Source: Alphaproteobacteria bacterium
GTDB lineage: Bacteria; Pseudomonadota; Alphaproteobacteria; GCA-2731375
Assembly (NCBI GenBank): GCA_021776235.1
Contig: JAJFGG010000069.1
Span: forward strand, 62,001-126,000
DNA length: 64,000 nt
Direction: 5' to 3'
Position numbers and translations under genes: made by a program. The notes beneath the pieces were generated by a model. The model was not told the origin of the DNA and did not search any database. It saw only the letters and a program-made list of their open reading frames with translations. This document shows positions 1-64,000 of this stretch, one piece after another. Within the stretch, counting starts at the first letter, position 1. Every line of letters begins with the position of its first letter.

Positions 1-2
1 TG

Positions 3-254
3 TATGTGGTGTTCGAACCCAACCATTTCATCAATGATTTTGATGGACTAACGGTTGCCGCCTCCCATGGATCGCCATGGCGATATGACACCTACGTGCC
101 AATTATCTTTGCCGGGTTTGGCGTTTCCGCACAACGCATTACCCGCCTGGTGCATACGGTCGATATCGCGCCGACCCTGTCCATAGTGGTCGGCGCAAAA
201 CCACCGTCCGGATCATCTGGCACACTGCTCGGCGAGATCATCAGAGCAAATTAG
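3..254 (+). CDS. alkaline phosphatase/sulfatase superfamily protein, C-terminal part
   Basis: The reading frame is open at the left edge, so only the last 83 residues are seen. The segment has the pattern of the C-terminal end of type I phosphodiesterase / alkaline phosphatase superfamily enzymes: an SHGSPWRYD stretch (metal-binding His), then VPIIFAG, then HTVDIAPTLS, then KPPSGSSG. That order matches PafA-like phosphatases, which hydrolyse phosphomonoesters in the periplasm. The signal peptide and nucleophile would lie outside the window. It converges on the acid phosphatase gene at 346-1185, with no clear terminator between them. A sulfatase-type activity cannot be excluded from this fragment. 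Confidence 0.7.
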   Translation, partial: YVVFEPNHFINDFDGLTVAASHGSPWRYDTYVPIIFAGFGVSAQRITRLVHTVDIAPTLSIVVGAKPPSGSSGTLLGEIIRAN

Positions 255-345
255 CAAGTCGATGATCACCATCAAATGACTCACAATAGCCCGGAAGTGC
301 TCTAACCTGCCAATTGTTGCCTATGGCGACGGCGATACAATGGTG

Positions 346-1185
346 TTATGGCTTCCATGCTTCCAGTGACCCGGCCTTTAGCGCGCGTTTTTCATCGCCG
401 GACAATTTGTAATTGAAGCCATAGGGGGCGGATTCCCAACTGCCGTAGGTCGGGTTGGCGACGACGATCCACTGCTTGCCCCATTTGGCTGTATGTTGCT
501 TCATCAACGCGGCCCGGCCGGCCTGGGTTTTCTTATAGCCGTCGACGAAATCACCGAAATTATCGCCGATCAGCAGCAGGACCCGGTAGTCCTTGCCCAC
601 ATGGCTGCGCCGCGGGCTCTTTTTCGAAGAGGCCCATTCCGGCCGCTCCTTTCTCAGCAACACGGTATCCACGTTGCCGCCCATGGGGTAGCCGAACTTT
701 TCCAAATTCTTGCGGGTGGCGTCTTCCAGATCGCCATTTCGGTTGGAAACGTAAAAGACCTTTACCCCCTTGCTGGCCGCGTATTTTGTAAACGCAAGGG
801 ATCCCGGAATTGGCCGTGACGTCACCGTGTTGACGAATTTGCCCCAGGTCTTGGGATGGAAGCTCTGGTCATTCAAAACCATCCAGGACTGATACGGCGA
901 ATTGTCCAGGACGGTTTCATCCACATCCAAGATGACCGCCGCCGGCCGATCACGGAAATCATCACCTTGTTCGGCGGCGGCGAGGGCGCTCCAGCCTTTG
1001 TCGGCCAATGCCTGATCCAAACGGATGGTGGCCAACGCGTAGGCGGTCAAGGCGCTGCCTTTGAACTCGACCGAACGCTGGGTCCACAGGGCCGCGTTCA
1101 GATTATCGTTGGGACCCGCGATGGCCGGTGTTGCCAGCATCGCCACGGCGCCGATTAGCACGGCCGATTTCAGTAGAATTCTCAT
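346..1185 (-). CDS. secreted HAD acid phosphatase, 5'-nucleotidase e(P4)-like
   Basis: A 279-aa protein with a Sec signal peptide (residues 1-23, ending in TPAIA) and the HAD nucleophile motif DVDETVLDN at about residue 87. The spacing is typical of class B/C acid phosphatases of the lipoprotein e(P4) family. There is no lipobox cysteine, so it is probably soluble in the periplasm. e(P4)-type enzymes dephosphorylate 5'-nucleotides to nucleosides. The gene lies 38 bp downstream of the nucleoside salvage operon on the same strand, so it plausibly supplies nucleosides to the BMP/ABC importer encoded there. Exact substrates are inferred. Confidence 0.8.
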   Translation of the reverse strand: MRILLKSAVLIGAVAMLATPAIAGPNDNLNAALWTQRSVEFKGSALTAYALATIRLDQALADKGWSALAAAEQGDDFRDRPAAVILDVDETVLDNSPYQSWMVLNDQSFHPKTWGKFVNTVTSRPIPGSLAFTKYAASKGVKVFYVSNRNGDLEDATRKNLEKFGYPMGGNVDTVLLRKERPEWASSKKSPRRSHVGKDYRVLLLIGDNFGDFVDGYKKTQAGRAALMKQHTAKWGKQWIVVANPTYGSWESAPYGFNYKLSGDEKRALKAGSLEAWKP

Positions 1186-1223
1186 ATTGACCTCCCCCAG
1201 TGCGGATGTTCAAAGCGATGATA

Positions 1224-1919
1224 TCAAAGACCGGAGACCAGGTCCGGCAAATTTCCGATCCGCTCGATCCGCCGGTACCTGGGGTGGCTGGGTTCAGCCT
1301 GATGGCGCTCGAACGAGGCGGTGACATGATAGGGCACATAGACGCCGTATCCGCCCAATTCCAGGATCGGCAACACGTCGGATGGGATCGAATTTCCGAT
1401 CATCAAAGTCTGGTTGGAGGCAAGATCAAGACGCGTAAACAGCGCGCGGTATGTTGCCACATCCTTCAAGGCGACAATTTCAATGGCCTCGAAATAGTGA
1501 TTCAGACCGGATTGCAAAATCTTGTTCTGCTGATCCATCACGTCACCTTTGGTGATCATGATCAGGCGGTGGCGTTGCGCCAGATCGGTCAGCACCGCCT
1601 CTACGCCGGGCAAAAGTTCCATGGGCCGATCCAGCATCGCCTTGCCCATCATGGCGATCTCATGGATGTCAGCCGCACTGATCCGCTGTCCCGAGATTTC
1701 GATTGCCGCTTCGATCATCGACAGGGTGAAACCTTTGACGCCATAGCCGAACAGCTTGATGTTGCGTTCCTCGATGCCATGCAGCCGGCTCTGGACCTCG
1801 TCATGAGGGGCGTAGGCGTCGAGGATTTCCGAAAGGCGCATCTGGGTTGCCTGAAAGTGGCTCTCGGTATGCCAGAGCGTGTCGTCGGCGTCGAAGGCTA
1901 TGGTTGCAAGTCTGCTCAT
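1224..1919 (-). CDS. HAD-superfamily hydrolase
   Basis: A 231-aa HAD subfamily IA phosphatase. Motif I is FDADDTLWH near residue 9, motif II is ITKGD near residue 128, and motif IV lies around GNSIPSDV. The protein resembles YjjG-type nucleotide phosphatases, whose cap domain lies between motifs I and II. It overlaps adenosine deaminase by 4 bp (ATGA), which makes it the last tightly coupled gene of the nucleoside operon. A role in dephosphorylating a nucleotide or sugar phosphate intermediate is inferred from position only. Confidence 0.75.
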   Translation of the reverse strand: MSRLATIAFDADDTLWHTESHFQATQMRLSEILDAYAPHDEVQSRLHGIEERNIKLFGYGVKGFTLSMIEAAIEISGQRISAADIHEIAMMGKAMLDRPMELLPGVEAVLTDLAQRHRLIMITKGDVMDQQNKILQSGLNHYFEAIEIVALKDVATYRALFTRLDLASNQTLMIGNSIPSDVLPILELGGYGVYVPYHVTASFERHQAEPSHPRYRRIERIGNLPDLVSGL

Positions 1920-2941
1920 GGCTGTCCTTCGGCATTCGGCGAATGGCCCATGAAATTATTCAGGCGGCTCAACAGTTTCGCCCTGGTTTCGTCGTCCGCG
2001 AAAGAGCCTTCGATGGCGGTCCGGGTGAAGCCAAGCAAGGTATCGTCATCGAAGCCATAGGCAGCTGCGGCACGGGCGTATTCCCGGCCGATGCTGGTGT
2101 CGAAAAAAGGCGGATCATCCGAATTCAGCGTCACCCGGCAGCCCGCCTCGAGCAATCGCGGCAGGGGATGCTGCTGATGGTCGGCGTAAATACCAAGGGC
2201 GATGTTGCTGCCTGGGCAAACCTCCAGAAGCAGCTCCCGTTTCGCCAGTTCCGCGACCAGCGCCGGGTCCTCAACGGCGCGAATGCCATGGCCGATCCGG
2301 CGCACCGGTAACGCGTCCATGGCGGCGCGGACGCTTTCCGGACCCGCGACTTCGCCGGCATGCGCGGTACAGGGCAATCCGGCGGCATCGGCCTTTGCGA
2401 AGGCCGGGGCGAAGTCCGCACATTCATAGGCCAGTTCGTTCCCAGCCATGCCGAAGCCGACCACATAGGGGTGCGGATCGTGCACCATGGCATCGACGAT
2501 CTTCATGGCGCTGTCCGGGCCGAAATGCCTGACGCAGATGATGATGATGCGGCCGACGATGCCGAAATCCCGCTCGGCATCCTCGATCCCCTGGATGGCG
2601 CCGGCGAGGTGTTCGGCGTAACTCAATCCGGCCTCGGCCGCATGATCGGGCGACAGGAAAACCTCCACATAAATGGCGCCTTCGCTGGCGCAGGCGGTGA
2701 GGTACTCATAACTGATGTCACGGTAATCCCGCACCGTCCGAATACAACGGGCAGCCCTGTCATAGGCGTCGAGAAACCCGGGAAACCCGTTCCAGGCGAA
2801 ACGGTCATCTCCGTCAAACAGCCCAGGGGGTACCTCGAGGCGGTTGCGTGCCGCCAGTTTGCGAATAAGCCGCGGCGCTGCCGTCCCTTCTAAATGACAG
2901 TGCAGGTCGGCCTTTGGTATCTGGCCCGTCATGGCAGGCAA
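1916..2941 (-). CDS. add: adenosine deaminase
   Basis: A 341-aa TIM-barrel deaminase that converts (deoxy)adenosine to (deoxy)inosine in the cytoplasm. Zinc ligands and catalytic motifs are visible in order: ADLHCHLEG near residue 12, HAGE near 193, GHGIRAVED near 217 and NSDDPPFF near 273. Length is normal for the family. The start overlaps the deoB stop region by 13 bp, which indicates translational coupling. Its product inosine would feed the purine nucleoside phosphorylase encoded in the same operon. Some proteins of this group deaminate adenine instead, and sequence alone does not fully settle that. Confidence 0.88.
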
Positions 2942-4152
2942 GAGCCGCCGAACCGCAACGGCGGCAGGCCCAGGTGCGCCGCCATGCTTTGACCAATATC
3001 CGCGAAGCTTTCGCGCCGGCTCAGATTGCCGGCCGCAACATCGGGGCCGAACATGATGAAGGGGACGTTTTCCCGGGTGTGATCACTGCCGGGAAAGGTT
3101 GGATCGCAGCCATGGTCGGCGGTCAGGACGGCCAGGTCACCGGGGCGCAGGATCACTTCCAGTGCCGGCAGCCGGCGGTCGAAGGCTTCCAGCGCCGCCG
3201 CGTATCCGGCGATATCCCGGCGGTGCCCGTACAGGCTGTCGAAATCAACGAAATTGACGAAAACCAGCGCCCCGTCCTTGGCGTCCGCCACTTCGCATAA
3301 GGTCAGATCAAACAATCCATCCGTGTCCGCCGCCGTGACTTTTCGGCTGATGCCCCGGCCCGCGAAAATATCGGCGATTTTGCCGACGGACACGACCTCC
3401 CGTCCGGCCTCAAACGCGTGGTCCAGCAAGGTCGGGCCGTGCGGCGGCGTGGTCAGGTCGCGCCGGTTGGCGGTGCGGTGAAAGGCGCCAGGCGCCTCGC
3501 CGGCAAAGGGCCGGGCAATGACCCGGGCGATGTTGAGCGGTTCAAGCAAACCCTTAGCCGCCGCGCATAATTCATAAAGCCGGCTCAGGCCGAAATGGCT
3601 TTCATGTGCGGCAATCTGAAAGACGGAATCGGCGGATGTGTAGCAGATCGGCTTGCCGGTCTTCATATGCTCGACGCCCAGCCGCTCGATAATCTCGGTG
3701 CCCGAGGCGTGGCAATTTCCCAGAATACCAGGCAAGGCGCATTCCTTGATCAAAGCCTCGATGATTTCGGATGGAAAACATGGATTGATCCTGGGGAAAT
3801 AGCCCCAATCGAAGTTCACCGGCAGCCCCGCGATTTCCCAATGGCCGCTTGGTGTGTCCTTGCCGCGGCTCCTTTCCAACGCATAGCCGTAGGCGCCCGT
3901 GGGCGCGGCATTCGCCTGCAAGCCTGCCGGCAGCCGTCCACTGCTCTCGGCGGCGGCACGGGTCAGACCCAGCCGGGTCAGGTTGGGAACCATCAGCGCG
4001 CCCTGACGCAGGCCCGGACGATCAGCCTTTCCCAGGGCACACGCTTCCGCGATATGTCCCCAGGTATCGGCGCCATCATCGCCGAAGTCCGCCGCATCCG
4101 GCGCCCCGCCGATGCCGAGGGAATCAATCACCATGATGAAGGCGCGGGTCAT
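2929..4152 (-). CDS. deoB: phosphopentomutase
   Basis: A 407-aa alkaline phosphatase superfamily mutase that interconverts (deoxy)ribose-1-phosphate and (deoxy)ribose-5-phosphate. The N-terminus [14 protein letters not shown] carries the first metal-binding Asp. [10 protein letters not shown] around residue 97 holds the phosphate-accepting Thr region, and [19 protein letters not shown] near 345 supplies the C-terminal Asp/His metal ligands. Full length for DeoB. It overlaps deoA by 4 bp and sits directly after the two phosphorylases that make its substrates. Confidence 0.93.
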
Positions 4153-5486
4153 AGGTCTTCCCTGGTGATGCGTTGACGGACCATCGGAGCGGGCTGCGGC
4201 GCGCTGTCGGCCACGGCGTAGGCGGCGCGCAATTGTGCCATGGCGGCTCTGGCCGCAGTCTCGTCACGGGCGTGGACCATGGCCAGCGGCCGGTCCCGGC
4301 CGACCTGATCACCGATGCCGCGGACCTCGCTCAGGCCCACCGCATGGTCGATGGCATCACCCGCCCGGCGGCGGCCGCCGCCCAGGCCGACGACGGCAAC
4401 GCCGACGGCGCGGGTATCGACGGCACTGACAACGCCATCGTTGCCGGCAAGGCAGGGCATCTGCAACGGCGCGGCCGGCAGGTGTAGAGACGGATTCTCC
4501 AGGAAGTCGGCCGGTCCGCCAAGGGCGGCGACCATGCGGGCGAACTGGGTGGCGGCGGCACCACTATGCAACGCCTGTTCGGTCCTGCGTCGGCCGTCTT
4601 CGGCGCTGTCGGCGATGCCTCCCAAGACCAGCATCTCGGCCGCCAAGGCCATGACAACCGCATGCAAACGGCTCTCTTGCTCTCCTTGGCCGGCCAGATA
4701 GGCGGAGGCTTCGGCCACTTCCAGGGCATTGCCGACATTGTGGCCCAGGACCTGGTCCATGTCGGTAATCAGCGCGGCTGTGTGCAGACCGGCGCCGTTG
4801 GCAACGCTGACGATGCTTTGCGCCAGTTGCCGCGCCATGGCCTCCTCAGCGGCAAAGGCGCCACTGCCGGTTTTTATGTCCATCACCAGGCCCTGCAGGC
4901 CGGCGGCCAGCTTTTTCGACAGGATCGAGGCGGTGATCAGGGGCACCGATTCCACCGTCGCCGTGACGTCGCGGATGCCATAGAGGCGGCGGTCGGCGGG
5001 CGCAAGGTTGCCAGTCTGACCGATGATGGCGCAACCGGCTTCCGCCACCACGCGGCGGAACAGCGCGTTGTCCGGCGCCGTGGCATAGCCGGGGATGGCC
5101 TCAAGCTTGTCCAGAGTGCCGCCGGTATGTCCCAGGCCCCGGCCGGAAATCATCGGCACGAAGCCGCCGCAGGCGGCAATGATCGGGGCCAGCATCAGGC
5201 TGACCTTGTCACCGACGCCCCCCGTGGAATGCTTATCCAACACGGGGCCGGGCAGATCGAGATCAGACCAGTCAAGCACGCTGCCCGAATGGGTCATCTC
5301 GCGGGTCAGAATGACGCATTCGTCCCTGCTCATGCCCTGGAAGAAAACCGCCATGGCGAATGCCGCCACCTGTCCCTCGCTGATCGAAAGGTCGGTCAGG
5401 CCGCGCACCATGAAAGCGATTTCCTCCGGCGTCAGGATTTCGCCGTCCCGTTTCCGGCGGATGATTTCCTGGGGCAGCAAGCTCAT
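4149..5486 (-). CDS. deoA: thymidine phosphorylase
   Basis: Phosphorolyses thymidine (and deoxyuridine) to the base and deoxyribose-1-phosphate. I place the start at 5486 ([15 protein letters not shown]), giving 445 aa, the usual family length. The frame stays open further upstream, but that part only reads through the purine phosphorylase gene. Motifs include [10 protein letters not shown] (phosphate loop) and [16 protein letters not shown], the thymidine/pyrimidine phosphorylase signature, near residue 110. ATGA overlaps on both sides show tight coupling with the PNP gene upstream and deoB downstream. Confidence 0.93.
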
Positions 5487-6289
5487 GGCGCCCGGCCCTG
5501 ATAGCGCGCAAGGAAAGCCAACAACAGGGACTGCAGACCGTCCGCGGCGCGGTCCGCCGCCGCCACGGTCTGGGCGTGGCTCAACGGTGTTCCGCTCAGG
5601 CCCGCCGCGAGGTTGGTGATAATCGACAGGGCGGCCACCTTGATGCCGGCATGGCGGGCCAGGATCACTTCCGGCACAGTGGACATGCCAACCGCATCGG
5701 CACCCAGAATTTTCGCCGCCCTTATTTCCGCGGGGGTTTCGAAATTGGGTCCGCAGAACCACATATAGACACCGTCGTGGAGTTCGATGCCGGCGGCGGC
5801 GGCGGCTTCGTGAAACATCGCGCAAAGGTCCCGGTCATAGGCGCCGGACAGATCTACGAAGCGCGCGCTGCCCGGTTCGCCGAACAATGGTGATATGCCG
5901 GTAAAATTGATGTGGTCGGACGTCAGCATGATGCTGCCTGGGCCAGTGTCAGGGTTCACGCTGCCGGCTGCGTTGGTAAGGATCAGGCACTCCACGCCCA
6001 AGGCCGCCAGCGTACGGATCGGAATCTTCATGGCGTCCGCCCGGCCGCTTTCATAGTAATGGCTGCGCCCTTGCATGACGGCCAGCGGGGTGCCGTTGAC
6101 GTTGCCCAGCAGCAGGCGGCCGGCATGACCCTGCACCCCCGCGTTCGGGAAACCTGGCAGCTCGGCATAGGGGATGGCGACCGCGTCATCAATCGCATCG
6201 ACAAACCCGCCCAGGCCCGAGCCCAGGATCAGGCCGGCCGTGGGGGCAAATTCGGGTGCCCGTTCGCGAATGAGCTCGATGGCGCTCAT
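5483..6289 (-). CDS. purine nucleoside phosphorylase (trimeric type)
   Basis: A 268-aa phosphorylase of the PNP/MTAP family acting on inosine and guanosine. The phosphate-binding GLILGSGLGG is at residue 19, GRSHYYE near 80, the ILTNAAGSVN segment near 103 and the base-binding EVILARHAGIKVAALSI region near 212. Length and motifs fit the low-molecular-mass (punA/xapA-like) group rather than hexameric DeoD. It overlaps cdd and deoA by 4 bp each. Together with add and deoB it forms a complete purine nucleoside route to free base and pentose-5-phosphate. Confidence 0.9.
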   Translation of the reverse strand: MSAIELIRERAPEFAPTAGLILGSGLGGFVDAIDDAVAIPYAELPGFPNAGVQGHAGRLLLGNVNGTPLAVMQGRSHYYESGRADAMKIPIRTLAALGVECLILTNAAGSVNPDTGPGSIMLTSDHINFTGISPLFGEPGSARFVDLSGAYDRDLCAMFHEAAAAAGIELHDGVYMWFCGPNFETPAEIRAAKILGADAVGMSTVPEVILARHAGIKVAALSIITNLAAGLSGTPLSHAQTVAAADRAADGLQSLLLAFLARYQGRAP

Positions 6290-6693
6290 TCGTCCCGATC
6301 CTGCCTGACATGGTCGGGACCGAAAGAGGCAGGCAACAGTTCGCCAAGGGTAAAACTGCGGCGCAGGCCGTCGGGACCGCAGATGTGGATCGGCGTCGCC
6401 TCGTCAGCAAATTCCCGCAGCCGCTGCCTACACCCGCCGCAGGGCGTGACCAGGGCATCGCCAGGGCCGATGACGGCGGCCTCAATCAACCTCGTTTCGC
6501 CGGCCATGACCAGTTGCGCGATCGCCGCCGTCTCGGCGCAGCAGCCCTCGGGATAGGCGGCATTTTCAACGTTGCAGCCGGCGTAAAGCGTGCCGCTTTG
6601 CCCCCGCACCACCGCGCCGACCCGGAATTTCGAATAGGGCGCATGTGCCCTGGCCATTGCCTGCCGGGCCAGGCGGAACATTGCTTCATCCAT
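6286..6693 (-). CDS. cdd: cytidine deaminase
   Basis: A 135-aa tetrameric-type cytidine deaminase that converts (deoxy)cytidine to (deoxy)uridine. Zinc-site motifs are present: AAYPEGCCAETAAI (CAE, with Cys as ligand and Glu as proton shuttle) near residue 53 and PCGGCRQRL near 90. The N-terminal YSKFRVGAVV substrate segment is also present. Length is standard for the short form. It overlaps the PNP gene by 4 bp and follows the permease gene after 1 bp. Confidence 0.93.
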   Translation of the reverse strand: MDEAMFRLARQAMARAHAPYSKFRVGAVVRGQSGTLYAGCNVENAAYPEGCCAETAAIAQLVMAGETRLIEAAVIGPGDALVTPCGGCRQRLREFADEATPIHICGPDGLRRSFTLGELLPASFGPDHVRQDRDE

Positions 6694-6694
6694 C

Positions 6695-7669
6695 TTACGC
6701 CTCCTTGACGTAGGGCACGCCGATGGCCTTGGGCGCCACCGCCTTGCCGATGAAACCGGCCAATAGCACGACGGTCAAGATATAAGGCAGGGCCTGGATC
6801 AACTGTACAGGGACTTCGCCGAGGCCGGGCACGACAACGCCCTGCAGGCGAATTGCGACCGCATCCAGCAGGCCGAACATGAGGCAGGCGCCAAGGGCTG
6901 GAACAGGCCGCCATTTGCCGAAAATCATCGCCGCCAGGGCGATGTACCCCTGCCCAGCGGACATGTCCCGCACAAAGCCGGCGTTCTGTGCGATCGCCAG
7001 ATAGGTTCCGGCAATACCGGTAAGAAGGCCGCAGATCATCACCGCGCGGTAACGCAGCCAGGCAACCGAAATGCCGGCGGTATCGACCGCGTGCGGATTT
7101 TCTCCCACCGCGCGCAGGCGCAAGCCGAAACGGGTGCGGTAGATCACCCACCAGGTCGCAAAAACAGCAAAAAAGGCGGTATAGACCAACAGGTTATGGC
7201 CACTCAGGAAACCGCTATAGAGGGTGCCGAGCAGCGGTACGTCCGCCAGGGCGCTGGCGAGGGGCAGCTCCAGCGGCATGAACCGGGCCTCGGGTCCGAC
7301 ACCCGGCGTCTGCCCGCCGCGCTGGAACCAGGCGATGCCAAGCACCACGGTCAAGCCGGAGACAAGGATATTGATGGCCACGCCGCTGACCACGTGATTG
7401 CCGTTGTGGGTGATGCAGGCAAAACCGTGCAGCAGGGCAAGACAGACCGCCAGAGCTACGCCGGCGGCCAGGGCAAGCCACACGGAACCGGTTACGGCGG
7501 CGACGCTGGCGGCAATGAAGGCGGCGCCCAACATCTTGCCTTCCAGTCCGATATCGATGATGCCGGAGCGTTCCGAAAACAGACCCGCCATGGCGCAGAG
7601 GATTAACGGCGTCGCCACCCGCACCGTGGCATTGGCGGTCAGGACGGCAAAGACGAAGGCATCTTCCAT
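6695..7669 (-). CDS. nucleoside ABC transporter permease (second)
   Basis: A 324-aa polytopic inner-membrane protein of the branched-chain amino acid/ribose permease superfamily, closest in pattern to the YufQ/NupC-type partner of BMP-family importers. The N-terminal region has GLFSERSGIIDIGLEGKM, the conserved segment of this permease type, followed by about eight to nine hydrophobic helices. It lies 3 bp after the other permease gene, so the two probably form the heterodimeric channel. Confidence 0.88.
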   Translation of the reverse strand: MEDAFVFAVLTANATVRVATPLILCAMAGLFSERSGIIDIGLEGKMLGAAFIAASVAAVTGSVWLALAAGVALAVCLALLHGFACITHNGNHVVSGVAINILVSGLTVVLGIAWFQRGGQTPGVGPEARFMPLELPLASALADVPLLGTLYSGFLSGHNLLVYTAFFAVFATWWVIYRTRFGLRLRAVGENPHAVDTAGISVAWLRYRAVMICGLLTGIAGTYLAIAQNAGFVRDMSAGQGYIALAAMIFGKWRPVPALGACLMFGLLDAVAIRLQGVVVPGLGEVPVQLIQALPYILTVVLLAGFIGKAVAPKAIGVPYVKEA

Positions 7670-7672
7670 TTT

Positions 7673-8800
7673 CTAGGCCTCCGATGCTGCGGGCGCACGG
7701 CGCGGCTTGACGGCATGATAGACCCGCTCCACCCAGGGCGCGGTCATATACGCCAAGGCGCCGGAAAACAGGATGACCAGGCCCTGGATGGTGACGACCA
7801 TTTCACGGGTGATGGCCGGCACCTCAAAAGCCAGTTCCGCACCACCTTGATAGAGCACGCCGAACAGCAGGCTTGCCAGGACCACGCCGATCGGATGATT
7901 GCGGCCCATCAGGGAAACGGCAATCCCGGTGAAGCCATAGCCGGCGGTAAAATCAAGCAGCAATCTGTGATGTACGCCCATGACTTCATTCAACCCGACA
8001 AAACCCGCCAGGCCGCCCGAGATACACATCGTGACGACAATGACGCGGCGCGGATTGACGCCGGCGTATACCGCCGCCCGTTCATTGTGGCCGACGGCGC
8101 GCAGTTCATAGCCCCATCGGGTGCGCCAGATATATGCACCCAATCCAAGACAGCAGAGCAGCGCCCAGACAATCGAGACATTGAGTGGCGAGCGGGCGAA
8201 GGGAATGCCGATCCAGGCCAGCGCCTCGTGCATAAAGGGCAGATGGCCACTCATACTAAACTCCCGGCTCTGCGGCGACATCTGGCCCGGCTGGATCAGC
8301 ACATTGACCATCAGGTAAACCATCAAGGCCGCGGCAATAAAATTGAACATGATGGTGGTGATGACGATATGGCTGCCGCGATAGGCCTGCAGATATGCCG
8401 GCACCGCGGCCCAGGCCGCACCGAAGATTGCCGAGGCCAGCAATCCCAGCGGCAGCAACAGCGCGATGGGCAGGGCGGCATCAAAGCCCAGCATGACCAG
8501 ACCAACACCCAGGCCACCCATATAGGCCTGTCCTTCGCCGCCGATGTTGAACAGTCCGGCATGAAAGGCGACCGCCACCGCAAGGCCGGTGAAAATGAAA
8601 TTGGTGGCGTAGTAGAGGGTGTAGCCGATGCCCTCCTGATAGCCCAGGGCACCTTTTACCATCACTGTCACCGCAACCAGCGGGTCCTCGCCTATGACGG
8701 TGATGATCAGGCCCGAGACGATCAGGGCCAGGGCAATATTGATCACCGGGATCAGACCGATGTCGATCCAGCGGGGCAGGCTGCGGCTATCCGTATTCAA
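7673..8800 (-). CDS. nucleoside ABC transporter permease (first)
   Basis: A 375-aa membrane protein of the YufP/NupB type with about eight to ten hydrophobic helices. The conserved FNIGGEGQAYMGG segment near residue 85 is the hallmark of this permease family. RRAPAASEA forms a short polar tail. The start overlaps the ATPase gene by 4 bp. With the BMP-like binding protein and the salvage enzymes alongside, purine or general (deoxy)nucleoside import is the likely function. Confidence 0.88.
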   Translation of the reverse strand: MNTDSRSLPRWIDIGLIPVINIALALIVSGLIITVIGEDPLVAVTVMVKGALGYQEGIGYTLYYATNFIFTGLAVAVAFHAGLFNIGGEGQAYMGGLGVGLVMLGFDAALPIALLLPLGLLASAIFGAAWAAVPAYLQAYRGSHIVITTIMFNFIAAALMVYLMVNVLIQPGQMSPQSREFSMSGHLPFMHEALAWIGIPFARSPLNVSIVWALLCCLGLGAYIWRTRWGYELRAVGHNERAAVYAGVNPRRVIVVTMCISGGLAGFVGLNEVMGVHHRLLLDFTAGYGFTGIAVSLMGRNHPIGVVLASLLFGVLYQGGAELAFEVPAITREMVVTIQGLVILFSGALAYMTAPWVERVYHAVKPRRAPAASEA

Positions 8801-10383
8801 TGCGCCGTTTCCACAGGCGCGGCATTTGCCATCAGCAATCCAAGGCTGCGTTCATCCGCATCCGCCGCCGGCAGTTCAGCGACGATGCGGCCTTCGAACA
8901 TGACCAGGATGCGGTCGCTGAGCGCCATGATTTCTTCCAACTCGACCGATACCAGAAGGATGGCGCAGCCGCGGTCGCGCAGCTCTATCAATTGCCGATG
9001 GATGAATTCAATGGCGCCAATATCAACACCGCGGGTCGGCTGGCCGACCAGCAGGACGTCCGGCGCGCGGTTCAGCTCACGGGCCAGGATCAGCTTTTGC
9101 TGATTGCCGCCCGACAAATTCGCCGACAGGGCTTCCGGCAAGGGCGGACGCACGTCGAATTGCGTCATCAGGTCGGCGCATTTTGCCTTTATCGCGACCT
9201 GATTAAACATGAAACCGGCCTGATACAAAGGATCGTTGTGGTAACCCAATATCGCCGATTCCCGGGCGGAGAATTCGCCCACCATGCCGAGGCGTTGCCT
9301 GTCCTCGGGTACATGCGCCAGGTGCAATGCCCGCAATTGCGCCGGATCGCAGGGGGCATTGGGCGTAATCCGGCGGCCGCCGATTTCAAAGAGACCGTCG
9401 TCGACGGGCAAGATGCCTGACAGGGCCTCCAGCAACTCGCTCTGGCCGTTACCCGAAACACCGGCAACGCCGACGATCTCGTGGGCCCGAATTTCAAAGC
9501 TGACGTCATCGACCCTCGGCACCTGGTAGGCATCCCGCACTGTCAGGTGCCCGACCCGTAACGCCACCGCACCGGCCGCGACCTCGGTTCTTTGCAGTTC
9601 GGCCCGAATTTTCCGTCCGACCATCAACTCCGCCAATTCCGCTTCCGAGGTCTCGGCCGTGGTTTTGCTGGCGACAACCTTGCCATGGCGCATGACCGTA
9701 ACGGTGTCCGTAATTGCCATGATTTCCCGTAGTTTGTGCGTGATCAGGATGACGGTGCCACCCTGCGCTTTCAGCGCCTTCAGAATTCGGAACAGCTGTT
9801 CGGTTTCCTGCGGCGTCAACACGCCGGTTGGTTCGTCCAGAATCAGGACCTTGGCGCCACGGTAAAGCGCTTTTAGAATTTCCACCCGCTGCAGTTCACC
9901 AACGGGCAGGTCTTCAATCACCGCTTTCGGATCAACATAGAGATCGTATTCGGCCTCCAACCGTTTAAGCTCGGACCGCGCGGCGGTGATGCTGCCACTC
10001 AGAAGGACACCGCTTTCCGCGCCCATCATGACATTCTCCAGGACCGTGAAAGTATCGACCAGCATGAAATGCTGATGCACCATGCCAATGCCCGCGGCGA
10101 TGGCCTTGTCCGGGCTGGCGATATTGACAGATTGTCCGGCAACCCTGATCTCGCCCTGATCGGCTTCATAAAAGCCGTAGAGGATACTCATCAGGGTTGA
10201 CTTGCCGGCCCCGTTTTCGCCGACAATACCGTGGATGTCGCCGGCGGCAATGGTCATGGAAACGTTCTGATTGGCCTGCACCGGGCCAAAGGACTTGCTG
10301 ATACCGTGCAGTTCGATCGCGGGCGGCGGGGAAGATGGTACCGCCGCCCGGTCGTTGGTCAGGCGATCATCGCCGGTGGACAT
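8797..10383 (-). CDS. nucleoside ABC transporter ATP-binding protein, tandem domains
   Basis: A 528-aa double ATPase of the YufO/NupA/RbsA type. The first domain has Walker A GENGAGKST near residue 57, the signature-like VGELQRVEI near 162 and Walker B LILDEPT near 182. The second domain has a degenerate P-loop, GVSGNGQSE, near 310 and the canonical signature LSGGNQQK near 426. The degenerate second P-loop is usual in this family. It energises the two permeases encoded immediately downstream and is located on the cytoplasmic membrane face. Confidence 0.92.
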   Translation of the reverse strand: MSTGDDRLTNDRAAVPSSPPPAIELHGISKSFGPVQANQNVSMTIAAGDIHGIVGENGAGKSTLMSILYGFYEADQGEIRVAGQSVNIASPDKAIAAGIGMVHQHFMLVDTFTVLENVMMGAESGVLLSGSITAARSELKRLEAEYDLYVDPKAVIEDLPVGELQRVEILKALYRGAKVLILDEPTGVLTPQETEQLFRILKALKAQGGTVILITHKLREIMAITDTVTVMRHGKVVASKTTAETSEAELAELMVGRKIRAELQRTEVAAGAVALRVGHLTVRDAYQVPRVDDVSFEIRAHEIVGVAGVSGNGQSELLEALSGILPVDDGLFEIGGRRITPNAPCDPAQLRALHLAHVPEDRQRLGMVGEFSARESAILGYHNDPLYQAGFMFNQVAIKAKCADLMTQFDVRPPLPEALSANLSGGNQQKLILARELNRAPDVLLVGQPTRGVDIGAIEFIHRQLIELRDRGCAILLVSVELEEIMALSDRILVMFEGRIVAELPAADADERSLGLLMANAAPVETAH

Positions 10384-10424
10384 GTCCGAAAATCAAATGC
10401 CAAAACACCGAAATAATCGAGCGG

Positions 10425-11420
10425 CTATTTGCAGCTCTTGTCGCTCATGTAGTCGTGCACCTTGATCTCGCCGGCAATGATCGCGCTCTTGGCCGCTTCA
10501 ATCTTAGCCTTCATATCGCCGGAAATCAGGTCTTGGTTGTGTTCATCCAAGGCCCAGTCGATGCCGCCTTCCTTCAGGCCGAAGACCTTGATGCCGGCCT
10601 TCCAGGTGCCGTTCTTGGCTTCCATGAAGGTGGTGTATGCCGCGACATCAACCCGTTTCAACATCGAAGTCAGCATCGTGCCCGGGTGCAGATAATTCTG
10701 ATTGGAGTCGACGCCGATGGCCAGTTTGCCGGCATCCTTCGCCGCCTGGTAAACGCCGACACCGGTGTAGCCCGCGGCGGCGTAAACCACGTCGACGCCC
10801 TGATCGAATTGACCGCGGGTTAGTTCTGCGCCGCGGCCGGGATCACTCCAGGCAGCCGGGGTGGTGCCGGTCATATTCTGAATAACGCCGATTTTGCTGC
10901 TGACATGTTTGGCGCCTTTTTCGTAACCGCAGGCGAAACGGCGGATCAGCGGAATATCCATGCCGCCAATGAAGCCGACCTTGCCTGATTTGCTGGCCAT
11001 GGCCGCCAGCATGCCGACCAGGAACGAGCCTTCATGCTCCTTGAACAGCAGCGATTGCACATTCGGCGCCACCACATAACCGTCGATGATGGCGAACTTG
11101 GTGTTGGGGAATTCCTTAGCCACCTTTTCGATGGCGGAAGATTGGGCAAAGCCAACGCCCAGAATAATGTCGGAGCCACGCTGCGCCATTTTGCGGATCG
11201 CCTGCTCCCGCTGGGTTGGGTTGGTGATCTCGAATTCACGGTATTTGAGGCCGGTTTCCTTGTTGAACTTCATGACCCCGTCATTGACACCCTGGTTGAA
11301 CGACTTGTCGAATTTGCCGCCCATGTCGAAAACGACCGCCGGTTTCAGATCTGCCGCCGAAACCGCTGTCGATACGGTCAGTAGGATAGCCGATGCCAAT
11401 AAGGTGGATACGGATTTCAT
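10425..11420 (-). CDS. BMP-family nucleoside-binding periplasmic protein
   Basis: A 331-aa binding protein of the Bmp/PnrA (TmpC) family, which bind purine or other nucleosides for ABC uptake. I place the start at 11420 because GGGGAG lies 8 bp upstream and a clean signal peptide follows (residues 1-22, ending in AVSA). There is no lipobox Cys, so it is soluble rather than a lipoprotein. The family pattern DMGGKFDKSFNQGV follows the cleavage site, and GFIGGMDIPLIRRF is the typical hinge segment. It is the first gene of the nucleoside operon. Confidence 0.9.
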   Translation of the reverse strand: MKSVSTLLASAILLTVSTAVSAADLKPAVVFDMGGKFDKSFNQGVNDGVMKFNKETGLKYREFEITNPTQREQAIRKMAQRGSDIILGVGFAQSSAIEKVAKEFPNTKFAIIDGYVVAPNVQSLLFKEHEGSFLVGMLAAMASKSGKVGFIGGMDIPLIRRFACGYEKGAKHVSSKIGVIQNMTGTTPAAWSDPGRGAELTRGQFDQGVDVVYAAAGYTGVGVYQAAKDAGKLAIGVDSNQNYLHPGTMLTSMLKRVDVAAYTTFMEAKNGTWKAGIKVFGLKEGGIDWALDEHNQDLISGDMKAKIEAAKSAIIAGEIKVHDYMSDKSCK

Positions 11421-11528
11421 AACGTTGTCTCCCCACTTGTTGTCCTGCCCCGCGGCAGCGCACAAACCACGTCGCGCCGGTGTCTTGCTAGCCGATACCC
11501 TAGACCATTTTCGAGATTGACTTACCCG

Positions 11529-11591
11529 CCCGCTCCCCCTCCCGACCACCCATTGACCATAATCCTGTGGGCGGTCGGGAGGGGGAGCGGG
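11529..11591. repeat. long near-perfect inverted repeat
   Basis: The arms at 11529-11552 and 11568-11591 are 24 bp each with a single mismatch, separated by a 15-bp loop. The arms are pyrimidine-rich on one side (CCCGCTCCCCCTCCCGACC) and purine-rich on the other. The element sits about 110 bp upstream of the BMP gene start, on the transcript-proximal side of the operon promoter region. No T-run follows on either strand, so it is not an ordinary terminator. It may be a leader structure, an attenuator or a small mobile palindrome. Confidence 0.8.
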
Positions 11592-11719
11592 TGGCACGGC
11601 GACTCGATGAATATCGAAAATAGTCTAGTAGCCGGGCCTTGGTGCTGGCAAGTCAGACTCTGCAATTTCGGGAGATTAGCACACGGTGGTATTATTAAAA
11701 TCGAGAGATCAAAAATGCA

Positions 11720-11730
11720 GGGGGGGGGGG
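11720..11730 (+). repeat. poly-G tract (11 G) just upstream of a start codon
   Basis: Eleven consecutive G residues end 4 bp before the ATG at 11735 and take the place of the Shine-Dalgarno sequence. Another ATG at 11715 precedes the tract. In the present length it is out of frame with the gene, but one additional G would fuse it in frame. Such tracts are classical slipped-strand mutation sites. A sequencing or assembly length error is an equally simple explanation of the exact count. Confidence 0.75.
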
Positions 11731-11734
11731 CGAA

Positions 11735-11998
11735 ATGGGTGTTTTGGACAAACTGGAGCACGTTTCAGACAAGTACCTGAGTTTGGCGGAAAATCATTTC
11801 GTTAATGCCATTATCGCCATATTGCTAATCTTCACGGTTTATGAGGAAGTGGCATTGAGTCTCAGTTCGGGGTTGGAAGATTTTTTGACGAAGGCGGAAC
11901 ATGGCTTGTTCTTTCTGTATTTGAACCTTCTGATCGTATCGATGTCCCGGCTTTGCAAAGCCTATGTAGCGCATAGAAGTAGCAAACGCGAAGCGTGA
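11735..11998 (+). CDS. small two-helix membrane protein, unknown function
   Basis: An 87-aa product with two hydrophobic segments (about residues 23-41 and 57-73) and a basic C-terminal tail (HRSSKREA). I do not recognise a family. The acidic/amphipathic linker SSGLEDFLTKAEHG between helices suggests a cytoplasmic or periplasmic loop. It is flanked by the divergent nucleoside operon and the convergent enoyl-CoA hydratase gene, neither of which hints at function. The 11-G tract immediately upstream may modulate translation. Coding status is supported by the hydropathy pattern and start context only. Confidence 0.55.
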   Translation: MGVLDKLEHVSDKYLSLAENHFVNAIIAILLIFTVYEEVALSLSSGLEDFLTKAEHGLFFLYLNLLIVSMSRLCKAYVAHRSSKREA

Positions 11999-12030
11999 GA
12001 CCGCCCGCCGCGGCTGTCTGAAACGGTTGA

Positions 12031-12810
12031 TTACGTTTCAATGAATTGTCCATGCCGCCCGGAGCCGGCGGCGAAACGGGCGGCGCCGCTTTGGGCCTCG
12101 GCCTGCTTGGCGGCGAGGGACAGCTCTTTCTCCATAGCGATGGCCTCGTCCAGGGTCCGGCCAACTTGCATATAGGCCGAGCGGCGATCGGAGCGCATGG
12201 CGATCTGGGGAAATTCGGCGATCCGACGGGCAAGGTCCTCGGCCGCCTGACGGGTCTCGCCCTGTGCGACACGGCGGGTCGCCAGGCCCCAGGCCATGGC
12301 TTCGTCGGCGTCCACGCCCCGGCCGGTGATCAACATATCGAGGGCCCGGGCGGATCCGATCAGGCGGGGCAGCCGTACCGTCGTGCCGTCGCTCATCGGC
12401 ACGCCCCAGCGGCGGCAGAAGACGCCAAATATGGTGCTGTCATCAATCACCCGGATATCACACCACAGCGCAAGACCCAGGCCGCCGGCGACCGCGTGAC
12501 CGGCGACCGCCGCGATCACCGGCTTGGACAGGGTTGGGGCGGTGGGCCCCTCGGCATCACCGGCCCAGGCAACATAGTCGGCGCTGCCTGCCACCTGCTT
12601 CAAATCGGCGCCGGCGCAAAAAACCCCGCCCGCGCCGGTCAGGACGGCGACCAACTGGCTGTCGTCAGCATCGAAATCCCGCATCGCCTGTCCCAGGCCG
12701 CGGGCGGCGGCATTATCCAGGGCGTTGCGCACCTCCGGCCGGTTGATGATCACCGTGGTAACCGGGCCATTGGTCTCCAGCACGATTTTGCCATCCGCAT
12801 AATTCTTCAT
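12031..12810 (-). CDS. enoyl-CoA hydratase/isomerase family protein
   Basis: A 259-aa crotonase-fold protein. Oxyanion-hole segments are visible: VFCAGADLKQVAG near residue 63 and AVAGHAVAGGLGLALWCDIRV near 105. The second usual catalytic Glu region reads GVFCRRWGVPMSDG. Length is typical of monofunctional crotonases. It lies 29 bp downstream of the MFS gene on the same strand, so the two are probably cotranscribed. The exact acyl-CoA substrate cannot be told. Confidence 0.85.
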   Translation of the reverse strand: MKNYADGKIVLETNGPVTTVIINRPEVRNALDNAAARGLGQAMRDFDADDSQLVAVLTGAGGVFCAGADLKQVAGSADYVAWAGDAEGPTAPTLSKPVIAAVAGHAVAGGLGLALWCDIRVIDDSTIFGVFCRRWGVPMSDGTTVRLPRLIGSARALDMLITGRGVDADEAMAWGLATRRVAQGETRQAAEDLARRIAEFPQIAMRSDRRSAYMQVGRTLDEAIAMEKELSLAAKQAEAQSGAARFAAGSGRHGQFIET

Positions 12811-12839
12811 ATCGTCCGTCCTTGCTGGTTCAGGTTAAA

Positions 12840-14144
12840 TTACTCTGCGGCGTATCGAGGGGCGGGCCGGGCCAGGGCGGCCAATATGCTGGCGATCGCC
12901 AGGACCAGATAGACCAGAAAGCCTAGGGCCATGGCTTCCATGGCCACGCCCTGGTCAATCAACCAACCCAGGGTGACCGGCGACAGGGCCGAGGCGCCGA
13001 CCCCCATGGACATCACCAGGGCGCGGATCGCACCCAGATGCAGGACACCGTAAAATTCCGGCCAGGCGGCGCCGATCAGTGTTTGGCCGCCGCCGCTGCT
13101 CAGGCCCAAAAACAGGGTCAGGGCCACGGCTGCCAGGGGATGATCGAACAGGATAATGGTCAGACAGGCAAGCACCAGGGGATAGAGATAAAAGGGCAAT
13201 AGCCGGCGCGCGCCGTAGCGGTCAATCAACGGCCCAAAGGCCAGGTTGGCGCCAATTGCGCCGACCGTATAGGCGACGAAGGCAGAGGCCATCCAGGTCA
13301 GGGTCCAGCCCTTGGCGAAAGCCAAGTGGGCCTGATGAAAAAACAGCCCCGTTACGATAAATGACGGTGCGGTAATGGCAAAACACAGCAGATAAAACCG
13401 CGGGTCCCGGACTACTTCGGCCCGCGTCCACTGCCGCCGCGCGGCCTCCGTGGTCATTCCAGGCGTCTTCTGTGTGCCGGGCCGGTCCCTGTCGGCGTCA
13501 TCGGTCTCGGTTGCGGTCCGGGCCAGGAAAAAACGGTGCCGGATGCTGTGACCCTTCAACAGCCACAGGGCCAGGGGGATCAGGAACAGAGCCAGTGCGG
13601 CGGCTATGGCCGCCCAGGCCATCCGCCAGCCCAGCATGGTGCTCAACCACACTGCCAGTGCGGGGAATACCGCCACGCCCAGGGGAAAGCCCAGAATAGC
13701 GATCGAAACGGCGCGGCCGCGCTCGGCTTCGAAATAGCGGCCCATGCTGGTCATCGCCGTATGGCTCATCAGGCCTTGGCCGGACAGACGCAGGGCAAAC
13801 AGGGCCGGCGCCAAAGCCCAGGCCGCCGGAACCAATGCCATATTGGCGCAGGCCAGGATCAGGGCGCCGCATACCAGGGCCGTGACCCAGCGCAGATCGA
13901 ACCGGTCAATCAATTTGCCGGCCCAGATCAGGCAAAGGCCGCTGGCTGCCGTACCCATGGCGTAGTAGGCGCCAAAGCCACCATGGCTTAATCCAAATTC
14001 GGCCCGGATATCGGGGCCAAACACGGCAATGAAGAAGGTCTGCCCAAAAGCCGAGAAAAAGGCAATGAGCACGCCAAAACTCAGAAACCGACGGTTCTTG
14101 AAAAGAAACTGCAGATAGGCCATGAAAGGTTGGCTGGCGGTCAA
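12840..14144 (-). CDS. MFS transporter
   Basis: A 434-aa protein with about twelve hydrophobic helices in two six-helix halves joined by a polar loop at about residues 205-240 (ARTATETDDADRDRPG). The GKLIDRFDLRW segment in the loop between helices 2 and 3 matches the MFS motif A region. Pattern and length resemble monocarboxylate/oxalate-formate type antiporters. It overlaps the DksA-like gene by 4 bp and precedes enoyl-CoA hydratase. The substrate is unknown, and an organic acid is a guess. Confidence 0.8.
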   Translation of the reverse strand: MTASQPFMAYLQFLFKNRRFLSFGVLIAFFSAFGQTFFIAVFGPDIRAEFGLSHGGFGAYYAMGTAASGLCLIWAGKLIDRFDLRWVTALVCGALILACANMALVPAAWALAPALFALRLSGQGLMSHTAMTSMGRYFEAERGRAVSIAILGFPLGVAVFPALAVWLSTMLGWRMAWAAIAAALALFLIPLALWLLKGHSIRHRFFLARTATETDDADRDRPGTQKTPGMTTEAARRQWTRAEVVRDPRFYLLCFAITAPSFIVTGLFFHQAHLAFAKGWTLTWMASAFVAYTVGAIGANLAFGPLIDRYGARRLLPFYLYPLVLACLTIILFDHPLAAVALTLFLGLSSGGGQTLIGAAWPEFYGVLHLGAIRALVMSMGVGASALSPVTLGWLIDQGVAMEAMALGFLVYLVLAIASILAALARPAPRYAAE

Positions 14145-14500
14145 CGCCGGCCGCGGGCGGCGCAGTTAATGCAGGTGGCGACCGCCGGATCCAGCTCCAA
14201 TCGGGCGGGCGCTATGGCCTCGTCGCAACTGACGCAATAGCCAAAGTCGCCGCCTTCGAGGCGTTGCAGGGCGGCCTCGATGCGCAGCAATTCGCCGCTG
14301 CGGCGGCGCTCCGATTCCTGGGCCATGGCCTGATCCTGCATGGCGTCCATGCGCGATAGGCGGCCCACCTTGCTCTGATCCAATTCCACCGGCTTGCGGC
14401 TGTCGCGGGCGCTGTCCGATAAGGCGTGCAGTTCCGCTTGCCGCGCCAGCAACCGCGCCGACAGGCCGGCAAATTCGCCACCTTTTTCTCCTGCATTCAT
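14141..14500 (-). CDS. DksA/TraR C4-type zinc-finger protein
   Basis: A 119-aa protein with an N-terminal helical region and a C-terminal zinc finger (CVSCDEAIAPARLELDP followed by CINC, two CxxC pairs) at about residues 89-113. This is the DksA/TraR zf motif. DksA relatives bind the RNA polymerase secondary channel. This one is shorter than DksA and lacks an obvious acidic coiled-coil tip, so it is better called DksA-like. It is coupled to the MFS gene by a 4-bp overlap. Confidence 0.8.
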   Translation of the reverse strand: MNAGEKGGEFAGLSARLLARQAELHALSDSARDSRKPVELDQSKVGRLSRMDAMQDQAMAQESERRRSGELLRIEAALQRLEGGDFGYCVSCDEAIAPARLELDPAVATCINCAARGRR

Positions 14501-14578
14501 GACCGTTACATAACAGTCCTGGATAGTCCTGGACAGCCCTGCCCAGCGGCACGATGCTCTGCCTGCGACCGACCCTGG

Positions 14579-15370
14579 CTAATAATTCACCGAACTGGCG
14601 GAACCGCCGTCCACGGCAATGGATTGACCGGTGATGATGTCGGCCATGGGCGAGCAAAAGAACAGCGCGGCAGCGGCAATATCCTGGGGCTTGATCAGGC
14701 GGCCCATGGGAATTTCGGCGATTTGTCTGGCTTCAATCTCTGCCACGCTGAGATTGGCGTCCCGCGCCTGACGCTCGAAGCCTTGCAACATCCGGTCGGT
14801 CGCCGTGGTGCCGGGGTGAACGCAATTTACGGTAATATTGTGGGCCGCGACATGCCCGGCGAACTGCTTGGTGAAATTGGCGACACCTGCGTTGACGATG
14901 CCGTTGGTCACCCGCAGGGGTGCAGCGATCCGTGCCGTCATGCCGCCAATGTTGACGATGCGGCCGCCGCCCTGGGCCTGCATGTGCGGCAGGACTTCAC
15001 GGGCGCAGCGTATGTACGCCATCAGCTTGACGTCGATGTGATAACGCCAATGTTCATCGGTCTGCTCATCGAACGGCGCGCTCATTGATGTGACGGCGTT
15101 GTTGATCAGTATGTCCGTGCGTCCGGCAGCCCCAACGGCCTCGCCTACAAAACTCTGAATGTCCTCAAGCCGGCTGACATCGGCGACCATGGGCCAGGCT
15201 TGCGCGCCCAATGCACGGATTTCGTCGGCCGCCTGTGCCAGGGTTTCCTTGGTTCGGCCGCAAAGGGCGATGTCGATGCCCTGGGCCGCCAGCGCCACGG
15301 CAATCGCCCTGCCAATGCCCCGGCTGCCGCCTGTCACCAGCGCAACCTTACCCTGCAAATCGAAATTCAT
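14579..15370 (-). CDS. SDR-family protein lacking the catalytic Tyr/Lys
   Basis: A 263-aa short-chain dehydrogenase/reductase fold. The nucleotide-binding TGGSRGIGRA is at residue 14, NNAV near 91 and the C-terminal TGQSIAVDGG is present. The usual YxxxK dyad before the KAGVxNFTK-like helix is absent: the aligned stretch reads TNGIVNAGVANFTKQ, with Asn where Tyr and Lys would be. NAD(P) binding is therefore likely, but classical SDR catalysis is doubtful. It is 5 bp after the cupin gene and on the same strand. Confidence 0.8.
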   Translation of the reverse strand: MNFDLQGKVALVTGGSRGIGRAIAVALAAQGIDIALCGRTKETLAQAADEIRALGAQAWPMVADVSRLEDIQSFVGEAVGAAGRTDILINNAVTSMSAPFDEQTDEHWRYHIDVKLMAYIRCAREVLPHMQAQGGGRIVNIGGMTARIAAPLRVTNGIVNAGVANFTKQFAGHVAAHNITVNCVHPGTTATDRMLQGFERQARDANLSVAEIEARQIAEIPMGRLIKPQDIAAAALFFCSPMADIITGQSIAVDGGSASSVNY

Positions 15371-15375
15371 GCCGG

Positions 15376-15879
15376 CTAGACCAGCTCGTAAGGTGTCCGC
15401 TTGACCGTTGTCACGTTCACGCCTTCGATCCGGATCAGCCGCGTTTCCCCGGTACGTTTGGGGGCATGCACCTGTCCGGCTTCATAGGCAACGGCCATCC
15501 CCGGCCGAAGCTCGTAGGATTTGAAAGCCTCGACCTTGCCCGGTTTGCCATCCTCCGAGGTTTCGACCACCCGGTATTCGGTCATCTCGGTGGTGCCCCT
15601 GGCCTGGCCGTAGATGGCCCAGGTCGGGCCGTGATCATGTGGCGGCGATTCGTTCGAACCCTTGAAGACATGGGCCAAAATACAAAACTTCAGTTCCGGA
15701 TCCTCGTAGATGATCTTGCGCGGCGCATCCGCATCAGGCCCCAAATGCTGTGCCAGGATATCCGCGTCCGAGAGAATCCGCTCGAGGCCCTGGCGCACTT
15801 GCTCGAGACCTTCCGGCCCAGGGTTCTGTTTCAGGATATCGTGGCACTGGCCGCCAAACTGCTCGATCGTCTGTTTCAT
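15376..15879 (-). CDS. cupin-type metal-dependent protein
   Basis: A 167-aa protein with an N-terminal helical part and a double-stranded beta-helix. The metal site motif PPHDHGPTWAIYGQ at about residue 78 provides two His, and GQVHAPKR near 136 another. It resembles the predicted metal-dependent enzymes related to cysteine dioxygenases (COG5553-like). The start at 15879 has no strong alternative. It lies directly upstream of the SDR-like gene with a 5-bp gap, and the pair may act on one metabolite. The substrate is unknown. Confidence 0.7.
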   Translation of the reverse strand: MKQTIEQFGGQCHDILKQNPGPEGLEQVRQGLERILSDADILAQHLGPDADAPRKIIYEDPELKFCILAHVFKGSNESPPHDHGPTWAIYGQARGTTEMTEYRVVETSEDGKPGKVEAFKSYELRPGMAVAYEAGQVHAPKRTGETRLIRIEGVNVTTVKRTPYELV

Positions 15880-15943
15880 GCGCTATTCTCCACATTTATG
15901 CTGCCGGAGCGGATCCAATCCGAATGGGCTCCGGCCCCTTTGA

Positions 15944-16005
15944 TTAGAGCAATGGAGCAACCGTCCGAGGCGCGGTCACACTCCAGCCATTTGAAAATGG
16001 CTCTA
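15944..16005. repeat. palindromic intergenic element
   Basis: AGAGC at 15946-15950 is repeated inverted as GCTCT at 16000-16004, and the right part contains the perfect palindrome CCATTTGAAAATGG at 15987-16000. The element lies upstream of the cupin gene and touches the stop codon of the GST gene. The AGAGC...GCTCT frame resembles the ends of the palindromes at 19192 and 45936, though the inner sequence differs. Confidence 0.45.
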
Positions 16006-16599
16006 GCCTTTGAGAACTTTAACCAGGGCCGGACGCTCCATGCAACGGCCCAACCAGGCGGTCAGGTTGGGGAAGGTCCCAAGGTCGACCTTGGCCATTT
16101 TTACCCAGCTTACCACCGCCGCCACGTTCAGGTCGGCGACGGTGAAACGGTCCGCCGCCAGCCATTGCCGGTCCGCCAGGGCGTCATTTAGGATGCCCAA
16201 TGGTTTTTGCAACGTGCCTTCGCCCTGCTCCGCGAGGCCGGTATCCCGTTCTTCTTCCGGCCGCAGGACCCGATTGAACAGCACGGTCAGCGCGGTGCTT
16301 TCCACTTCCGTCATGGCCCAAAACGTCCATTGCAGGATGATCGCTTCTTCGGCCAGATCCCGGGGCGCCAGATCGCCGCCATGCTTCTTCACGAGGTACA
16401 TGTTGATGGCCATGGACTCCCACAGGACAAGCCCGTTGTCATCAATCGACGGCACCTTGCCGGCGGGATTGACCGCCAGATAATCAAGACCAGATTCATC
16501 CTTTTGCCGTTGGTCGTATTCCAGGCCCAACTCCTCGGCCAGCCACAAGGCCCGCATGGTCCGCGACCGGGTCGCGCCGAAGATTTGTAACTTGCTCAT
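16003..16599 (-). CDS. glutathione S-transferase family protein
   Basis: A 198-aa protein with an N-terminal thioredoxin-like domain (FGATRSRTMRALWLAEELG at residues 8-26, KVPSIDDNG near 49, ESMAINMYL near 61) and an all-helical C-terminal domain (DRFTVADLNVAAVVSWV near 152). This is the standard GST layout. The catalytic Ser/Cys position near RSRTMRA suggests a Ser-type or beta-like enzyme. It lies downstream of the hemerythrin gene on the same strand. A role in detoxification is inferred from family only. Confidence 0.88.
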   Translation of the reverse strand: MSKLQIFGATRSRTMRALWLAEELGLEYDQRQKDESGLDYLAVNPAGKVPSIDDNGLVLWESMAINMYLVKKHGGDLAPRDLAEEAIILQWTFWAMTEVESTALTVLFNRVLRPEEERDTGLAEQGEGTLQKPLGILNDALADRQWLAADRFTVADLNVAAVVSWVKMAKVDLGTFPNLTAWLGRCMERPALVKVLKG

Positions 16600-16624
16600 A
16601 AACCTATCCCCTATGAAGGCGCCT

Positions 16625-17041
16625 CTACGAGTGCGCCGCGGCCGCGCCCTCGCTCATATGACCCAGGCGGGCGTCGAAATTGCGGAAATGTTCCTCGAAC
16701 CATTTTTTTAAACGGCCGGCCAGCAGATCGGGCGCGTCGCCAAAATGACCTCTATGATGATCGTCCATGATATCGCGGATGCCGTCCAGCAATTGTTCGT
16801 GGTCCTGTTTGTGAAGCTGGTATTCGTCATATGCGGTATCGCGCATGATCTTTTCTTCCAGCGCGAAGTGGGCGGATATATTGGCGAAAACCTCGCCTAG
16901 AAAATCGGCAATGGCGTCGCTATCCGGGTCACCATCAAGTTCGCCGTAGAGCTGATTGAGCAGTTCCATCATTTCCTGATGTTCATAATCGACCGAGGGA
17001 ATTCCGGTTTCGAATTCGACCTGCCAGGCAACAAAGGTCAT
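16625..17041 (-). CDS. bacteriohemerythrin
   Basis: A 138-aa non-heme diiron protein. I choose the start at 17041 (MTFVAWQ) because GGAG lies about 8 bp upstream and family members begin this way. Iron ligands appear in the usual order: SVDYEHQEMMELLNQLY (first His), HFALEEKIM (His and Glu), YQLHKQDHEQLL (two His) and FRNFDARLGHMS near the C-terminus (His and Asp region). Bacteriohemerythrins bind O2 and react with NO. It sits at the 3' end of the cytochrome b/Fe-S gene pair in the presumed NO-respiration locus. Confidence 0.85.
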   Translation of the reverse strand: MTFVAWQVEFETGIPSVDYEHQEMMELLNQLYGELDGDPDSDAIADFLGEVFANISAHFALEEKIMRDTAYDEYQLHKQDHEQLLDGIRDIMDDHHRGHFGDAPDLLAGRLKKWFEEHFRNFDARLGHMSEGAAAAHS

Positions 17042-17107
17042 CGTGGTGGCTCCAATTCCATGCTGCTTCCATACCGCCTGCACGTTGCGGCCCGGAAATG
17101 CTCCAGT

Positions 17108-17614
17108 TTACCAACGAAACAGAAATCCACCCATTTCCTGGCGAAAGTCGATGGCCAGGCTTTGCCGGGCGGTCAGTTCAATCTCGGCGGTTTTTTCATA
17201 GTCGAAGCCCTCGCTGCGATCGCTGTCACGCAGGCGGGCGACGATGGCGTGTTTGCCGGGGCGAACGCTGAAACGCTGATAGATACGGCTGCGACCATCC
17301 CCCGACAGGCCCGTGGGCGGCACCGAGGCGCTGTAACGGGTCTCGCCGTCGATTATCAACTCTACCACGACAGGCAGGCGCTGGCGCGGGCAATCCATGG
17401 GGCGGCGCATATTCGGCGCCATTTTTTGCAGTTCCGCCTGGGTGAAACGCCGGCAGCCGCCTTCGCGCTTGGCGCCATGAGCCAGGCTGAGTTTGATCAG
17501 CGCCTGATCGGGCGGGAAATGGGTATAGGAGGGCGCCGAGGAGAAATATCCCAAGAATGCGGCGAACAACACGTACACCAGGGCTTGGCCGGTATAGCGG
17601 AAAACACGAATCAT
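17108..17614 (-). CDS. membrane-anchored protein of unknown function, partner of cytochrome b fusion
   Basis: A 168-aa protein with one N-terminal hydrophobic segment (about residues 8-27), then a periplasmic-looking domain with two cysteines (GGCRRF and MDCPRQR) and a C-terminal beta-rich part (RIYQRFSVRPGKHAIVARLRD). I do not recognise a named family. The start overlaps the stop of the cytochrome b/ferredoxin fusion gene by 4 bp, so the two proteins are probably made in fixed ratio and may form a complex. The periplasmic orientation suggests a link between the redox protein and a periplasmic partner. Confidence 0.65.
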   Translation of the reverse strand: MIRVFRYTGQALVYVLFAAFLGYFSSAPSYTHFPPDQALIKLSLAHGAKREGGCRRFTQAELQKMAPNMRRPMDCPRQRLPVVVELIIDGETRYSASVPPTGLSGDGRSRIYQRFSVRPGKHAIVARLRDSDRSEGFDYEKTAEIELTARQSLAIDFRQEMGGFLFRW

Positions 17615-19170
17615 ACCGTCTCCTCCTGCCGTATTCTGGGGTGCTCGATCTCGCCGGACCGTTGCGGCAGGCCGGCCTGAAAGGCGCTTACGGCGGCGGT
17701 CATTTTCGCCTTCGAGCGGGCCCCGGGCTCCAACTGGCCAATACGTTCGCGGGGCACCCGGGCACGCAAGTGCGGGTCACGCTCTCCCGCCAGCCGTTGC
17801 GCGGTCCAGCGCAGACCGAAGCGGCTATAACATTCGCCGCCCTTGCATCCCGCCAGGAACACGCCGTCGGCAAGATCGCGGCTGAGAACATAGTCAATAA
17901 ACGAGGGTGGCAAGGCACCGATGCAGGGCAGCGGGACCTGGGCGACACCATCAATGGCCATCTGGCCGGTCCCTATTCCATGCTCACAACCCAGAACGAG
18001 AACCTTGCGGTCGCCGGTCAGGCCAGCCGTGGCCTCTTGGATCTGCTGCCGCAGGTCTTTCAAGGGACGGTCGGCGAGATCGATGCCGGGCACCAAGGCG
18101 GAGGCCCGCCGAAAGGGGGTCGAGGTGGGGCAGGCCCCGGCGCAGATGCCACAGCCGGTGCATAATTCGGGGTCAACCACCGCCTCGCGCTCGAACGGGC
18201 GGCCATCGCTGCGCGGGGTCATGGTGATGGCGGCAAAGGGGCAATCTTCCTGGCAGCGGGTGCAGCCGTTGCAATTTGCCAGGTCGACCTGCGCCACGGA
18301 CCGCCGCCGCAGGGGCGGCAACCACGGCAGCATCGCGATCAGGAGGCTGCCCCCGAAGGTCAGCGCCCAGGCCGGCCCGGCGCCCCAGATCTCCACCACC
18401 GGATAGGCGATCAGATAAAACCAGTCCAACCCCACGACGGCCGGCACCTGGCTCAGGTCGGCGGGGCCCTGGCTCAAGGCCGGCCAGAACAGAGACAGGC
18501 CCAACAACATGGCAAAGCTGCCAAGGGCCAAACCGCGGGCGGGAAAGACTTCCGGCTTGGTCACCCGTTGCAGATGGATCCACAGGACCAGCAAAAGGAT
18601 CAGCGGTACCGCGATGTGCAGGAAAACCATCAAACTAAAGAAGCGGTCATCCAGAAGATCGGCCGCCAGGAAGTTGCGCGCCACCGATTCGCCAAAGATA
18701 GGCAGCCAGTCGAGCCACTCGGTGGTCGCAATGGCGATGTATTGGGCCAGGGTATCCCATACCAGCCAATAGCCCGTGATGCCGCAGATCACCACCAGCC
18801 ACAAGATTGGCACGCCGGTGAACCAGGTAAACCAGCGGCTGCCGCGATGGCGGTCAAGCGAGAATTCGCGGACCATATGCAGCATCATCATCGCCACCAT
18901 GCCGTCGGAGGCATAACGATGCAACGACCGCATGACGCCCGCCAGATACCATTGATCATGGGTCATATATTCGACCGAATCGTAGGCTTCCGAGATGCCG
19001 GTATCGAAAAAGATATAGATATAAATACCGCTGACCGCGACGACCCAGAAATAGAAAAATCCCAATGCGCCCAGGTGGTACAAAGGGTTCCAATCCGGCC
19101 CGAAAGGCCTATCCAGCCAACCCTCCAGAACATTGAAGACGGCCTGCAATGCGCGCTGCAAGACTTGCAC
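17611..19170 (-). CDS. cytochrome b / 2[4Fe-4S] ferredoxin / MvhD-like fusion protein
   Basis: 519 aa in three parts. Residues 1-285 form a cytochrome b N-terminal domain with two bis-His heme pairs, H84/H98 and H185/H199. Residues 300-347 carry two [4Fe-4S] motifs (C300, C303, C306, C310; C337, C340, C343, C347). Residues 385-455 resemble the MvhD/FrhD iron-sulfur subunit (C395, C416, C442, C447). Such a protein could pass electrons between membrane quinone and a cytoplasmic or membrane partner. It lies directly downstream of the heme-copper oxidase/sco genes. Function is inferred and no single characterised homologue comes to mind. Confidence 0.8.
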   Translation of the reverse strand: MQVLQRALQAVFNVLEGWLDRPFGPDWNPLYHLGALGFFYFWVVAVSGIYIYIFFDTGISEAYDSVEYMTHDQWYLAGVMRSLHRYASDGMVAMMMLHMVREFSLDRHRGSRWFTWFTGVPILWLVVICGITGYWLVWDTLAQYIAIATTEWLDWLPIFGESVARNFLAADLLDDRFFSLMVFLHIAVPLILLLVLWIHLQRVTKPEVFPARGLALGSFAMLLGLSLFWPALSQGPADLSQVPAVVGLDWFYLIAYPVVEIWGAGPAWALTFGGSLLIAMLPWLPPLRRRSVAQVDLANCNGCTRCQEDCPFAAITMTPRSDGRPFEREAVVDPELCTGCGICAGACPTSTPFRRASALVPGIDLADRPLKDLRQQIQEATAGLTGDRKVLVLGCEHGIGTGQMAIDGVAQVPLPCIGALPPSFIDYVLSRDLADGVFLAGCKGGECYSRFGLRWTAQRLAGERDPHLRARVPRERIGQLEPGARSKAKMTAAVSAFQAGLPQRSGEIEHPRIRQEETV

Positions 19171-19191
19171 GAAGTTCCCCTTTTCCCCTTT

Positions 19192-19294
19192 TAGAGCAAC
19201 CTGCGTTCATTTGAACGCAGACAAGTTGCTCTAACTCTTTGAAATAGATCAAATTATCAGCGCAAAAATGATTCCATTTTTGGGCTGTTTGATC
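19192..19294. repeat. double palindromic intergenic repeat
   Basis: Two adjacent hairpins. The first has AGAGCAAC...GTTGCTCT ends around the perfect core CTGCGTTCATTTGAACGCAG (19201-19220). The second (19247-19294) has GATCAAA/TTTGATC outer arms and CAAAAATG/CATTTTTG inner arms. The first hairpin recurs at 45936-45990. It lies between the sco stop and the cytochrome b fusion start and could also act as a terminator or processing site. Confidence 0.75.
19239..19252. promoter_or_regulatory. possible FNR/NNR-type box (ambiguous)
   Basis: TTGAAATAGATCAA matches TTGAT-N4-ATCAA except for one base, about 75 bp upstream of the cytochrome b fusion start. A weak TCAAAT -10-like element lies 34 bp further on. 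It straddles the join of the palindromic repeat at 19192-19294, so the match may be a by-product of that repeat. Regulation of this gene by NO or O2 is supported more by the clean box at 23683. Confidence 0.35.
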
Positions 19295-19318
19295 TAGATG
19301 CCTGTCTTGCCGGCTTGC

Positions 19319-20143
19319 TCAGTGTCGGACCGACAATTGCATATCGCGGCGGCGGCGCCAAAGGTTGCGTACCAGAACACTGCCTACGATCGTCAGCGCT
19401 GCCAGGCCGATGAATAGACCGATGAAGACGGAATAGTCGAAGCGATAGCGCTGGGCTGCCGGGTCATACAGGGTACAGAACAGACGCAGGCGGTTGATCA
19501 GACCGGCGACGGAAGTCGGATCGGCGTTGCGGCCGAAGACCAGATCCTTCAAAGGCTCCACAATAAATGGGCTACCGAAATCTTCCCCATAGATCTGGCG
19601 GTACAAACGTCCCTCGCTATCCAACACGCTGACCTGGGATAAATGCTGGAAACCCTGGCTGGAGGCAAAATAGACAAAACCCAGTTGCGCCGCCAGTTTT
19701 TCGATGGTGCGGCCGTCAGTGGATAGAAAACGCCAGTTCGGCAATTCAATGCCCTGGGCGCGGGCGAAGGAGGCCATGCGGTCCGGCGTGTCGCCACGGG
19801 CATCGAAGCCGACAGTGATGACGTTAAAGCTGTCCTCGTCCAGGGCGCCCTGGGCGTCGGCCACCGCATCATGCAGGGTCTGCACGATCACCGGACAACT
19901 GCGGACACAGGCGGTATAGACCAGGTTGAGCACCAGCGGCTTGCCGCGAAATTCCGCAAGGCGAACGGCATTCCCGTTTTGGTCGACAAAACGATGGTCG
20001 TCAATCTGGCGCCCCAGTGCGGCCTGGCTTATCGCCAGGGCGCCTTCTTCATCCAGCACTGCCGGGGCCGCCGCCAGTGGCGTCCCCGACAACGCGACCA
20101 GCATGGCGCCGCCGGCTCCCAGCACGGCGGCTTTCACGATCAT
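19319..20143 (-). CDS. Sco1/SenC copper chaperone family protein
   Basis: A 274-aa protein with an N-terminal signal/anchor, a thioredoxin-like domain carrying the copper-binding CVRSC motif (C79, C83) and the distal His in GFQHLSQ, and a C-terminal transmembrane helix (about residues 243-263) with a basic tail. Sco proteins deliver copper to CuA. The C-terminal anchor is unusual compared with standard Sco1, which is N-terminally anchored. It overlaps ctaB by 4 bp and is in one operon with a CuA-containing subunit II, the likely client. Confidence 0.87.
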   Translation of the reverse strand: MIVKAAVLGAGGAMLVALSGTPLAAAPAVLDEEGALAISQAALGRQIDDHRFVDQNGNAVRLAEFRGKPLVLNLVYTACVRSCPVIVQTLHDAVADAQGALDEDSFNVITVGFDARGDTPDRMASFARAQGIELPNWRFLSTDGRTIEKLAAQLGFVYFASSQGFQHLSQVSVLDSEGRLYRQIYGEDFGSPFIVEPLKDLVFGRNADPTSVAGLINRLRLFCTLYDPAAQRYRFDYSVFIGLFIGLAALTIVGSVLVRNLWRRRRDMQLSVRH

Positions 20144-21021
20144 ACCGACCCACCCAGGCCGGATATCCAGGGATCGGCAATGGCCGTCGCCAACAGAAGG
20201 GTCAATTGGATCAGGGAAGCAAAAAATGTCTTCATGGCCCGGGCCGGGCCGGGTTCGCGGACCAGGTCCACCGCGCGCCAGATGAAGTAGCTGCCGCCAA
20301 CCAGGGCCCCGGCCAGATAAAGCCAGCCCATGCCAAAGGCGGCCGGCAATAGGGACAAACCGACCAGGGCGACGGTGTGAGCCAGGATAACCCGCGCCGC
20401 CGGGCCGTCACCGATGACCACCGGCAACATCGGCACCTTGGCCACCGCGTAATCCTTGTGCAGGGCCATGGCCAGGCTCCAAAAATGCGGCGGCGTCCAC
20501 AGGAACAGGACCACCGCCAGCAGCACCGGTGCCGTCGCCAGGCCAGGGTCGGCCGCCGCCACGCCGGCCAGCACCGCGAAGCTGCCGGACAACCCGCCGA
20601 TCACTATGTTCAGCCAACTCCGCCGTTTCAGCCACAGTGTGTAGACCACGCCATAGAAAAAGGCGCCCAGAAAAACATACAGGGCGGTGGCAAAATTCAG
20701 CACGGACCAGGCCAGGATTACGGCGCCCGCCAATAACAGAAAGATGGCGCAAAGCCATTTTGGCCCGGCCTTGTAAACGCCCGTCACGAATGGCCGGCCG
20801 GCGGTCCGCGCCATGGCGCCATCCAGATCGCGTTCAAGATACTGGTTGAGCGCCCCCGCCGCCGCGGCCGATATCAGCACGGCCAGGGCCAGAGCGGCGA
20901 TTTCTACGACCGATAAATGCGCATTTGGGGTCATCGCCAGACCAGCCAGCGCTGTCAACATGATGGCAAAGCCGATGCGCAGCTTGAAGACGTTGTGTAA
21001 TTGGCTGAAGGCGGCGGCCAT
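20140..21021 (-). CDS. ctaB: protoheme IX farnesyltransferase (heme O synthase)
   Basis: A 293-aa UbiA-family prenyltransferase with about nine helices. I place the start at 21021 (MAAAFSQLHNVFKLRIG), preceded by GGGGAG. Family motifs are present: NQYLERDLDGAMARTAGRP near residue 78 and YTLWLKRRSWLNIVIGG near 148. It makes heme O from protoheme, a heme type used in heme-copper reductases. Its place between subunit I and Sco implies that the oxidase in this operon carries heme O, or heme A if ctaA exists elsewhere. No ctaA is seen in the window. Confidence 0.92.
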   Translation of the reverse strand: MAAAFSQLHNVFKLRIGFAIMLTALAGLAMTPNAHLSVVEIAALALAVLISAAAAGALNQYLERDLDGAMARTAGRPFVTGVYKAGPKWLCAIFLLLAGAVILAWSVLNFATALYVFLGAFFYGVVYTLWLKRRSWLNIVIGGLSGSFAVLAGVAAADPGLATAPVLLAVVLFLWTPPHFWSLAMALHKDYAVAKVPMLPVVIGDGPAARVILAHTVALVGLSLLPAAFGMGWLYLAGALVGGSYFIWRAVDLVREPGPARAMKTFFASLIQLTLLLATAIADPWISGLGGSV

Positions 21022-21116
21022 TTCTGTGTCTCCCCAGGACGCGTTCACAAGCAACGAGAGAATTCGGGGACGGATCACAGTGGAGCCGCCCCCAATTCGC
21101 GGTCGGCATTCAGCCT

Positions 21117-22847
21117 CTAGCTCAGGGGCCAGACCTCGGACAGGTACTTCCAGTTGACGTAGTAGTAGAGAACGAACGCCACGAAGAAGACGCTGACAAG
21201 GACGATGGTGCCGGGCAGTTTCACATGCGATTCACTGCCATAGCTGGTGACGGTTTCTGCGCTGCCGGTTTTCGGCAAGGTCGGGAATGCGGCGATGGAT
21301 TCCGCGGTCCGCTGTTTGCCGAAAAAGACCGAAGCCACGACAACGAGCACGAACATTAACCCGCCCAGGGCGGCGCAAATGGCGGCGATGCCGTTCAGGC
21401 CCATCATCAGGAAGGCAGTGGCCGGATAGTCGAAGCTCATGGCCGCATCTGCAAAACCGATATCCCAATGGCGCCGGGCCACGCCCAGGGTGCCCGCGCC
21501 CATCATGAACAATGAGATGCCCGCGATGCCTGCACCGAAGACATAGGGCTGCCATTGGGCGATCTTCTTGAAGACGATCTCGCGCCGGAAAATCAATGGT
21601 ACCAGCAGATAGGTAATCGCCATGAACGCCAAAGTGGTGCCGCCCACCACGGTGGCGTGGAAGTGGCCGGGTACGTACAAGGTGTTATGCATGATCAGGT
21701 TCAACTGTTCGGTACCCATGATGACGCCGGTGATGCCGCCCAGGAAGCCGAAGATCACGATTGACAATACGGTCCCGGAAAACGCCGGGTTGCTCCAAGG
21801 CGCCTTGCGCAGCCATTCAAACATACCGTTGTTGAAGCCGTTGCGCCGTTGCGCCGCCTCCATGGCGCCCGGAATGCTCATGCCGTGGATCATGCTGCCC
21901 AGGACAGCGAGATACAAGGCGTAGGAGGTGTTGAAGATTTTCCATTCGGAACTGACGCCCGGTTCCACCAACAGATGATGGGCGGATGCCAGTTGCAGGA
22001 ACAGAATATACATCAGGAAAGCCATACGGCTGACCTTCTCCGACAAGGGCTTGGCGCCCAGCAACATGGCGGCCACGGCGTACCAGATTGCCACCTGGGC
22101 CGAGACATTGATTTGTTGCGAGGAATGCCCCATGCCCCACCAGATGATCTTGTACATCAAGGGATCAATGTGGGAGATGTAACCGACCGACCACAGGAAG
22201 GTGGGGATCAGGATGATCGCCCCTGACGCGAGGGTGAAAACGGCGATGATCGCCGCCGTAATGGCCCCGAATGTGACAAGGGGGACCGAACCCTCGTAAC
22301 TGCCTTCCTCCTTGGCGATCACCAGGGTGCCAAAAAAGCAGAACACGGCGATCAATGTGCCCACCGCAAAGACAATCAAGCCCAGATAGAAATGGGGCGC
22401 CGCCTGCATGGGAACATAGGAGGTGAACATGACGCTGGACTCGCCCTGCAATACGGCGATGTTGGCAAGGACGGCGCCAACCACCATCAGGACAAAGGCC
22501 AGCCAGGCGAATTTTGGTGCCGCCAGACGGCAATTCAAAATTATGGCCGAGGCGAAGTACAGCACCGCTACCTCGAAGAAGACAATCCAGAATAACAGAA
22601 CATCGGCGCCATGGGCGGTCAGCAGCAGGTAGAACCAGTCCGCCGGCAGCAGATGTACCGCCGGCCAGCGGGTCAATGCCACCATCAGGCCGAACAGACC
22701 GCCGACGGCCAGGAAAACCACCGCAACGACGGCATTTACCTTGATCAAGGCCTCGGCCTGAGAGCAGACCTTAAGACCGGTTTCCGGGCAGGTTCGATAG
22801 CTTGCGCCGATGAACCCGCGCGATGGTGCTTGTGTATCAACAGCCAT
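21117..22847 (-). CDS. heme-copper oxidase subunit I, probable nitric oxide reductase (eNOR-like)
   Basis: A 576-aa polytopic protein. The six canonical histidines are present: H79 (TAHGADVLLFW, low-spin heme), H241 (WWGMGHSSQQIN), H290/H291 (ASAHHLL) and H395/H397 (PGHFHATV). The Tyr normally four residues after the first CuB His (HPEVY) is Gln245, and no Tyr sits at the cbb3-type position in helix VII (residues 281-289 are ILFLQLASA). O2 reductases need this Tyr, whereas NO reductases dispense with it. An N-terminal C20-x7-C28 pair precedes helix I. The NNR box upstream and the nir operon in the same window support NO reduction. Family placement needs a phylogeny, and an atypical oxidase is the alternative. 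Confidence 0.78.
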   Translation of the reverse strand: MAVDTQAPSRGFIGASYRTCPETGLKVCSQAEALIKVNAVVAVVFLAVGGLFGLMVALTRWPAVHLLPADWFYLLLTAHGADVLLFWIVFFEVAVLYFASAIILNCRLAAPKFAWLAFVLMVVGAVLANIAVLQGESSVMFTSYVPMQAAPHFYLGLIVFAVGTLIAVFCFFGTLVIAKEEGSYEGSVPLVTFGAITAAIIAVFTLASGAIILIPTFLWSVGYISHIDPLMYKIIWWGMGHSSQQINVSAQVAIWYAVAAMLLGAKPLSEKVSRMAFLMYILFLQLASAHHLLVEPGVSSEWKIFNTSYALYLAVLGSMIHGMSIPGAMEAAQRRNGFNNGMFEWLRKAPWSNPAFSGTVLSIVIFGFLGGITGVIMGTEQLNLIMHNTLYVPGHFHATVVGGTTLAFMAITYLLVPLIFRREIVFKKIAQWQPYVFGAGIAGISLFMMGAGTLGVARRHWDIGFADAAMSFDYPATAFLMMGLNGIAAICAALGGLMFVLVVVASVFFGKQRTAESIAAFPTLPKTGSAETVTSYGSESHVKLPGTIVLVSVFFVAFVLYYYVNWKYLSEVWPLS

Positions 22848-22856
22848 GTTCAGCCC

Positions 22857-23402
22857 CTATTTTTTATCGACGACATGGATTTTGCCGACCATCGTGTGAT
22901 GGCCGATGCCACAAAACTCGTTGCAGACGACCGCATATTCACCGCTCTTGTCCGGCGTGATGGTAAGAACCATGTCGTAACCGGGGTGAACCTGAACGTT
23001 GATATTCTGTGGCTGCAGTGAGAAGCCGTGCTGCCAATCCATCGATGACAAATGCAGGCGGTAGGTCTGGTCCTTCTCCAGTTCCAACACCGGCCACCAT
23101 TCCCATAGCCGTGACAGCATATAGATGTCGGATCCCGGTGGCGGACGAACCACGGGCACCCCCGTGTCGCCCTCTTCGCGAACCTGGTAACGCTCTGTCA
23201 TGGCTTCGACTTTTTCGCCAAAGGCGTTCGGGTCAATACGGTAGGTCTCGTTGGACAGGTTCTGTTTGCCCACGAAATGCCAACTTACCATGGTGCCGAA
23301 CATGACGAGGCCCCAAATGAAGGCCACGCCAATCCAGGTGATTTCCACGCCTGATAGAGGCTCTTTCCACCAGAGACGGTTTTGCGGTGGCGTAATTGCC
23401 AT
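22857..23402 (-). CDS. CuA-containing heme-copper oxidase subunit II
   Basis: A 181-aa protein with one transmembrane helix (about residues 20-41) and a periplasmic cupredoxin domain. All CuA ligands are visible: H125 in DWQHGFSLQP, then C160, E162, C164, H168 and M171 in CNEFCGIGHHTM. There is no fused cytochrome c. The start has GGAGGA about 7 bp upstream. It should take electrons from a soluble cytochrome c or cupredoxin and pass them to subunit I, which is encoded 9 bp downstream. Confidence 0.9.
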   Translation of the reverse strand: MAITPPQNRLWWKEPLSGVEITWIGVAFIWGLVMFGTMVSWHFVGKQNLSNETYRIDPNAFGEKVEAMTERYQVREEGDTGVPVVRPPPGSDIYMLSRLWEWWPVLELEKDQTYRLHLSSMDWQHGFSLQPQNINVQVHPGYDMVLTITPDKSGEYAVVCNEFCGIGHHTMVGKIHVVDKK

Positions 23403-23426
23403 TTTTTCCTCCTCCCGGAATATCGA

Positions 23427-23597
23427 TTAAGGCGACAGAGGGATCTGGGACAATTCCATCACCCCCCAAATCAGGTACAGCACGGCGGGTGAGGCCACGC
23501 CCATGAAGAGCAGAAGAAACGGGTTATCGAGTAACCGCTGCATGGCGGGTACCCGCTCCTCCGGCGCGCCGCCGGAGCCTGTACTTTGATCACTCAT
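23427..23597 (-). CDS. 56-aa single-helix membrane protein, first gene of oxidase operon
   Basis: I found this short gene by reading the gap upstream of subunit II. It starts at 23597 (MSDQSTGSGG) with AAAGGG 6 bp upstream. The ATG two codons earlier (23603) abuts the same AAAGGG and is less likely. The N-terminal 20 residues are polar. Residues about 27-46 (FLLLFMGVASPAVLYLIWGV) form one helix, ending with ELSQIPLSP. It lies 24 bp before subunit II and directly behind the NNR-box promoter. Small single-helix subunits are common in heme-copper oxidases, so an accessory subunit is likely. Confidence 0.75.
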   Translation of the reverse strand: MSDQSTGSGGAPEERVPAMQRLLDNPFLLLFMGVASPAVLYLIWGVMELSQIPLSP

Positions 23598-24049
23598 CAC
23601 CATCCCTTTCAGAGGGTTGCGTCAAATTTTTATACCTGTTCAAGCCACGAGATGATGCTAGGTCGCTTGGCCAGAAGATTAATTGACCTTCGTCAAGCGC
23701 CGGATCGATTGTGGTTTTCGGTGAACCTGTCCGCTGTCGGCCGAAATTTGCGTCATCTCTATTTGCTGGAGTTGCGGGTATTTTATGGTGCCGGCATTGT
23801 AATGTTTCTCAAATTGTAACAATTTGTAATATAAATATTTTTATTATTACACTAATGCAGCTATTTATGAGTCGAATTTCGCTACGTTACTTACACTTGG
23901 CGTATAGTTCTTGTTGTCTTTTTTTGTATTTTGGATATGGTCCCAGAAATGTTCTGCATTCCTGGGTAATACATCTGATCTAAACACATTTAGAGGATAT
24001 TATGTCTGGCCATGCCGGCGAATAGGCGGCGGGCGGCGATGCCAAATCA
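23598..24049. other. AT-rich intergenic region with palindromes
   Basis: A 452-bp stretch between the divergent oxidase operon and the PAS gene. The part from about 23800 to 24000 is markedly AT-richer than the rest of the window. Besides the NNR box it holds a perfect 17-bp palindrome, CAAATTGTAACAATTTG (23810-23826). TGTAATA is repeated inverted as TATTACA just after it. A hairpin lies at 23942-23966 (CCCAGAAATG/CATTCCTGGG, one mismatch). I see no credible gene in it. Confidence 0.6.
23655..23696 (-). promoter_or_regulatory. NNR/DNR box and -10 element of the oxidase/NOR operon
   Basis: TTGACCTTCGTCAA at 23683-23696 is a perfect TTGAC-N4-GTCAA palindrome, the site recognised by NO-responsive NNR/DNR regulators of the Crp/Fnr family. 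A -10-like TAGCAT lies at 23655-23660 on the minus strand, 32 bp from the box centre. That is the spacing expected for class II activation with the box centred at -41.5. The promoter drives the 56-aa protein, subunit II, subunit I, ctaB and sco. Confidence 0.8.
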
Positions 24050-24592
24050 ATGACCAGTGGTATTACCTATCGTCACGAACAATCCCGGCAATTCGCCGCC
24101 TATATGCTGGCTTTGCCGCGCCAGGATTTCCGGCCTCTGCGAAGCGCCTTCGATCCGGCTGGAATCCCACATCTGCTGCCGCGTATCGTATTGCGGGACC
24201 TCTCGTTCGACGGCGGCTATCGCTACCGTCTGGCGGGTACTGAATTGGATTCCTATTTCGGGCAGGACGTAACCGGCAAGACCCTCGCGGCAGGGGTCGG
24301 CGAACGGGCCGCCGGACCGTTGCAAACGACCTTTGACCGAATGATGGCACAACCCTGTGGCCTGCGTTGCATCATGGATATCACCGATCATGCCGCACGC
24401 GTGGCGCTGATCGAAAGTGTCGCCTTTCCTTTCGCCGGGGTCTCGCCGCCGCAGCAGATTGCCCACATCGCCATCCTCGACCGTCCGGCCTATCTGGCAG
24501 TTGACAATGCTACGACTTCCGGCAAATGCTATGAAATGCAAGGCATTGATCTAGGTGCCGGCGTGGCTGATTTTTCCGATCTATTCTGGTAA
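24050..24592 (+). CDS. PAS-domain protein (PAS_5 type)
   Basis: A 180-aa protein resembling the alphaproteobacterial PAS_5 family. A middle segment reads LSFDGGYRYRLAGTELDSYFGQDVTGK (split over residues 53-80), the typical pattern where PAS_5 domains start, followed by a beta-rich half. There is no attached kinase, GGDEF or HTH domain, so it is a stand-alone sensor-like protein. The start has only a weak Shine-Dalgarno sequence. It is divergent from the oxidase operon across an AT-rich spacer with palindromes. The ligand is unknown. Confidence 0.72.
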   Translation: MTSGITYRHEQSRQFAAYMLALPRQDFRPLRSAFDPAGIPHLLPRIVLRDLSFDGGYRYRLAGTELDSYFGQDVTGKTLAAGVGERAAGPLQTTFDRMMAQPCGLRCIMDITDHAARVALIESVAFPFAGVSPPQQIAHIAILDRPAYLAVDNATTSGKCYEMQGIDLGAGVADFSDLFW

Positions 24593-24669
24593 CCGCGGAT
24601 TTCTGGCGCTACCGTCCACCTGTCAGCGTCCTCGTATTCGACGGCCTTGTATAAATTTCGTTGATTCCA

Positions 24670-25629
24670 TCAGGGGGCCTCCAGGACCCGGATCGGCTGA
24701 CCGTTCAGCCAGGCTGCTACGTCTGCCACGGTTTCCTGGTGAAACTGCCGCAGGGTTTCCTCTGTCACGTAGGCCATGTGCGGCGACAGGACGGTGTTGT
24801 CCAGGGTCAACAGAGGATGACCGGCGGGCAAGGGTTCGCGATCATAGACATCCAGGGCGGCGCCGGCGATGCGGCCTTCACGTAAGACGTCCAGCAAAGC
24901 CGTTTCATCGACAATGGGGCCGCGGGCGGTGTTGACCAAATAGGCATCCGGTTTCATCAGGGCCAGGTCGTCGGCCCCGATCAGGCCGCGGCTGCGCTTT
25001 GAGAGGATCAGATGGATCGAAACGATATCCGATTGTTTGAATAATTCCGCTTTCGAAACGAGTTCCGCATCGCATTCCCTGGCCCGCTGGGCCGTCAAAT
25101 TCTCGCTCCAGGCAATAACCCGCATATCGAACAAATTCGCGATGGCGGCGGTGCGGGCGCCCAGACGACCCAGGCCAACCAGGCCCAGGGTACGCCCGGC
25201 CAGGGTTTTGCCCACGCTGGTTTGCCATTTGCCGGCGCGGGTGGCCCGGTCCTCCTGGGGCAGATTGCGCACCACCGCCTGGATCAGGGCCCAGATCATT
25301 TCCACGGTGGAGGCCATCTGTCCGCCGGTGCCGCAGACAGTGACGCCATGCTCCGAGGCTGCTTGTACATCGATGGCGCCGTTACGCATGCCCGTGGTTA
25401 CCAGCAGTTGCAAATTCGGCAGCCTTTCGAACAGGGCGCGGGGAAAAGGCGTACGCTCGCGCATGGCGGCCAGTATTTCGAACGGTGCCAGGCGGGCCGC
25501 CACCGCCTCCAGGTCGGCCAGATTGTCATCGAACACCGTAATGTCCACAGCCTCCGGCAGGCTGGACCAATCGGCCAGCTCCAGGGCCACGCGTTGATAG
25601 TCATCCAGGATTGCCAGTTTCTTCGTCAT
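24670..25629 (-). CDS. D-2-hydroxyacid dehydrogenase family protein
   Basis: A 319-aa NAD-dependent dehydrogenase of the D-isomer-specific 2-hydroxyacid family. The Rossmann motif LGLVGLGRLGARTA is at about residue 148. Catalytic Arg lies in NTARGPIVDE near 233, Glu in DVYDREPLP near 262, and His in LSPHMAYVTEE near 280. It is the last gene of an operon, 2 bp after the selenoprotein gene. Phosphoglycerate dehydrogenase is its best known relative, but context points to catabolism of an unidentified 2-keto or 2-hydroxy acid. Confidence 0.88.
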   Translation of the reverse strand: MTKKLAILDDYQRVALELADWSSLPEAVDITVFDDNLADLEAVAARLAPFEILAAMRERTPFPRALFERLPNLQLLVTTGMRNGAIDVQAASEHGVTVCGTGGQMASTVEMIWALIQAVVRNLPQEDRATRAGKWQTSVGKTLAGRTLGLVGLGRLGARTAAIANLFDMRVIAWSENLTAQRARECDAELVSKAELFKQSDIVSIHLILSKRSRGLIGADDLALMKPDAYLVNTARGPIVDETALLDVLREGRIAGAALDVYDREPLPAGHPLLTLDNTVLSPHMAYVTEETLRQFHQETVADVAAWLNGQPIRVLEAP

Positions 25630-25631
25630 CC

Positions 25632-26879
25632 TCAGACCTTCTCTTTGGCCCGGTATTTCTGCGCGGCCGGGATCAACAACAGATTGGCGAAGGTCTTCAT
25701 GAAACCGTCATCCAATTGTTCCGCCAGGTCGTTGGCAATGGGCCACAATGCATACAATGCCTTGCCGGCGGCGGTATTGCCGTAGAACCAGTCGTTCATT
25801 TCCCGCCCCGTATTTTGCCCAGGCTGCGCCCCGGCAGCCTCGCGATAAAAGGCCTTCAGGTCTTCCACGGCGAATTTCAGGCTTTGCCCGAGGCTTCGCT
25901 CGCCGCACGGATTTTCCGGCACTCGACCGTCCAGAAAGGCGCAAATAAAGTCGGTGATTTCGCCGATCGTCATACCGCTCAAACCCATGGTGGTGCGTTC
26001 CCGCTGCCGCAGGGCGATGTCGTACCAGGTGCTCAGGCCGGCGATCTCGGCTGCCATGGCGGCCTTGAATCCGCCGCCGGCGCTTAGGTCGGCCGGTGGC
26101 GGCGGCAGGTTGATGGGACAGAACCAGCCTTCGCCTTCCTCCGCCGCGGCGGCGGAAGGCGCATCCTCGGGGAAGTCTTCCAAAAGCACCGGGCCATCGG
26201 GCCGTTCCAGCAAGGCCAGAACCGCGCGCAGCACTTTCAATTGAAAGGCCGGCTCGTTGGGCGCGCCCAAGGGACGGCCCAGTTCAAACGGCACCCACAA
26301 GGCCCGCGGCGGCCGGGTATTTTCCGTTTGCGGGCGGATCAGGCTGATCTGTGTCGTTGCCAGGCCTTCGTCCTCCAGAAAATGTGCCAGCCCGCCCACG
26401 GCGCGCGTGCAAAGGGGTCAAACCGGAAGCAGCAGGCAGCTGTCGACGCCATCCGCTTTCAAAAGCCCGGCCATGGTGCGGGCCGCATCTTCCATCTGAA
26501 CCGGGTCGGTGGAGCCCATGAAGGCGTAGTGAAAACGGGCGACGGAACCAATTTCCCCGGCTTCGGCCATTTCATGCAGGCGGTCCAGGGGCAGGACCAC
26601 GTTCAAATCCTGCTCGAAGCCGGAGCGGTCGAAATTGGTGGAGATATGGCTCATCACCAGATCCTTGGCCGGGGTATCGTCGGCGATAACCCGATAGTCG
26701 CCGGTGCCGATCTGAAAGGGCTGGTCCTCGCGGTGTTGCAGGGCGGCCGTGGAAATCAGCGCCACCCGACGCGCCGTCAGGGGCGGTCCAGTGACCCAGG
26801 GCTCGGTATCGAAGGCGGGGCAGGGCACATTGCCCAGGTGCGAGCGTTCCGGCTCGTCAAGATCGGCTAATCTTACCAA
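25632..26879 (-). CDS. selenoprotein of the glycine/sarcosine/D-proline reductase B family (Sec at codon 154)
   Basis: Two adjacent same-frame pieces are separated by one TGA (26418-26420). Read through as selenocysteine they give 415 aa with the sequence LLLPV-U-PLCTRAVGGLAHFLE, so U154-x2-C157 falls where related proteins have a Cys-x2-Cys or Sec-x2-Cys redox motif. The N-terminal half (HISTNFDRSGFEQDLNVV) and C-terminal half (PPRALWVPFELGRPLG) both match the GrdB/PrdB-like family. A hairpin meeting bacterial SECIS rules follows the UGA. The reaction is unknown, with reductive C-N or similar chemistry inferred. The coordinates span the whole gene through the UGA. Confidence 0.85.
26386..26410 (-). 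promoter_or_regulatory. bacterial SECIS-like hairpin
   Basis: Starting 8 nt after the UGA, the mRNA can fold GCACGCGCGCC against GGCGGGCTGGC with 8 of 11 positions paired and a GUG apical loop (26397-26399). The loop begins with G, 18 nt separate it from the UGA, and the inner 4 bp are continuous. These fit the published bSECIS pattern: a small loop with G in the first two positions, 16-37 nt from the UGA. Folding was done by eye. Confidence 0.65.
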
Positions 26880-26917
26880 TGTTTTCTCCTCGTCTAAGGC
26901 AAGTTCTATCTAGCACA

Positions 26918-28144
26918 CTATGATGCTGGGCCCAGGGCGCCCCGGGCCCGCAAGTCGGCGATTTCGGCGTCGTCGTAGCCGGACTCGGCCAGAATTTCCA
27001 GGGTATGCTCGCCCAGTTGGGGCGCCGGCCGCGGCCTCCGTTTGCGCGCACCTTCGATCCACATTGGGCTGTCGATGGTCAACTCGGCGCCGAAACCCGC
27101 ACCGGCACCCGGCACGGTGATGCCGGCGGCCCGGGCCTGCTCGCTGTGCAGGATATCTTCGGTCTTGGCGACTTCGCCCACCGTGATGCGGCTGGCCGCG
27201 AAAGCCTGGCGCCAGTAGTCCATATTCTGCCGGGCAAAGATCTCGTCCAGAATTGCCACCAGAACGCCGGCGTTGCGCTGCCGTTCCTGCTGATTGACAA
27301 AACGCGGGTCCGAGGCCAATTCCGGATGGCCGATGGCGTCGGGGAAGCGGCCCCATTCCTTGTCCTCGTTGGCGGCGGTCAGAATGAACCAGCGGCCATC
27401 CTGGCAGCGATAATGGTTCGATAGCGCGTTGGTCGCCGCGTCACGCCGGGGCCGTTGCGGCACCGCCGCGCCGCACAGCGCGGCCTGAGCCATGAAGCCG
27501 TTGGACCAAACCCCATTAGCCAACAAAGAGGTATGGGCCATGCCGCCCAAGCCTGTGCGCTCGCGGCGGTACAGAGCCAGCAGGATCGCCGAAAGCAGGG
27601 CGATGCCGGTGGGGTGATCCCCCATGCCGGGCATGGAGCGGGCTGGATCACCGCCGGGATCGGGGCGGACCAGATCCATCAGGCCGCTGCGGGCCCAATA
27701 GGCGGTTGTATCAAACCCGGTCTGTCCCGCCTCGGGCCCGGTTTCGCCATAGGCCGACATGGAGCCATAGATCAGGCGGCTGTTCAGGGGCGCCAGATCC
27801 TCATAGAGCAGGCCCAGCTTTTCCCGCACGGACGGCATGAAATTGGTGACAAAGACGTCCGCCCCGGCGACCAGCCGATACAAGACCTCGCGCCCGGCTT
27901 CGCTGGTCAGATCCAGATGCAGACCCCGCTTGGAGCGGTTGTCGACCTGCCAATGATAGGGCTCCTCGGCCTGGGGCATGCCGGCCAGGGTGGACAACTT
28001 TCGATAGCCATCGCCCATGGGCGGTTCCAATTTGATTACCTCGGCGCCGAAATCGGCCATGATCGTGGTCGCGACCGGCCCGGCTATGAAGCTGGCCGCG
28101 TCCACCACCTTGAGACCCGCCAGAATCATGGCATCATCGCTCAT
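26918..28144 (-). CDS. CaiB/BaiF family III CoA-transferase
   Basis: A 408-aa protein with the family hallmarks: LKVVDAASFIAGPVATTIMADFGAEVIKLEPP (over residues 10-41), the RSKRGLHLDL segment near 72 and GMGDHPTGIAL near 172, where the catalytic Asp sits. Family III enzymes move CoA between acyl-CoA and a free carboxylic acid. It lies 38 bp upstream of the selenoprotein gene, so the pathway probably involves CoA-activated acids. The substrate cannot be determined. Confidence 0.88.
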   Translation of the reverse strand: MSDDAMILAGLKVVDAASFIAGPVATTIMADFGAEVIKLEPPMGDGYRKLSTLAGMPQAEEPYHWQVDNRSKRGLHLDLTSEAGREVLYRLVAGADVFVTNFMPSVREKLGLLYEDLAPLNSRLIYGSMSAYGETGPEAGQTGFDTTAYWARSGLMDLVRPDPGGDPARSMPGMGDHPTGIALLSAILLALYRRERTGLGGMAHTSLLANGVWSNGFMAQAALCGAAVPQRPRRDAATNALSNHYRCQDGRWFILTAANEDKEWGRFPDAIGHPELASDPRFVNQQERQRNAGVLVAILDEIFARQNMDYWRQAFAASRITVGEVAKTEDILHSEQARAAGITVPGAGAGFGAELTIDSPMWIEGARKRRPRPAPQLGEHTLEILAESGYDDAEIADLRARGALGPAS

Positions 28145-28320
28145 AGGTCATTCCTTTGCCCGCGCGTCTATTCCCACCCGCGATCCAATACCGTGACCGG
28201 GAGGCAACAGATAGCACCAAAGGACGGCCACTGGAAATGGCAACGCTGCGATTGGCCCGGTCACCGCCAAAACACCTCGAATTCAGCGGCGCGCTGTTGC
28301 AGAGGATTTGCTTCGTGGGC

Positions 28321-29055
28321 TCAATAAAATGTCCGGCCGCCGTCGACGGCCATCGCCGTGCCCGTAATGTAGGAGGCATCGGCGCTGCTGAGAAACAGAA
28401 TAGCGGCGGCGATTTCGCCGGCTGTGCCAAAGCGGCGCAATAAATAGCGCTGCTGGATCATGGCCTTTTCCGCCGCGGGGTCAGGGGCGTCCTGGTACGA
28501 GCCGGCCAGCATGGGCGTATCGATGGCGCCCGGGCAGACGGCGTTGACCCGGACGCCGGCGTCGGCGACCGCGCTGGCCAGCGTCTTGGAAACCATCACC
28601 CGGCCCGCCTTGGGAGCGCAATAGGCCGTGCGCTCGGGCAGGGGAAACAGGCCGGCGCCAGAGGCAACGTTGACGATGCTGCCGCCCCTTGCCGCCTGCA
28701 GGCAGGGCACCGCGGCGCGGCAGACATTGGCGGCGCCGGTCAGGTTGACGGCGATGATCTCGTTCCAGTCCGCCGGTGCGACCTCCGTCAGGCGGCCCAG
28801 TTGATCCTTGCCGGCGCAGTTGACCACGCCGTCCAAACCGCCCAGGCCGCTTGTCGCTGCCGCTATCGCCGCGGCGACGGCCGTAACGTCGGTGACATCT
28901 GCGGGACAGGGGATGGCGTCAAAATCCGCCAGGCCCTGGTCGTTGCGGTCCAGCAAGGCCAGGGCGGCGCCTTCGCTGGCGAACAGTTCGGCGCTGGCCC
29001 GCCCTATGCCCGATGCCGCGCCGGTGATCAGAATGCGGCGCCCGGCCAGTTTCAT
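28321..29055 (-). CDS. SDR-family oxidoreductase
   Basis: A 244-aa classical short-chain dehydrogenase. Cofactor motif TGAASGIGRAS is at residue 11, an acidic residue at the end of beta-2 (LLDRND) suggests NAD(H), NCAG is near 86, and the catalytic YCAPK is near 146. It starts 3 bp after the stop of the ATC-hydrolase-like gene. A 176-bp gap separates it from the CoA-transferase gene downstream, so the two groups may be separate transcripts. Confidence 0.87.
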   Translation of the reverse strand: MKLAGRRILITGAASGIGRASAELFASEGAALALLDRNDQGLADFDAIPCPADVTDVTAVAAAIAAATSGLGGLDGVVNCAGKDQLGRLTEVAPADWNEIIAVNLTGAANVCRAAVPCLQAARGGSIVNVASGAGLFPLPERTAYCAPKAGRVMVSKTLASAVADAGVRVNAVCPGAIDTPMLAGSYQDAPDPAAEKAMIQQRYLLRRFGTAGEIAAAILFLSSADASYITGTAMAVDGGRTFY

Positions 29056-29058
29056 GGC

Positions 29059-29529
29059 CTAACCATCCTGGTCAATCTTGAAGCGAAAATCGCAATGCGA
29101 AGCGCCGCCCATGATGGTTTGGGTGCGGGTCAGGGTAACGTCGGGATTATAGCCTTCGCACAGGGAGCCATCCCGGCCGCAGGACAGGATCGTGCCAATG
29201 TGCGCGAGGTCCATTTCTTTGTACATTTCCGCATAGCGGCAGCGGACAACGTTGAAATCAAGCTTATTCTCGCTGGAATGCAGCTCTTCCTTTTTCAGGG
29301 CATCGCCTTTTGACCATCGGCCTGTCAGCGTGGCGAAGGTTTCCAGATTATTTGGCTGATCCGTGCTGGCCGCCAGTTCGGCGCCCTGGCGCACCGCATC
29401 GGTGTTGATGGCCTTGCTCAATATTTCCCGGGCTCTTTCCTCGCCCAGTTCCGCGACCATTTCCTCATAAATCGGCTTGATGATATTGGCCTCGATTTGG
29501 CGGACCTGCAGGATGGGTAGATCGTCCAT
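29059..29529 (-). CDS. L-2-amino-thiazoline-4-carboxylate hydrolase-like protein
   Basis: I place the start at 29529 (MDDLPILQVRQIEANI), with AAAGGA 8 bp upstream, giving 156 aa. The helical N-terminus, the central NKLDFNVVRCRYAEMYKEM and the C-terminal LSCGRDGSLCEGYNPDVTLTRT (in parts) match the ATC hydrolase domain family (PF14196-like). Only one member of the family has a known role, in L-cysteine production from ATC, so this name is a family label. It is the first gene of the operon leading to the SDR gene. Confidence 0.72.
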   Translation of the reverse strand: MDDLPILQVRQIEANIIKPIYEEMVAELGEERAREILSKAINTDAVRQGAELAASTDQPNNLETFATLTGRWSKGDALKKEELHSSENKLDFNVVRCRYAEMYKEMDLAHIGTILSCGRDGSLCEGYNPDVTLTRTQTIMGGASHCDFRFKIDQDG

Positions 29530-29721
29530 GACAAATAATCCTTTCAAAAAACTGCGGCGCCCCGATGCAGTCCCGAATTGAGCCGGCCGGCCCACTGGCT
29601 GCTAGCGGCAAGTCCAAGAATGCTTCAGCTGCAAGCTTAACAGATTCAGGGCTGCTGCTTCATTAATGATCTTTTAACGGAAATGGGTTCAGGCTGCATG
29701 CCATAGCTGTGGAACGCGAAC

Positions 29722-29816
29722 CCACATCCACGAAAAGGCAAACCGCCGGCGACGGCGGGACGCAAAGCCACCGGCCTGTCCCCAAGGCACTAGGGACAGG
29801 CGGCGGGGTCACCGAA
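29722..29816 (+). ncRNA. c-di-GMP-I (GEMM-I) riboswitch
   Basis: The conserved core CACGAAAAGGCAAACC is followed by a perfect 6-bp stem with a GCGA GNRA tetraloop (CCGCCG/CGGCGG, 29743-29758), then GACGCAAAGCC. A 9-bp stem GCCTGTCCC/GGGACAGGC (29774-29801) and GGCGGGGTCACCGAAGG complete it. Tetraloop, receptor arm and GACGCAAAGCC are GEMM-I hallmarks. The G at the Vc2 position 20 equivalent fits c-di-GMP rather than cGAMP. I do not see a convincing outer P1 helix. The 3' end abuts the AGGAGG of the gene at 29828, which suggests translational control. Confidence 0.88.
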
Positions 29817-29827
29817 GGAGGATTGCC

Positions 29828-30013
29828 ATGCTAGCAAGCGCCGGCTTTCTGTTGGATGCCTACTGGACCCAATGGACTGGTCTGTTTCCGTCCATTCCAT
29901 TCTGGAGTCCCCACGGTGCGGTGATGAGCCTGATCCTGGGCGCCGCCTTTAGTGTTCTGGCCGGAAAGTATGTCTGGCGGATGCTGCGGCGTTTCCTCGT
30001 GGTCCGATTCTAA
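29828..30013 (+). CDS. 61-aa membrane protein under riboswitch control
   Basis: It starts at ATG 29828 with GGAGG 7 bp upstream, directly after the GEMM-I aptamer. The first half is aromatic and hydrophobic (LDAYWTQWTGLFPSIPFWSPHG). One clear helix follows at about residues 31-46 (AVMSLILGAAFSVLAG), then a basic tail (VWRMLRRFLVVRF). I do not recognise it. The next gene is on the opposite strand, so this is the only evident target of the riboswitch. A membrane role in c-di-GMP-dependent behaviour is inferred. Confidence 0.7.
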   Translation: MLASAGFLLDAYWTQWTGLFPSIPFWSPHGAVMSLILGAAFSVLAGKYVWRMLRRFLVVRF

Positions 30014-30040
30014 CAAACAGTTCCCATCCGTAAGGAGCGA

Positions 30041-30136
30041 ATGACCACGCGTAGCGCCGGCGCCGGCGTTTTCCCTGCCGCCATTTATGCCGCCGCCGGG
30101 ATCAGCCGGCCGTCACGGCCGCCACGCTTGCCATGA
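30041..30136 (+). CDS. possible 31-aa peptide downstream of riboswitch gene
   Basis: AAGGAGCGA precedes an ATG at 30041 and the frame runs 31 codons, ending inside the MFS gene on the other strand. The Shine-Dalgarno sequence is strong, but the peptide is short, rich in Ala/Gly/Arg/Pro and partly made of a CGGCGC repeat, so it may be chance. If real, it would be cotranscribed with the 61-aa gene. Confidence 0.2.
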   Translation: MTTRSAGAGVFPAAIYAAAGISRPSRPPRLP

Positions 30137-31356
30137 CGCCGCACCATAAAGCCGACCAGGGCCACATTCATCAGGTTGAAGCAGACGCCGGTCAGGAAGG
30201 CCAGGCGGTAGGTCGCCGTCTGATCGAAAATCAGGCCGCCCAGATAGCCACCCAGGGCCATGCCGCCGGTACCGAACAGGAAGATCACGCCAATGCGCCA
30301 GCCGGCCTGAGAATCGGGAAACAGTTGCCGGATAATGATGGCGTACATGGGCACGATGCCGCCATAGCCAAGGCCATAGAAGATCGAGACCACATACAGC
30401 CCTTCCAGAGTATCCACATACATGAAACAGGCCAGGCCCAGCAATTGCAGGGAAGAACCCAGCAATAGGGTTTTCAGGCCGCCGATGCGGTCCGCCAGCC
30501 AGCCATAGGCAAGGCGCGAGAGGAAGGCGCTGAACAACAGGATCGACAGCATCTCGGCCCCGCGGGCGGCCGAAAAGCCAAGATCGCTGCAATAAGCGAC
30601 AATGTGAACCATGGGCATGGACATGGCGACGCAGCAGCCAATAATCGCCAAGCATAACAGGGAAAATGCTGTATTGGGCTGCAAACCCAGCACCGGTTCC
30701 TGTTTTCGTCCCACCTGGGCCGCCCGCGCCGCCTTGTCCGCCGCCGCCCCGCCCCTGATCATCCGCGGGCTGGGCCGCCGCATAACCAGGGCCAGCGGGA
30801 TCAGGGTCGCGAAACAGAACAGGCCATACGCGAACATGGTCTCCCGCCAACCGTATTGTTCGATGGCATAGCGAAAGACCGGCGGCCAGATTGCGCCGGC
30901 CAGACTCTGTCCGCCGGAAACCACCGCCACGGCGATACCCATGCGGCGATCGAACCAATGGGTGACGTTGGTCAGCAGGGGCGAAAACATGGCGCCGTTG
31001 CCCAGCAGTCCCAGGATCAACAGATGCGCGCCCAAAAAGGTAAGCACCGAGTCGCTTTGCGAAATCGCCATCAGGCCCAGTCCGACAAAGAAGGCGCCGG
31101 TCATGGCGGGCCCGGCCATGCCCCGGCGATCGGACCACAGACCCATCAGGATGCCGCCCACACCGGCCCCAAGCAAGGCTGCGGAATAGCCGGCCGAGGG
31201 GATCTGCCGGGGCCAGTCGAATTCGGCCGCGATGGGTTTCAGGCCGACCACCACCAGATAGGTGGAACCGAAGGAGACCGTGATCATCAGGGTGGAGGCG
31301 ACAGCCACCCACCAGCCATAGCCGGATTCTATAGAGTGTTTTCTGGGCACGTTCAT
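30085..31356 (-). CDS. MFS transporter
   Basis: About 423 aa from ATG 31356 (MNVPRKHSIESGYGWWV). A TTG at 31374 is an alternative start, and neither has a good Shine-Dalgarno sequence. About twelve helices are visible in two halves, with a polar centre (RRPSPRMIRGGAAADKAARAAQ in parts). LWSDRRGMAGPAM in the first half is the MFS motif A loop. The pattern GYGWWVAVASTLM followed by TYLVVVGLKPIAAEFDW resembles oxalate/formate and monocarboxylate type members. Substrate unknown. Its 3' end overlaps the leader region of nothing else but the possible 31-aa peptide. Confidence 0.8.
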   Translation of the reverse strand: MNVPRKHSIESGYGWWVAVASTLMITVSFGSTYLVVVGLKPIAAEFDWPRQIPSAGYSAALLGAGVGGILMGLWSDRRGMAGPAMTGAFFVGLGLMAISQSDSVLTFLGAHLLILGLLGNGAMFSPLLTNVTHWFDRRMGIAVAVVSGGQSLAGAIWPPVFRYAIEQYGWRETMFAYGLFCFATLIPLALVMRRPSPRMIRGGAAADKAARAAQVGRKQEPVLGLQPNTAFSLLCLAIIGCCVAMSMPMVHIVAYCSDLGFSAARGAEMLSILLFSAFLSRLAYGWLADRIGGLKTLLLGSSLQLLGLACFMYVDTLEGLYVVSIFYGLGYGGIVPMYAIIIRQLFPDSQAGWRIGVIFLFGTGGMALGGYLGGLIFDQTATYRLAFLTGVCFNLMNVALVGFMVRRHGKRGGRDGRLIPAAA

Positions 31357-31533
31357 CGGGATCAGCCAAGGCAAAAAAAATCGGAGTCAGGAAAACGGCG
31401 ACACCGATCACTCCAGTATAACCCATGCCGCCCCACCTGTCCTTGCCGTGAAAGGTTACAGATTCTGGCAACAATGTAGCTCCCGGCATTGCCGGCCGTT
31501 GCCTCCCGCGCTGCTTTGACTTATGGCTAGACC

Positions 31534-32322
31534 ATGCAAGCAACCGAGAATATCCATTGTCAGGTCTGTGACAGTTCCGATTGCCCGCCCCTGATCGAAC
31601 AGGGCGGCTGGCGCTATCGCCGGTGCGCCGATTGCGGCCTTGTCTTTCTTGCGCCCATGCTTAGTGACGGGGAACTGGCGGCTCTTTACGCCAACCCCGA
31701 CAGTGGCGGCACCCGCGCCTATTTCGGCAAGGAAGCCTCCAAACTGCGCCGGGCCCGGGGCCGGGTGCGCCTGCTGGCGGACGCCATGACGGGCGGCGCC
31801 CAGGCGCGCCGGTTTCTCGATGTGGGCTGTTCCGGGGGCTTCATGACCCAGGCCGCCCTGCAGGCGGGCTTTACACCATGGGGTATTGACCTGGACGGCG
31901 ATGCCGTTGCCCACGCCGAGGCCCATTACCCCGGACCCACCTACCGGGTTGGCGGGCTGACGGAGTTCGCCGCGGAATTCGCGGCCCAATCCAAGGACCG
32001 GCCCGAAAAACCCTTCGATGCGGTCTATTGTTCCGAGGTGCTGGAGCATGTGGCGGACGCCAACGCCTTTATCGGCGCCATTTCGGGGCTGATGGCGCCC
32101 GGTGGGGTGCTGTATCTGACCACACCCGACATTGGCCATTGGCGCCGGCCGCGGCATTTGCCCGATTGGGACGTCTTTACCCCGCCGCACCATTGCCTGT
32201 TCTTTTCCGCTGGAAACCTACGACAACTATTGGCCCGGCACGGCCTGGATATCTATCACCGCCGATGGGCTTTCAAACCGGGCCTGAAGGTGCTGGCCCG
32301 CAAAAAAGAGGTATCTGTATGA
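31534..32322 (+). CDS. class I SAM-dependent methyltransferase with N-terminal zinc-ribbon
   Basis: 262 aa. The N-terminus has two CxxC pairs (CQVCDSS and CADCGLVF), typical of methyltransferases that carry a small zinc-binding head. The SAM-binding motif FLDVGCSGGFMTQAA is at about residue 92, and YCSEVLEHVADANAFI near 168 is the ubiE/UbiG-like post-motif. The C-terminal DWDVFTPPHHCLFFS completes the Methyltransf_23-like pattern. The stop overlaps the DapA-family gene start (ATGA). The substrate is unknown. Confidence 0.82.
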   Translation: MQATENIHCQVCDSSDCPPLIEQGGWRYRRCADCGLVFLAPMLSDGELAALYANPDSGGTRAYFGKEASKLRRARGRVRLLADAMTGGAQARRFLDVGCSGGFMTQAALQAGFTPWGIDLDGDAVAHAEAHYPGPTYRVGGLTEFAAEFAAQSKDRPEKPFDAVYCSEVLEHVADANAFIGAISGLMAPGGVLYLTTPDIGHWRRPRHLPDWDVFTPPHHCLFFSAGNLRQLLARHGLDIYHRRWAFKPGLKVLARKKEVSV

Positions 32323-33227
32323 CGAGCGTCGATGGCGGCCAGGGCCAGTTTCATGGCATCTATCCCATGCTGTACGCCTTTTTTGACCGCCAGGGAGAGT
32401 TGGACCGCGCGGCCATGCGGGCTCAGGTCACGGGCGCCCTGGCTCAGGGCGTGCATGGCATCGCGGTTGGCGGCCTGGCGACCGAGACCAACAAATTATC
32501 CACGGCAGAGCGCCGCAGCCTGATGCAATGGGCGGCCGAAGATGCGGACGGCCAGGTTCCCCTGTCCATCACCATCGCCGAAAGCAGCGTGGCCGGGCAG
32601 ACCGCCATGGCCAAGCTGGCCGGCGAACTGGGCGCGGCCTGGGTGGTCCTGCAACCGCCGCCCGTGCGCGGCGCGTCCGAGGCCGGGTTGATCCGGTTTT
32701 ACGGCGCCGTGGCGGATGCCGCACCCCTGCCCGTGGGCATCCAGAACGCGCCGGAATACATTGGCATCGGCGTCTCCAACGCGGGCTTTGCATCGCTGAA
32801 CCGGCAGCACCCCAACATCTCGATCCTGAAGGCGGAAGGCCCCGCCACATACATCGCCGGCCTGCGCGAAGATACCAAGGACGTCTTCACCCTGTTCAAT
32901 GGCCGCAACGGCATGGAAATTGTCGACAGCCTGCGGGCCGGCTGCCATGGCCTGATCCCCGGTGTCGATGCCTGCGACCGCCAGGTGGCGATCTACAACG
33001 CCATGATGGCCGGCGACGAAGCCGGGGCGGATCATGCCTTCGCCGAAATCCTGCCCCTGTTGTCATTCCTGATGGGGTCCATCGATCATCTGCTTTGCTA
33101 TGGCAAACGCCTGACCGCCCGCCGTCTGGGCCTGGGCGAAGTCTTCGACCGGGTGCCGGCGCAACAGCCCACCCCGTTCGGGCTGGCGGTCATGGCCCGC
33201 TGGTCGAAGGACTTGGGCGCTTTTTAG
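32319..33227 (+). CDS. DapA-family (dihydrodipicolinate synthase/N-acetylneuraminate lyase) aldolase
   Basis: Start at 32319 (MTSVDGGQGQFHGIYP), overlapping the methyltransferase stop; 302 aa. It is a TIM-barrel class I aldolase. AVGGLATETNKLSTAERR near residue 50 corresponds to the GTTGE-type loop, and the Schiff-base Lys is likely in NISILKAEG near 167. The usual GTTGE sequence is replaced by GGLATET, so it is unlikely to be DapA itself. A pyruvate- or keto-acid-dependent lyase or dehydratase for a sugar acid is plausible. Confidence 0.83.
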   Translation: MTSVDGGQGQFHGIYPMLYAFFDRQGELDRAAMRAQVTGALAQGVHGIAVGGLATETNKLSTAERRSLMQWAAEDADGQVPLSITIAESSVAGQTAMAKLAGELGAAWVVLQPPPVRGASEAGLIRFYGAVADAAPLPVGIQNAPEYIGIGVSNAGFASLNRQHPNISILKAEGPATYIAGLREDTKDVFTLFNGRNGMEIVDSLRAGCHGLIPGVDACDRQVAIYNAMMAGDEAGADHAFAEILPLLSFLMGSIDHLLCYGKRLTARRLGLGEVFDRVPAQQPTPFGLAVMARWSKDLGAF

Positions 33228-33309
33228 CCGCGACCGCCGGGCCTTGCCAGGGCGGGCGGTTGCGCGCATCCTTGTGATTCTTGAAATCTGGCGGGGAGAC
33301 GGCAGCCAC

Positions 33310-33660
33310 ATGCGTATCCATAATCTGTACGAAGACGACGACGGCCAGTCGCACTTTCGCGATATCGAGGTTGAGTGGGTTGAAGAAGGCCCGGGCGGTC
33401 AGTTTTCCGAACGCCTGCCCGCGACGGGTATCATCTTCCGCAAGGTGCCGCCGACCTACGAACTTGACTGGCACAGCGCGCCGCGCCGGCAGTACATCAT
33501 CAATCTCGATGCTGGCGTCCAGATTACCGCCTCCGACGGCGAAAGCCGCATCATCGCCGCCGGTGAAGTCATCCTGGTGGAAGATATCTCCGGCAAGGGT
33601 CACCTCTCGAAAGCCATCGACAGCCAAATCCGCCACTGCATCTTTGTACCCGTCGATTGA
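33310..33660 (+). CDS. cupin-fold protein
   Basis: 116 aa from ATG 33310, with GGGGAG about 11 bp upstream. The beta-rich sequence includes GIIFRKVPPTYELDWHSAPRRQYIINLDAG (in parts) and IIAAGEVILVEDISGKGHLSK, the two cupin motifs, with a His in each (WHSAP, KGHLSK). It lies 82 bp after the DapA-family gene on the same strand, so it may act on the same substrate. Similar small cupins occur next to sugar-acid catabolic genes. No reaction can be assigned. Confidence 0.72.
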   Translation: MRIHNLYEDDDGQSHFRDIEVEWVEEGPGGQFSERLPATGIIFRKVPPTYELDWHSAPRRQYIINLDAGVQITASDGESRIIAAGEVILVEDISGKGHLSKAIDSQIRHCIFVPVD

Positions 33661-33680
33661 TTTCGCCGGGTCAGGTAGTG

Positions 33681-34478
33681 CTATTTCGTCGTCATCACCG
33701 CGCTATGTCTGACGGCGATCATTCGAACCACGACGAAAGTCGCCACAGCCGCGGCCAAATGCTTGAGGCTGTGACCGCTTACCGTATCGCCAAGAAGGGA
33801 GAAGATTTCCGTATCGAAAAACTCCAGGATCTTGGAGAGCGCGTACCAGAGGACCACCCAGTACAGATAGTTGCCCGCCGTGTAGTGGGCCTTTGGAAAC
33901 AGCCAGAGGATGAGCGGCAGCGCGACCATGGGATAGAACTGGACCAGTCCATAAAATCTGAGATCGCCATGGCCCTGCGCTTCGCTCCAGTTCCAATAGA
34001 GCAAACTGAGCAGGCCGGCCAACACCAGCACTGGCAGCAGTAAACGGGTCGCGATAGGTTGATTAATCCGGTCCGCGACGAGGGCGCTGAATATTGCCAT
34101 GAAGCCGACGGTCATCGGCAGCCGGTCCCAGAACAGCCGGTCGCTGTCGGGCGCGAGATGGTAATAGGCCGACCCCAGGCTGACAAAGGTGATGCCCATG
34201 AAAAAAGCGATATAGGGCCAGGCATCGGCGCGCTTGGTGAATACATCTTGGCCAATGGGGCCAAGCACCAGCCAAAGCCCCCAGATGCCGACGACGGCAA
34301 AGCCGAAGTTCGAGGCAGTGTCGCCGAAATTTGGCAGGCCCAGGCCGGAACGCGTATCCGCGAAGGCATGATAGCCCGGGTCCTGCGGAATTGGCTCAAT
34401 GAGCACCGCCACAAGCAACGCAAACACGAAAGATCCAAGCAATATAAGAATGCGATGGCTGAAAGTGAGTTTACGCAT
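33681..34478 (-). CDS. ceramidase-like seven-helix membrane hydrolase (CREST family)
   Basis: 265 aa with about seven to eight helices. Motifs fit the alkaline ceramidase/CREST superfamily: PNFGDTASNFGF near residue 49, SLGSAYYHLAPDSDRLFWDRLPM near 100 (Ser, His and Asp of the metal site), and a C-terminal HSLKHLAAA near 242 with the other two His. CREST proteins are membrane metallo-hydrolases acting on lipid amides. It is the last gene of the lipid operon, 3 bp after plsC. Whether the substrate is a ceramide, an ornithine lipid or another amide is open. Confidence 0.78.
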   Translation of the reverse strand: MRKLTFSHRILILLGSFVFALLVAVLIEPIPQDPGYHAFADTRSGLGLPNFGDTASNFGFAVVGIWGLWLVLGPIGQDVFTKRADAWPYIAFFMGITFVSLGSAYYHLAPDSDRLFWDRLPMTVGFMAIFSALVADRINQPIATRLLLPVLVLAGLLSLLYWNWSEAQGHGDLRFYGLVQFYPMVALPLILWLFPKAHYTAGNYLYWVVLWYALSKILEFFDTEIFSLLGDTVSGHSLKHLAAAVATFVVVRMIAVRHSAVMTTK

Positions 34479-34481
34479 TTA

Positions 34482-35120
34482 TTACCGCCATTCGGGGAAC
34501 TGCCCTTCTTCCAGGGTTGCCGTGTAAAAGGCCAATAGCATGGCCATGAATTTATCGCCTTTTTCTTTGTGGGTTAAGGGCGAACCCACATGGACATCAC
34601 AGCAAAACGGCAAAGGCAGAATGGCGCCCTTGGGAAAGATCTTGCCCAGGCCGTGCAGGTATATCGGATAAACAGGTATGTCGGGCCGGTTCCGGGCCAG
34701 GATCTGAACCCCTCTTTTGAAGGCTCCCAACTTGCCTTCCGGCTCCCCGCGTGTGCCTTCGGGAAACAAAATTAGAATGTCTCCCGCGTCAAGAGCCGCA
34801 TAGCAGCCGGCCAACGGATCGCTGTCTTCCCCGTGCCGCGAGATTGGGATGATGCCGATGATGTTGGTTGCGAACCAGGCCAGCATTCTGTTTCTCAGAA
34901 AATAATCGGCGGCGGCGACCGGCCGCAGCTTTGGCAGCAACTTCAGCGGCAGCAACGACATAAGGACCAAGGTATCAAGGTGTGAGTTGTGATTTGCGAC
35001 AATGATGCCCGGGCCGCACGAGGGCAGTCGTTGCCAGTTCCTGACGTTTAATCCGATAAGAAGGTAAACGACGGGTCTGATCACTATGAGGAAAAATAGA
35101 AACTGGAGACGTCGCGCCAT
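34482..35120 (-). CDS. 1-acylglycerol-3-phosphate acyltransferase-like (PlsC)
   Basis: 212 aa with an N-terminal hydrophobic anchor and the acyltransferase motifs ANHNSHLDTLVL (Hx4D) near residue 42 and LFPEGTRGEPEGKLGAFKRG near 119. It transfers an acyl chain to a lysophosphatidate-type acceptor at the inner membrane. It is 3 bp from each neighbour, with the PAP2/phosphatase fusion upstream and the ceramidase-like gene downstream. Its presence among other lipid genes suggests a specialised acceptor rather than the housekeeping PlsC. Confidence 0.87.
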   Translation of the reverse strand: MARRLQFLFFLIVIRPVVYLLIGLNVRNWQRLPSCGPGIIVANHNSHLDTLVLMSLLPLKLLPKLRPVAAADYFLRNRMLAWFATNIIGIIPISRHGEDSDPLAGCYAALDAGDILILFPEGTRGEPEGKLGAFKRGVQILARNRPDIPVYPIYLHGLGKIFPKGAILPLPFCCDVHVGSPLTHKEKGDKFMAMLLAFYTATLEEGQFPEWR

Positions 35121-35123
35121 GGC

Positions 35124-36509
35124 TCAATTCCTGTCCGCCAAAATCGTGTGTGCGGGGCGAAACGCACGCAGATGCTCCTCGAACAATGCCAATGCAATTA
35201 AAATATAAGGCCGTCGGACACGGTTTGGACGCACCGCATCAATGGTTGCCAAGGCCTCCTCCTTTGATGTTCCTTGCAGCATCAGCCAGGCGCAAACGGC
35301 TAGGACGCTACGTGACAAGCCCAGCGCGCAATGGATATAGACATTTCCCAGTTGCCGTTTCTCCTCAATCGTCCGGGCGATTGCATGCAAGGCGGATGGT
35401 GCCGGGATGACGATATCCAGCAATGGGTGATGGCTGTAATCCAAGGCATCGGGTGGCGATGACGACAACTCCGGAACCAAGTCAATCACTGACCGAATTT
35501 TGGCGCGCCGAAGCGGCTGCCAATCCTCGAAACCGGGTCTTGCTCCCAGCCATACGCCCGACTGCACTTCGGCCATCAATGGAATTTTGGACCGCCAGAA
35601 CCGCCAATTGATCCAACTGCCAATAAGATAGGGCCAAAAGATGCACCAGGTGACGATGCCGTACCGATCCCGGCTCTTGCGCAGGAACCCGTTCTCGCCA
35701 AGGGCATAGCTTATGGAAATCAATATCAGCGACAGGCTGACCCAGGCGAGTAGGGACCATGGGACCGAGACATTGAATGACGCGATCGCTGCAAGACCCG
35801 ATAAAATGAGATAACGCAAAGCCATATGAAGATGGCGCGGCGTGACGAAACCTGGCTCGAACCAACATTCACCTTTAGAGGGCACCATCCTGTACACGAC
35901 ATAGGCAACGACAGCGCCACCGAGCGTATCAATGAAATGATGCTGGTAGACCAGAACGGTGGATGCCGCAATCAGGATAAACCAGACGGCAAGCAAAAAT
36001 CGGCCCGCGCCGCGCAATTGCCCATCGATCGCGCGCCAGCACAGAAATCCGAGGCTGATGTGGAGTGAGGGATACTGGTTATAGGGCCGATCGAAAGCAA
36101 GCACGTCGAAAAGCGCCGATGGCCATCCGGTTACCTCCGGAATCTGAAAGCCGAACTGCAACGGCAGGATTAGAAAAAAGCAACTTGATATGACGATTGC
36201 CAAACCACATCTGAGAGCAAGCCTTTGGATCGCCGAGCGACTCGGTGCCGTGAGAAACGCGATCACGAAAACGATGTCTGATGACATGTACGGAAGCACG
36301 AATTCCGGAATGAATGGTATGGACCGTTCCCATTGCCAAAAGAAACTTGCGTGGGGTGCGGTCAATGCGCCGATCTGATTGGCGCTGCCATAACAGAGGA
36401 AAAAGAAACCGCCGACCAACAAGGACCAAAGAACGCGCTCCTTGAACATTGGTACCGCGCATGGAGACGCGTCGAAAACATAGCTGTGGTTCAGATGATG
36501 TTTCGTCAT
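35124..36509 (-). CDS. PAP2 lipid phosphatase / dual-specificity phosphatase fusion
   Basis: 461 aa from ATG 36509 (MTKHHLNHSYVF). The N-terminal membrane part is a PAP2 phosphatase: FDRPYNQYPSLH (RP plus PSLH motif) near residue 148 and QHHFIDTLGG near 195. The C-terminal cytoplasmic part is a protein-tyrosine/dual-specificity phosphatase with IHCALGLSRS (HCx5R) near residue 400. Such fusions recur in operons with the other genes seen here, but I know of no described pathway. It may dephosphorylate two lipid phosphates or couple lipid to inositol-type head groups. Confidence 0.85.
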   Translation of the reverse strand: MTKHHLNHSYVFDASPCAVPMFKERVLWSLLVGGFFFLCYGSANQIGALTAPHASFFWQWERSIPFIPEFVLPYMSSDIVFVIAFLTAPSRSAIQRLALRCGLAIVISSCFFLILPLQFGFQIPEVTGWPSALFDVLAFDRPYNQYPSLHISLGFLCWRAIDGQLRGAGRFLLAVWFILIAASTVLVYQHHFIDTLGGAVVAYVVYRMVPSKGECWFEPGFVTPRHLHMALRYLILSGLAAIASFNVSVPWSLLAWVSLSLILISISYALGENGFLRKSRDRYGIVTWCIFWPYLIGSWINWRFWRSKIPLMAEVQSGVWLGARPGFEDWQPLRRAKIRSVIDLVPELSSSPPDALDYSHHPLLDIVIPAPSALHAIARTIEEKRQLGNVYIHCALGLSRSVLAVCAWLMLQGTSKEEALATIDAVRPNRVRRPYILIALALFEEHLRAFRPAHTILADRN

Positions 36510-36514
36510 TTCAT

Positions 36515-37477
36515 TCACGCCGTTAGTGACATGGGGCCATACAGGAAAAAGTAGACGTAATGGAAAAACACGGGCGCGCTGTAGGTCAGGCTGTCGAAGC
36601 GATCCAACACGCCGCCATGTCCTGGAATCAGGTTGCTGCTGTCCTTCACGCCCATGTCCCGCTTGAGCGCTGAAACCGTTACGTCTCCGAGAAAGCCGGC
36701 AATGGCGATCACGGCGCCCGCCGCAAGGCAATGCAGGCCGTCAAAGGGCGTCAAATAGGGCGAGATGACATAACCCGCGACCGCTGTAGTGGCGACACCG
36801 CCCAGGAAACCGGCCCATGTCTTGCCGGGGCTCACCTTGGGAAGGATCTTCGGGCCGCCGATGCTCCGGCCCCAGATGTACTGTGCGACATCGTTCAGCT
36901 GCGTGAGAATAACCAGGAACATGAGCAGGCCGACGCTGCCGGCGCCGGGATTATCGATTTTGGGCAGCGCCAGCATGTAGGCCGCATGGCTCAGGCTGAA
37001 CACCGTGAGCATCAATCCCCAATGCAACGTCCCGGCGGCGCGCAGGAAGCCACTGGTTTCGCTGGTAACAAAAATGCGCACGGAAATGATCAAAAAGACC
37101 CACACCGGAACAAATACGATGAACATTCCGTACCAATACTGATACACCCAGAAATACTGGATGGGGATGACGAGGTAGGCCAGGAAAAGAACGGGGCGAT
37201 CGACACGCCGCGTCGGCGCCAGGGAGATGAACTCCTTGAAGGCCAGAAAACTGACAAAACACAGGAGGATAATGGCGGCGGTTCGATCCAGCACAACCGC
37301 CGCGGAAAACAGGCAAATAATGACCCACCAAGATTTTAGGCGCCGCACCAGTTCGCCGTGATCGTCGGCGCGAAAGAATGCGCCCTTCAGAACGATCAGA
37401 ATCGTGGCCAAAGCGAGCAGCCCGAACACCAGGCTGATCGCGGTCAGAACGTTCTCCGGAACGTGATCCATTAACAT
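36515..37477 (-). CDS. cdsA: phosphatidate cytidylyltransferase
   Basis: 320 aa from ATG 37477, overlapping the CDP-alcohol phosphatidyltransferase stop by 7 bp. About eight helices. SPGKTWAGFLGG near residue 207 and the full signature SALKRDMGVKDSSNLIPGHGGVLDRFDS (residues about 263-290) identify CdsA. It makes CDP-diacylglycerol, the activated donor for the phosphatidyltransferase encoded just upstream. Because cdsA is normally near frr/uppS, this is probably a second, dedicated copy. Confidence 0.92.
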   Translation of the reverse strand: MLMDHVPENVLTAISLVFGLLALATILIVLKGAFFRADDHGELVRRLKSWWVIICLFSAAVVLDRTAAIILLCFVSFLAFKEFISLAPTRRVDRPVLFLAYLVIPIQYFWVYQYWYGMFIVFVPVWVFLIISVRIFVTSETSGFLRAAGTLHWGLMLTVFSLSHAAYMLALPKIDNPGAGSVGLLMFLVILTQLNDVAQYIWGRSIGGPKILPKVSPGKTWAGFLGGVATTAVAGYVISPYLTPFDGLHCLAAGAVIAIAGFLGDVTVSALKRDMGVKDSSNLIPGHGGVLDRFDSLTYSAPVFFHYVYFFLYGPMSLTA

Positions 37478-38085
37478 GCTCCGGCCTCTTCCTGGAGGGC
37501 CTTGGCGCCGCGATTCAGGAGCGTCCAAATGGATAGCAGCACGGCCACACCAAGGAACCAAGCAACCCACGGCTGCAACGGGACGCCAACCCCGATCAGG
37601 ATGGCAAGCAAGCCGAATGCGACGGCCCGGTCACTTTTGCCAAAGGGGCCGTCGTAACGCCGCTGGCCACCGATTTGAACGGATACGACACCTATCATCT
37701 CGCTCATGGTGCCCAGCAGAACCACGCCATAAACGCCCCAAAGAGGGACGCCGGGGATGAACGCCAACGGTAGGTAGAGAACCGCATCAGAGATGACGTC
37801 TCCCATCTCGTTCAGGACGGCGCCGAGGCGGCTTTCCATATGGTGCTCGCGCGCCAGCATGCCATCGACCGCGTTCAGCGCCATGCGCAGGACCAGAACC
37901 AGGGGAAGCGAAAGCAGGGGCCAGATGGCGCCTGGTTGCAATGCAATTGAGACGCCGGCCAGCGCGGAAAGAACCAAGGCAAGAATGGTAACCTGATTGG
38001 CCGTAACGCCGGCCTTGGCCAACTGGTTACAAACGGGCCTGAGTAATGCCTGAAATTGTGGTTTTAATTTGTAGATACCGGACAT
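37471..38085 (-). CDS. CDP-alcohol phosphatidyltransferase with altered motif
   Basis: 204 aa with five to six helices. The family motif is recognisable: NAVDGMLAREHHMESRLG, then AVLNEMGDVISD. The first and third of the four conserved Asp (D1 and D3) are Asn, whereas the DG, AR, G and last D positions are kept. The altered motif may mark a different alcohol acceptor or a changed metal site. It takes CDP-diacylglycerol from the co-encoded CdsA. The product lipid is unknown. Confidence 0.85.
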   Translation of the reverse strand: MSGIYKLKPQFQALLRPVCNQLAKAGVTANQVTILALVLSALAGVSIALQPGAIWPLLSLPLVLVLRMALNAVDGMLAREHHMESRLGAVLNEMGDVISDAVLYLPLAFIPGVPLWGVYGVVLLGTMSEMIGVVSVQIGGQRRYDGPFGKSDRAVAFGLLAILIGVGVPLQPWVAWFLGVAVLLSIWTLLNRGAKALQEEAGAC

Positions 38086-38115
38086 CTGGCGTTCCCATCA
38101 ATTGGACTGGCGATA

Positions 38116-39990
38116 TCAGCCGGCTTCGCCGCGAAGCCCGGCGACCGTTTCCCGCAAGTGCGCCACCGTTGCCATTTCAGGTGCGATGGGCGCCCCGACC
38201 GATAATCTGACATTTGCCCGGAAGCGTTGCGGCAGCTTGCCCAGGGCCTTGCCGCCAATCAGGCTGAACATGCTGCCCCACAGTCCGGATAGAGCCAGAG
38301 GAATGACGGGCACCGGTGTTTCCTGCAGGATGCGTTCAACGCCTGGGCGAAAATGATTGATCTCCCCATCGCGGGTCAACATGCCCTCGGGAAAGATGCA
38401 AACCACCTCGCCATCGCGCAGATACGCCCCGATCCTGTCGAATGCCGCCGTGTGAATTTTCTCGTTTTCCCTGCGCGGCGCGATCGGAACCGCGCCGGCG
38501 GTCCGGAAAATGAAACTGAGGACGGGAGTCTTGAAAATCCGGTGGTCCATGACGAACCGGACCGGGCGCCGGCACGAACCGGCGATCACCAGCGCATCCA
38601 CGTAACTAACATGATTGCAGACCAGAAGGGCCGGCCCTTCGTCGGGAATATGGTCCATATGGTCACGGTGGATGCGGTACATCATGGCGGTCAATATCCA
38701 GACCAGGAAACGCATCAGGAATTCGGGCACCAGCGTGTAGATGTAGATGGCCACGGCAACGTTCAGAGCGGCCATGACAAAAAACAGTGCTGGGATTGAA
38801 AGTCCGAAGTTCAGCAGGCTGATTGCCAGCGCGGCGGAACCCACCATGAACAGGGCATTGAGGATGTTGTTGGCGGCGATTACCCGCGAGCGATGTCTCG
38901 GTTCCGAGCGGCTTTGAACGATTGCGTACAGGGGCACGATGTAGAAGCCGCCAAAAATGCCAATCATCGAAAGGTCAAACACCACCCGCCAATTTGCCTT
39001 ATCGGCAAGAAAGGCGCCGGCGCCCTGGAGTTCGCCTATCCAGACAAGATTGTCGGCGAAGTAGAGGTCAAAGCCGAAAATGCTGAGACCAATGGATCCG
39101 AAGGGCACCAGACCCAATTCCACCATGCGGCCGGACAACCGCTCGCAAAGCAGTGAACCAATGCCGACTCCAAGGGAGAAGAGGACCAACAGTAGGGTCA
39201 CAACCTCCTGATTACCGCCCAGTATAGTCTTGGCGTAGTTCGGGAACTGCGTCAGATAGACCGCGCCCAACATCCAGAACCAGGAAATTCCCAGAACCGA
39301 TTGGAACACCGCGCGTTTCTGCCGTGCGATGGCGATGATCTTCCAGGTTTCGGTGAACGGGTTCCAATTGATCTTCAGACCGGGATCATTGGCCGGGGCA
39401 AGCGGGATCAAGCGGCTGGCCAGCCATCCCAGACAGGCGAACAGAACCACGACGATGCCGGTCAGAAAGGGTCCGATACCATCGACGGCAACTAGCAGCC
39501 CGCCCACGATGGTGCCCAGTAGAATGGCGACAAAGGTGCCCATTTCCACCAGGCCATTGCCGCCGATCAGCTCTTCCGGCTTCAGGTGTTGCGGCAGGAT
39601 GGAGTATTTGACGGGACCAAAAAAGGTGGATTGGGCGCCCATCAGAAACAAAATGACCATGAGGGCCATGACGTTGCCCGCCATGAAGGCGATGGCGCCG
39701 GCGGTCATGATGGCGATCTCACAGAGTTTGATCAGCCGCATCAAACGCGCTTTTTCAAATTTTTCCGCGACTTGCCCGGCGGTGGCGGAAAACAGGAAAA
39801 ACGGGATGATGAAAAGCCCGGCACATATGTTGATCAGAAGGTCGCTGTCGGAGGCATGGGCCGAGAAAGCGATCAATATGATCAGGGCGTTCTTGTAGAC
39901 ATTATCCGTGAACGCGCCGGCGAATTGGGTCAGGAAATACGGCAGGAACCGGCGCAAGCCAAACAACGTAAATTGATTGTCATTGCTCAT
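38116..39990 (-). CDS. MFS transporter / acyltransferase fusion (LplT-Aas-like)
   Basis: 624 aa. Residues 1 to about 420 form a twelve-helix MFS domain of the lysophospholipid-flippase type (LplT-like), and about 430-620 a PlsC-type acyltransferase with LLVCNHVSYVDALV (NHx4D) and CIFPEGMLTRDGEINHFRPG. In LplT-Aas systems the transporter flips lysolipids and the enzyme reacylates them. The AMP-binding acyl-activating domain of Aas is missing. It starts 4 bp inside the lipase gene and precedes the phosphatidyltransferase by 30 bp. Confidence 0.88.
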   Translation of the reverse strand: MSNDNQFTLFGLRRFLPYFLTQFAGAFTDNVYKNALIILIAFSAHASDSDLLINICAGLFIIPFFLFSATAGQVAEKFEKARLMRLIKLCEIAIMTAGAIAFMAGNVMALMVILFLMGAQSTFFGPVKYSILPQHLKPEELIGGNGLVEMGTFVAILLGTIVGGLLVAVDGIGPFLTGIVVVLFACLGWLASRLIPLAPANDPGLKINWNPFTETWKIIAIARQKRAVFQSVLGISWFWMLGAVYLTQFPNYAKTILGGNQEVVTLLLVLFSLGVGIGSLLCERLSGRMVELGLVPFGSIGLSIFGFDLYFADNLVWIGELQGAGAFLADKANWRVVFDLSMIGIFGGFYIVPLYAIVQSRSEPRHRSRVIAANNILNALFMVGSAALAISLLNFGLSIPALFFVMAALNVAVAIYIYTLVPEFLMRFLVWILTAMMYRIHRDHMDHIPDEGPALLVCNHVSYVDALVIAGSCRRPVRFVMDHRIFKTPVLSFIFRTAGAVPIAPRRENEKIHTAAFDRIGAYLRDGEVVCIFPEGMLTRDGEINHFRPGVERILQETPVPVIPLALSGLWGSMFSLIGGKALGKLPQRFRANVRLSVGAPIAPEMATVAHLRETVAGLRGEAG

Positions 39991-40967
39991 GCCCGAAAGC
40001 CCCCTAGGCTATTTTGGAATGCACCCGTCTTGAGAAAATGTTTGATTGCGGCGATGCTTGCCGGGTTGTCCATGATGAACGTATGAAGCGCGTCCACGAT
40101 CAGAAAATCCGCGGCGCCTTCGAGTTTGGTTTCCTCGACCGTAACAACCCCATCATCATCGCCTTTGAGTAAGGGATTGAAACCATGGCCATCGTTGCGG
40201 CCACCGGCGATGATGCCAAATTGGACGCCGGGCGGAGGCACCATGACGGCTTCTTGGGCCGTTACCGCCTGGCCGCCTTTTCCGAGAACCAGTCGATAGG
40301 CGGGGACATCCTTGAGCGCATCGGCAATGGCCGAACCCTTGCTCGGCGGTGCCAGCAAAACCGCACGGTGGACGTCTATTCTGCTGCGCCAGTCGCTATC
40401 GACGGCAAGAGTCTGGCGCAATACCAGGCCGCCATAACTGTGGCTGACAAAAGAAACTGTATCTATGCCCCGCAAGTCGGCGAGCAGCCGGTTGAGACGC
40501 GCCGCGTGCTCGATTGGATCGCCGCGCGTGCTGGCATAACTTATCGAAAAGGTCGCGTATCCTTCGTTCTGCAGTGCCCCTGCAAGCTTTGCGAAAGAAT
40601 TTCGCGATCTTCCGAGGCCATGGATCATGATAACAAGATGATCCCCGGACCAACTGGGGGATTTCTGAAGCGAAATCGACTTGAAAGACGCCAGACATGT
40701 TGCGTAGCTGCCCCATTCCAGGCGCCTGTCGTCGGGGTCCAGCAAACGATAATGCCCGGTCACGGCGTTTTCCTGAATGCGCCAGCCGGCCTGTGCAAAC
40801 ACGTCCGACCAGAGTTGACGCCCGCCCATGGTCGGCATTGCTATCGCGCCATTTTCAGAAGCGAAATTCATGCGCTGATATTTGTCGTTTTCAGCCGCCA
40901 TCGAAACCTCTCCCAGAACCAGGATGCTGAGTGTCAAAGTCAGCAGGATCTTCTTGACCCGGCGCAT
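39987..40967 (-). CDS. secreted alpha/beta-hydrolase (lipase/esterase-like)
   Basis: 326 aa from ATG 40967 (MRRVKKILLTLTLSILVLG), with a signal peptide ending near SMA (about residue 23). The lipase pattern has VIMIHGLGRSRNSF (oxyanion region) near residue 114 and the nucleophile elbow SHSYGG near 180, then DDDGVVTVE with an acidic residue and DALHTFIM with the catalytic His. It resembles PGAP1/triacylglycerol-lipase type acyl hydrolases. It starts 4 bp after the TetR stop and overlaps the MFS/acyltransferase gene by 4 bp. Confidence 0.8.
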   Translation of the reverse strand: MRRVKKILLTLTLSILVLGEVSMAAENDKYQRMNFASENGAIAMPTMGGRQLWSDVFAQAGWRIQENAVTGHYRLLDPDDRRLEWGSYATCLASFKSISLQKSPSWSGDHLVIMIHGLGRSRNSFAKLAGALQNEGYATFSISYASTRGDPIEHAARLNRLLADLRGIDTVSFVSHSYGGLVLRQTLAVDSDWRSRIDVHRAVLLAPPSKGSAIADALKDVPAYRLVLGKGGQAVTAQEAVMVPPPGVQFGIIAGGRNDGHGFNPLLKGDDDGVVTVEETKLEGAADFLIVDALHTFIMDNPASIAAIKHFLKTGAFQNSLGGFRA

Positions 40968-40971
40968 AACG

Positions 40972-41583
40972 CTAGCCCTTGCCCCGGTTGGCGCGTAGGC
41001 CCGCCATGTAATTCGTGACCAATTGTTCTGCCAGTTGCGTTGCCGAGGCGTTGGCGACGATGTCCAGCTTTTCAGAGCTGGCCAACGAGCAGATCCCATG
41101 CAGGGAACTCCACAAAACCCGTGCGGATATATGACAATCCCGTGTTTCGGATCCTGCAAATATCGGCGCAATGACGTCTTCTATGAGATCCAGCAGCCGG
41201 CTGACCTTGCCCCCATACCACTCGGGCAGTTCCTGACCTGCCGGCAGCCGATGATCGAACAGGCTGTTCCAGAGATTGAGGTTTTGCTGGGTGAAATCTA
41301 TGTAGGCCTCGGTCAGGCGCAGCAATCGGCGGTTCGGTCCGCCGGTGGTGGGAACCGCGCGCAAGGCGTCGTACAGAAGATCCAGGGTGGACGCATTCAG
41401 GTGGACGATTAGATCATCAAGGTTCTCATATAGATTATAGATTGTGCCAACGGAGTAGCCGATTTTCTTCGCGACCTTTCGCGTGGAAAGATCCCGCACC
41501 CCTTCGCGGGCGACAATGGCCCGGGTGGCGTCCAGCGCCATCTGGCTCAATTCGTCCCGACTGTGGTCGTATCGCCTAGCCAT
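40972..41583 (-). CDS. TetR-family transcriptional regulator
   Basis: 203 aa from ATG 41583 (MARRYDHSRDELSQMALDA). The TetR helix-turn-helix is clear: RDLSTRKVAKKIGYSVGTIYNLYENLDDLIVHLNAS in parts, residues 31-66. The C-terminal ligand-binding half has a TetR_C-type layout. It is the first gene of the lipid operon and divergent from the small protein/hydrolase-methyltransferase pair. Two palindromes in the divergent promoter region (41661-41673, 41702-41718) are probable operators, so it likely represses both directions. Confidence 0.88.
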   Translation of the reverse strand: MARRYDHSRDELSQMALDATRAIVAREGVRDLSTRKVAKKIGYSVGTIYNLYENLDDLIVHLNASTLDLLYDALRAVPTTGGPNRRLLRLTEAYIDFTQQNLNLWNSLFDHRLPAGQELPEWYGGKVSRLLDLIEDVIAPIFAGSETRDCHISARVLWSSLHGICSLASSEKLDIVANASATQLAEQLVTNYMAGLRANRGKG

Positions 41584-41660
41584 TGCCGACGTCTCCGTGT
41601 TTTTCTGAACACTGATCAATTAGGACTTGATCGTTCGATGATGAGAATATATATATCAAA

Positions 41661-41718
41661 TGAACGATGTTCAATAAAAAAGACGGAAATTGCGAAATTT
41701 TTTTGAACGACGTTCAAA
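41661..41718. promoter_or_regulatory. two probable TetR operators
   Basis: TGAACGATGTTCA (41661-41673) and the perfect 17-bp palindrome TTTGAACGACGTTCAAA (41702-41718) share the half-site TGAACG/GTTCA, with centres 43 bp apart. They lie between the TetR gene (start 41583, minus) and the small protein gene (start 41750, plus). Shared half-sites and position argue that they are bound by this TetR. Confidence 0.7.
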
Positions 41719-41749
41719 TCACTCAAGCCGATTTACCGGAGATCAGAAA

Positions 41750-41962
41750 ATGTGGAAGAGACCAAGAGCCAAGAAAATGATCATCATTGCTGCCCTGGGC
41801 GCATTGGGGTTCCTCGCCGTGCAGTCTCTGGGTGGTCACGCACTATTCCAATGCCTGAACGAGTTCGTCAGCGAGAATTTTGCCGCGGCAGTCGGCAATT
41901 TTGAGAAGGTTGTTGTCGGCTGGATGTACGACGAACTGATCATCGACATCGCTTATCGCTAA
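41750..41962 (+). CDS. 70-aa single-helix protein of lipid cluster
   Basis: Start at 41750 (MWKRPRAKKMIIIAAL) with GGAG 8 bp upstream. It has a basic N-terminus, one helix at about residues 10-26 and a polar C-terminal half (NFEKVVVGWMYDELIIDIAYR). It precedes the hydrolase/methyltransferase fusion by 44 bp on the same transcript and follows the TetR operators. I do not recognise the family. Position suggests a small accessory or scaffold of the lipid-modifying enzymes. Confidence 0.6.
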   Translation: MWKRPRAKKMIIIAALGALGFLAVQSLGGHALFQCLNEFVSENFAAAVGNFEKVVVGWMYDELIIDIAYR

Positions 41963-42006
41963 CCGCCGAAACCCGGTCTCGACGGCCCAGAGAAGGAGAC
42001 AGTGAG

Positions 42007-43845
42007 ATGAGTGTTGCAGAAAATCGCTTCAAGAGTTGGGATGGCGCTGAATTGTTCTACCGCTTCTGGACGGCGCGCAAGAAATCCAACAATGCCATCG
42101 TCATGTTCCATCGCGGCCACGAGCATTCGGCACGTTGGCAGGATGTTATCGAGAAGCTGCAGCTGCCCAACGTAAACATATTTGCCTGGGACGCCCGTGG
42201 ACATGGTCGTTCTCCCGGCGAACGCGGTTACGCCGAAAGCTTCGGTGCTCTGGTCAGGGACGCCGATGCCTTCGTCGCCCACATCTCAAAGGCATACGGA
42301 ATTCCTTTCGAAAACATCATCATCCTCGGTCATAGCGTGGGCGCTGTCATCGCCAGCACCTGGGTCCATGACTATGCCCCGCGCATCCGAGGCCTGGTGC
42401 TCGGCAGCCCTGCCCTGCGGGTCAGGCTTTATGTGCCTTTCGCCGTGCTCGGACTGCGTCTTCTGCAAAGATTTCATGGGAAAGCCTTTGTCTCGAGTTA
42501 CGTAAAAGGCCGCCTTCTGACCCGTGACGTTGAAAAAAGCCGCTCCTACGACAATGATCCACTGGTGACACCGCGGATCGCGGTCAACATACTGCTCGGC
42601 TTGCGCCATGCCGGCACCCGATTGATCAAGGATGCGGCCGCCATAACGGCGCCGGCCCTGGTGCTCTCCTCGGGCGCCGACTTCGTTGTGGAACAAGCGC
42701 CGCAAAAGACTTTCTATGACCGCTTGGCCAACCCGCGGAAGGAAATGCAAACCTATGAAGGGTTCCGCCACGATACCTTCAACGAACTGGAAAACCATCT
42801 GCCCGTCGGCAAGGCGCGCATGTTTATCGAAGCTCTCTTCGCGGATGACTACCGCGAAACGGATCTTCGCGATGCGGACGCCAATGGCTTCACAAGGCGG
42901 GAGCATGATGCTCTGGCGCGGGCCCTACCCTTGTGGTCGCCCAAAAGGTGGAACTTTGCCGTCACCAGGCTTCTGCTGAAATCCCTGGGCCGTTTGAGTA
43001 AAGGCATTCGTATTGGCTGGAAGGTGGGTTTCGATTCCGGCTCGATGCTTGACTATGTATATGAAAACAAGGCGCGGGGCATTTCGCCATTTGGCAAGCT
43101 GATTGACCGGCTCTATTTGAATAGTCCGGGCTGGCGGGGCATTCGCCAACGCCAACGCAACGTGCAGAATTTTCTCCACCAGGCCATCCGTGACCACCTC
43201 GATCGCGGCGGCGATGTGCGAATCCTTGATATCGCCACGGGACATGGCCGCTATATTCTCGACGTGATCAAGGACTACGGCGATGGTCGGGTCACGGCGT
43301 TGCTGCGCGACTACGCCGAGGTCAACATCAGGGCCGGGCGCAATCTCGCTTTTGCAATGGGATTGCGTAACGTCGCCTATGAACAGGGCAATGCCTTCGA
43401 TGGTCAAACATTGCGCAACCTTGCCGCCAGCGCCAACGTGGCCGTCATTTCCGGTCTCTACGAACTGTTCCCGGACAATGCCATGGTGCGCCAGTCCCTC
43501 GCCGGTGTGGCGAATGCGTTAGACGAGGGCGGCACCTTGATCTACACAAATCAGCCCTGGCACCCGCAGCTGGAATTCATCGCCCATGTTCTCACCAGTC
43601 ATCGCCAAGGCGACGCCTGGGTCATGCGCCGGCGTACCCAGCAGGAAATGGATCAACTGGTACGGGAGGCCGGCTTCGAAAAAATCAGCCAGACGATAGA
43701 CGAAGACGGCATCTTCAGTGTCTCCATGGCGCGCAAGAAATTACCTGGGTCAGGCGAGAAGAAGCAGGAGATTCCAAACTACAATTTACCCATGCTGCAT
43801 TCCGTAAAAGACGAAATGTGGGCATGGCGTACTCTGTCACCATGA
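42007..43845 (+). CDS. bifunctional alpha/beta-hydrolase / class I SAM methyltransferase
   Basis: 612 aa with AAGGAGA 8 bp upstream. Residues 1 to about 290 form a monoacylglycerol-lipase-like hydrolase: DARGHGRSPGERG near 60, the nucleophile elbow GHSVGA near 116, and catalytic His in GFRHDTFNEL near 256. Residues about 370-590 form a SAM methyltransferase with ILDIATGHGRYILDVI near 405. The two activities on one chain suggest hydrolysis of an acyl ester and methylation of the same lipid head group or product. Fusions of this type occur with the other genes of this cluster, but the lipid is undescribed as far as I know. Confidence 0.85.
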   Translation: MSVAENRFKSWDGAELFYRFWTARKKSNNAIVMFHRGHEHSARWQDVIEKLQLPNVNIFAWDARGHGRSPGERGYAESFGALVRDADAFVAHISKAYGIPFENIIILGHSVGAVIASTWVHDYAPRIRGLVLGSPALRVRLYVPFAVLGLRLLQRFHGKAFVSSYVKGRLLTRDVEKSRSYDNDPLVTPRIAVNILLGLRHAGTRLIKDAAAITAPALVLSSGADFVVEQAPQKTFYDRLANPRKEMQTYEGFRHDTFNELENHLPVGKARMFIEALFADDYRETDLRDADANGFTRREHDALARALPLWSPKRWNFAVTRLLLKSLGRLSKGIRIGWKVGFDSGSMLDYVYENKARGISPFGKLIDRLYLNSPGWRGIRQRQRNVQNFLHQAIRDHLDRGGDVRILDIATGHGRYILDVIKDYGDGRVTALLRDYAEVNIRAGRNLAFAMGLRNVAYEQGNAFDGQTLRNLAASANVAVISGLYELFPDNAMVRQSLAGVANALDEGGTLIYTNQPWHPQLEFIAHVLTSHRQGDAWVMRRRTQQEMDQLVREAGFEKISQTIDEDGIFSVSMARKKLPGSGEKKQEIPNYNLPMLHSVKDEMWAWRTLSP

Positions 43846-43944
43846 GCCGGTCATACAGTGTTGTCCCATCGCCGCTTTCAAAGCCAGCATGGTGACAGGG
43901 ACATTATTGGCCCTTTCCCAAAACGACAGGGATTTTGAGACGAA

Positions 43945-44166
43945 CTAATAATGCGGCGGCGGTTGGTCATCGGGTTGGGCGGGGTCGATTTCGCCTTCCA
44001 GGCGTAGCAGACGGCTGCGCAACTGATCGATGTCCCGGCGCAGGGCTTCGATCTCGGCCCATTGCCTGTTCACCATGTCATGCAGATCCTCAATGCTGCC
44101 GTCCTGATGGGCGCTATGGCTTTCCAGCGCCATCAGGCGGTCTTCCAGGTCTTGGGTGTTGGTCAT
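43945..44166 (-). CDS. slyX: SlyX-family protein
   Basis: 73 aa from ATG 44166 (MTNTQDLEDRLMALE). It forms a single coiled coil with heptad Leu/Ile spacing through about residue 55, then a Pro-rich tail ending DDQPPPHY. The PPPHY ending is the typical SlyX C-terminus. The start overlaps the SDR stop by 4 bp. Function unknown. Confidence 0.85.
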   Translation of the reverse strand: MTNTQDLEDRLMALESHSAHQDGSIEDLHDMVNRQWAEIEALRRDIDQLRSRLLRLEGEIDPAQPDDQPPPHY

Positions 44167-44957
44167 AGGCCGACCTTGGTGGTTAGGCCGCCATCCACGG
44201 GGAGGACGGCGCCGGTGATATAGGCGCCCGCGTCGGAGGCGAGGAACAGGGCCGCGTTGGCGGCGTCCCAGGCATCGCCCATACGGCCCAGACGGGGCAG
44301 CGCGTCGCGCTGGCCACGGATCGTTTCGATCGGATCGCCGCTGCTGCGGTGATACATCGCCAACGCTGTCGGGGTGTCCATCAGGCCCAGCATCAGGACA
44401 TTGCAGCGGATGCCATGGGGGCCGTTCTCGTAGGCCAGCCAGCGGCAGAATTCGTTCAGGGCCGCCTTCGCCACCTTGTAGGCGATCAGCGGATAGGCGG
44501 CGGTCGCGGCGATCGAGCTGGTATGGATGATACAACCTGCCTGCTGGGCCCGCATTGTGGGCAGGGCATGTTTCGAGAGCAACATGGCGCCGGTCAGATT
44601 ACGGTCCAGGCTGGCCTGCCAGTCGGCCAGGTCAATTTGCGTCGTGTCGCCCTCGACAATGCCCGCGCCTACATTGTTGTGCAGGATATCGAGCCGGCCA
44701 TAGGCCGCCGCCGTCGCCGACATCAGATCGCGGCAATCCGCTTCATCGGTGATATCCGTTAACATGGTCTGGACCGAATAACCCGCCGCCCTGACCTGCC
44801 GCGCGGTTTCCTCCAGCGACGGGCGGGAACGGTTGGCCAGCATCAACTTTGCCCCTTCGCGGGCAAATGTCAGCGCCGTCGCCCGGCCATTGCCCATGCC
44901 GTCCGGCTCGGTCTGGCCGGCGCCGGCGATAATGGCGACCTTGTCTTTCAGACGCAT
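44163..44957 (-). CDS. SDR-family oxidoreductase
   Basis: 264 aa from ATG 44957 (MRLKDKVAIIAGAGQTEP), with GGGAAG about 8 bp upstream. The cofactor-binding region is AGAGQTEPDGMGNGRATAL, with an insertion in the glycine motif. NNVGAG is near 90, catalytic YKVAK near 160 and a C-terminal TGAVLPVDGG is present. It is a normal-length SDR with an intact YxxxK. It is divergent from the phytanoyl-CoA dioxygenase family gene at 45039. Confidence 0.87.
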   Translation of the reverse strand: MRLKDKVAIIAGAGQTEPDGMGNGRATALTFAREGAKLMLANRSRPSLEETARQVRAAGYSVQTMLTDITDEADCRDLMSATAAAYGRLDILHNNVGAGIVEGDTTQIDLADWQASLDRNLTGAMLLSKHALPTMRAQQAGCIIHTSSIAATAAYPLIAYKVAKAALNEFCRWLAYENGPHGIRCNVLMLGLMDTPTALAMYHRSSGDPIETIRGQRDALPRLGRMGDAWDAANAALFLASDAGAYITGAVLPVDGGLTTKVGL

Positions 44958-45038
44958 CGTGAGTCTTCCCGATTGATATAGGCCCTGAGGGATTGGTATT
45001 AATGGATCGACAATTAAGCGCAACCAGAAAGGCACGAT

Positions 45039-45938
45039 GTGATGACCACGGCGGGCAAGATCCTTTCGCAAGCACAGCAGGACCAGTTCTGGCGGGACGG
45101 CTATCTGGTGGTCGATGGCGCGGTCGATGCCGGAACCCTGGCCCGGCTGCGCCGGCAGATGGATGACTGGGGCGAGGAAAGCCGCGCCCACAGCGAACCC
45201 TATGGTCCGCCCACGGTCGATGGCCGGCCGCGCTTTGACATGGGGGAAGAGCATTCCCCGGCGCAACCGGCCCTGCGGCGGATCAACAACCCGGCGGAAA
45301 TTTCAGAGGATTTCCACGCCGTCATGACCGATGCGGCCATGGTCGATATGGTCGCCGATCTGATCGGACCGAACGTGAAATATCACCATTGCAAGATCAA
45401 CTCGAAACTGCCCGGCAGCCAGACGGTGGTGCGCTATCACCAGGATTTTTGCTATACCCCGCATACCAATGACGACGTCATAACGGCGCTGCTGCTGCTG
45501 GACGACGTGGATCTGGGCAATGGTTGCCTGATGGTGGTGCCGGGTACCCATCGGGGTTCCATCGACAGCCTGTTCCAGGACGGTGTTTTCACCGGCATGG
45601 TCGCACCGGCGCTGGAGGAAGACTATCTGGCCCGCCAGGTTCCCATTGAGGGCAAGGCCGGCGCCGTCTGCCTGATGCATACCCGCCTGCAACACGGCAG
45701 CGAACCCAACCTGTCCGAGGGCCGCCGCCGCGCCATCTATCTTTGCGTCTATAGCGCCGCCGACGCGGTGCCCGTGGCCCGCAATCCCATGCCCTCGAGC
45801 CTGGAGGGCACCATCGTGCGCGGCCAGGCGAGCCTCAGCGCCCGCATGGTGCCCCTGGAAGTGGAATTGCCGCAGCAACCCAAATCCGCTTCATTCTTTA
45901 CCGTCATTGGGCAGAATTCAGCCGGCGCAGGGGAATAG
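45039..45938 (+). CDS. phytanoyl-CoA dioxygenase family protein
   Basis: 299 aa (a second Met at codon 2 is equally possible). It is a non-heme Fe(II)/2-oxoglutarate dioxygenase. The iron ligands HxD are in RYHQDF near residue 131 and the distal His in LQHGSEPN near 219, with the 2-oxoglutarate Arg in GRRRAIYL. It hydroxylates an unidentified substrate. The 3' end runs into a palindromic repeat shared with 19192. Confidence 0.85.
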   Translation: MMTTAGKILSQAQQDQFWRDGYLVVDGAVDAGTLARLRRQMDDWGEESRAHSEPYGPPTVDGRPRFDMGEEHSPAQPALRRINNPAEISEDFHAVMTDAAMVDMVADLIGPNVKYHHCKINSKLPGSQTVVRYHQDFCYTPHTNDDVITALLLLDDVDLGNGCLMVVPGTHRGSIDSLFQDGVFTGMVAPALEEDYLARQVPIEGKAGAVCLMHTRLQHGSEPNLSEGRRRAIYLCVYSAADAVPVARNPMPSSLEGTIVRGQASLSARMVPLEVELPQQPKSASFFTVIGQNSAGAGE

Positions 45939-45990
45939 AGCAAACTGCGTTCATTTCAACGCAGACAGATTGCGCGAATTTTTTGATCAA
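45936..45990. repeat. second copy of palindromic repeat
   Basis: TAGAGCAAACTGCGTTCATT followed by TCAACGCAGACAGATTGC aligns with the first hairpin at 19192-19233 with a handful of changes. TTTTTTGATCAAGT follows, matching the adjacent part. It lies between convergent genes, overlapping the stop of the dioxygenase gene. Confidence 0.7.
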
Positions 45991-45998
45991 GTCGCGTT

Positions 45999-46331
45999 TT
46001 ACAGGCGCTGAAAAACCTGGGTCCGGGCGGTAATCTTGTCGGTGAACTGATACCAGCCGCGCATTTCCATGAATTCCGGCGTCTCCAGGGCCTCCGGGCC
46101 GCTCAATTCATAGACCGCCATGTAGGTCTTGGCCGAAGCCGTGGTTTTTCCGCCATCCTTGGTCAGGCTGGCGGCACCGGCGGAGACATAGCGGTTGCCG
46201 CGCAGGACACCGGGACAGGCCAGGGCTTCGGGCAAATGCACCTCGTCATACCATTGGTTCCAGGCCGCTTCGGCCGCCGGGTCTATCTCGGCACTGACAA
46301 TTAACAAATAGTGCGGCAATTCTGCCGTCAT
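45999..46331 (-). CDS. small dimeric alpha-beta barrel-like protein
   Basis: 110 aa from ATG 46331 (MTAELPHYLLIVS), with AGGAG 8 bp upstream. The pattern IDPAAEAAWNQWYDEVHLPEALACPGV and YMAVYELSGPEALETPEF (in parts) is that of small ferredoxin-like or dimeric alpha-beta barrel proteins seen with aromatic/acyl degradation genes. No catalytic residue is certain. It lies directly after clpA on the opposite side of a short gap, same strand as clpA. Confidence 0.6.
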   Translation of the reverse strand: MTAELPHYLLIVSAEIDPAAEAAWNQWYDEVHLPEALACPGVLRGNRYVSAGAASLTKDGGKTTASAKTYMAVYELSGPEALETPEFMEMRGWYQFTDKITARTQVFQRL

Positions 46332-46360
46332 TGGCCGCTCCTGTTGTCCGGACAACGTTA

Positions 46361-48724
46361 TCAGGTAACCAGTTCCGGGATCTTGTCATCGCTGGGGGTT
46401 TCCGGTCCAACCGGGCCTGCGCCACCACCGTCGCCTTTTCTTCCGCCTTTTGGCTTTTTCTCCAGGGCCTTGAATTCAAAGCTCAATTTGCCGTCGATGA
46501 CATCGACCGTGACCTGTCCGCCCTTGGCCAATTTGCCGAACAGCAATTCATCCGCCAGAGGCTTTTTCACCTTGTCCTGAATAATCCGGCCCAGGGGACG
46601 GGCACCATAAAGCTGGTCATAGCCTTTTTCCGCCAGCCAGTCTCGGGCTGCCTCACTCAGGCTGATGGAGACCTTGCGCTCGCCCAACTGGCCGCCCAAC
46701 TCGCCGATAAACTTATCGACAACCTTGGAGATCACCTCGGGCGGCAGGGCAGAGAAGCTGATGGTGGCGTCCAGGCGATTGCGGAACTCCGGCGTGAACA
46801 GGCGATTGATGGCCTCTTCGTCGGCGCCAACCTGCGTGTCGCGGCCGAAACCAATGGCCATTTTCGACATTTCCGCGGCGCCGGCGTTGGTGGTCATAAT
46901 CAAGACCACGTTACGGAAGTCCACGTGTTTGCCGTTGTGGTCGGTCAGTTTGCCGTAGTCCATGATCTGCAGCAGAATGTTGAACAGATCGGGATGGGCT
47001 TTCTCAATCTCGTCCAAAAGCAGAACCGCGTGGGGGTTCTGGTCAATGGCATCGGTCAGCATGCCGCCCTGATCGAAGCCCACATAGCCGGGCGGCGCCC
47101 CAATCAGTCGGCTGATGGTGTGCCGCTCCATATATTCCGACATGTCGAAGCGCACCATCTCCATGCCCATGATATTCGACAATTGCCGCGCCACTTCGGT
47201 CTTGCCGACGCCTGTGGGGCCGGAAAACAGATAGCTGCCAATTGGCTTTTCCGGTTCGCGCAGGCCGGCCCGCGACATCTTCAGGGCCGTTGCCAGTGCT
47301 TCGATGGCCTGATCCTGCCCGAACACGACGTTTTTCAGCTCACCGTCCAGATTGGCCAGGCTGGCCCGGTCGTCCTTGGACACCGTCTTTGGCGGGATGC
47401 GCGCGATCTTGGCGACCACGGTCTCGATGTCCTTGACCGAGATGGTCTTCTTGCGCCGGCTTTCCGGCAACAGCATCTGCGCCGCGCCAACTTCATCGAT
47501 CACATCGATCGCCTTGTCGGGCAGCTTGCGGTCATTGATATATTTCGCCGAAAGCTCGACCGCCGCCTTGATCGCGTCGCCGGTATAGCGGATATGATGG
47601 TAATCCTCGAAATAGGGTTTCAGACCCTTCAGGATTTTGACGGCGTCCGTTACGCTCGGCTCGTTGATGTCGATCTTCTGAAAGCGGCGCAACAGGGCGC
47701 GGTCCTTTTCGATATAGCCGCGGTATTCCTTGTAGGTGGTCGAGCCCATGCAGCGGATGGTGCCGCTGGCCAAGGCCGGCTTCAACATGTTGGAGGCATC
47801 CATGGCGCCGCCCGAGGTCGCGCCGGCGCCGATCACCGTATGAATTTCGTCGATGAACAGAATGGCGTCCTCGTGGTTCTCCAGTTCCTGAATAACCGCC
47901 TTCAGGCGCTCCTCGAAATCGCCGCGATAGCGGGTGCCGGCCAACAGGGCGCCCATGTCCAGGGAATAGATCGTGGTATCGCGTAAAACTTCCGGCACTT
48001 CACCCAGCACCACACGCCGCGCCAGGCCTTCGGCGATGGCGGTCTTGCCGACCCCGGGGTCGCCAACCAGCAGCGGGTTGTTCTTTTGCCGCCGGCAGAG
48101 GATTTGAATGGTCCGTTCCAGTTCCTCTTCCCGCCCGATGACCGGATCAATGCGGCCGCTGCGCGCCTTTTCATTCAGATCGATGCAATAGGCCGCCAGG
48201 GCCTCATCGCCGGATTTGACGCCGCTTTCTTCCTCTTCCTTTTCCTCCGTGCCACGCACGGTCCGTTCGGTGCTCATGCCCGGCGTCTTGGCCACACCGT
48301 GGGAAATGTAACTGACCGCATCCAACCGCGTCATATCCTGTTCCTGCAGGAAGAACACGGCGTGGCTCTCGCGCTCGGCAAACACGGCAACCAGAACATT
48401 GGCACCCGTCACTTCATCCCGGCCCGACGATTGCACGTGATAGACGGCGCGCTGGATAACCCGTTGGAAGCCGGCCGTGGGCTTCGCCTCTTCCTCCTCT
48501 TCCTCGACCGTCAAACTGGCGAGATCCTCGTCCAGATAATTGGTCAATTGCAGGCGCAACTGATCGATTTCCACATTGCAGGCGCGCAATACAGAGCGGG
48601 CATCGTTGTCATCGCACAGGGCCAATAACAGATGTTCCAGGGTTGCGAATTCATGCCGGCGATCGTTGGCGCTGCGAAGCGCCCGATGCAGGCTTTGTTC
48701 CAGTTCCGTCGCGAATGATGCCAC
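46361..48724 (-). CDS. clpA: ATP-dependent Clp protease ATP-binding subunit ClpA
   Basis: About 787 aa from GTG 48724 ([16 protein letters not shown]), chosen because GGAAAAAG lies just upstream and relatives begin this way; an ATG at 48745 is the alternative. It has an N-terminal Clp repeat domain and two AAA+ modules with Walker [16 protein letters not shown] and [15 protein letters not shown]. The IGL/IGF-type ClpP-binding loop is probably the MAIGFGRD segment. It unfolds substrates for ClpP, and ClpS (48763-49074) lies 38 bp upstream as adaptor. Confidence 0.94.
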
Positions 48725-48762
48725 TAGACTTTTTCCATTGTGCATTGCAGCGGATGCTGGTT

Positions 48763-49074
48763 CTAGCGGGCGAGGTCGGTCACCTGCATTACCTTTGTCT
48801 CCGCTATTTCAAATGGGAATATGCCGCAGACACCAATCCCCTTCTGGTGCACATGCAGCATGATTTGGGTCGCTTCCTGTTGGTCCTTGCTAAAGTAGCG
48901 CTCCAACACATGGATCACAAATTCCATCGGCGTGTAATCATCGTTCAACAACAGAACCCGGTACATGGACGGCTTTTTCGTCTTCGGCTTGGCTTTGGTG
49001 ACCACATCGGTGCCACTGCCGCCGTTTTGCCCGCCGCCATCTTCGTTACCGTTATTGCCGTTCGGGTCATTCAT
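48763..49074 (-). CDS. clpS: ATP-dependent Clp protease adaptor ClpS
   Basis: 103 aa. A Gly/Asn-rich flexible N-terminus (about residues 1-30) is followed by the ClpS core: [20 protein letters not shown] with the DDYTPM N-degron pocket, then [23 protein letters not shown]. It delivers N-end rule substrates to ClpA, which is encoded immediately downstream. The N-terminal tail is longer than in E. coli but typical of alphaproteobacteria. Confidence 0.95.
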
Positions 49075-49265
49075 GCCATTCGGAACTCCTGCTCGCGGCT
49101 CAACACAACCTGATCACGCCAAATCGAATTATGCCACGTTCCTATCATATCGGCCATTTCCATCATATTGGAAGAGGTGATCGATACGATAGTAGAATGG
49201 ATATATTTAGAAAGAGCAAAATTTGCCCGCCCGGCGGCATCCCAATAGGCTTGGCAGTAGAAACA

Positions 49266-49298
49266 GAAAAAGGGCCCGGTGGGAGGAACCGGACCCTT
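49266..49298 (-). terminator. Rho-independent terminator of phasin gene
   Basis: On the minus strand AAGGGTCCGGT and ACCGGGCCCTT form an 11-bp stem (one G-U) with a 7-nt loop, then a U-run (TTTTTCTGTTT). It begins 44 bp after the phasin stop codon and ends before the clpS leader. Confidence 0.85.
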
Positions 49299-49341
49299 CT
49301 CTGTGGCGCCCCTCCCAATAGGAAGGGCTGCCATGCGGCAG

Positions 49342-49857
49342 TTACGCCGCGTCGTTGTGCCATTTCTCCACTGTCGTGGTGAATTGGGCATTGATGGGCT
49401 CAACCGCATCCTGGACCACCTTTGTGGCCAGTTCACCGACTTTGGTGCTTTGCGCCATCAGGCCGTCGAAGCTGCCGCGCACGAAGTCTGACTGCAAATC
49501 CATCACCTCGTTCAGGGATTTCGCACCCAGGATCGCCTTGGTCACCTGCACATTGCTGTCCAGCATCTTTTTGGTGAAGCTCATCCATTCGCCGCTGATG
49601 GCTTCCACGCCCTTGCCGTAGGCTGTGCCGGCCGCGCTCCAGGCTTCAATGTTTTCCTTGCCGTTGATGGCCATCTCGTCATAGCTCTGGACCAGATCCT
49701 CGGCCTTGCCGCGCATGCCGGCAAAGGCGTTTTCATAACTTTCGGTGCTGACTTTGGCAAAGTTACGAAGGCTCTCCTGGCCGGCGGCAACAATAGTCTC
49801 GGCCGTTTTGGTGGCGCTGTCAGTCGCTTTGTCCTGCTTGGTGCTCTTGGCGGTCAT
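49342..49857 (-). CDS. phasin family protein
   Basis: 171 aa from ATG 49857 (MTAKSTKQDKATDSATK). It is a helical, Ala/Lys/Glu-rich protein with the phasin pattern SLRNFAKVSTESYENAF, then DLVQSYDEMAINGKENIEAWSAAG and AILGAKSLNEVMDLQSDFVRGSFDGLMAQ (in parts). Phasins coat polyhydroxyalkanoate granules. Upstream a -35 TTGACC and -10 CATAAA are separated by 16 bp that include a CTGC-AAT-GCA palindrome, a candidate PhaR operator. A strong terminator follows. Confidence 0.9.
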   Translation of the reverse strand: MTAKSTKQDKATDSATKTAETIVAAGQESLRNFAKVSTESYENAFAGMRGKAEDLVQSYDEMAINGKENIEAWSAAGTAYGKGVEAISGEWMSFTKKMLDSNVQVTKAILGAKSLNEVMDLQSDFVRGSFDGLMAQSTKVGELATKVVQDAVEPINAQFTTTVEKWHNDAA

Positions 49858-50407
49858 GATCAAATCTCTCTTTGCTTGTTGGCATCATCTGAACTTCGCC
49901 GGCCGGTGCGATCCACTGCCAAAGGGGATCATTGGGATCGCCAACCCGGTAACGCCAAAGCTCGCTAAAACTGGTTTATGCTGCAATGCAACATAAGGTC
50001 AAAATAGGTATTAAGGACTGAATGTCAAGAAAATTTGTGCGGTGCAGCAAAACATTTCTTGCACTGCGATATGCGGTGGCCCGGGCCATCTCAGGCGGGC
50101 GGTTTGCCGGGCCGCATACACGCTGTCGCAAAAATCAGATCAGATGCCGGAACGGCAGCATCGCTTAAAGATAAAGTTGACAAATGACAGCGGGCGAGGC
50201 CAATGGTCTTGGACAAAAGATGATCGATTATGCCAGAATAGAGCAGAAATGGCAGCGCCGGATCAGAAAATACCGTTGCGAACACATAGTATCTTTACCT
50301 ATTATTCACTATGATTCGATTACCTTGGTTATAGCGTTCTTAATTATTGGACAGCCTGTGCCGCTTTCGCCCATCATTCCTGCCAAACGCCCGACCGGCA
50401 CGGTGCC
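49858..50407. other. intergenic region, phasin promoter to carboxypeptidase gene
   Basis: A 550-bp divergent spacer. The left part carries the phasin promoter and TGC-rich repeats (GTGCAGCAAAACATTTCTTGC is one, read in parts). The middle has a TTGACA near 50178 with no good -10. The right part up to 50407 should hold the carboxypeptidase promoter, but no consensus stands out. No gene is supported. Confidence 0.5.
49975..50002 (-). promoter_or_regulatory. probable phasin promoter with TGC/GCA palindrome in spacer
   Basis: On the minus strand, TTGACC (49997-50002) and CATAAA (49975-49980) are 16 bp apart. The spacer includes TTGCATTGCAG, close to the CTGC-N3-4-GCAG type site reported for the PHA repressor PhaR. 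More TGC/GCA repeats lie at 50039-50075. The regulator itself is not in the window. Confidence 0.5.
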
Positions 50408-51667
50408 ATGAACGATCGTCATCGTTTCAGGCGTCGGAGCGCGACAGCATGGCTGCTGTCGATTGCCGGCGGCTTGATTTTGTCGGCCTCATTGGCGGCG
50501 CCCGCAGAGGCGGGGCGGTCACGCTATGCCGAACTGGTGGTGGACGGTAACAACGGCCGGGTACTGGTGGCGCGGAATGCGGACGCCCGAAAATATCCCG
50601 CATCGTTGACCAAAATCATGACTTTGTACATGGTGTTCGAGGCGCTGGATAAGGGCAAGCTACGCCTGGACCAGCCGTTGCGGGCGTCCCGCCGGGCAGC
50701 TGGGCAACCGGCGTCCAAGCTGGGCCTGCGCAAGGGCGAGGTTATTACGGTGCGTCAGGCGATCATGGCCCTGGTGACAAAATCGGCCAATGATGCTGCC
50801 ACTGTCGTGGCAGAGGCGATTGGCGGCAGCGAATTCAAGTTCGCCCTGATGATGACCCGGCGGGCCCGGGATCTGGGTATGAGCCGAACCACATTCCGCA
50901 ATGCCTCCGGCCTGCCGAACCGCCGCCAGCTATCCACGGCACGGGATATGGCCCGGTTGGCCCTGGCCATACGCCGGGATTTTCCACAGCATTTTGACTA
51001 TTTTTCCAAGACCTCCTTCTCCTACCGGGGCAAGGTCTTCAAAAACCACAACAATCTGGTCGGTAACGTCCAAGGGGTTGACGGCATCAAGACCGGATAC
51101 ATTCGCGCCTCGGGCTTTAATCTGGTAGCTTCGGCCAGCCGTGATGAAGGGCGTCTGGTGGGCGTCCTGTTCGGTGGCCGCTCCGCGAACAGCCGGGATC
51201 GGCGCATGCGTAAACTTCTGGCCAGCGGTTTCAAACGCTTGCAGCGCGGTGACGAGCAGGGACTGCCCAATCAGTTCGTGCGTCCCCGGGGCCGCATGGA
51301 TGGCTTTGGCCACGTGCCCGTGCCCCGGCAGAAACCCCTGCGCACGGCCGTCAAAACCGCCGAAAAGCTGGATACAGCCAAATTTGATGTCGCCTGGTCG
51401 GTGCAAATCGGCGCCTTCAATCAGGTCGCCACGGCCCGCCAGCATCTGCGCAAACTGACAGGGGCGCTGCCGGACTTACTTTCCGAGGCCAAGATGTCCA
51501 TCGATGCCTTCGAAAGCGGCCGGGCCGTGTTTTACCGGGCTCGGGTGCATGGCATGAACGAGGATCAGGCCCACGAAATGTGCAGCCGCATCAAAAGTGC
51601 CAAATTCCAATGTCTGACCATCGCGCCAGCGGAAGCTTACCTGGCAACGGAAAGCCACCGCGGCTAG
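50408..51667 (+). CDS. D-alanyl-D-alanine carboxypeptidase (PBP5/6-like) with SPOR domain
   Basis: 419 aa with a signal peptide (residues 1 to about 35, ending AEA). Penicillin-binding motifs: SLTK (SxxK) near residue 65, SAND (SxN) near 126 and KTG in GVDGIKTGYIRASG near 221. The C-terminal 80 residues (DVAWSVQIGAFNQVATARQHL) form a SPOR peptidoglycan-binding domain. It trims stem peptides in the periplasm. The SPOR tail is common in alphaproteobacterial DacC-like proteins and directs it to septal peptidoglycan. Confidence 0.9.
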   Translation: MNDRHRFRRRSATAWLLSIAGGLILSASLAAPAEAGRSRYAELVVDGNNGRVLVARNADARKYPASLTKIMTLYMVFEALDKGKLRLDQPLRASRRAAGQPASKLGLRKGEVITVRQAIMALVTKSANDAATVVAEAIGGSEFKFALMMTRRARDLGMSRTTFRNASGLPNRRQLSTARDMARLALAIRRDFPQHFDYFSKTSFSYRGKVFKNHNNLVGNVQGVDGIKTGYIRASGFNLVASASRDEGRLVGVLFGGRSANSRDRRMRKLLASGFKRLQRGDEQGLPNQFVRPRGRMDGFGHVPVPRQKPLRTAVKTAEKLDTAKFDVAWSVQIGAFNQVATARQHLRKLTGALPDLLSEAKMSIDAFESGRAVFYRARVHGMNEDQAHEMCSRIKSAKFQCLTIAPAEAYLATESHRG

Positions 51668-51701
51668 GGCGTTACACCAGAGCATTTGGTCACGAGGCGG
51701 C

Positions 51702-52292
51702 CTAGGCGGGGTATTCGATATTGCGGCGGGCGGCCAAATTGCGGCCCATGACTGCCATGTCGTCGGCGTCAAGGTGGCGCCGGGCCAGCGGCAGGACAAT
51801 GTTGTTTTCCCAGATAATGTGGCGCCGTTGGGTTTCCACGAAACGGGCAGAGGCGGTTTCGAAAAGCTCGCGTTCAGTCACCTCCCGGCCGCCCAGCAAA
51901 TTATCAAGGCCCGCCGTCACGGGGGGCAGCAAAGCGAAATCTTCCGTGTGCTCTTGCCGTAGGGTGGCAAGTATCCCTTTGGTGTCGCCATCTCCGTGAC
52001 AGCGACGTTCGAGACAGGGGAATAGATCCTCCTCCTCGTCCGCGATATGTTTCGGCAATTCATCGACCAGATAGGCGCGGATGACCGCCATGTCGGCGCC
52101 GGCATCCTCGGCGACCGGCAGGGCGAAGAGGCCCTCGGTCAAGAGCCGGTCCATGGTGGCAATAACCTGACGCAATCTATAATGATCAGCGAATATATAC
52201 TCAATGGGCTCGCGCAAAAGATTCTCGGGAATTAGCTCCAGGGACAGTGGCTCGCGCTTCCGCAATCTTGAATTTGTTGGATCTGCGATCAA
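51702..52292 (-). CDS. hemerythrin HHE domain protein under NNR control
   Basis: 196 aa. HHE-type diiron ligands: FADHYRLRQVI near residue 36, LPKHIADEEEDLFP near 80, RQEHTEDF near 113 and RRHIIWENNIVLPLA near 156. It resembles DnrN/RIC-like and HHE regulators linked to nitrosative stress. A perfect TTGAC-N4-GTCAA box (52347-52360) is centred 61 bp upstream of the start, so it belongs to the NO regulon. It lies downstream of the chelatase-like gene at the end of the nir operon but has its own promoter. Confidence 0.82.
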   Translation of the reverse strand: MIADPTNSRLRKREPLSLELIPENLLREPIEYIFADHYRLRQVIATMDRLLTEGLFALPVAEDAGADMAVIRAYLVDELPKHIADEEEDLFPCLERRCHGDGDTKGILATLRQEHTEDFALLPPVTAGLDNLLGGREVTERELFETASARFVETQRRHIIWENNIVLPLARRHLDADDMAVMGRNLAARRNIEYPA

Positions 52293-52346
52293 ACCGGCAC
52301 CTCACTCTTGCAGATCCAAAGTTAGTTGCCGGCAACGGGCGACGCC

Positions 52347-52360
52347 TTGACCGGCGTCAA
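52347..52360 (-). promoter_or_regulatory. NNR/DNR box upstream of hemerythrin
   Basis: TTGACCGGCGTCAA is a perfect TTGAC-N4-GTCAA palindrome. A -10-like TAACTT (52319-52324, minus strand) lies 32 bp from its centre, the class II spacing. It lies in the 89-bp gap between the chelatase-like gene and the hemerythrin gene. Confidence 0.75.
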
Positions 52361-52381
52361 CAATCCAGGCCGCGGCAGGCC

Positions 52382-53176
52382 CTAAGCGAGGGGCCAGGGT
52401 GCTTGCTGCAAATGCCTCACGGCCAGGCCGGCCAGGCCTTCATCACCGCCTATGGCGCCGCAATAACGAGCCGGACAGGCGGCCTGTGCGAAGGCCTGGG
52501 CCATGTCACGGGCACCATGTTGACCCTCGCCGGCAAACAGTCCGACGCCAAGCAACGGCCCGGCATGGCTGGCCAGAACATCAGGCAAACGAGGTGGTTG
52601 ATCCAGGAATGCGACCACTACACTGGCGAATATATTCCGCGCGGCAATCCGCTCTCGGTGCAGCCGGGCCGTCTGGGCCGAGTCCGGGTCCCGCAGGGAA
52701 CCATGGCCGATCAACAACAGGTGACTGTCCGCGATTGGCCAGGCAGCTTCCCTGGCGCCGCTTTCGGCCCGGCGGGCAAGCAGGTCCGCGAGGTCCGGGC
52801 TGAAGCCGAGAGGCGGGTACAACAAGGGCCTTTCGCGCCACGGGATTTCCGCCATGGTTTCAGCCAGGCGTTCGCGAAAGGTCACGCCGCCACTCATCAG
52901 AAACGGCAGCAGGTGGATTGCGCCGGCTTTGGCGCCATGCACGGCATCAGCCAGACTGGGTCCACCACGCAGTACTGCCGCCTTGACGTCGGCAAAGATG
53001 CTCCGCCCGGCCAGGTCGGCAACAAATTGGTGGAGAGCCGCGTCGCCGGCCGGACTGCCCGTGCCGTGGCCAACCACGATCAGCAGACTGTCGGCCCGCG
53101 GGATGTCTTCGCCGTCGCGCCCGCCGTCACCCTTAATGGGAGGTTCCGGCGGATAAGGTAATCTTATTGAAGACAT
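52382..53176 (-). CDS. tandem CbiX/SirB-like chelatase family protein
   Basis: 264 aa made of two related half-domains: LLIVVGHGT (H37) with HLLPFLMSGG in the first and HLLLIGHGS (H158) with GLFAGEGQH in the second. This is the class II sirohydrochlorin chelatase fold. In the first half the second metal-site His is missing (MSGGVTF), so only the second half looks competent. Its start overlaps nirN by 44 bp, so it is the last nir operon gene. Fe insertion into a heme d1 precursor, or a non-catalytic role, are both possible. Confidence 0.75.
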   Translation of the reverse strand: MSSIRLPYPPEPPIKGDGGRDGEDIPRADSLLIVVGHGTGSPAGDAALHQFVADLAGRSIFADVKAAVLRGGPSLADAVHGAKAGAIHLLPFLMSGGVTFRERLAETMAEIPWRERPLLYPPLGFSPDLADLLARRAESGAREAAWPIADSHLLLIGHGSLRDPDSAQTARLHRERIAARNIFASVVVAFLDQPPRLPDVLASHAGPLLGVGLFAGEGQHGARDMAQAFAQAACPARYCGAIGGDEGLAGLAVRHLQQAPWPLA

Positions 53177-54713
53177 TGTATTTGCCGGACGGTTTGACCA
53201 TGGGGATGCGCTTCACTTCCTGCAACGTCTGCGCATCATAGACCACCAGGGCGCCGTCCATATCCCAGATCGATACCAACGCGTGACTGCCGTTCCGGGT
53301 AAACTCCACATGGGCGGCCGTCTTGCCGGGTGCCGGACGCAGGGTTTTGACGATTTCCAGACTGCGTTTGTCAATAATATGCAGCAAATCGCGATTGGGG
53401 CCAAAAAAAACGTCTACCCAGGCATAGGGGCTGTTTTCGTGGCTGCGCATGAAGAAACCGGGGCCTTTGGTTTCAATGCTTTTGATCACCGTCCAATCAT
53501 TCATGTCGATCACTGAAACCCGGCCGCCCCGCAGATGCGGTGTCGCCATGACGGGCCGGCCCTGCCATTGCCAGGTAATGCCGGATCCAAGATGTGGCAG
53601 ACCGGGCAGACCGACCGTACGGATCGGCCGGCCAACATTCAGGTTGACGACCACGCCACTGGTGCCGTCCCGGGAGGAACCCATGAGGTTGCGGTACGAG
53701 GGATCAAAAAAGAAATCGTCCAGCGGTTCATCCACCATGATACGGCGCAAGGCGAACAGGCCCTTGTTGTCGCTCAGGCTTTCCTCGTGGCCTTCTTCGT
53801 TGCTATGGGCCAGACCGGTGATCACGGCCGGGGCGTTGGGATCGGTGGATATCTCCCAAATTTCGGGCACGTCCTTCAAGGCGGCGATGAAGGAATTTCG
53901 TGGCCGGGCCTGGTAGATGGCGGATACGCGCGAAGTTTTCCGCTTGCGCCAATCGGCCACCCGCAGCAGTTTTAAAAAGGTGAGATCATGGGCGTCCAGC
54001 AGGACGATGGAGTGCGGCAGATAGTTGGCGGCCGCCAGATACTTACCGTCGGCTGATATGGCGATGTTGCGCATGTTAATGCCGGCACGGATCTCGGCCA
54101 CGAGGCGGAATGTATGCAGATCGAACTTGCTGATCCAGCCATCGCGGGAACCAAAGTAGACAAACCGGCCGTTGGGTGAAAATTTCGGCCCGCCATGCAG
54201 GGCAAAGCGGCTTTTGAAGCGATGCAGAACCTCGAACTTATCGCCATCCAGAATACTGACATGATGATCTCCGGCTTCCACCACCACGAACAAATTCAAC
54301 GGGTCGGCCTGAAAGACCGGCTTGTCCGGTAGGTTCAGGGCGATGCGGTCCAGCACCCGGCTCGCCTCGATCTGGGGCGCCAGCCACAACGGTTGCACGG
54401 GCAGGGGGGTGTAGATCAATTTTACCAGGGCGGATATTTCATCGGGCTTCAGAACATGGCCAAAGCCGGGCATCTGGGTGGCGATGCTGCCCTGGGCTAT
54501 GACCTTGACCGCCTTGGGTTGGCGCAACCGGCGCAGGTTCTGCGGCAGCAGGGCCGGGCCGTTTTGTCCCAGTCGATCGGCGCCATGGCAACTGGCGCAA
54601 TGCCTGGCGTAGAGTGCGCCTGCATCTACGGCCTGTTCAGAAAGCGCCGGGGCGGCAAGCGCCGGGACCAGAAATAGCCCCAGCGGCAAGGCAACCTTAA
54701 GAACCCAGAGCAT
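53133..54713 (-). CDS. nirN: heme d1 biosynthesis dehydrogenase NirN
   Basis: 526 aa. It has a signal peptide (about residues 1-22), a cytochrome c domain with CASCH (C39, C42, H43) and an eight-bladed cytochrome d1-type propeller. NirN is a paralogue of NirS that converts dihydro-heme d1 to heme d1 in the periplasm. Position between nirJ and the chelatase gene matches the nir operon of Paracoccus. It overlaps nirJ by 17 bp. Confidence 0.9.
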   Translation of the reverse strand: MLWVLKVALPLGLFLVPALAAPALSEQAVDAGALYARHCASCHGADRLGQNGPALLPQNLRRLRQPKAVKVIAQGSIATQMPGFGHVLKPDEISALVKLIYTPLPVQPLWLAPQIEASRVLDRIALNLPDKPVFQADPLNLFVVVEAGDHHVSILDGDKFEVLHRFKSRFALHGGPKFSPNGRFVYFGSRDGWISKFDLHTFRLVAEIRAGINMRNIAISADGKYLAAANYLPHSIVLLDAHDLTFLKLLRVADWRKRKTSRVSAIYQARPRNSFIAALKDVPEIWEISTDPNAPAVITGLAHSNEEGHEESLSDNKGLFALRRIMVDEPLDDFFFDPSYRNLMGSSRDGTSGVVVNLNVGRPIRTVGLPGLPHLGSGITWQWQGRPVMATPHLRGGRVSVIDMNDWTVIKSIETKGPGFFMRSHENSPYAWVDVFFGPNRDLLHIIDKRSLEIVKTLRPAPGKTAAHVEFTRNGSHALVSIWDMDGALVVYDAQTLQEVKRIPMVKPSGKYNVFNKITLSAGTSH

Positions 54714-55911
54714 GTTGCCTCTCCCGCTTATAGGGGGTCACGGTCAGCCGTTCGCCGCCCGCCTCAATGCCGATCTCCTGATTTGTCAGGTAGCAGGCCG
54801 GATCCTCGGCCCAGGGATCGCCGGTCAATTGCAGCGCCCGTACCCGGGTGTTGCCGCCGCAGATGGCGAAATACTGGCAGCCGCCGCAACGGCCCTTGAT
54901 TTGGCGCGGGCTTTGTTTCAGGCCAGCCATGATTGGATCCGTGGTGTCGGGCCAGATTTCCGAAAAGGGGCGCTGTCGCACATTGCCCAGGTCATAATGC
55001 CACCACATGGTATCGGGGTGCACATTGCCCAGGTTATCGATGTTGGCGACGTTGACGCCGGACGAATTACCGCCCCATTGCACCAGTTTTTCCTGCATAT
55101 GCGCCAATAGTTCAGGGCGATCGGGAAAGCGTTGCCGCAGCCAGAATAATAGATAAACGCCATCGGCATCATTGTTGCCGCTGACGAATTCCGTTTCCAG
55201 GCCGCGCTGCGCATGCTCCCAGGCGGTATCGAACAACAGGTCCATGGCTTGGCGCGTGGTGGTATGCTGGGCGTCGTCAGCCCGGTTACGGTTGCCCCGC
55301 CCGGCGTAATTCAGATGTGATAGATAGAACTTGTCGATCTGTTCTTCGTCCACCATGGCCAGGAGGTTGGGCAGTTCGTGGGCATTGTCCAGGGTCATGG
55401 TAAAGCGCAGTCCGACCTTGATGCCGGCGTCCTGGCATAACCGGGCGCCTTTGACCGAGGCAGCATAGGCGCCTTCGTGGCGGCGAAATGCATCATGAGT
55501 GGCGCCTATGCCATCCAGGGAGATACCCACATAATTGTAATCAGCGGCCTGAATGGCATCGATATTGCGTTCGTCGATGAGCGTGCCATTGGTCGACAGG
55601 CCCACGTAAAAGCCCATGTCTTTGGCCTTGGCCGAGATCTCGAATATGTCCGGCCGCAGCAATGGCTCGCCGCCCGACAGGATCAGCACCGGCACCCCAA
55701 AGGCGGACAGATCCGCCATCACCGCAAAGATCTCGTCCTTGCTCAACTCTCCGGGGAAATCCGTATCAGCGGAAATCGAATAGCAATGCTTGCAGTTCAA
55801 ATTGCAGCGCCGGATTAAATTCCAGATGACGACCGGCCCGCTGGGCGCCCGTTTCGCCGCCATGGGCGTCGGCGAGATGATTTCGCGCATATACTGGCTG
55901 ATACGAAACAA
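54697..55911 (-). CDS. nirJ: heme d1 biosynthesis radical SAM protein NirJ
   Basis: 404 aa. The radical SAM motif CNLNCKHCYS (C36, C40, C43) is near the N-terminus, with GGEPLL (the glycine-rich SAM-binding motif) near residue 80. The C-terminal auxiliary cluster region has CGGCQYFAICGGNTRVRA plus a late CYLT. It replaces two propionates with carbonyls on didecarboxysiroheme. It follows nirH in the operon after 51 bp. Confidence 0.95.
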   Translation of the reverse strand: MFRISQYMREIISPTPMAAKRAPSGPVVIWNLIRRCNLNCKHCYSISADTDFPGELSKDEIFAVMADLSAFGVPVLILSGGEPLLRPDIFEISAKAKDMGFYVGLSTNGTLIDERNIDAIQAADYNYVGISLDGIGATHDAFRRHEGAYAASVKGARLCQDAGIKVGLRFTMTLDNAHELPNLLAMVDEEQIDKFYLSHLNYAGRGNRNRADDAQHTTTRQAMDLLFDTAWEHAQRGLETEFVSGNNDADGVYLLFWLRQRFPDRPELLAHMQEKLVQWGGNSSGVNVANIDNLGNVHPDTMWWHYDLGNVRQRPFSEIWPDTTDPIMAGLKQSPRQIKGRCGGCQYFAICGGNTRVRALQLTGDPWAEDPACYLTNQEIGIEAGGERLTVTPYKRERQHALGS

Positions 55912-55962
55912 AACCTTTCCCCCATTCTTAAGACGGCCAGATAGATGGTTCCGCAGGCTATT

Positions 55963-56445
55963 TCAGGCCGTGAAACGCATGCCCGTCTTCTTCAAGATGC
56001 GCTGACTGTAAAGAATTTGATGCCCGCGCTCCTTGACCCCCATCAACTCTGCAATATGGGCGGTTTTTTCCGATACTTCGTCCCGGTCGCGGCCGTGCAC
56101 CATGGCAAACAGGTTATACGGCCAATGGGGCAAATGCCGGGGCCTGTGATAGCAGTGGGAGACGAAATCCAGGGCGCCGACCATTTTACCCAATTCCGCG
56201 ATGGCGTCATCGGGTACATCCCAGACCGTCATGCCGTTGGCGCGGTAGCCCAGGGCGTAGTGGTTCGGCACGGCGCCAATGCGGCGGATCAGGCCGCCAT
56301 CCAACATCGCCTGCATGCGGGCCATGACGTCCTCGACCGCAAGTCCCAGTTCGTCGGCGAGGGCACGGTAAGGCTCAGGGACCAGGGGCAATCCCGCCTG
56401 CGTGGCGACGATAATGCGCCGGTCGATGTCGTCGGGCGGCTTCAT
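55963..56445 (-). CDS. nirH: siroheme decarboxylase subunit NirH
   Basis: 160 aa with an AsnC-like HTH N-terminus and a ligand-binding C-terminus. It carries the SHCYHRPRHLPHWPYNLFAMVHG motif (residues about 95-117, in parts), the pattern shared with NirL. NirDLGH decarboxylate siroheme to didecarboxysiroheme. The stop of nirG overlaps its start by 4 bp. Confidence 0.88.
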   Translation of the reverse strand: MKPPDDIDRRIIVATQAGLPLVPEPYRALADELGLAVEDVMARMQAMLDGGLIRRIGAVPNHYALGYRANGMTVWDVPDDAIAELGKMVGALDFVSHCYHRPRHLPHWPYNLFAMVHGRDRDEVSEKTAHIAELMGVKERGHQILYSQRILKKTGMRFTA

Positions 56446-56894
56446 GCTTCGAACCGCAGGCCGATGAAAAATTCTTCCCGTTTCGGCATATTGAAAACCG
56501 CCAGCCCGGTTTCCGCTTCGATCTCGGCGATCAGTTCATCAATTTGCGAGGGTTGTTCCGTAGCCAAAACAAACCACATGTTCAAATGATGCTCCCGGGC
56601 ATAATTGTGGGCGACCTCCCGGTGGCCATTAACCTGTTCGGCCACCTCTTCAAAGCGCTCCTCGGGCACCGACATCGCCGCCAGGGTCAATGCCCCGCCC
56701 AGTTTTTCGGCGTGATACATGGGCCCAAACCGGCTTAACAAGCCATCGGCGCACAACCGGGTCAGGCGCTGGAGCAATTCATCCTGGCTGATACCGATTG
56801 TCTCGGCGGCCTTGGCATAGGGGGCCGGGCAAATGGGAAAGCCGCCCTGCAGGGCGTTGATGATGCGGCGGTCGATTTCGTCCATTGTGGCCAT
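56442..56894 (-). CDS. nirG: siroheme decarboxylase subunit NirG
   Basis: 150 aa AsnC-like protein. It has NYAREHHLNMWFVL in the C-terminal half, a pattern shared with NirD and lacking in NirL/H. The N-terminal HTH has an ISQDELLQRLTRL helix. The start ATG at 56894 shares one base with the nirL stop. A Met three codons in (MDEIDRR) is a second possible start. Confidence 0.88.
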   Translation of the reverse strand: MATMDEIDRRIINALQGGFPICPAPYAKAAETIGISQDELLQRLTRLCADGLLSRFGPMYHAEKLGGALTLAAMSVPEERFEEVAEQVNGHREVAHNYAREHHLNMWFVLATEQPSQIDELIAEIEAETGLAVFNMPKREEFFIGLRFEA

Positions 56895-57394
56895 TATCCG
56901 GCCTTTGCCAGGCCGCCGCCAAACCGGGCCGCGTCCTGCTTATAGCGTTTGTTGGAGAACAGCACCTGATGGGGCCGCTGGCGCAAGCCGACCTGATCGT
57001 TCAATTGACCGATCTGTGCCAGCACCCGGGCCCGGGCCTTGCCATGCACCATGGCGAACAAGTTGTAGGGCCAGTGCGGTAACTGCCGGCGGCGGCGATA
57101 ACACAAGGTCACAAAGGGAAAGTCGGCCAGTTCGGCGCCAAGGGCGTCAACCGCATCGTCGGGAACATCCCAGACCGCCATGGCATTGGCCCGATAGCCC
57201 AGTTCATGATGCCGCACGATCAGGCCCAGACGGCGAATGATGCCGGTTTCCAGCAAATGCCGCAGGCGGGCAATCACCTCTGCCTCCGACAACGCCAACT
57301 GTCCACCGATTTCAGCGTAAGGCCTGGGCACCAGCGGCAGGCCATCGGCCAGGACGGCCAACAATTGATGATTTTTGTCGTCAATCTCGATCAT
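56894..57394 (-). CDS. nirL: siroheme decarboxylase subunit NirL
   Basis: 166 aa, same build as NirH, with CYRRRRQLPHWPYNLFAMVHG (in parts) near residue 97. It is assigned as NirL by its position between nirD and nirG. The N-terminus overlaps nirD by 4 bp, consistent with tight coupling of the decarboxylase subunits. Confidence 0.88.
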   Translation of the reverse strand: MIEIDDKNHQLLAVLADGLPLVPRPYAEIGGQLALSEAEVIARLRHLLETGIIRRLGLIVRHHELGYRANAMAVWDVPDDAVDALGAELADFPFVTLCYRRRRQLPHWPYNLFAMVHGKARARVLAQIGQLNDQVGLRQRPHQVLFSNKRYKQDAARFGGGLAKAG

Positions 57395-57849
57395 AGGGGA
57401 AACCCCAGATCGATGTGATATTCGGCCTCCAGGGGCAGTTTGATCGGGGACAGACCGGTTGCCGCCTTGATATCCGCCAGGGTCCGATCAAGTTCGGCAT
57501 CGTTGGCCGCCGTCAGCACAAACCACAAATTGTATTCATGTTCCCGGGCGTAGTTGTGGTTGACCGCCGCCATGGCGCTGACCTGACCGGCCACTGCATG
57601 CAATTGTGTGGCCGGGACCGCCAGTGCGGCCAGGGTAGACGCGCCCGCACTATTGGGCCGTACCGCGGCGCCGACCCGGCCCAGGACACCGCGATCCCGC
57701 AGGCCCGCCAACAGGGTCAGCACATCATCCTCGCGCATGCCCAAGGCCTCGGCGATGGCCGCATAGGGGCGTGGCTGCAGCGGGAAATCCCGCTGATAGC
57801 GGTTCAACAGTTCCCTTTCCTGCCGGGACAGAGTTTGCGACGGCGCCAT
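57391..57849 (-). CDS. nirD: siroheme decarboxylase subunit NirD
   Basis: 152 aa from ATG 57849 (MAPSQTLSRQEREL); a GTG at 57876 is an alternative. AsnC-like, with NYAREHEYNLWFVLTAAND near residue 94, the same motif as NirG. It lies 4 bp after the nirF stop. Four separate subunit genes D, L, G and H are all present, so the siroheme decarboxylase here is not fused. Confidence 0.87.
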   Translation of the reverse strand: MAPSQTLSRQERELLNRYQRDFPLQPRPYAAIAEALGMREDDVLTLLAGLRDRGVLGRVGAAVRPNSAGASTLAALAVPATQLHAVAGQVSAMAAVNHNYAREHEYNLWFVLTAANDAELDRTLADIKAATGLSPIKLPLEAEYHIDLGFPL

Positions 57850-57853
57850 GGGG

Positions 57854-59053
57854 CTACAGTCCGATCCGATTGGCACGGGCCGTCAGAAAAATGCCTGACG
57901 GTTTCTTCGCCGGCATGGTTGTCAGCCTTTGGAAGCTTTCCGTGTCGTAAACATCGACCCGGTCGGCATCGCGTACGGAAATCCAGACCTGTTCCCCGCG
58001 CGGGGTGAATTCCAGATGCAGAACCGCCTTGCCCGGTTTGAATTCGTGCACGATCTTCATGCTGGGAACATCGATGACCTGCACCGTATCGTTGCGCGGA
58101 TGGGCGAAGTTGACCCAGACCTGGCGGCCATCGGGCCGGGCGACGGCAAATATCGGTTGCCCGTGAACCGGGATGCGACCTACTTCGCGCCAACTGCCCG
58201 GCTCTACGATCAAGACTTCATGGCGGCCCACGGCGGGCAGAAAAATGACCTCGCCGGCCCGGGCCCAACCTTCCAGGTGGGGCATCTTGTAAACCGGCAG
58301 CTTCTCTTCGCCCCGGCCATAGCCGTCCAGAATACGGCGCACGCCCAACTCGGGTCGCCATAGATCCAGCATGGCCATGCCATCCTCGCCGAACAGGCCG
58401 GCAATGTAGTAGCGGCCATCGTCGGTGATCAGGCCGTCATAGGGCAGTTCGCCAATGTTCGGATATTTGCGCAGCTTATAGTCGGCCGGGTCGGAGAAAT
58501 CCGCCACCCAAATCTCGCCGGCATCATAGAGCGAGAAAACAAAGCGCTGGCCCGGGGCATCGGCCAGACCGACGACCTTGGACAGGCCGCTGCCGTCGCT
58601 GGCCTGGGCCGGAATATTGGCCACCAGGTCCAGACTACCGGCATCAAAGACCTTGACCCCGCCCGGCTTGTAGTTGGAGACGGCCACCAGGCGGCCGTCT
58701 TGAGAGATCGCGCCGCCAATGCTGTTGCCCGATTGTACGACCCGTTTGACCAGACGACGCGCCAGCAGGTCGACCTTGCTCAAACCGCCATCGCGTCCAA
58801 AAATATAGGCATAACGTCCGTCCCGTGAATAGACGGCCGAGGCATGACTGAGATCACCCAGACCCTCAACCCGCCCCAGGGCCGTGCGCTGCGAGGTTTC
58901 GATTACCTGCAGGCTGCCGCTGGCGCGTTCTATTACCAAGCCCAGGTCGCCGGTACCGCGGATCGTGGCCGGGCCGGCCTGGGCCCGGGCCTCCGCGGCG
59001 GCCAGGACCGGCATGATCAGCAGGGCGAAGGCGATCAGCTTGGAGAATTTCAT
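57854..59053 (-). CDS. nirF: heme d1 biosynthesis protein NirF
   Basis: 399 aa from ATG 59053, with GAAGG 8 bp upstream. It has a signal peptide (residues 1 to about 24, ending EARA) and a d1-type beta-propeller without the cytochrome c domain. NirF binds heme d1 precursor and is needed for its completion. It overlaps nirC by 4 bp. The segment ISRDGRYAY-like repeats (SRDGRYAYIFGRDGG) are propeller blades. Confidence 0.9.
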   Translation of the reverse strand: MKFSKLIAFALLIMPVLAAAEARAQAGPATIRGTGDLGLVIERASGSLQVIETSQRTALGRVEGLGDLSHASAVYSRDGRYAYIFGRDGGLSKVDLLARRLVKRVVQSGNSIGGAISQDGRLVAVSNYKPGGVKVFDAGSLDLVANIPAQASDGSGLSKVVGLADAPGQRFVFSLYDAGEIWVADFSDPADYKLRKYPNIGELPYDGLITDDGRYYIAGLFGEDGMAMLDLWRPELGVRRILDGYGRGEEKLPVYKMPHLEGWARAGEVIFLPAVGRHEVLIVEPGSWREVGRIPVHGQPIFAVARPDGRQVWVNFAHPRNDTVQVIDVPSMKIVHEFKPGKAVLHLEFTPRGEQVWISVRDADRVDVYDTESFQRLTTMPAKKPSGIFLTARANRIGL

Positions 59054-59409
59054 GGCGATACCTTCATCGTCTGGCCTGTTTTCAGAGCGCGTACCAACCA
59101 TGCGGCTTCCTTCTCTTCGAGCAGGAATCGCCAGGGCGGCATGGGCGTACCCGGCAAACCCTGCATGATAACTTCCACCAAGGCGGCGTCGGGTTTGTCA
59201 GCCAGATTGATGGGTAACAGAGGCGAGCCAAGGCCGCCTTTCAGGGTTAGACCGTGACAAGAGCCGCAATCCTGTTGCAACAAATACAACAGTTCCTGTT
59301 GCCGTTGCGCGGATATGCTGCCTCCGGCCCAGGCGGTATTTGCCAGGCTGGCGGTCAGGCTCACCGCGACAAGGGCCTTAGCTGCCCACGGCGGCATTCG
59401 GCTGTTCAT
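59050..59409 (-). CDS. nirC: periplasmic cytochrome c NirC
   Basis: 119 aa from ATG 59409 (MNSRMPPWAAKALV). Signal peptide to about residue 28 (ANTAWA). One heme c motif, CGSCH (C48, C51, H52), and a Met ligand likely in GTPMPPWRF. It is a small class I cytochrome that donates electrons to NirS or takes part in d1 assembly. It overlaps nirE by 32 bp and nirF by 4 bp. Confidence 0.9.
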   Translation of the reverse strand: MNSRMPPWAAKALVAVSLTASLANTAWAGGSISAQRQQELLYLLQQDCGSCHGLTLKGGLGSPLLPINLADKPDAALVEVIMQGLPGTPMPPWRFLLEEKEAAWLVRALKTGQTMKVSP

Positions 59410-60169
59410 TGTCCTGCGCCTGTTCGGTCTCAACGCCCAGCAGGGCATGCAAGGTCACGACCTGACCGACGATGAACAAAACGGGACCGGTGAAAACGGC
59501 GGCCTTGGCGTCCGCGGCAAGGCTATCCAGGGTCGAAACGATGTGCCGTTGCGCAGGCGTGCTGCCGTTGTTGATAGCGGCCGCGGGCAGCTTTGGATCG
59601 GCTCCATGGTCGATCAGCCTGGCCGTGATTTGTCCCACGTTGGCCATGCCCATATAAATCACCAGGGTGGTGGACGGATCCGTCAGGCCGTGCCAATCGA
59701 AGTCCAGTTCGCTGTCTTCCCGGCAATGACCGGTCAGATAGCGGACCCCGGTGGCCATGCCGCGATGGGTCAAGGGCATGCCCACGGCCGCCGCGCAGGC
59801 GGAGGCGGATGTGATGCCCGGTACCACTTCGAAGGCAACGCCGCTGGCCACCAGTTCCAAGGCTTCTTCCGAGCCGCGGCCGAAGACAAAGGGATCGCCG
59901 CCTTTCAGGCGCACCACATTACGGCCGGCCTTGGCCAGGCGAACCAGCAACTGGTTGATTTCGTGCTGGGGGATGGGGTGGCTTCTGGGCTGTTTGCCGA
60001 CGCTGATACGGGTTGTGCCGGCCGGGATCAGGGCCATGATTTCCGCCGAAACCAGGCGGTCATAGACCACCACATCGGCGTCCTGCAGCAGTCGGTGCGC
60101 CTTCACGGTCAGCAGTTCCGGATCCCCCGGGCCGGCACCGACAAGAAATACTGTTGTTGCTTCGGTCAT
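59378..60169 (-). CDS. nirE: uroporphyrinogen-III C-methyltransferase NirE
   Basis: 263 aa SUMT. FLVGAGPGDPELLTVKA is at residue 8, VVYDRLVS near 35 and VVPGITSASACAAAVGMPLTHRG (in parts) near 121, the standard methylase motifs. It makes precorrin-2, the first step of heme d1 synthesis. Because it sits inside the nir operon, it is NirE rather than CobA. A hairpin and 95 bp separate it from nirS. Confidence 0.93.
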   Translation of the reverse strand: MTEATTVFLVGAGPGDPELLTVKAHRLLQDADVVVYDRLVSAEIMALIPAGTTRISVGKQPRSHPIPQHEINQLLVRLAKAGRNVVRLKGGDPFVFGRGSEEALELVASGVAFEVVPGITSASACAAAVGMPLTHRGMATGVRYLTGHCREDSELDFDWHGLTDPSTTLVIYMGMANVGQITARLIDHGADPKLPAAAINNGSTPAQRHIVSTLDSLAADAKAAVFTGPVLFIVGQVVTLHALLGVETEQAQDNEQPNAAVGS

Positions 60170-60222
60170 TTAGAGCGTCCCCCCAACGTTCATGGGCAGC
60201 AAATTATGTAGGAACGGTTGAC

Positions 60223-60254
60223 GGGGCCGAAAAGGGTTGCCCCTTTCCGGCCCC
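60223..60254 (-). terminator. hairpin between nirS and nirE
   Basis: GGGGCCG(A)AAAGGG pairs with CCC(T)TTTCCGGCCCC; 14 bp, one mismatch, TTGC loop. It begins 11 bp after the nirS stop. There is no U-run, so it is better read as a processing or attenuation hairpin that separates the abundant nirS message from the nirE-N genes. Confidence 0.65.
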
Positions 60255-60264
60255 GCCATGAGTC

Positions 60265-62133
<1,869 letters not shown>

Positions 62134-62153
62134 TCAAGGGAACCGGGATATCC

Positions 62154-64000
62154 ATGTCGGGCAGACGCAGGGGCAGGCAGAATCATGGGCGGCGGTGTAA
62201 TCCGCCGCTCCTGCTGATTGCCCTGTTGGCGCTTTGCCTGACCATGATCGCCGCGCCGGCCTGGGCAAAACCGGGCGAACGTATCGGGCCGGAAACCCTG
62301 GCCCAGATTTTTCCCGGCGCGGAACGAGCCGGATCCATGGCGGGCAACCCGCCGGCCGCCTCGGTTTTCAAGGGTGGCGCCAGACTCGGTTATGTCTTTT
62401 CCACCCAGGATGTTGTTGGTTCGGTCGGCTTCTCCGGCAAGCCCATCGACATTCTGGTTGGCCTAACCAATGCAGGCGTGATCAGCGGCGCCAGGCTGCG
62501 TAGTCATAACGAGCCGATCCTGGTGATCGGTATACCTGACCTGGCGCTGCGGCGTTATGTTGACGGGTTCGCCAAGGTAGATATCCATCGACCCGGCCAA
62601 CTGCGTGAAGGCGAGGCTTTTGGCGCGTTGCCGGATGCCATTTCCGGTGCGACTATTTCAAGCGCGGTGATCGGCGATTCCATCATCCGCGCCGCCCGCA
62701 CCGTGGCCCGGGGGCGGGGGCTGCTGAAGTCGACGCAGGCAAAGCTGCGCCTGGATCGGGAAAACTACGAACCAGCGGACTGGCAGGAGTTGCGCGCGGA
62801 TGGCTCAATCGTGCGTCTGGGCTTAAGCCGCGGCGCGGTGGAACAGGCCTATCGTGACCGGGTCGCTATTCCGGGGGCCGAATTTCCCGGCAACCGATCG
62901 CCGGAGGAATTGTATACCGAACTTTATACCGGCCTGATCACGCCGCCACGGGTCGGGCAAAACCTACTTGGCGCGCAGGCCTTCAACCGTCTATTGGGAA
63001 AAATGGGACCGGATGATCAGGCCATCCTGATTGCCGGCAATGGGCTTTATTCCTTCAAGGGTACGCGCTATCGGCGCTCCGGCCTGTTCGACCGAATTCA
63101 AATCGTGCAGGGCGACAAGATAATCCGTCTGGTCAAGCAGCATTATCATCTCTTCTGCGGCCTGCAGATTGCCGCAGAGCCGCAACTGCGGGAAATTGGC
63201 GTTTTCGTCATTCCGGCCGACACCGGATTCGATGCCCTAACCGATTGGCGTTTGGAGTTGCTGATAAGCCGGGAAACCAAGCAGGGCGCGCGGGTGCATC
63301 TGGATTTTCCGCTGCCCTATGTGCTGCCGGCCGGCTACCGCATTGGTCAGGTGTCCGCAGCGACCGCGGAACCACCGGATCAGTTGGACCGGGTTCTCGC
63401 CTATATGCAACGGCAATTGAACGAAGGTGAACCGGCCCTTTGGTTGCGTAATTGGCGCGACCGGGCCGGCCGGATCACGGTTCTGGTGGGGCTATTGCTC
63501 ATTTTGAGCGCGGTCCTGGTGTTTCAAGACAACCTGGTGCGCCACCAACGGCTTTATCGCCCGGTTCGGCTGATTTATCTGACCGTGACCGTGGTCTGGA
63601 TCGGCTGGTATGCGGGCGCTCAACTATCTGTAATCAATGTGTTGACCTTTGCGCAATCCTTGTTGAGCGGCTTTCGCTGGGAGTTCTTCCTGCTCGACCC
63701 GCTGATTTTTATTCTTTGGAGCTATGTCGCCGTGACGCTGCTGTTTTGGGGGCGCGGGGTGTTTTGCGGCTGGCTATGTCCCTTTGGCGCCCTGCAGGAA
63801 CTGCTGAATGAAGCGGCGCGCTTGTTGCGTATTCCGCAAATCAATGTCCCCTTTGCCCTGCACGAGCGCCTCTGGCCAATCAAACACATCATCTTTCTGG
63901 GCCTGTTCGCCGTATCCCTGCACTCGACAATTCTGGCGATCGCCGGTTCGGAAGTGGAACCCTTCAAAACCGCCATTTCCATGCACTTCATCCGCCATTG
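62154..64000 (+). CDS. nirI: NosR/NirI family membrane flavoprotein (NirI), partial at window end
   Basis: It starts at ATG 62154 and runs past the window edge (615 codons seen). N-terminal basic part, then a signal/anchor (about residues 18-38, ending APAWA). The periplasmic FMN-binding domain has the flavinylation motif SGATIS with Thr167. At least four helices follow from about residue 445, and a NapH-like FCGWLCPFGALQE motif is near residue 540. NirI is needed for nirS expression in Paracoccus and lies divergent to it, as here. By sequence alone NosR is possible, but position favours NirI. The later 4Fe-4S domain is off the edge. Confidence 0.88.
   Translation, partial: MSGRRRGRQNHGRRCNPPLLLIALLALCLTMIAAPAWAKPGERIGPETLAQIFPGAERAGSMAGNPPAASVFKGGARLGYVFSTQDVVGSVGFSGKPIDILVGLTNAGVISGARLRSHNEPILVIGIPDLALRRYVDGFAKVDIHRPGQLREGEAFGALPDAISGATISSAVIGDSIIRAARTVARGRGLLKSTQAKLRLDRENYEPADWQELRADGSIVRLGLSRGAVEQAYRDRVAIPGAEFPGNRSPEELYTELYTGLITPPRVGQNLLGAQAFNRLLGKMGPDDQAILIAGNGLYSFKGTRYRRSGLFDRIQIVQGDKIIRLVKQHYHLFCGLQIAAEPQLREIGVFVIPADTGFDALTDWRLELLISRETKQGARVHLDFPLPYVLPAGYRIGQVSAATAEPPDQLDRVLAYMQRQLNEGEPALWLRNWRDRAGRITVLVGLLLILSAVLVFQDNLVRHQRLYRPVRLIYLTVTVVWIGWYAGAQLSVINVLTFAQSLLSGFRWEFFLLDPLIFILWSYVAVTLLFWGRGVFCGWLCPFGALQELLNEAARLLRIPQINVPFALHERLWPIKHIIFLGLFAVSLHSTILAIAGSEVEPFKTAISMHFIRH

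Follow-up and report, generated by a model that had tools for sequence, protein, structure and literature searches.

The DNA analysed here, hereafter the window, is a stretch of 64,000 nucleotides from an alphaproteobacterium of the GCA-2731375 group (assembly GCA_021776235.1, contig JAJFGG010000069.1). On its minus strand lies a gene of 415 codons (25632-26879) that starts with TTG (26879-26877), is preceded by a likely ribosome-binding site (GAGGAG, 26886-26891), ends in TGA (25634-25632) and is interrupted by a single internal TGA (26420-26418). The minus-strand translation continues from this codon into CCC CTT TGC and reads V-U-P-L-C, in which U is residue 154 and Cys157 (26409-26411) is the presumed resolving cysteine of a U-x-x-C pair. 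Gene calling with table 11 yields two ORFs instead (26418-26879 and 25632-26399). A preliminary description of this DNA had reported one frame broken solely by the TGA, to be read as U-P-L-C, and had predicted annotation as two truncated genes; both points agree with our results, and the interrupted frame is real. The span it had assigned to the feature (26386-26879) holds the 5' part of the gene and a hairpin, but the gene extends to 25632.

The gene is flanked on the same strand by a CaiB-type (family III) CoA-transferase (26918-28144) and a D-2-hydroxyacid dehydrogenase (24670-25629) that begins 2 nt past the selenoprotein stop. Both adjoin the gene in the genus, in the conserved order CoA-transferase, selenoprotein, dehydrogenase. 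Genes further upstream vary: an SDR oxidoreductase (28321-29055, minus strand), which only loci L060 and L068 share with the window, is accompanied in all three by an ATC_hydrolase (PF14196) family protein (29059-29595, minus strand in the window), and other sets of genes occur elsewhere. We also observed a c-di-GMP-I riboswitch (29727-29816, plus strand, 62.4 bits) that points away from the selenoprotein operon. Directly behind it is an unlisted 61-aa ORF (29828-30013, plus strand) with an AAGGAGG site and the look of a small membrane protein. The riboswitch recurs in L060 and L068, and a similar small ORF in L068.

A close relative with the same TGA was present in all other genomes of the genus (10/10) and in three more genomes of the family. 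The host genome itself encodes nine paralogues, types a (the window gene) to i, all with UGA (9/9) and with the motif U-P-x-C, the second cysteine being kept in types a, b and d-i and replaced by Asp in type c (U-P-L-D). At the level of the order we collected more than 90 matching genes in 15 genomes, and UGA was found in every match that spanned the site; across the class, 50 of the 385 alphaproteobacterial genomes searched encode the PrdB-like family, mostly in the UGA form. Fourteen checked relatives carry Cys (TGC or TGT) at this codon, and these Cys forms are scattered over several separate parts of the tree. The window Sec also shares an alignment column with that of annotated PrdB proteins from two clostridia, Terrisporobacter and Peptoclostridium. 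The position had been described beforehand as a redox-motif site at which relatives would have Cys or Sec, and those examined indeed have either UGA or Cys there. The downstream half of the gene, whose family likeness had been put forward as an argument against decay, is 78-91% identical within the genus.

Decay into a pseudogene, or a sequencing error with a Cys codon misread as TGA (a danger that the preliminary description had itself raised), would fit the two truncated ORFs and the single base that separates TGA from TGC and TGT, but it is ruled out for practical purposes by the same TGA in ten sister genomes, each assembled independently, and in eight paralogues, with the conserved downstream half and purifying selection on the hairpin speaking against it as well. 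A reassigned code was likewise rejected: because TGA terminates 21 called window genes (at least 150 aa) and the selenoprotein gene itself, UGA is an ordinary stop in this DNA.

Some family members depart from the common pattern. In type c (L082:7614-8432 and orthologues), the second Cys was absent from all members seen, while the UGA and the hairpin are kept. Two orthologues (L021 and L027) bear an extra stop, a TAG in G012 and a second TGA in type b of G001, perhaps through decay or assembly error. One member (L095; G013 contig 8, 328051-332258) is split by about 3 kb coding for two proteins that by eye resemble an IS21-type transposase and its helper. Isolate names in the genus records (casp150, BS150m, SI072, Arabian10) point to marine oxygen-gradient waters, and we infer that they denote the Caspian, the Black Sea, Saanich Inlet and the Arabian Sea. 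The host genome also encodes cytochrome oxidase genes.

Downstream of the UGA, the message can form a SECIS-like hairpin (26385-26411, minus strand; core stem 26390-26406) with a GUG loop (26397-26399) whose G lies 18 nt past the UGA, as had been described. Single-sequence folding was uninformative about it, with the window hairpin showing no excess of stability over shuffled sequence (z 0.09; +0.66 in a second run). The earlier case for a SECIS element thus stood as regards the hairpin and its spacing, but as a single-sequence argument it was weak, and comparative evidence carries the claim. The loop G-U lies exactly 18 nt past the UGA in 45 genes, and stems wholly different in sequence between clades are nevertheless paired (GCGCC-GUG-GGCG; CAGACcGUGaGUCUG; GACCGCcGUGaGCGGUC). 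In the stem alignment 88.8% of cells are paired and 53 cells are changed on both sides. The covariation score was 0.559, against 0.194 +/- 0.028 for shuffled alignments (0 of 500 shuffles as high) and at most 0.142 in a slid control; since the sequences are related, the shuffle counts do not equal probabilities, while the slid control retains the relatedness.

Synonymous change pointed the same way. The synonymous codon difference between the nine genus orthologues compared has a mean of 0.40, and windows of six codons with zero synonymous divergence (4 of 238) occurred only at codons +5 to +14 past the UGA. In a synonymous recoding test, 6-7 of 7 pairs were kept where 3.4-5.5 were expected, with individual genes not all significant. 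Of 20 class-level Sec genes, 13 have the four inner stem pairs together with the G-U loop, against none of 14 Cys genes (Fisher p 1.6e-4, uncorrected for kinship); the Cys genes lack this signature also when the residues that follow are identical. The hairpin thus has strong comparative support as more than a product of chance, by virtue of covariation and synonymous constraint and not of its stability in one sequence.

For the selenocysteine machinery, a search for selABCD had been proposed. The genome carries selA followed by selB on contig 166, and two copies of selD; selC was the one component not found in the assembly. One selD copy (L041; G000 contig 46, 22266-23192) itself contains UGA (GGG-U-GSK), and the second forms part of an open frame of 760 aa (contig 25). 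Two Rfam tRNA-Sec matches above the cut-off in this genome were both tRNA-Ser. In other Alphaproteobacteria selC is nested in or behind selB (PMC8124441), and none was seen when the end of selB was inspected here. A conserved selC candidate is nonetheless present in all ten sister genomes (10/10), and ARAGORN called a tRNA-SeC (anticodon TCA) at the five sister-genome loci tested, as well as in G014; the missing selC probably reflects an assembly gap. Across the class, 30 of 33 genomes with the UGA form proved to have selA, against none of the 12 that hold Cys forms only (p 1.6e-8, uncorrected for kinship). One of the three UGA genomes in which selA was not found is only 77% complete. G276 and G325, both rather complete, also carry the UGA form, and selA was not found in them.

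That a standard amino acid such as Trp is inserted at the UGA, or that the codon is merely leaky, with selenium playing no part, has very little left to recommend it. Conservation of an open frame names no amino acid by itself, and selC was not found in this assembly, but UGA is an ordinary stop in the window, relatives place Cys and not Trp at the codon, and the UGA form and selA occur together. Together, the UGA or Cys in relatives, the covarying hairpin and the Sec machinery bear out the selenocysteine decoding first suggested from the window alone: we put the probability that 25632-26879 is a functional gene whose UGA (26418-26420) encodes selenocysteine at roughly 96%, on comparative sequence evidence. 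In this gene SelB and tRNA-Sec would read the UGA as selenocysteine, guided by the hairpin just downstream.

The predicted selenoprotein matched PF07355 (GRDB) above the gathering score (29.6 bits against 22) over about 70 residues. Its best named family was NCBIfam PrdB (TIGR04483), with a score of 108 bits where the cut-off stands at 300; every GrdB cut-off was missed as well (TIGR01918, 40.9/65.45; TIGR01917, 32.8/602.2; NF040794, 40.8/800; NF040795, 50.9/775 bits). Because PF07355 was passed, TIGR04483 and the GrdB cut-offs were missed and the Sec column is shared, we place the protein by sequence among the distant members of the GrdB/PrdB superfamily; by the curated test it is not PrdB. 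In an AlphaFold2 model (pLDDT 76.5) the Sec opens a helix directly behind a strand. An extra C-terminal domain (25635-26165, minus strand) was modelled as all-helical (pLDDT 81); no Pfam family was found for it in the window protein, and structure searches with the domain alone gave no match that names it (Foldseek best E 2.0; best Z 4.4). For the whole model, the best Foldseek and VIA-align relatives were photocobilin alpha/beta domains (best E 0.011; best Z 8.0, rmsd 3.0, 114 aligned), which we rejected as too weak, and no GrdB or PrdB chain was among the structure matches listed. A sequence search of the PDB returned a single marginal match to a designed protein, which we did not consider meaningful.

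A D-proline reductase PrdB proper would require a pyruvoyl PrdA. TIGR04483 as the best named family, the shared Sec position and the marine relatives that have been called PrdB (PMC1088965, PMC2398784) would suit such an enzyme, yet we regard it as improbable in view of the score below the cut-off and the extra C-terminal domain. In addition, no PrdA was found among the neighbours examined, although prdA lies near prdB in Terrisporobacter, and PF09338 was not found in the genome, a search in which the controls gave no match either. Since this pyruvoyl partner was not found, an amine Schiff-base route becomes less likely.

Outside the order, genes of the extended PrdB-like clade often lie close to sel genes, in many families. 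selA is about 360 bp from the family gene in G298 and G206, and selA together with selB falls within the family-gene locus in many cases. SelD, or an oxidoreductase-SelD fusion, is encoded within such a locus in nine cases, mostly as the next gene; tRNA-Sec is present in loci L171, L174 and L178, and two gammaproteobacterial contigs have selB as the adjacent gene. In our tree the window gene and all eleven sel-linked genes form one supported clade (100/99); long branches were flagged and the deeper forks are unsure.

Within the host genome the neighbours of the paralogues differ widely. A glutaredoxin gene lies directly 3' of paralogue e. Paralogue g (L086:5711-9175) is followed by an amidohydrolase resembling N-acyl-D-amino-acid deacylases (Amidohydro_3), and the same stretch appears by eye to encode an enzyme of the D-threonine-aldolase type, which hints at a D-amino-acid pathway. 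A GST gene stands beside the relatives in L176, L179 and L181. As to the window gene, the preliminary description had suggested a new catabolic use on the strength of its neighbours. The CoA-transferase, PrdB-like and 2-hydroxyacid dehydrogenase order proved to be conserved in the genus, whereas the use itself is a suggestion drawn from that neighbourhood.

For the reaction we tentatively propose, by analogy, selenolate attack on an alpha-substituted acid or its CoA thioester, a class for which we would claim well short of an even chance. On the model of D-proline reductase and glycine reductase, the alpha-carbon of the carboxylic acid or thioester would be the target of the selenolate, which would displace the substituent there; a Sec154-Cys157 selenenylsulfide may then form, from which a cellular thiol would regenerate the selenolate. 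The chemistry of the superfamily behind this proposal has been described (PMC13188914), including that of FarB (PMC10838667). The conserved operon and the glutaredoxin and GST genes beside some relatives also speak for it, the widely differing surroundings of the paralogues against it. The CoA-transferase of the operon could activate the acid, CoA-thioester activation by this neighbour being a reasonable guess, and the 2-hydroxyacid dehydrogenase might precede or follow the selenoenzyme, with a 2-oxo or 2-hydroxy acid as its substrate. Carried over to the extended clade, this would describe a Sec reductase that needs no pyruvoyl group, draws on glutathione, glutaredoxin or thioredoxin as its reductant and acts on alpha-substituted acids, either free or activated with CoA. 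The sel locus of many marine Alphaproteobacteria would be organised around this selenoprotein, and up to about eleven paralogues would have diversified there over different substrates; taken as a whole, we offer this with greater reserve.

Another reading, a reductive dehalogenase of alpha-halo acids resembling FarB/FarE, seems unlikely. For FarB/FarE of Cloacibacillus, homologues of the GrdB complex, cleavage of a C-F bond with no pyruvoyl group involved has been proposed (PMC10838667), which puts substrates other than amines within reach of the superfamily. Beside the window gene we recognised no partner of the FarE/GrdE kind, and no halide-specific neighbour was seen. The main rival to selenolate attack on an alpha-substituted acid is a thiol-disulfide oxidoreductase that acts on peroxide, disulfides or glutathione adducts and serves general redox balance, not catabolism. 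We consider this a real though doubtful possibility. It would account for the U-x-x-C motif, the glutaredoxin after paralogue e, the GST beside relatives and the linkage, outside the order, to sel genes instead of to one pathway. Set against it are type c, which does without the second cysteine, and the tie of the genus gene to the CoA-transferase and 2-hydroxyacid dehydrogenase, while nine paralogues with differing neighbours fit substrate specialisation better.

Selenoproteins of the PrdB type are a known kind, and the family is not new: they were the third commonest selenoprotein family in the Sargasso Sea set and among the commonest in the GOS set (PMC1088965, PMC2398784). Having ranked among the commonest selenoproteins of ocean metagenomes since 2005, marine 'PrdB' has been read as D-proline reductase, and our comparisons suggest that at least the window branch does something else. 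Since standard gene calling splits the window gene and all eight of its paralogues, surveys of marine genomes can easily overlook the family or count too few members. The operon and the clean Sec/Cys pairs offer a concrete handle for finding the reaction. In a literature search that reached few of the subscription journals, we found no description of the extended sel-linked variant without recognised PrdA or of its nine-gene expansion, nor of the sub-cut-off branch, the helical C-terminal domain or the CoA-transferase/2-hydroxyacid-dehydrogenase operon, and no paper specific to PrdB-like proteins of Alphaproteobacteria or of the GCA-2731375 group.

Among known systems, the Sargasso and GOS 'PrdB' proteins (PMC1088965, PMC2398784) resemble the window clade in pfam07355, the U-x-x-C motif, marine origin, a bacterial SECIS and the scarcity of Cys forms. 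They are known as reads assigned to D-proline reductase and are likened to the window clade here by description; we saw no mention, in the parts available, of their genomic linkage, of how many paralogues there are or of the extra domain. PrdB of TIGR04483, for example from Terrisporobacter, is homologous over about 190 residues and shares the Sec column and U-x-x-C, whereas the window protein scores below its cut-off, is extended by a C-terminal domain and is encoded with no adjoining prdA. To GrdB, GrdF and GrdH (protein B of glycine, betaine and sarcosine reductase) the likeness lies in the C-terminal, Sec-bearing part of the GrdB models; the curated cut-offs are all missed, and a GrdE-type subunit was not found in the genome, with the controls silent too. 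FarB of Cloacibacillus porcorum (PMC10838667) is a GrdB-like Sec protein recruited to fluoroacetate in its own operon, in genomes with several grdB paralogues; unlike the window gene as we read it, it has FarE for a partner and comes from an anaerobe. The selABC-fdhA loci of Alpha-, Beta- and Gammaproteobacteria (PMC1794560) likewise set a selenoprotein gene beside the Sec machinery, but there it is formate dehydrogenase, called the only selenoprotein of such organisms, whereas here it is an extended PrdB-like protein that adjoins the sel genes.
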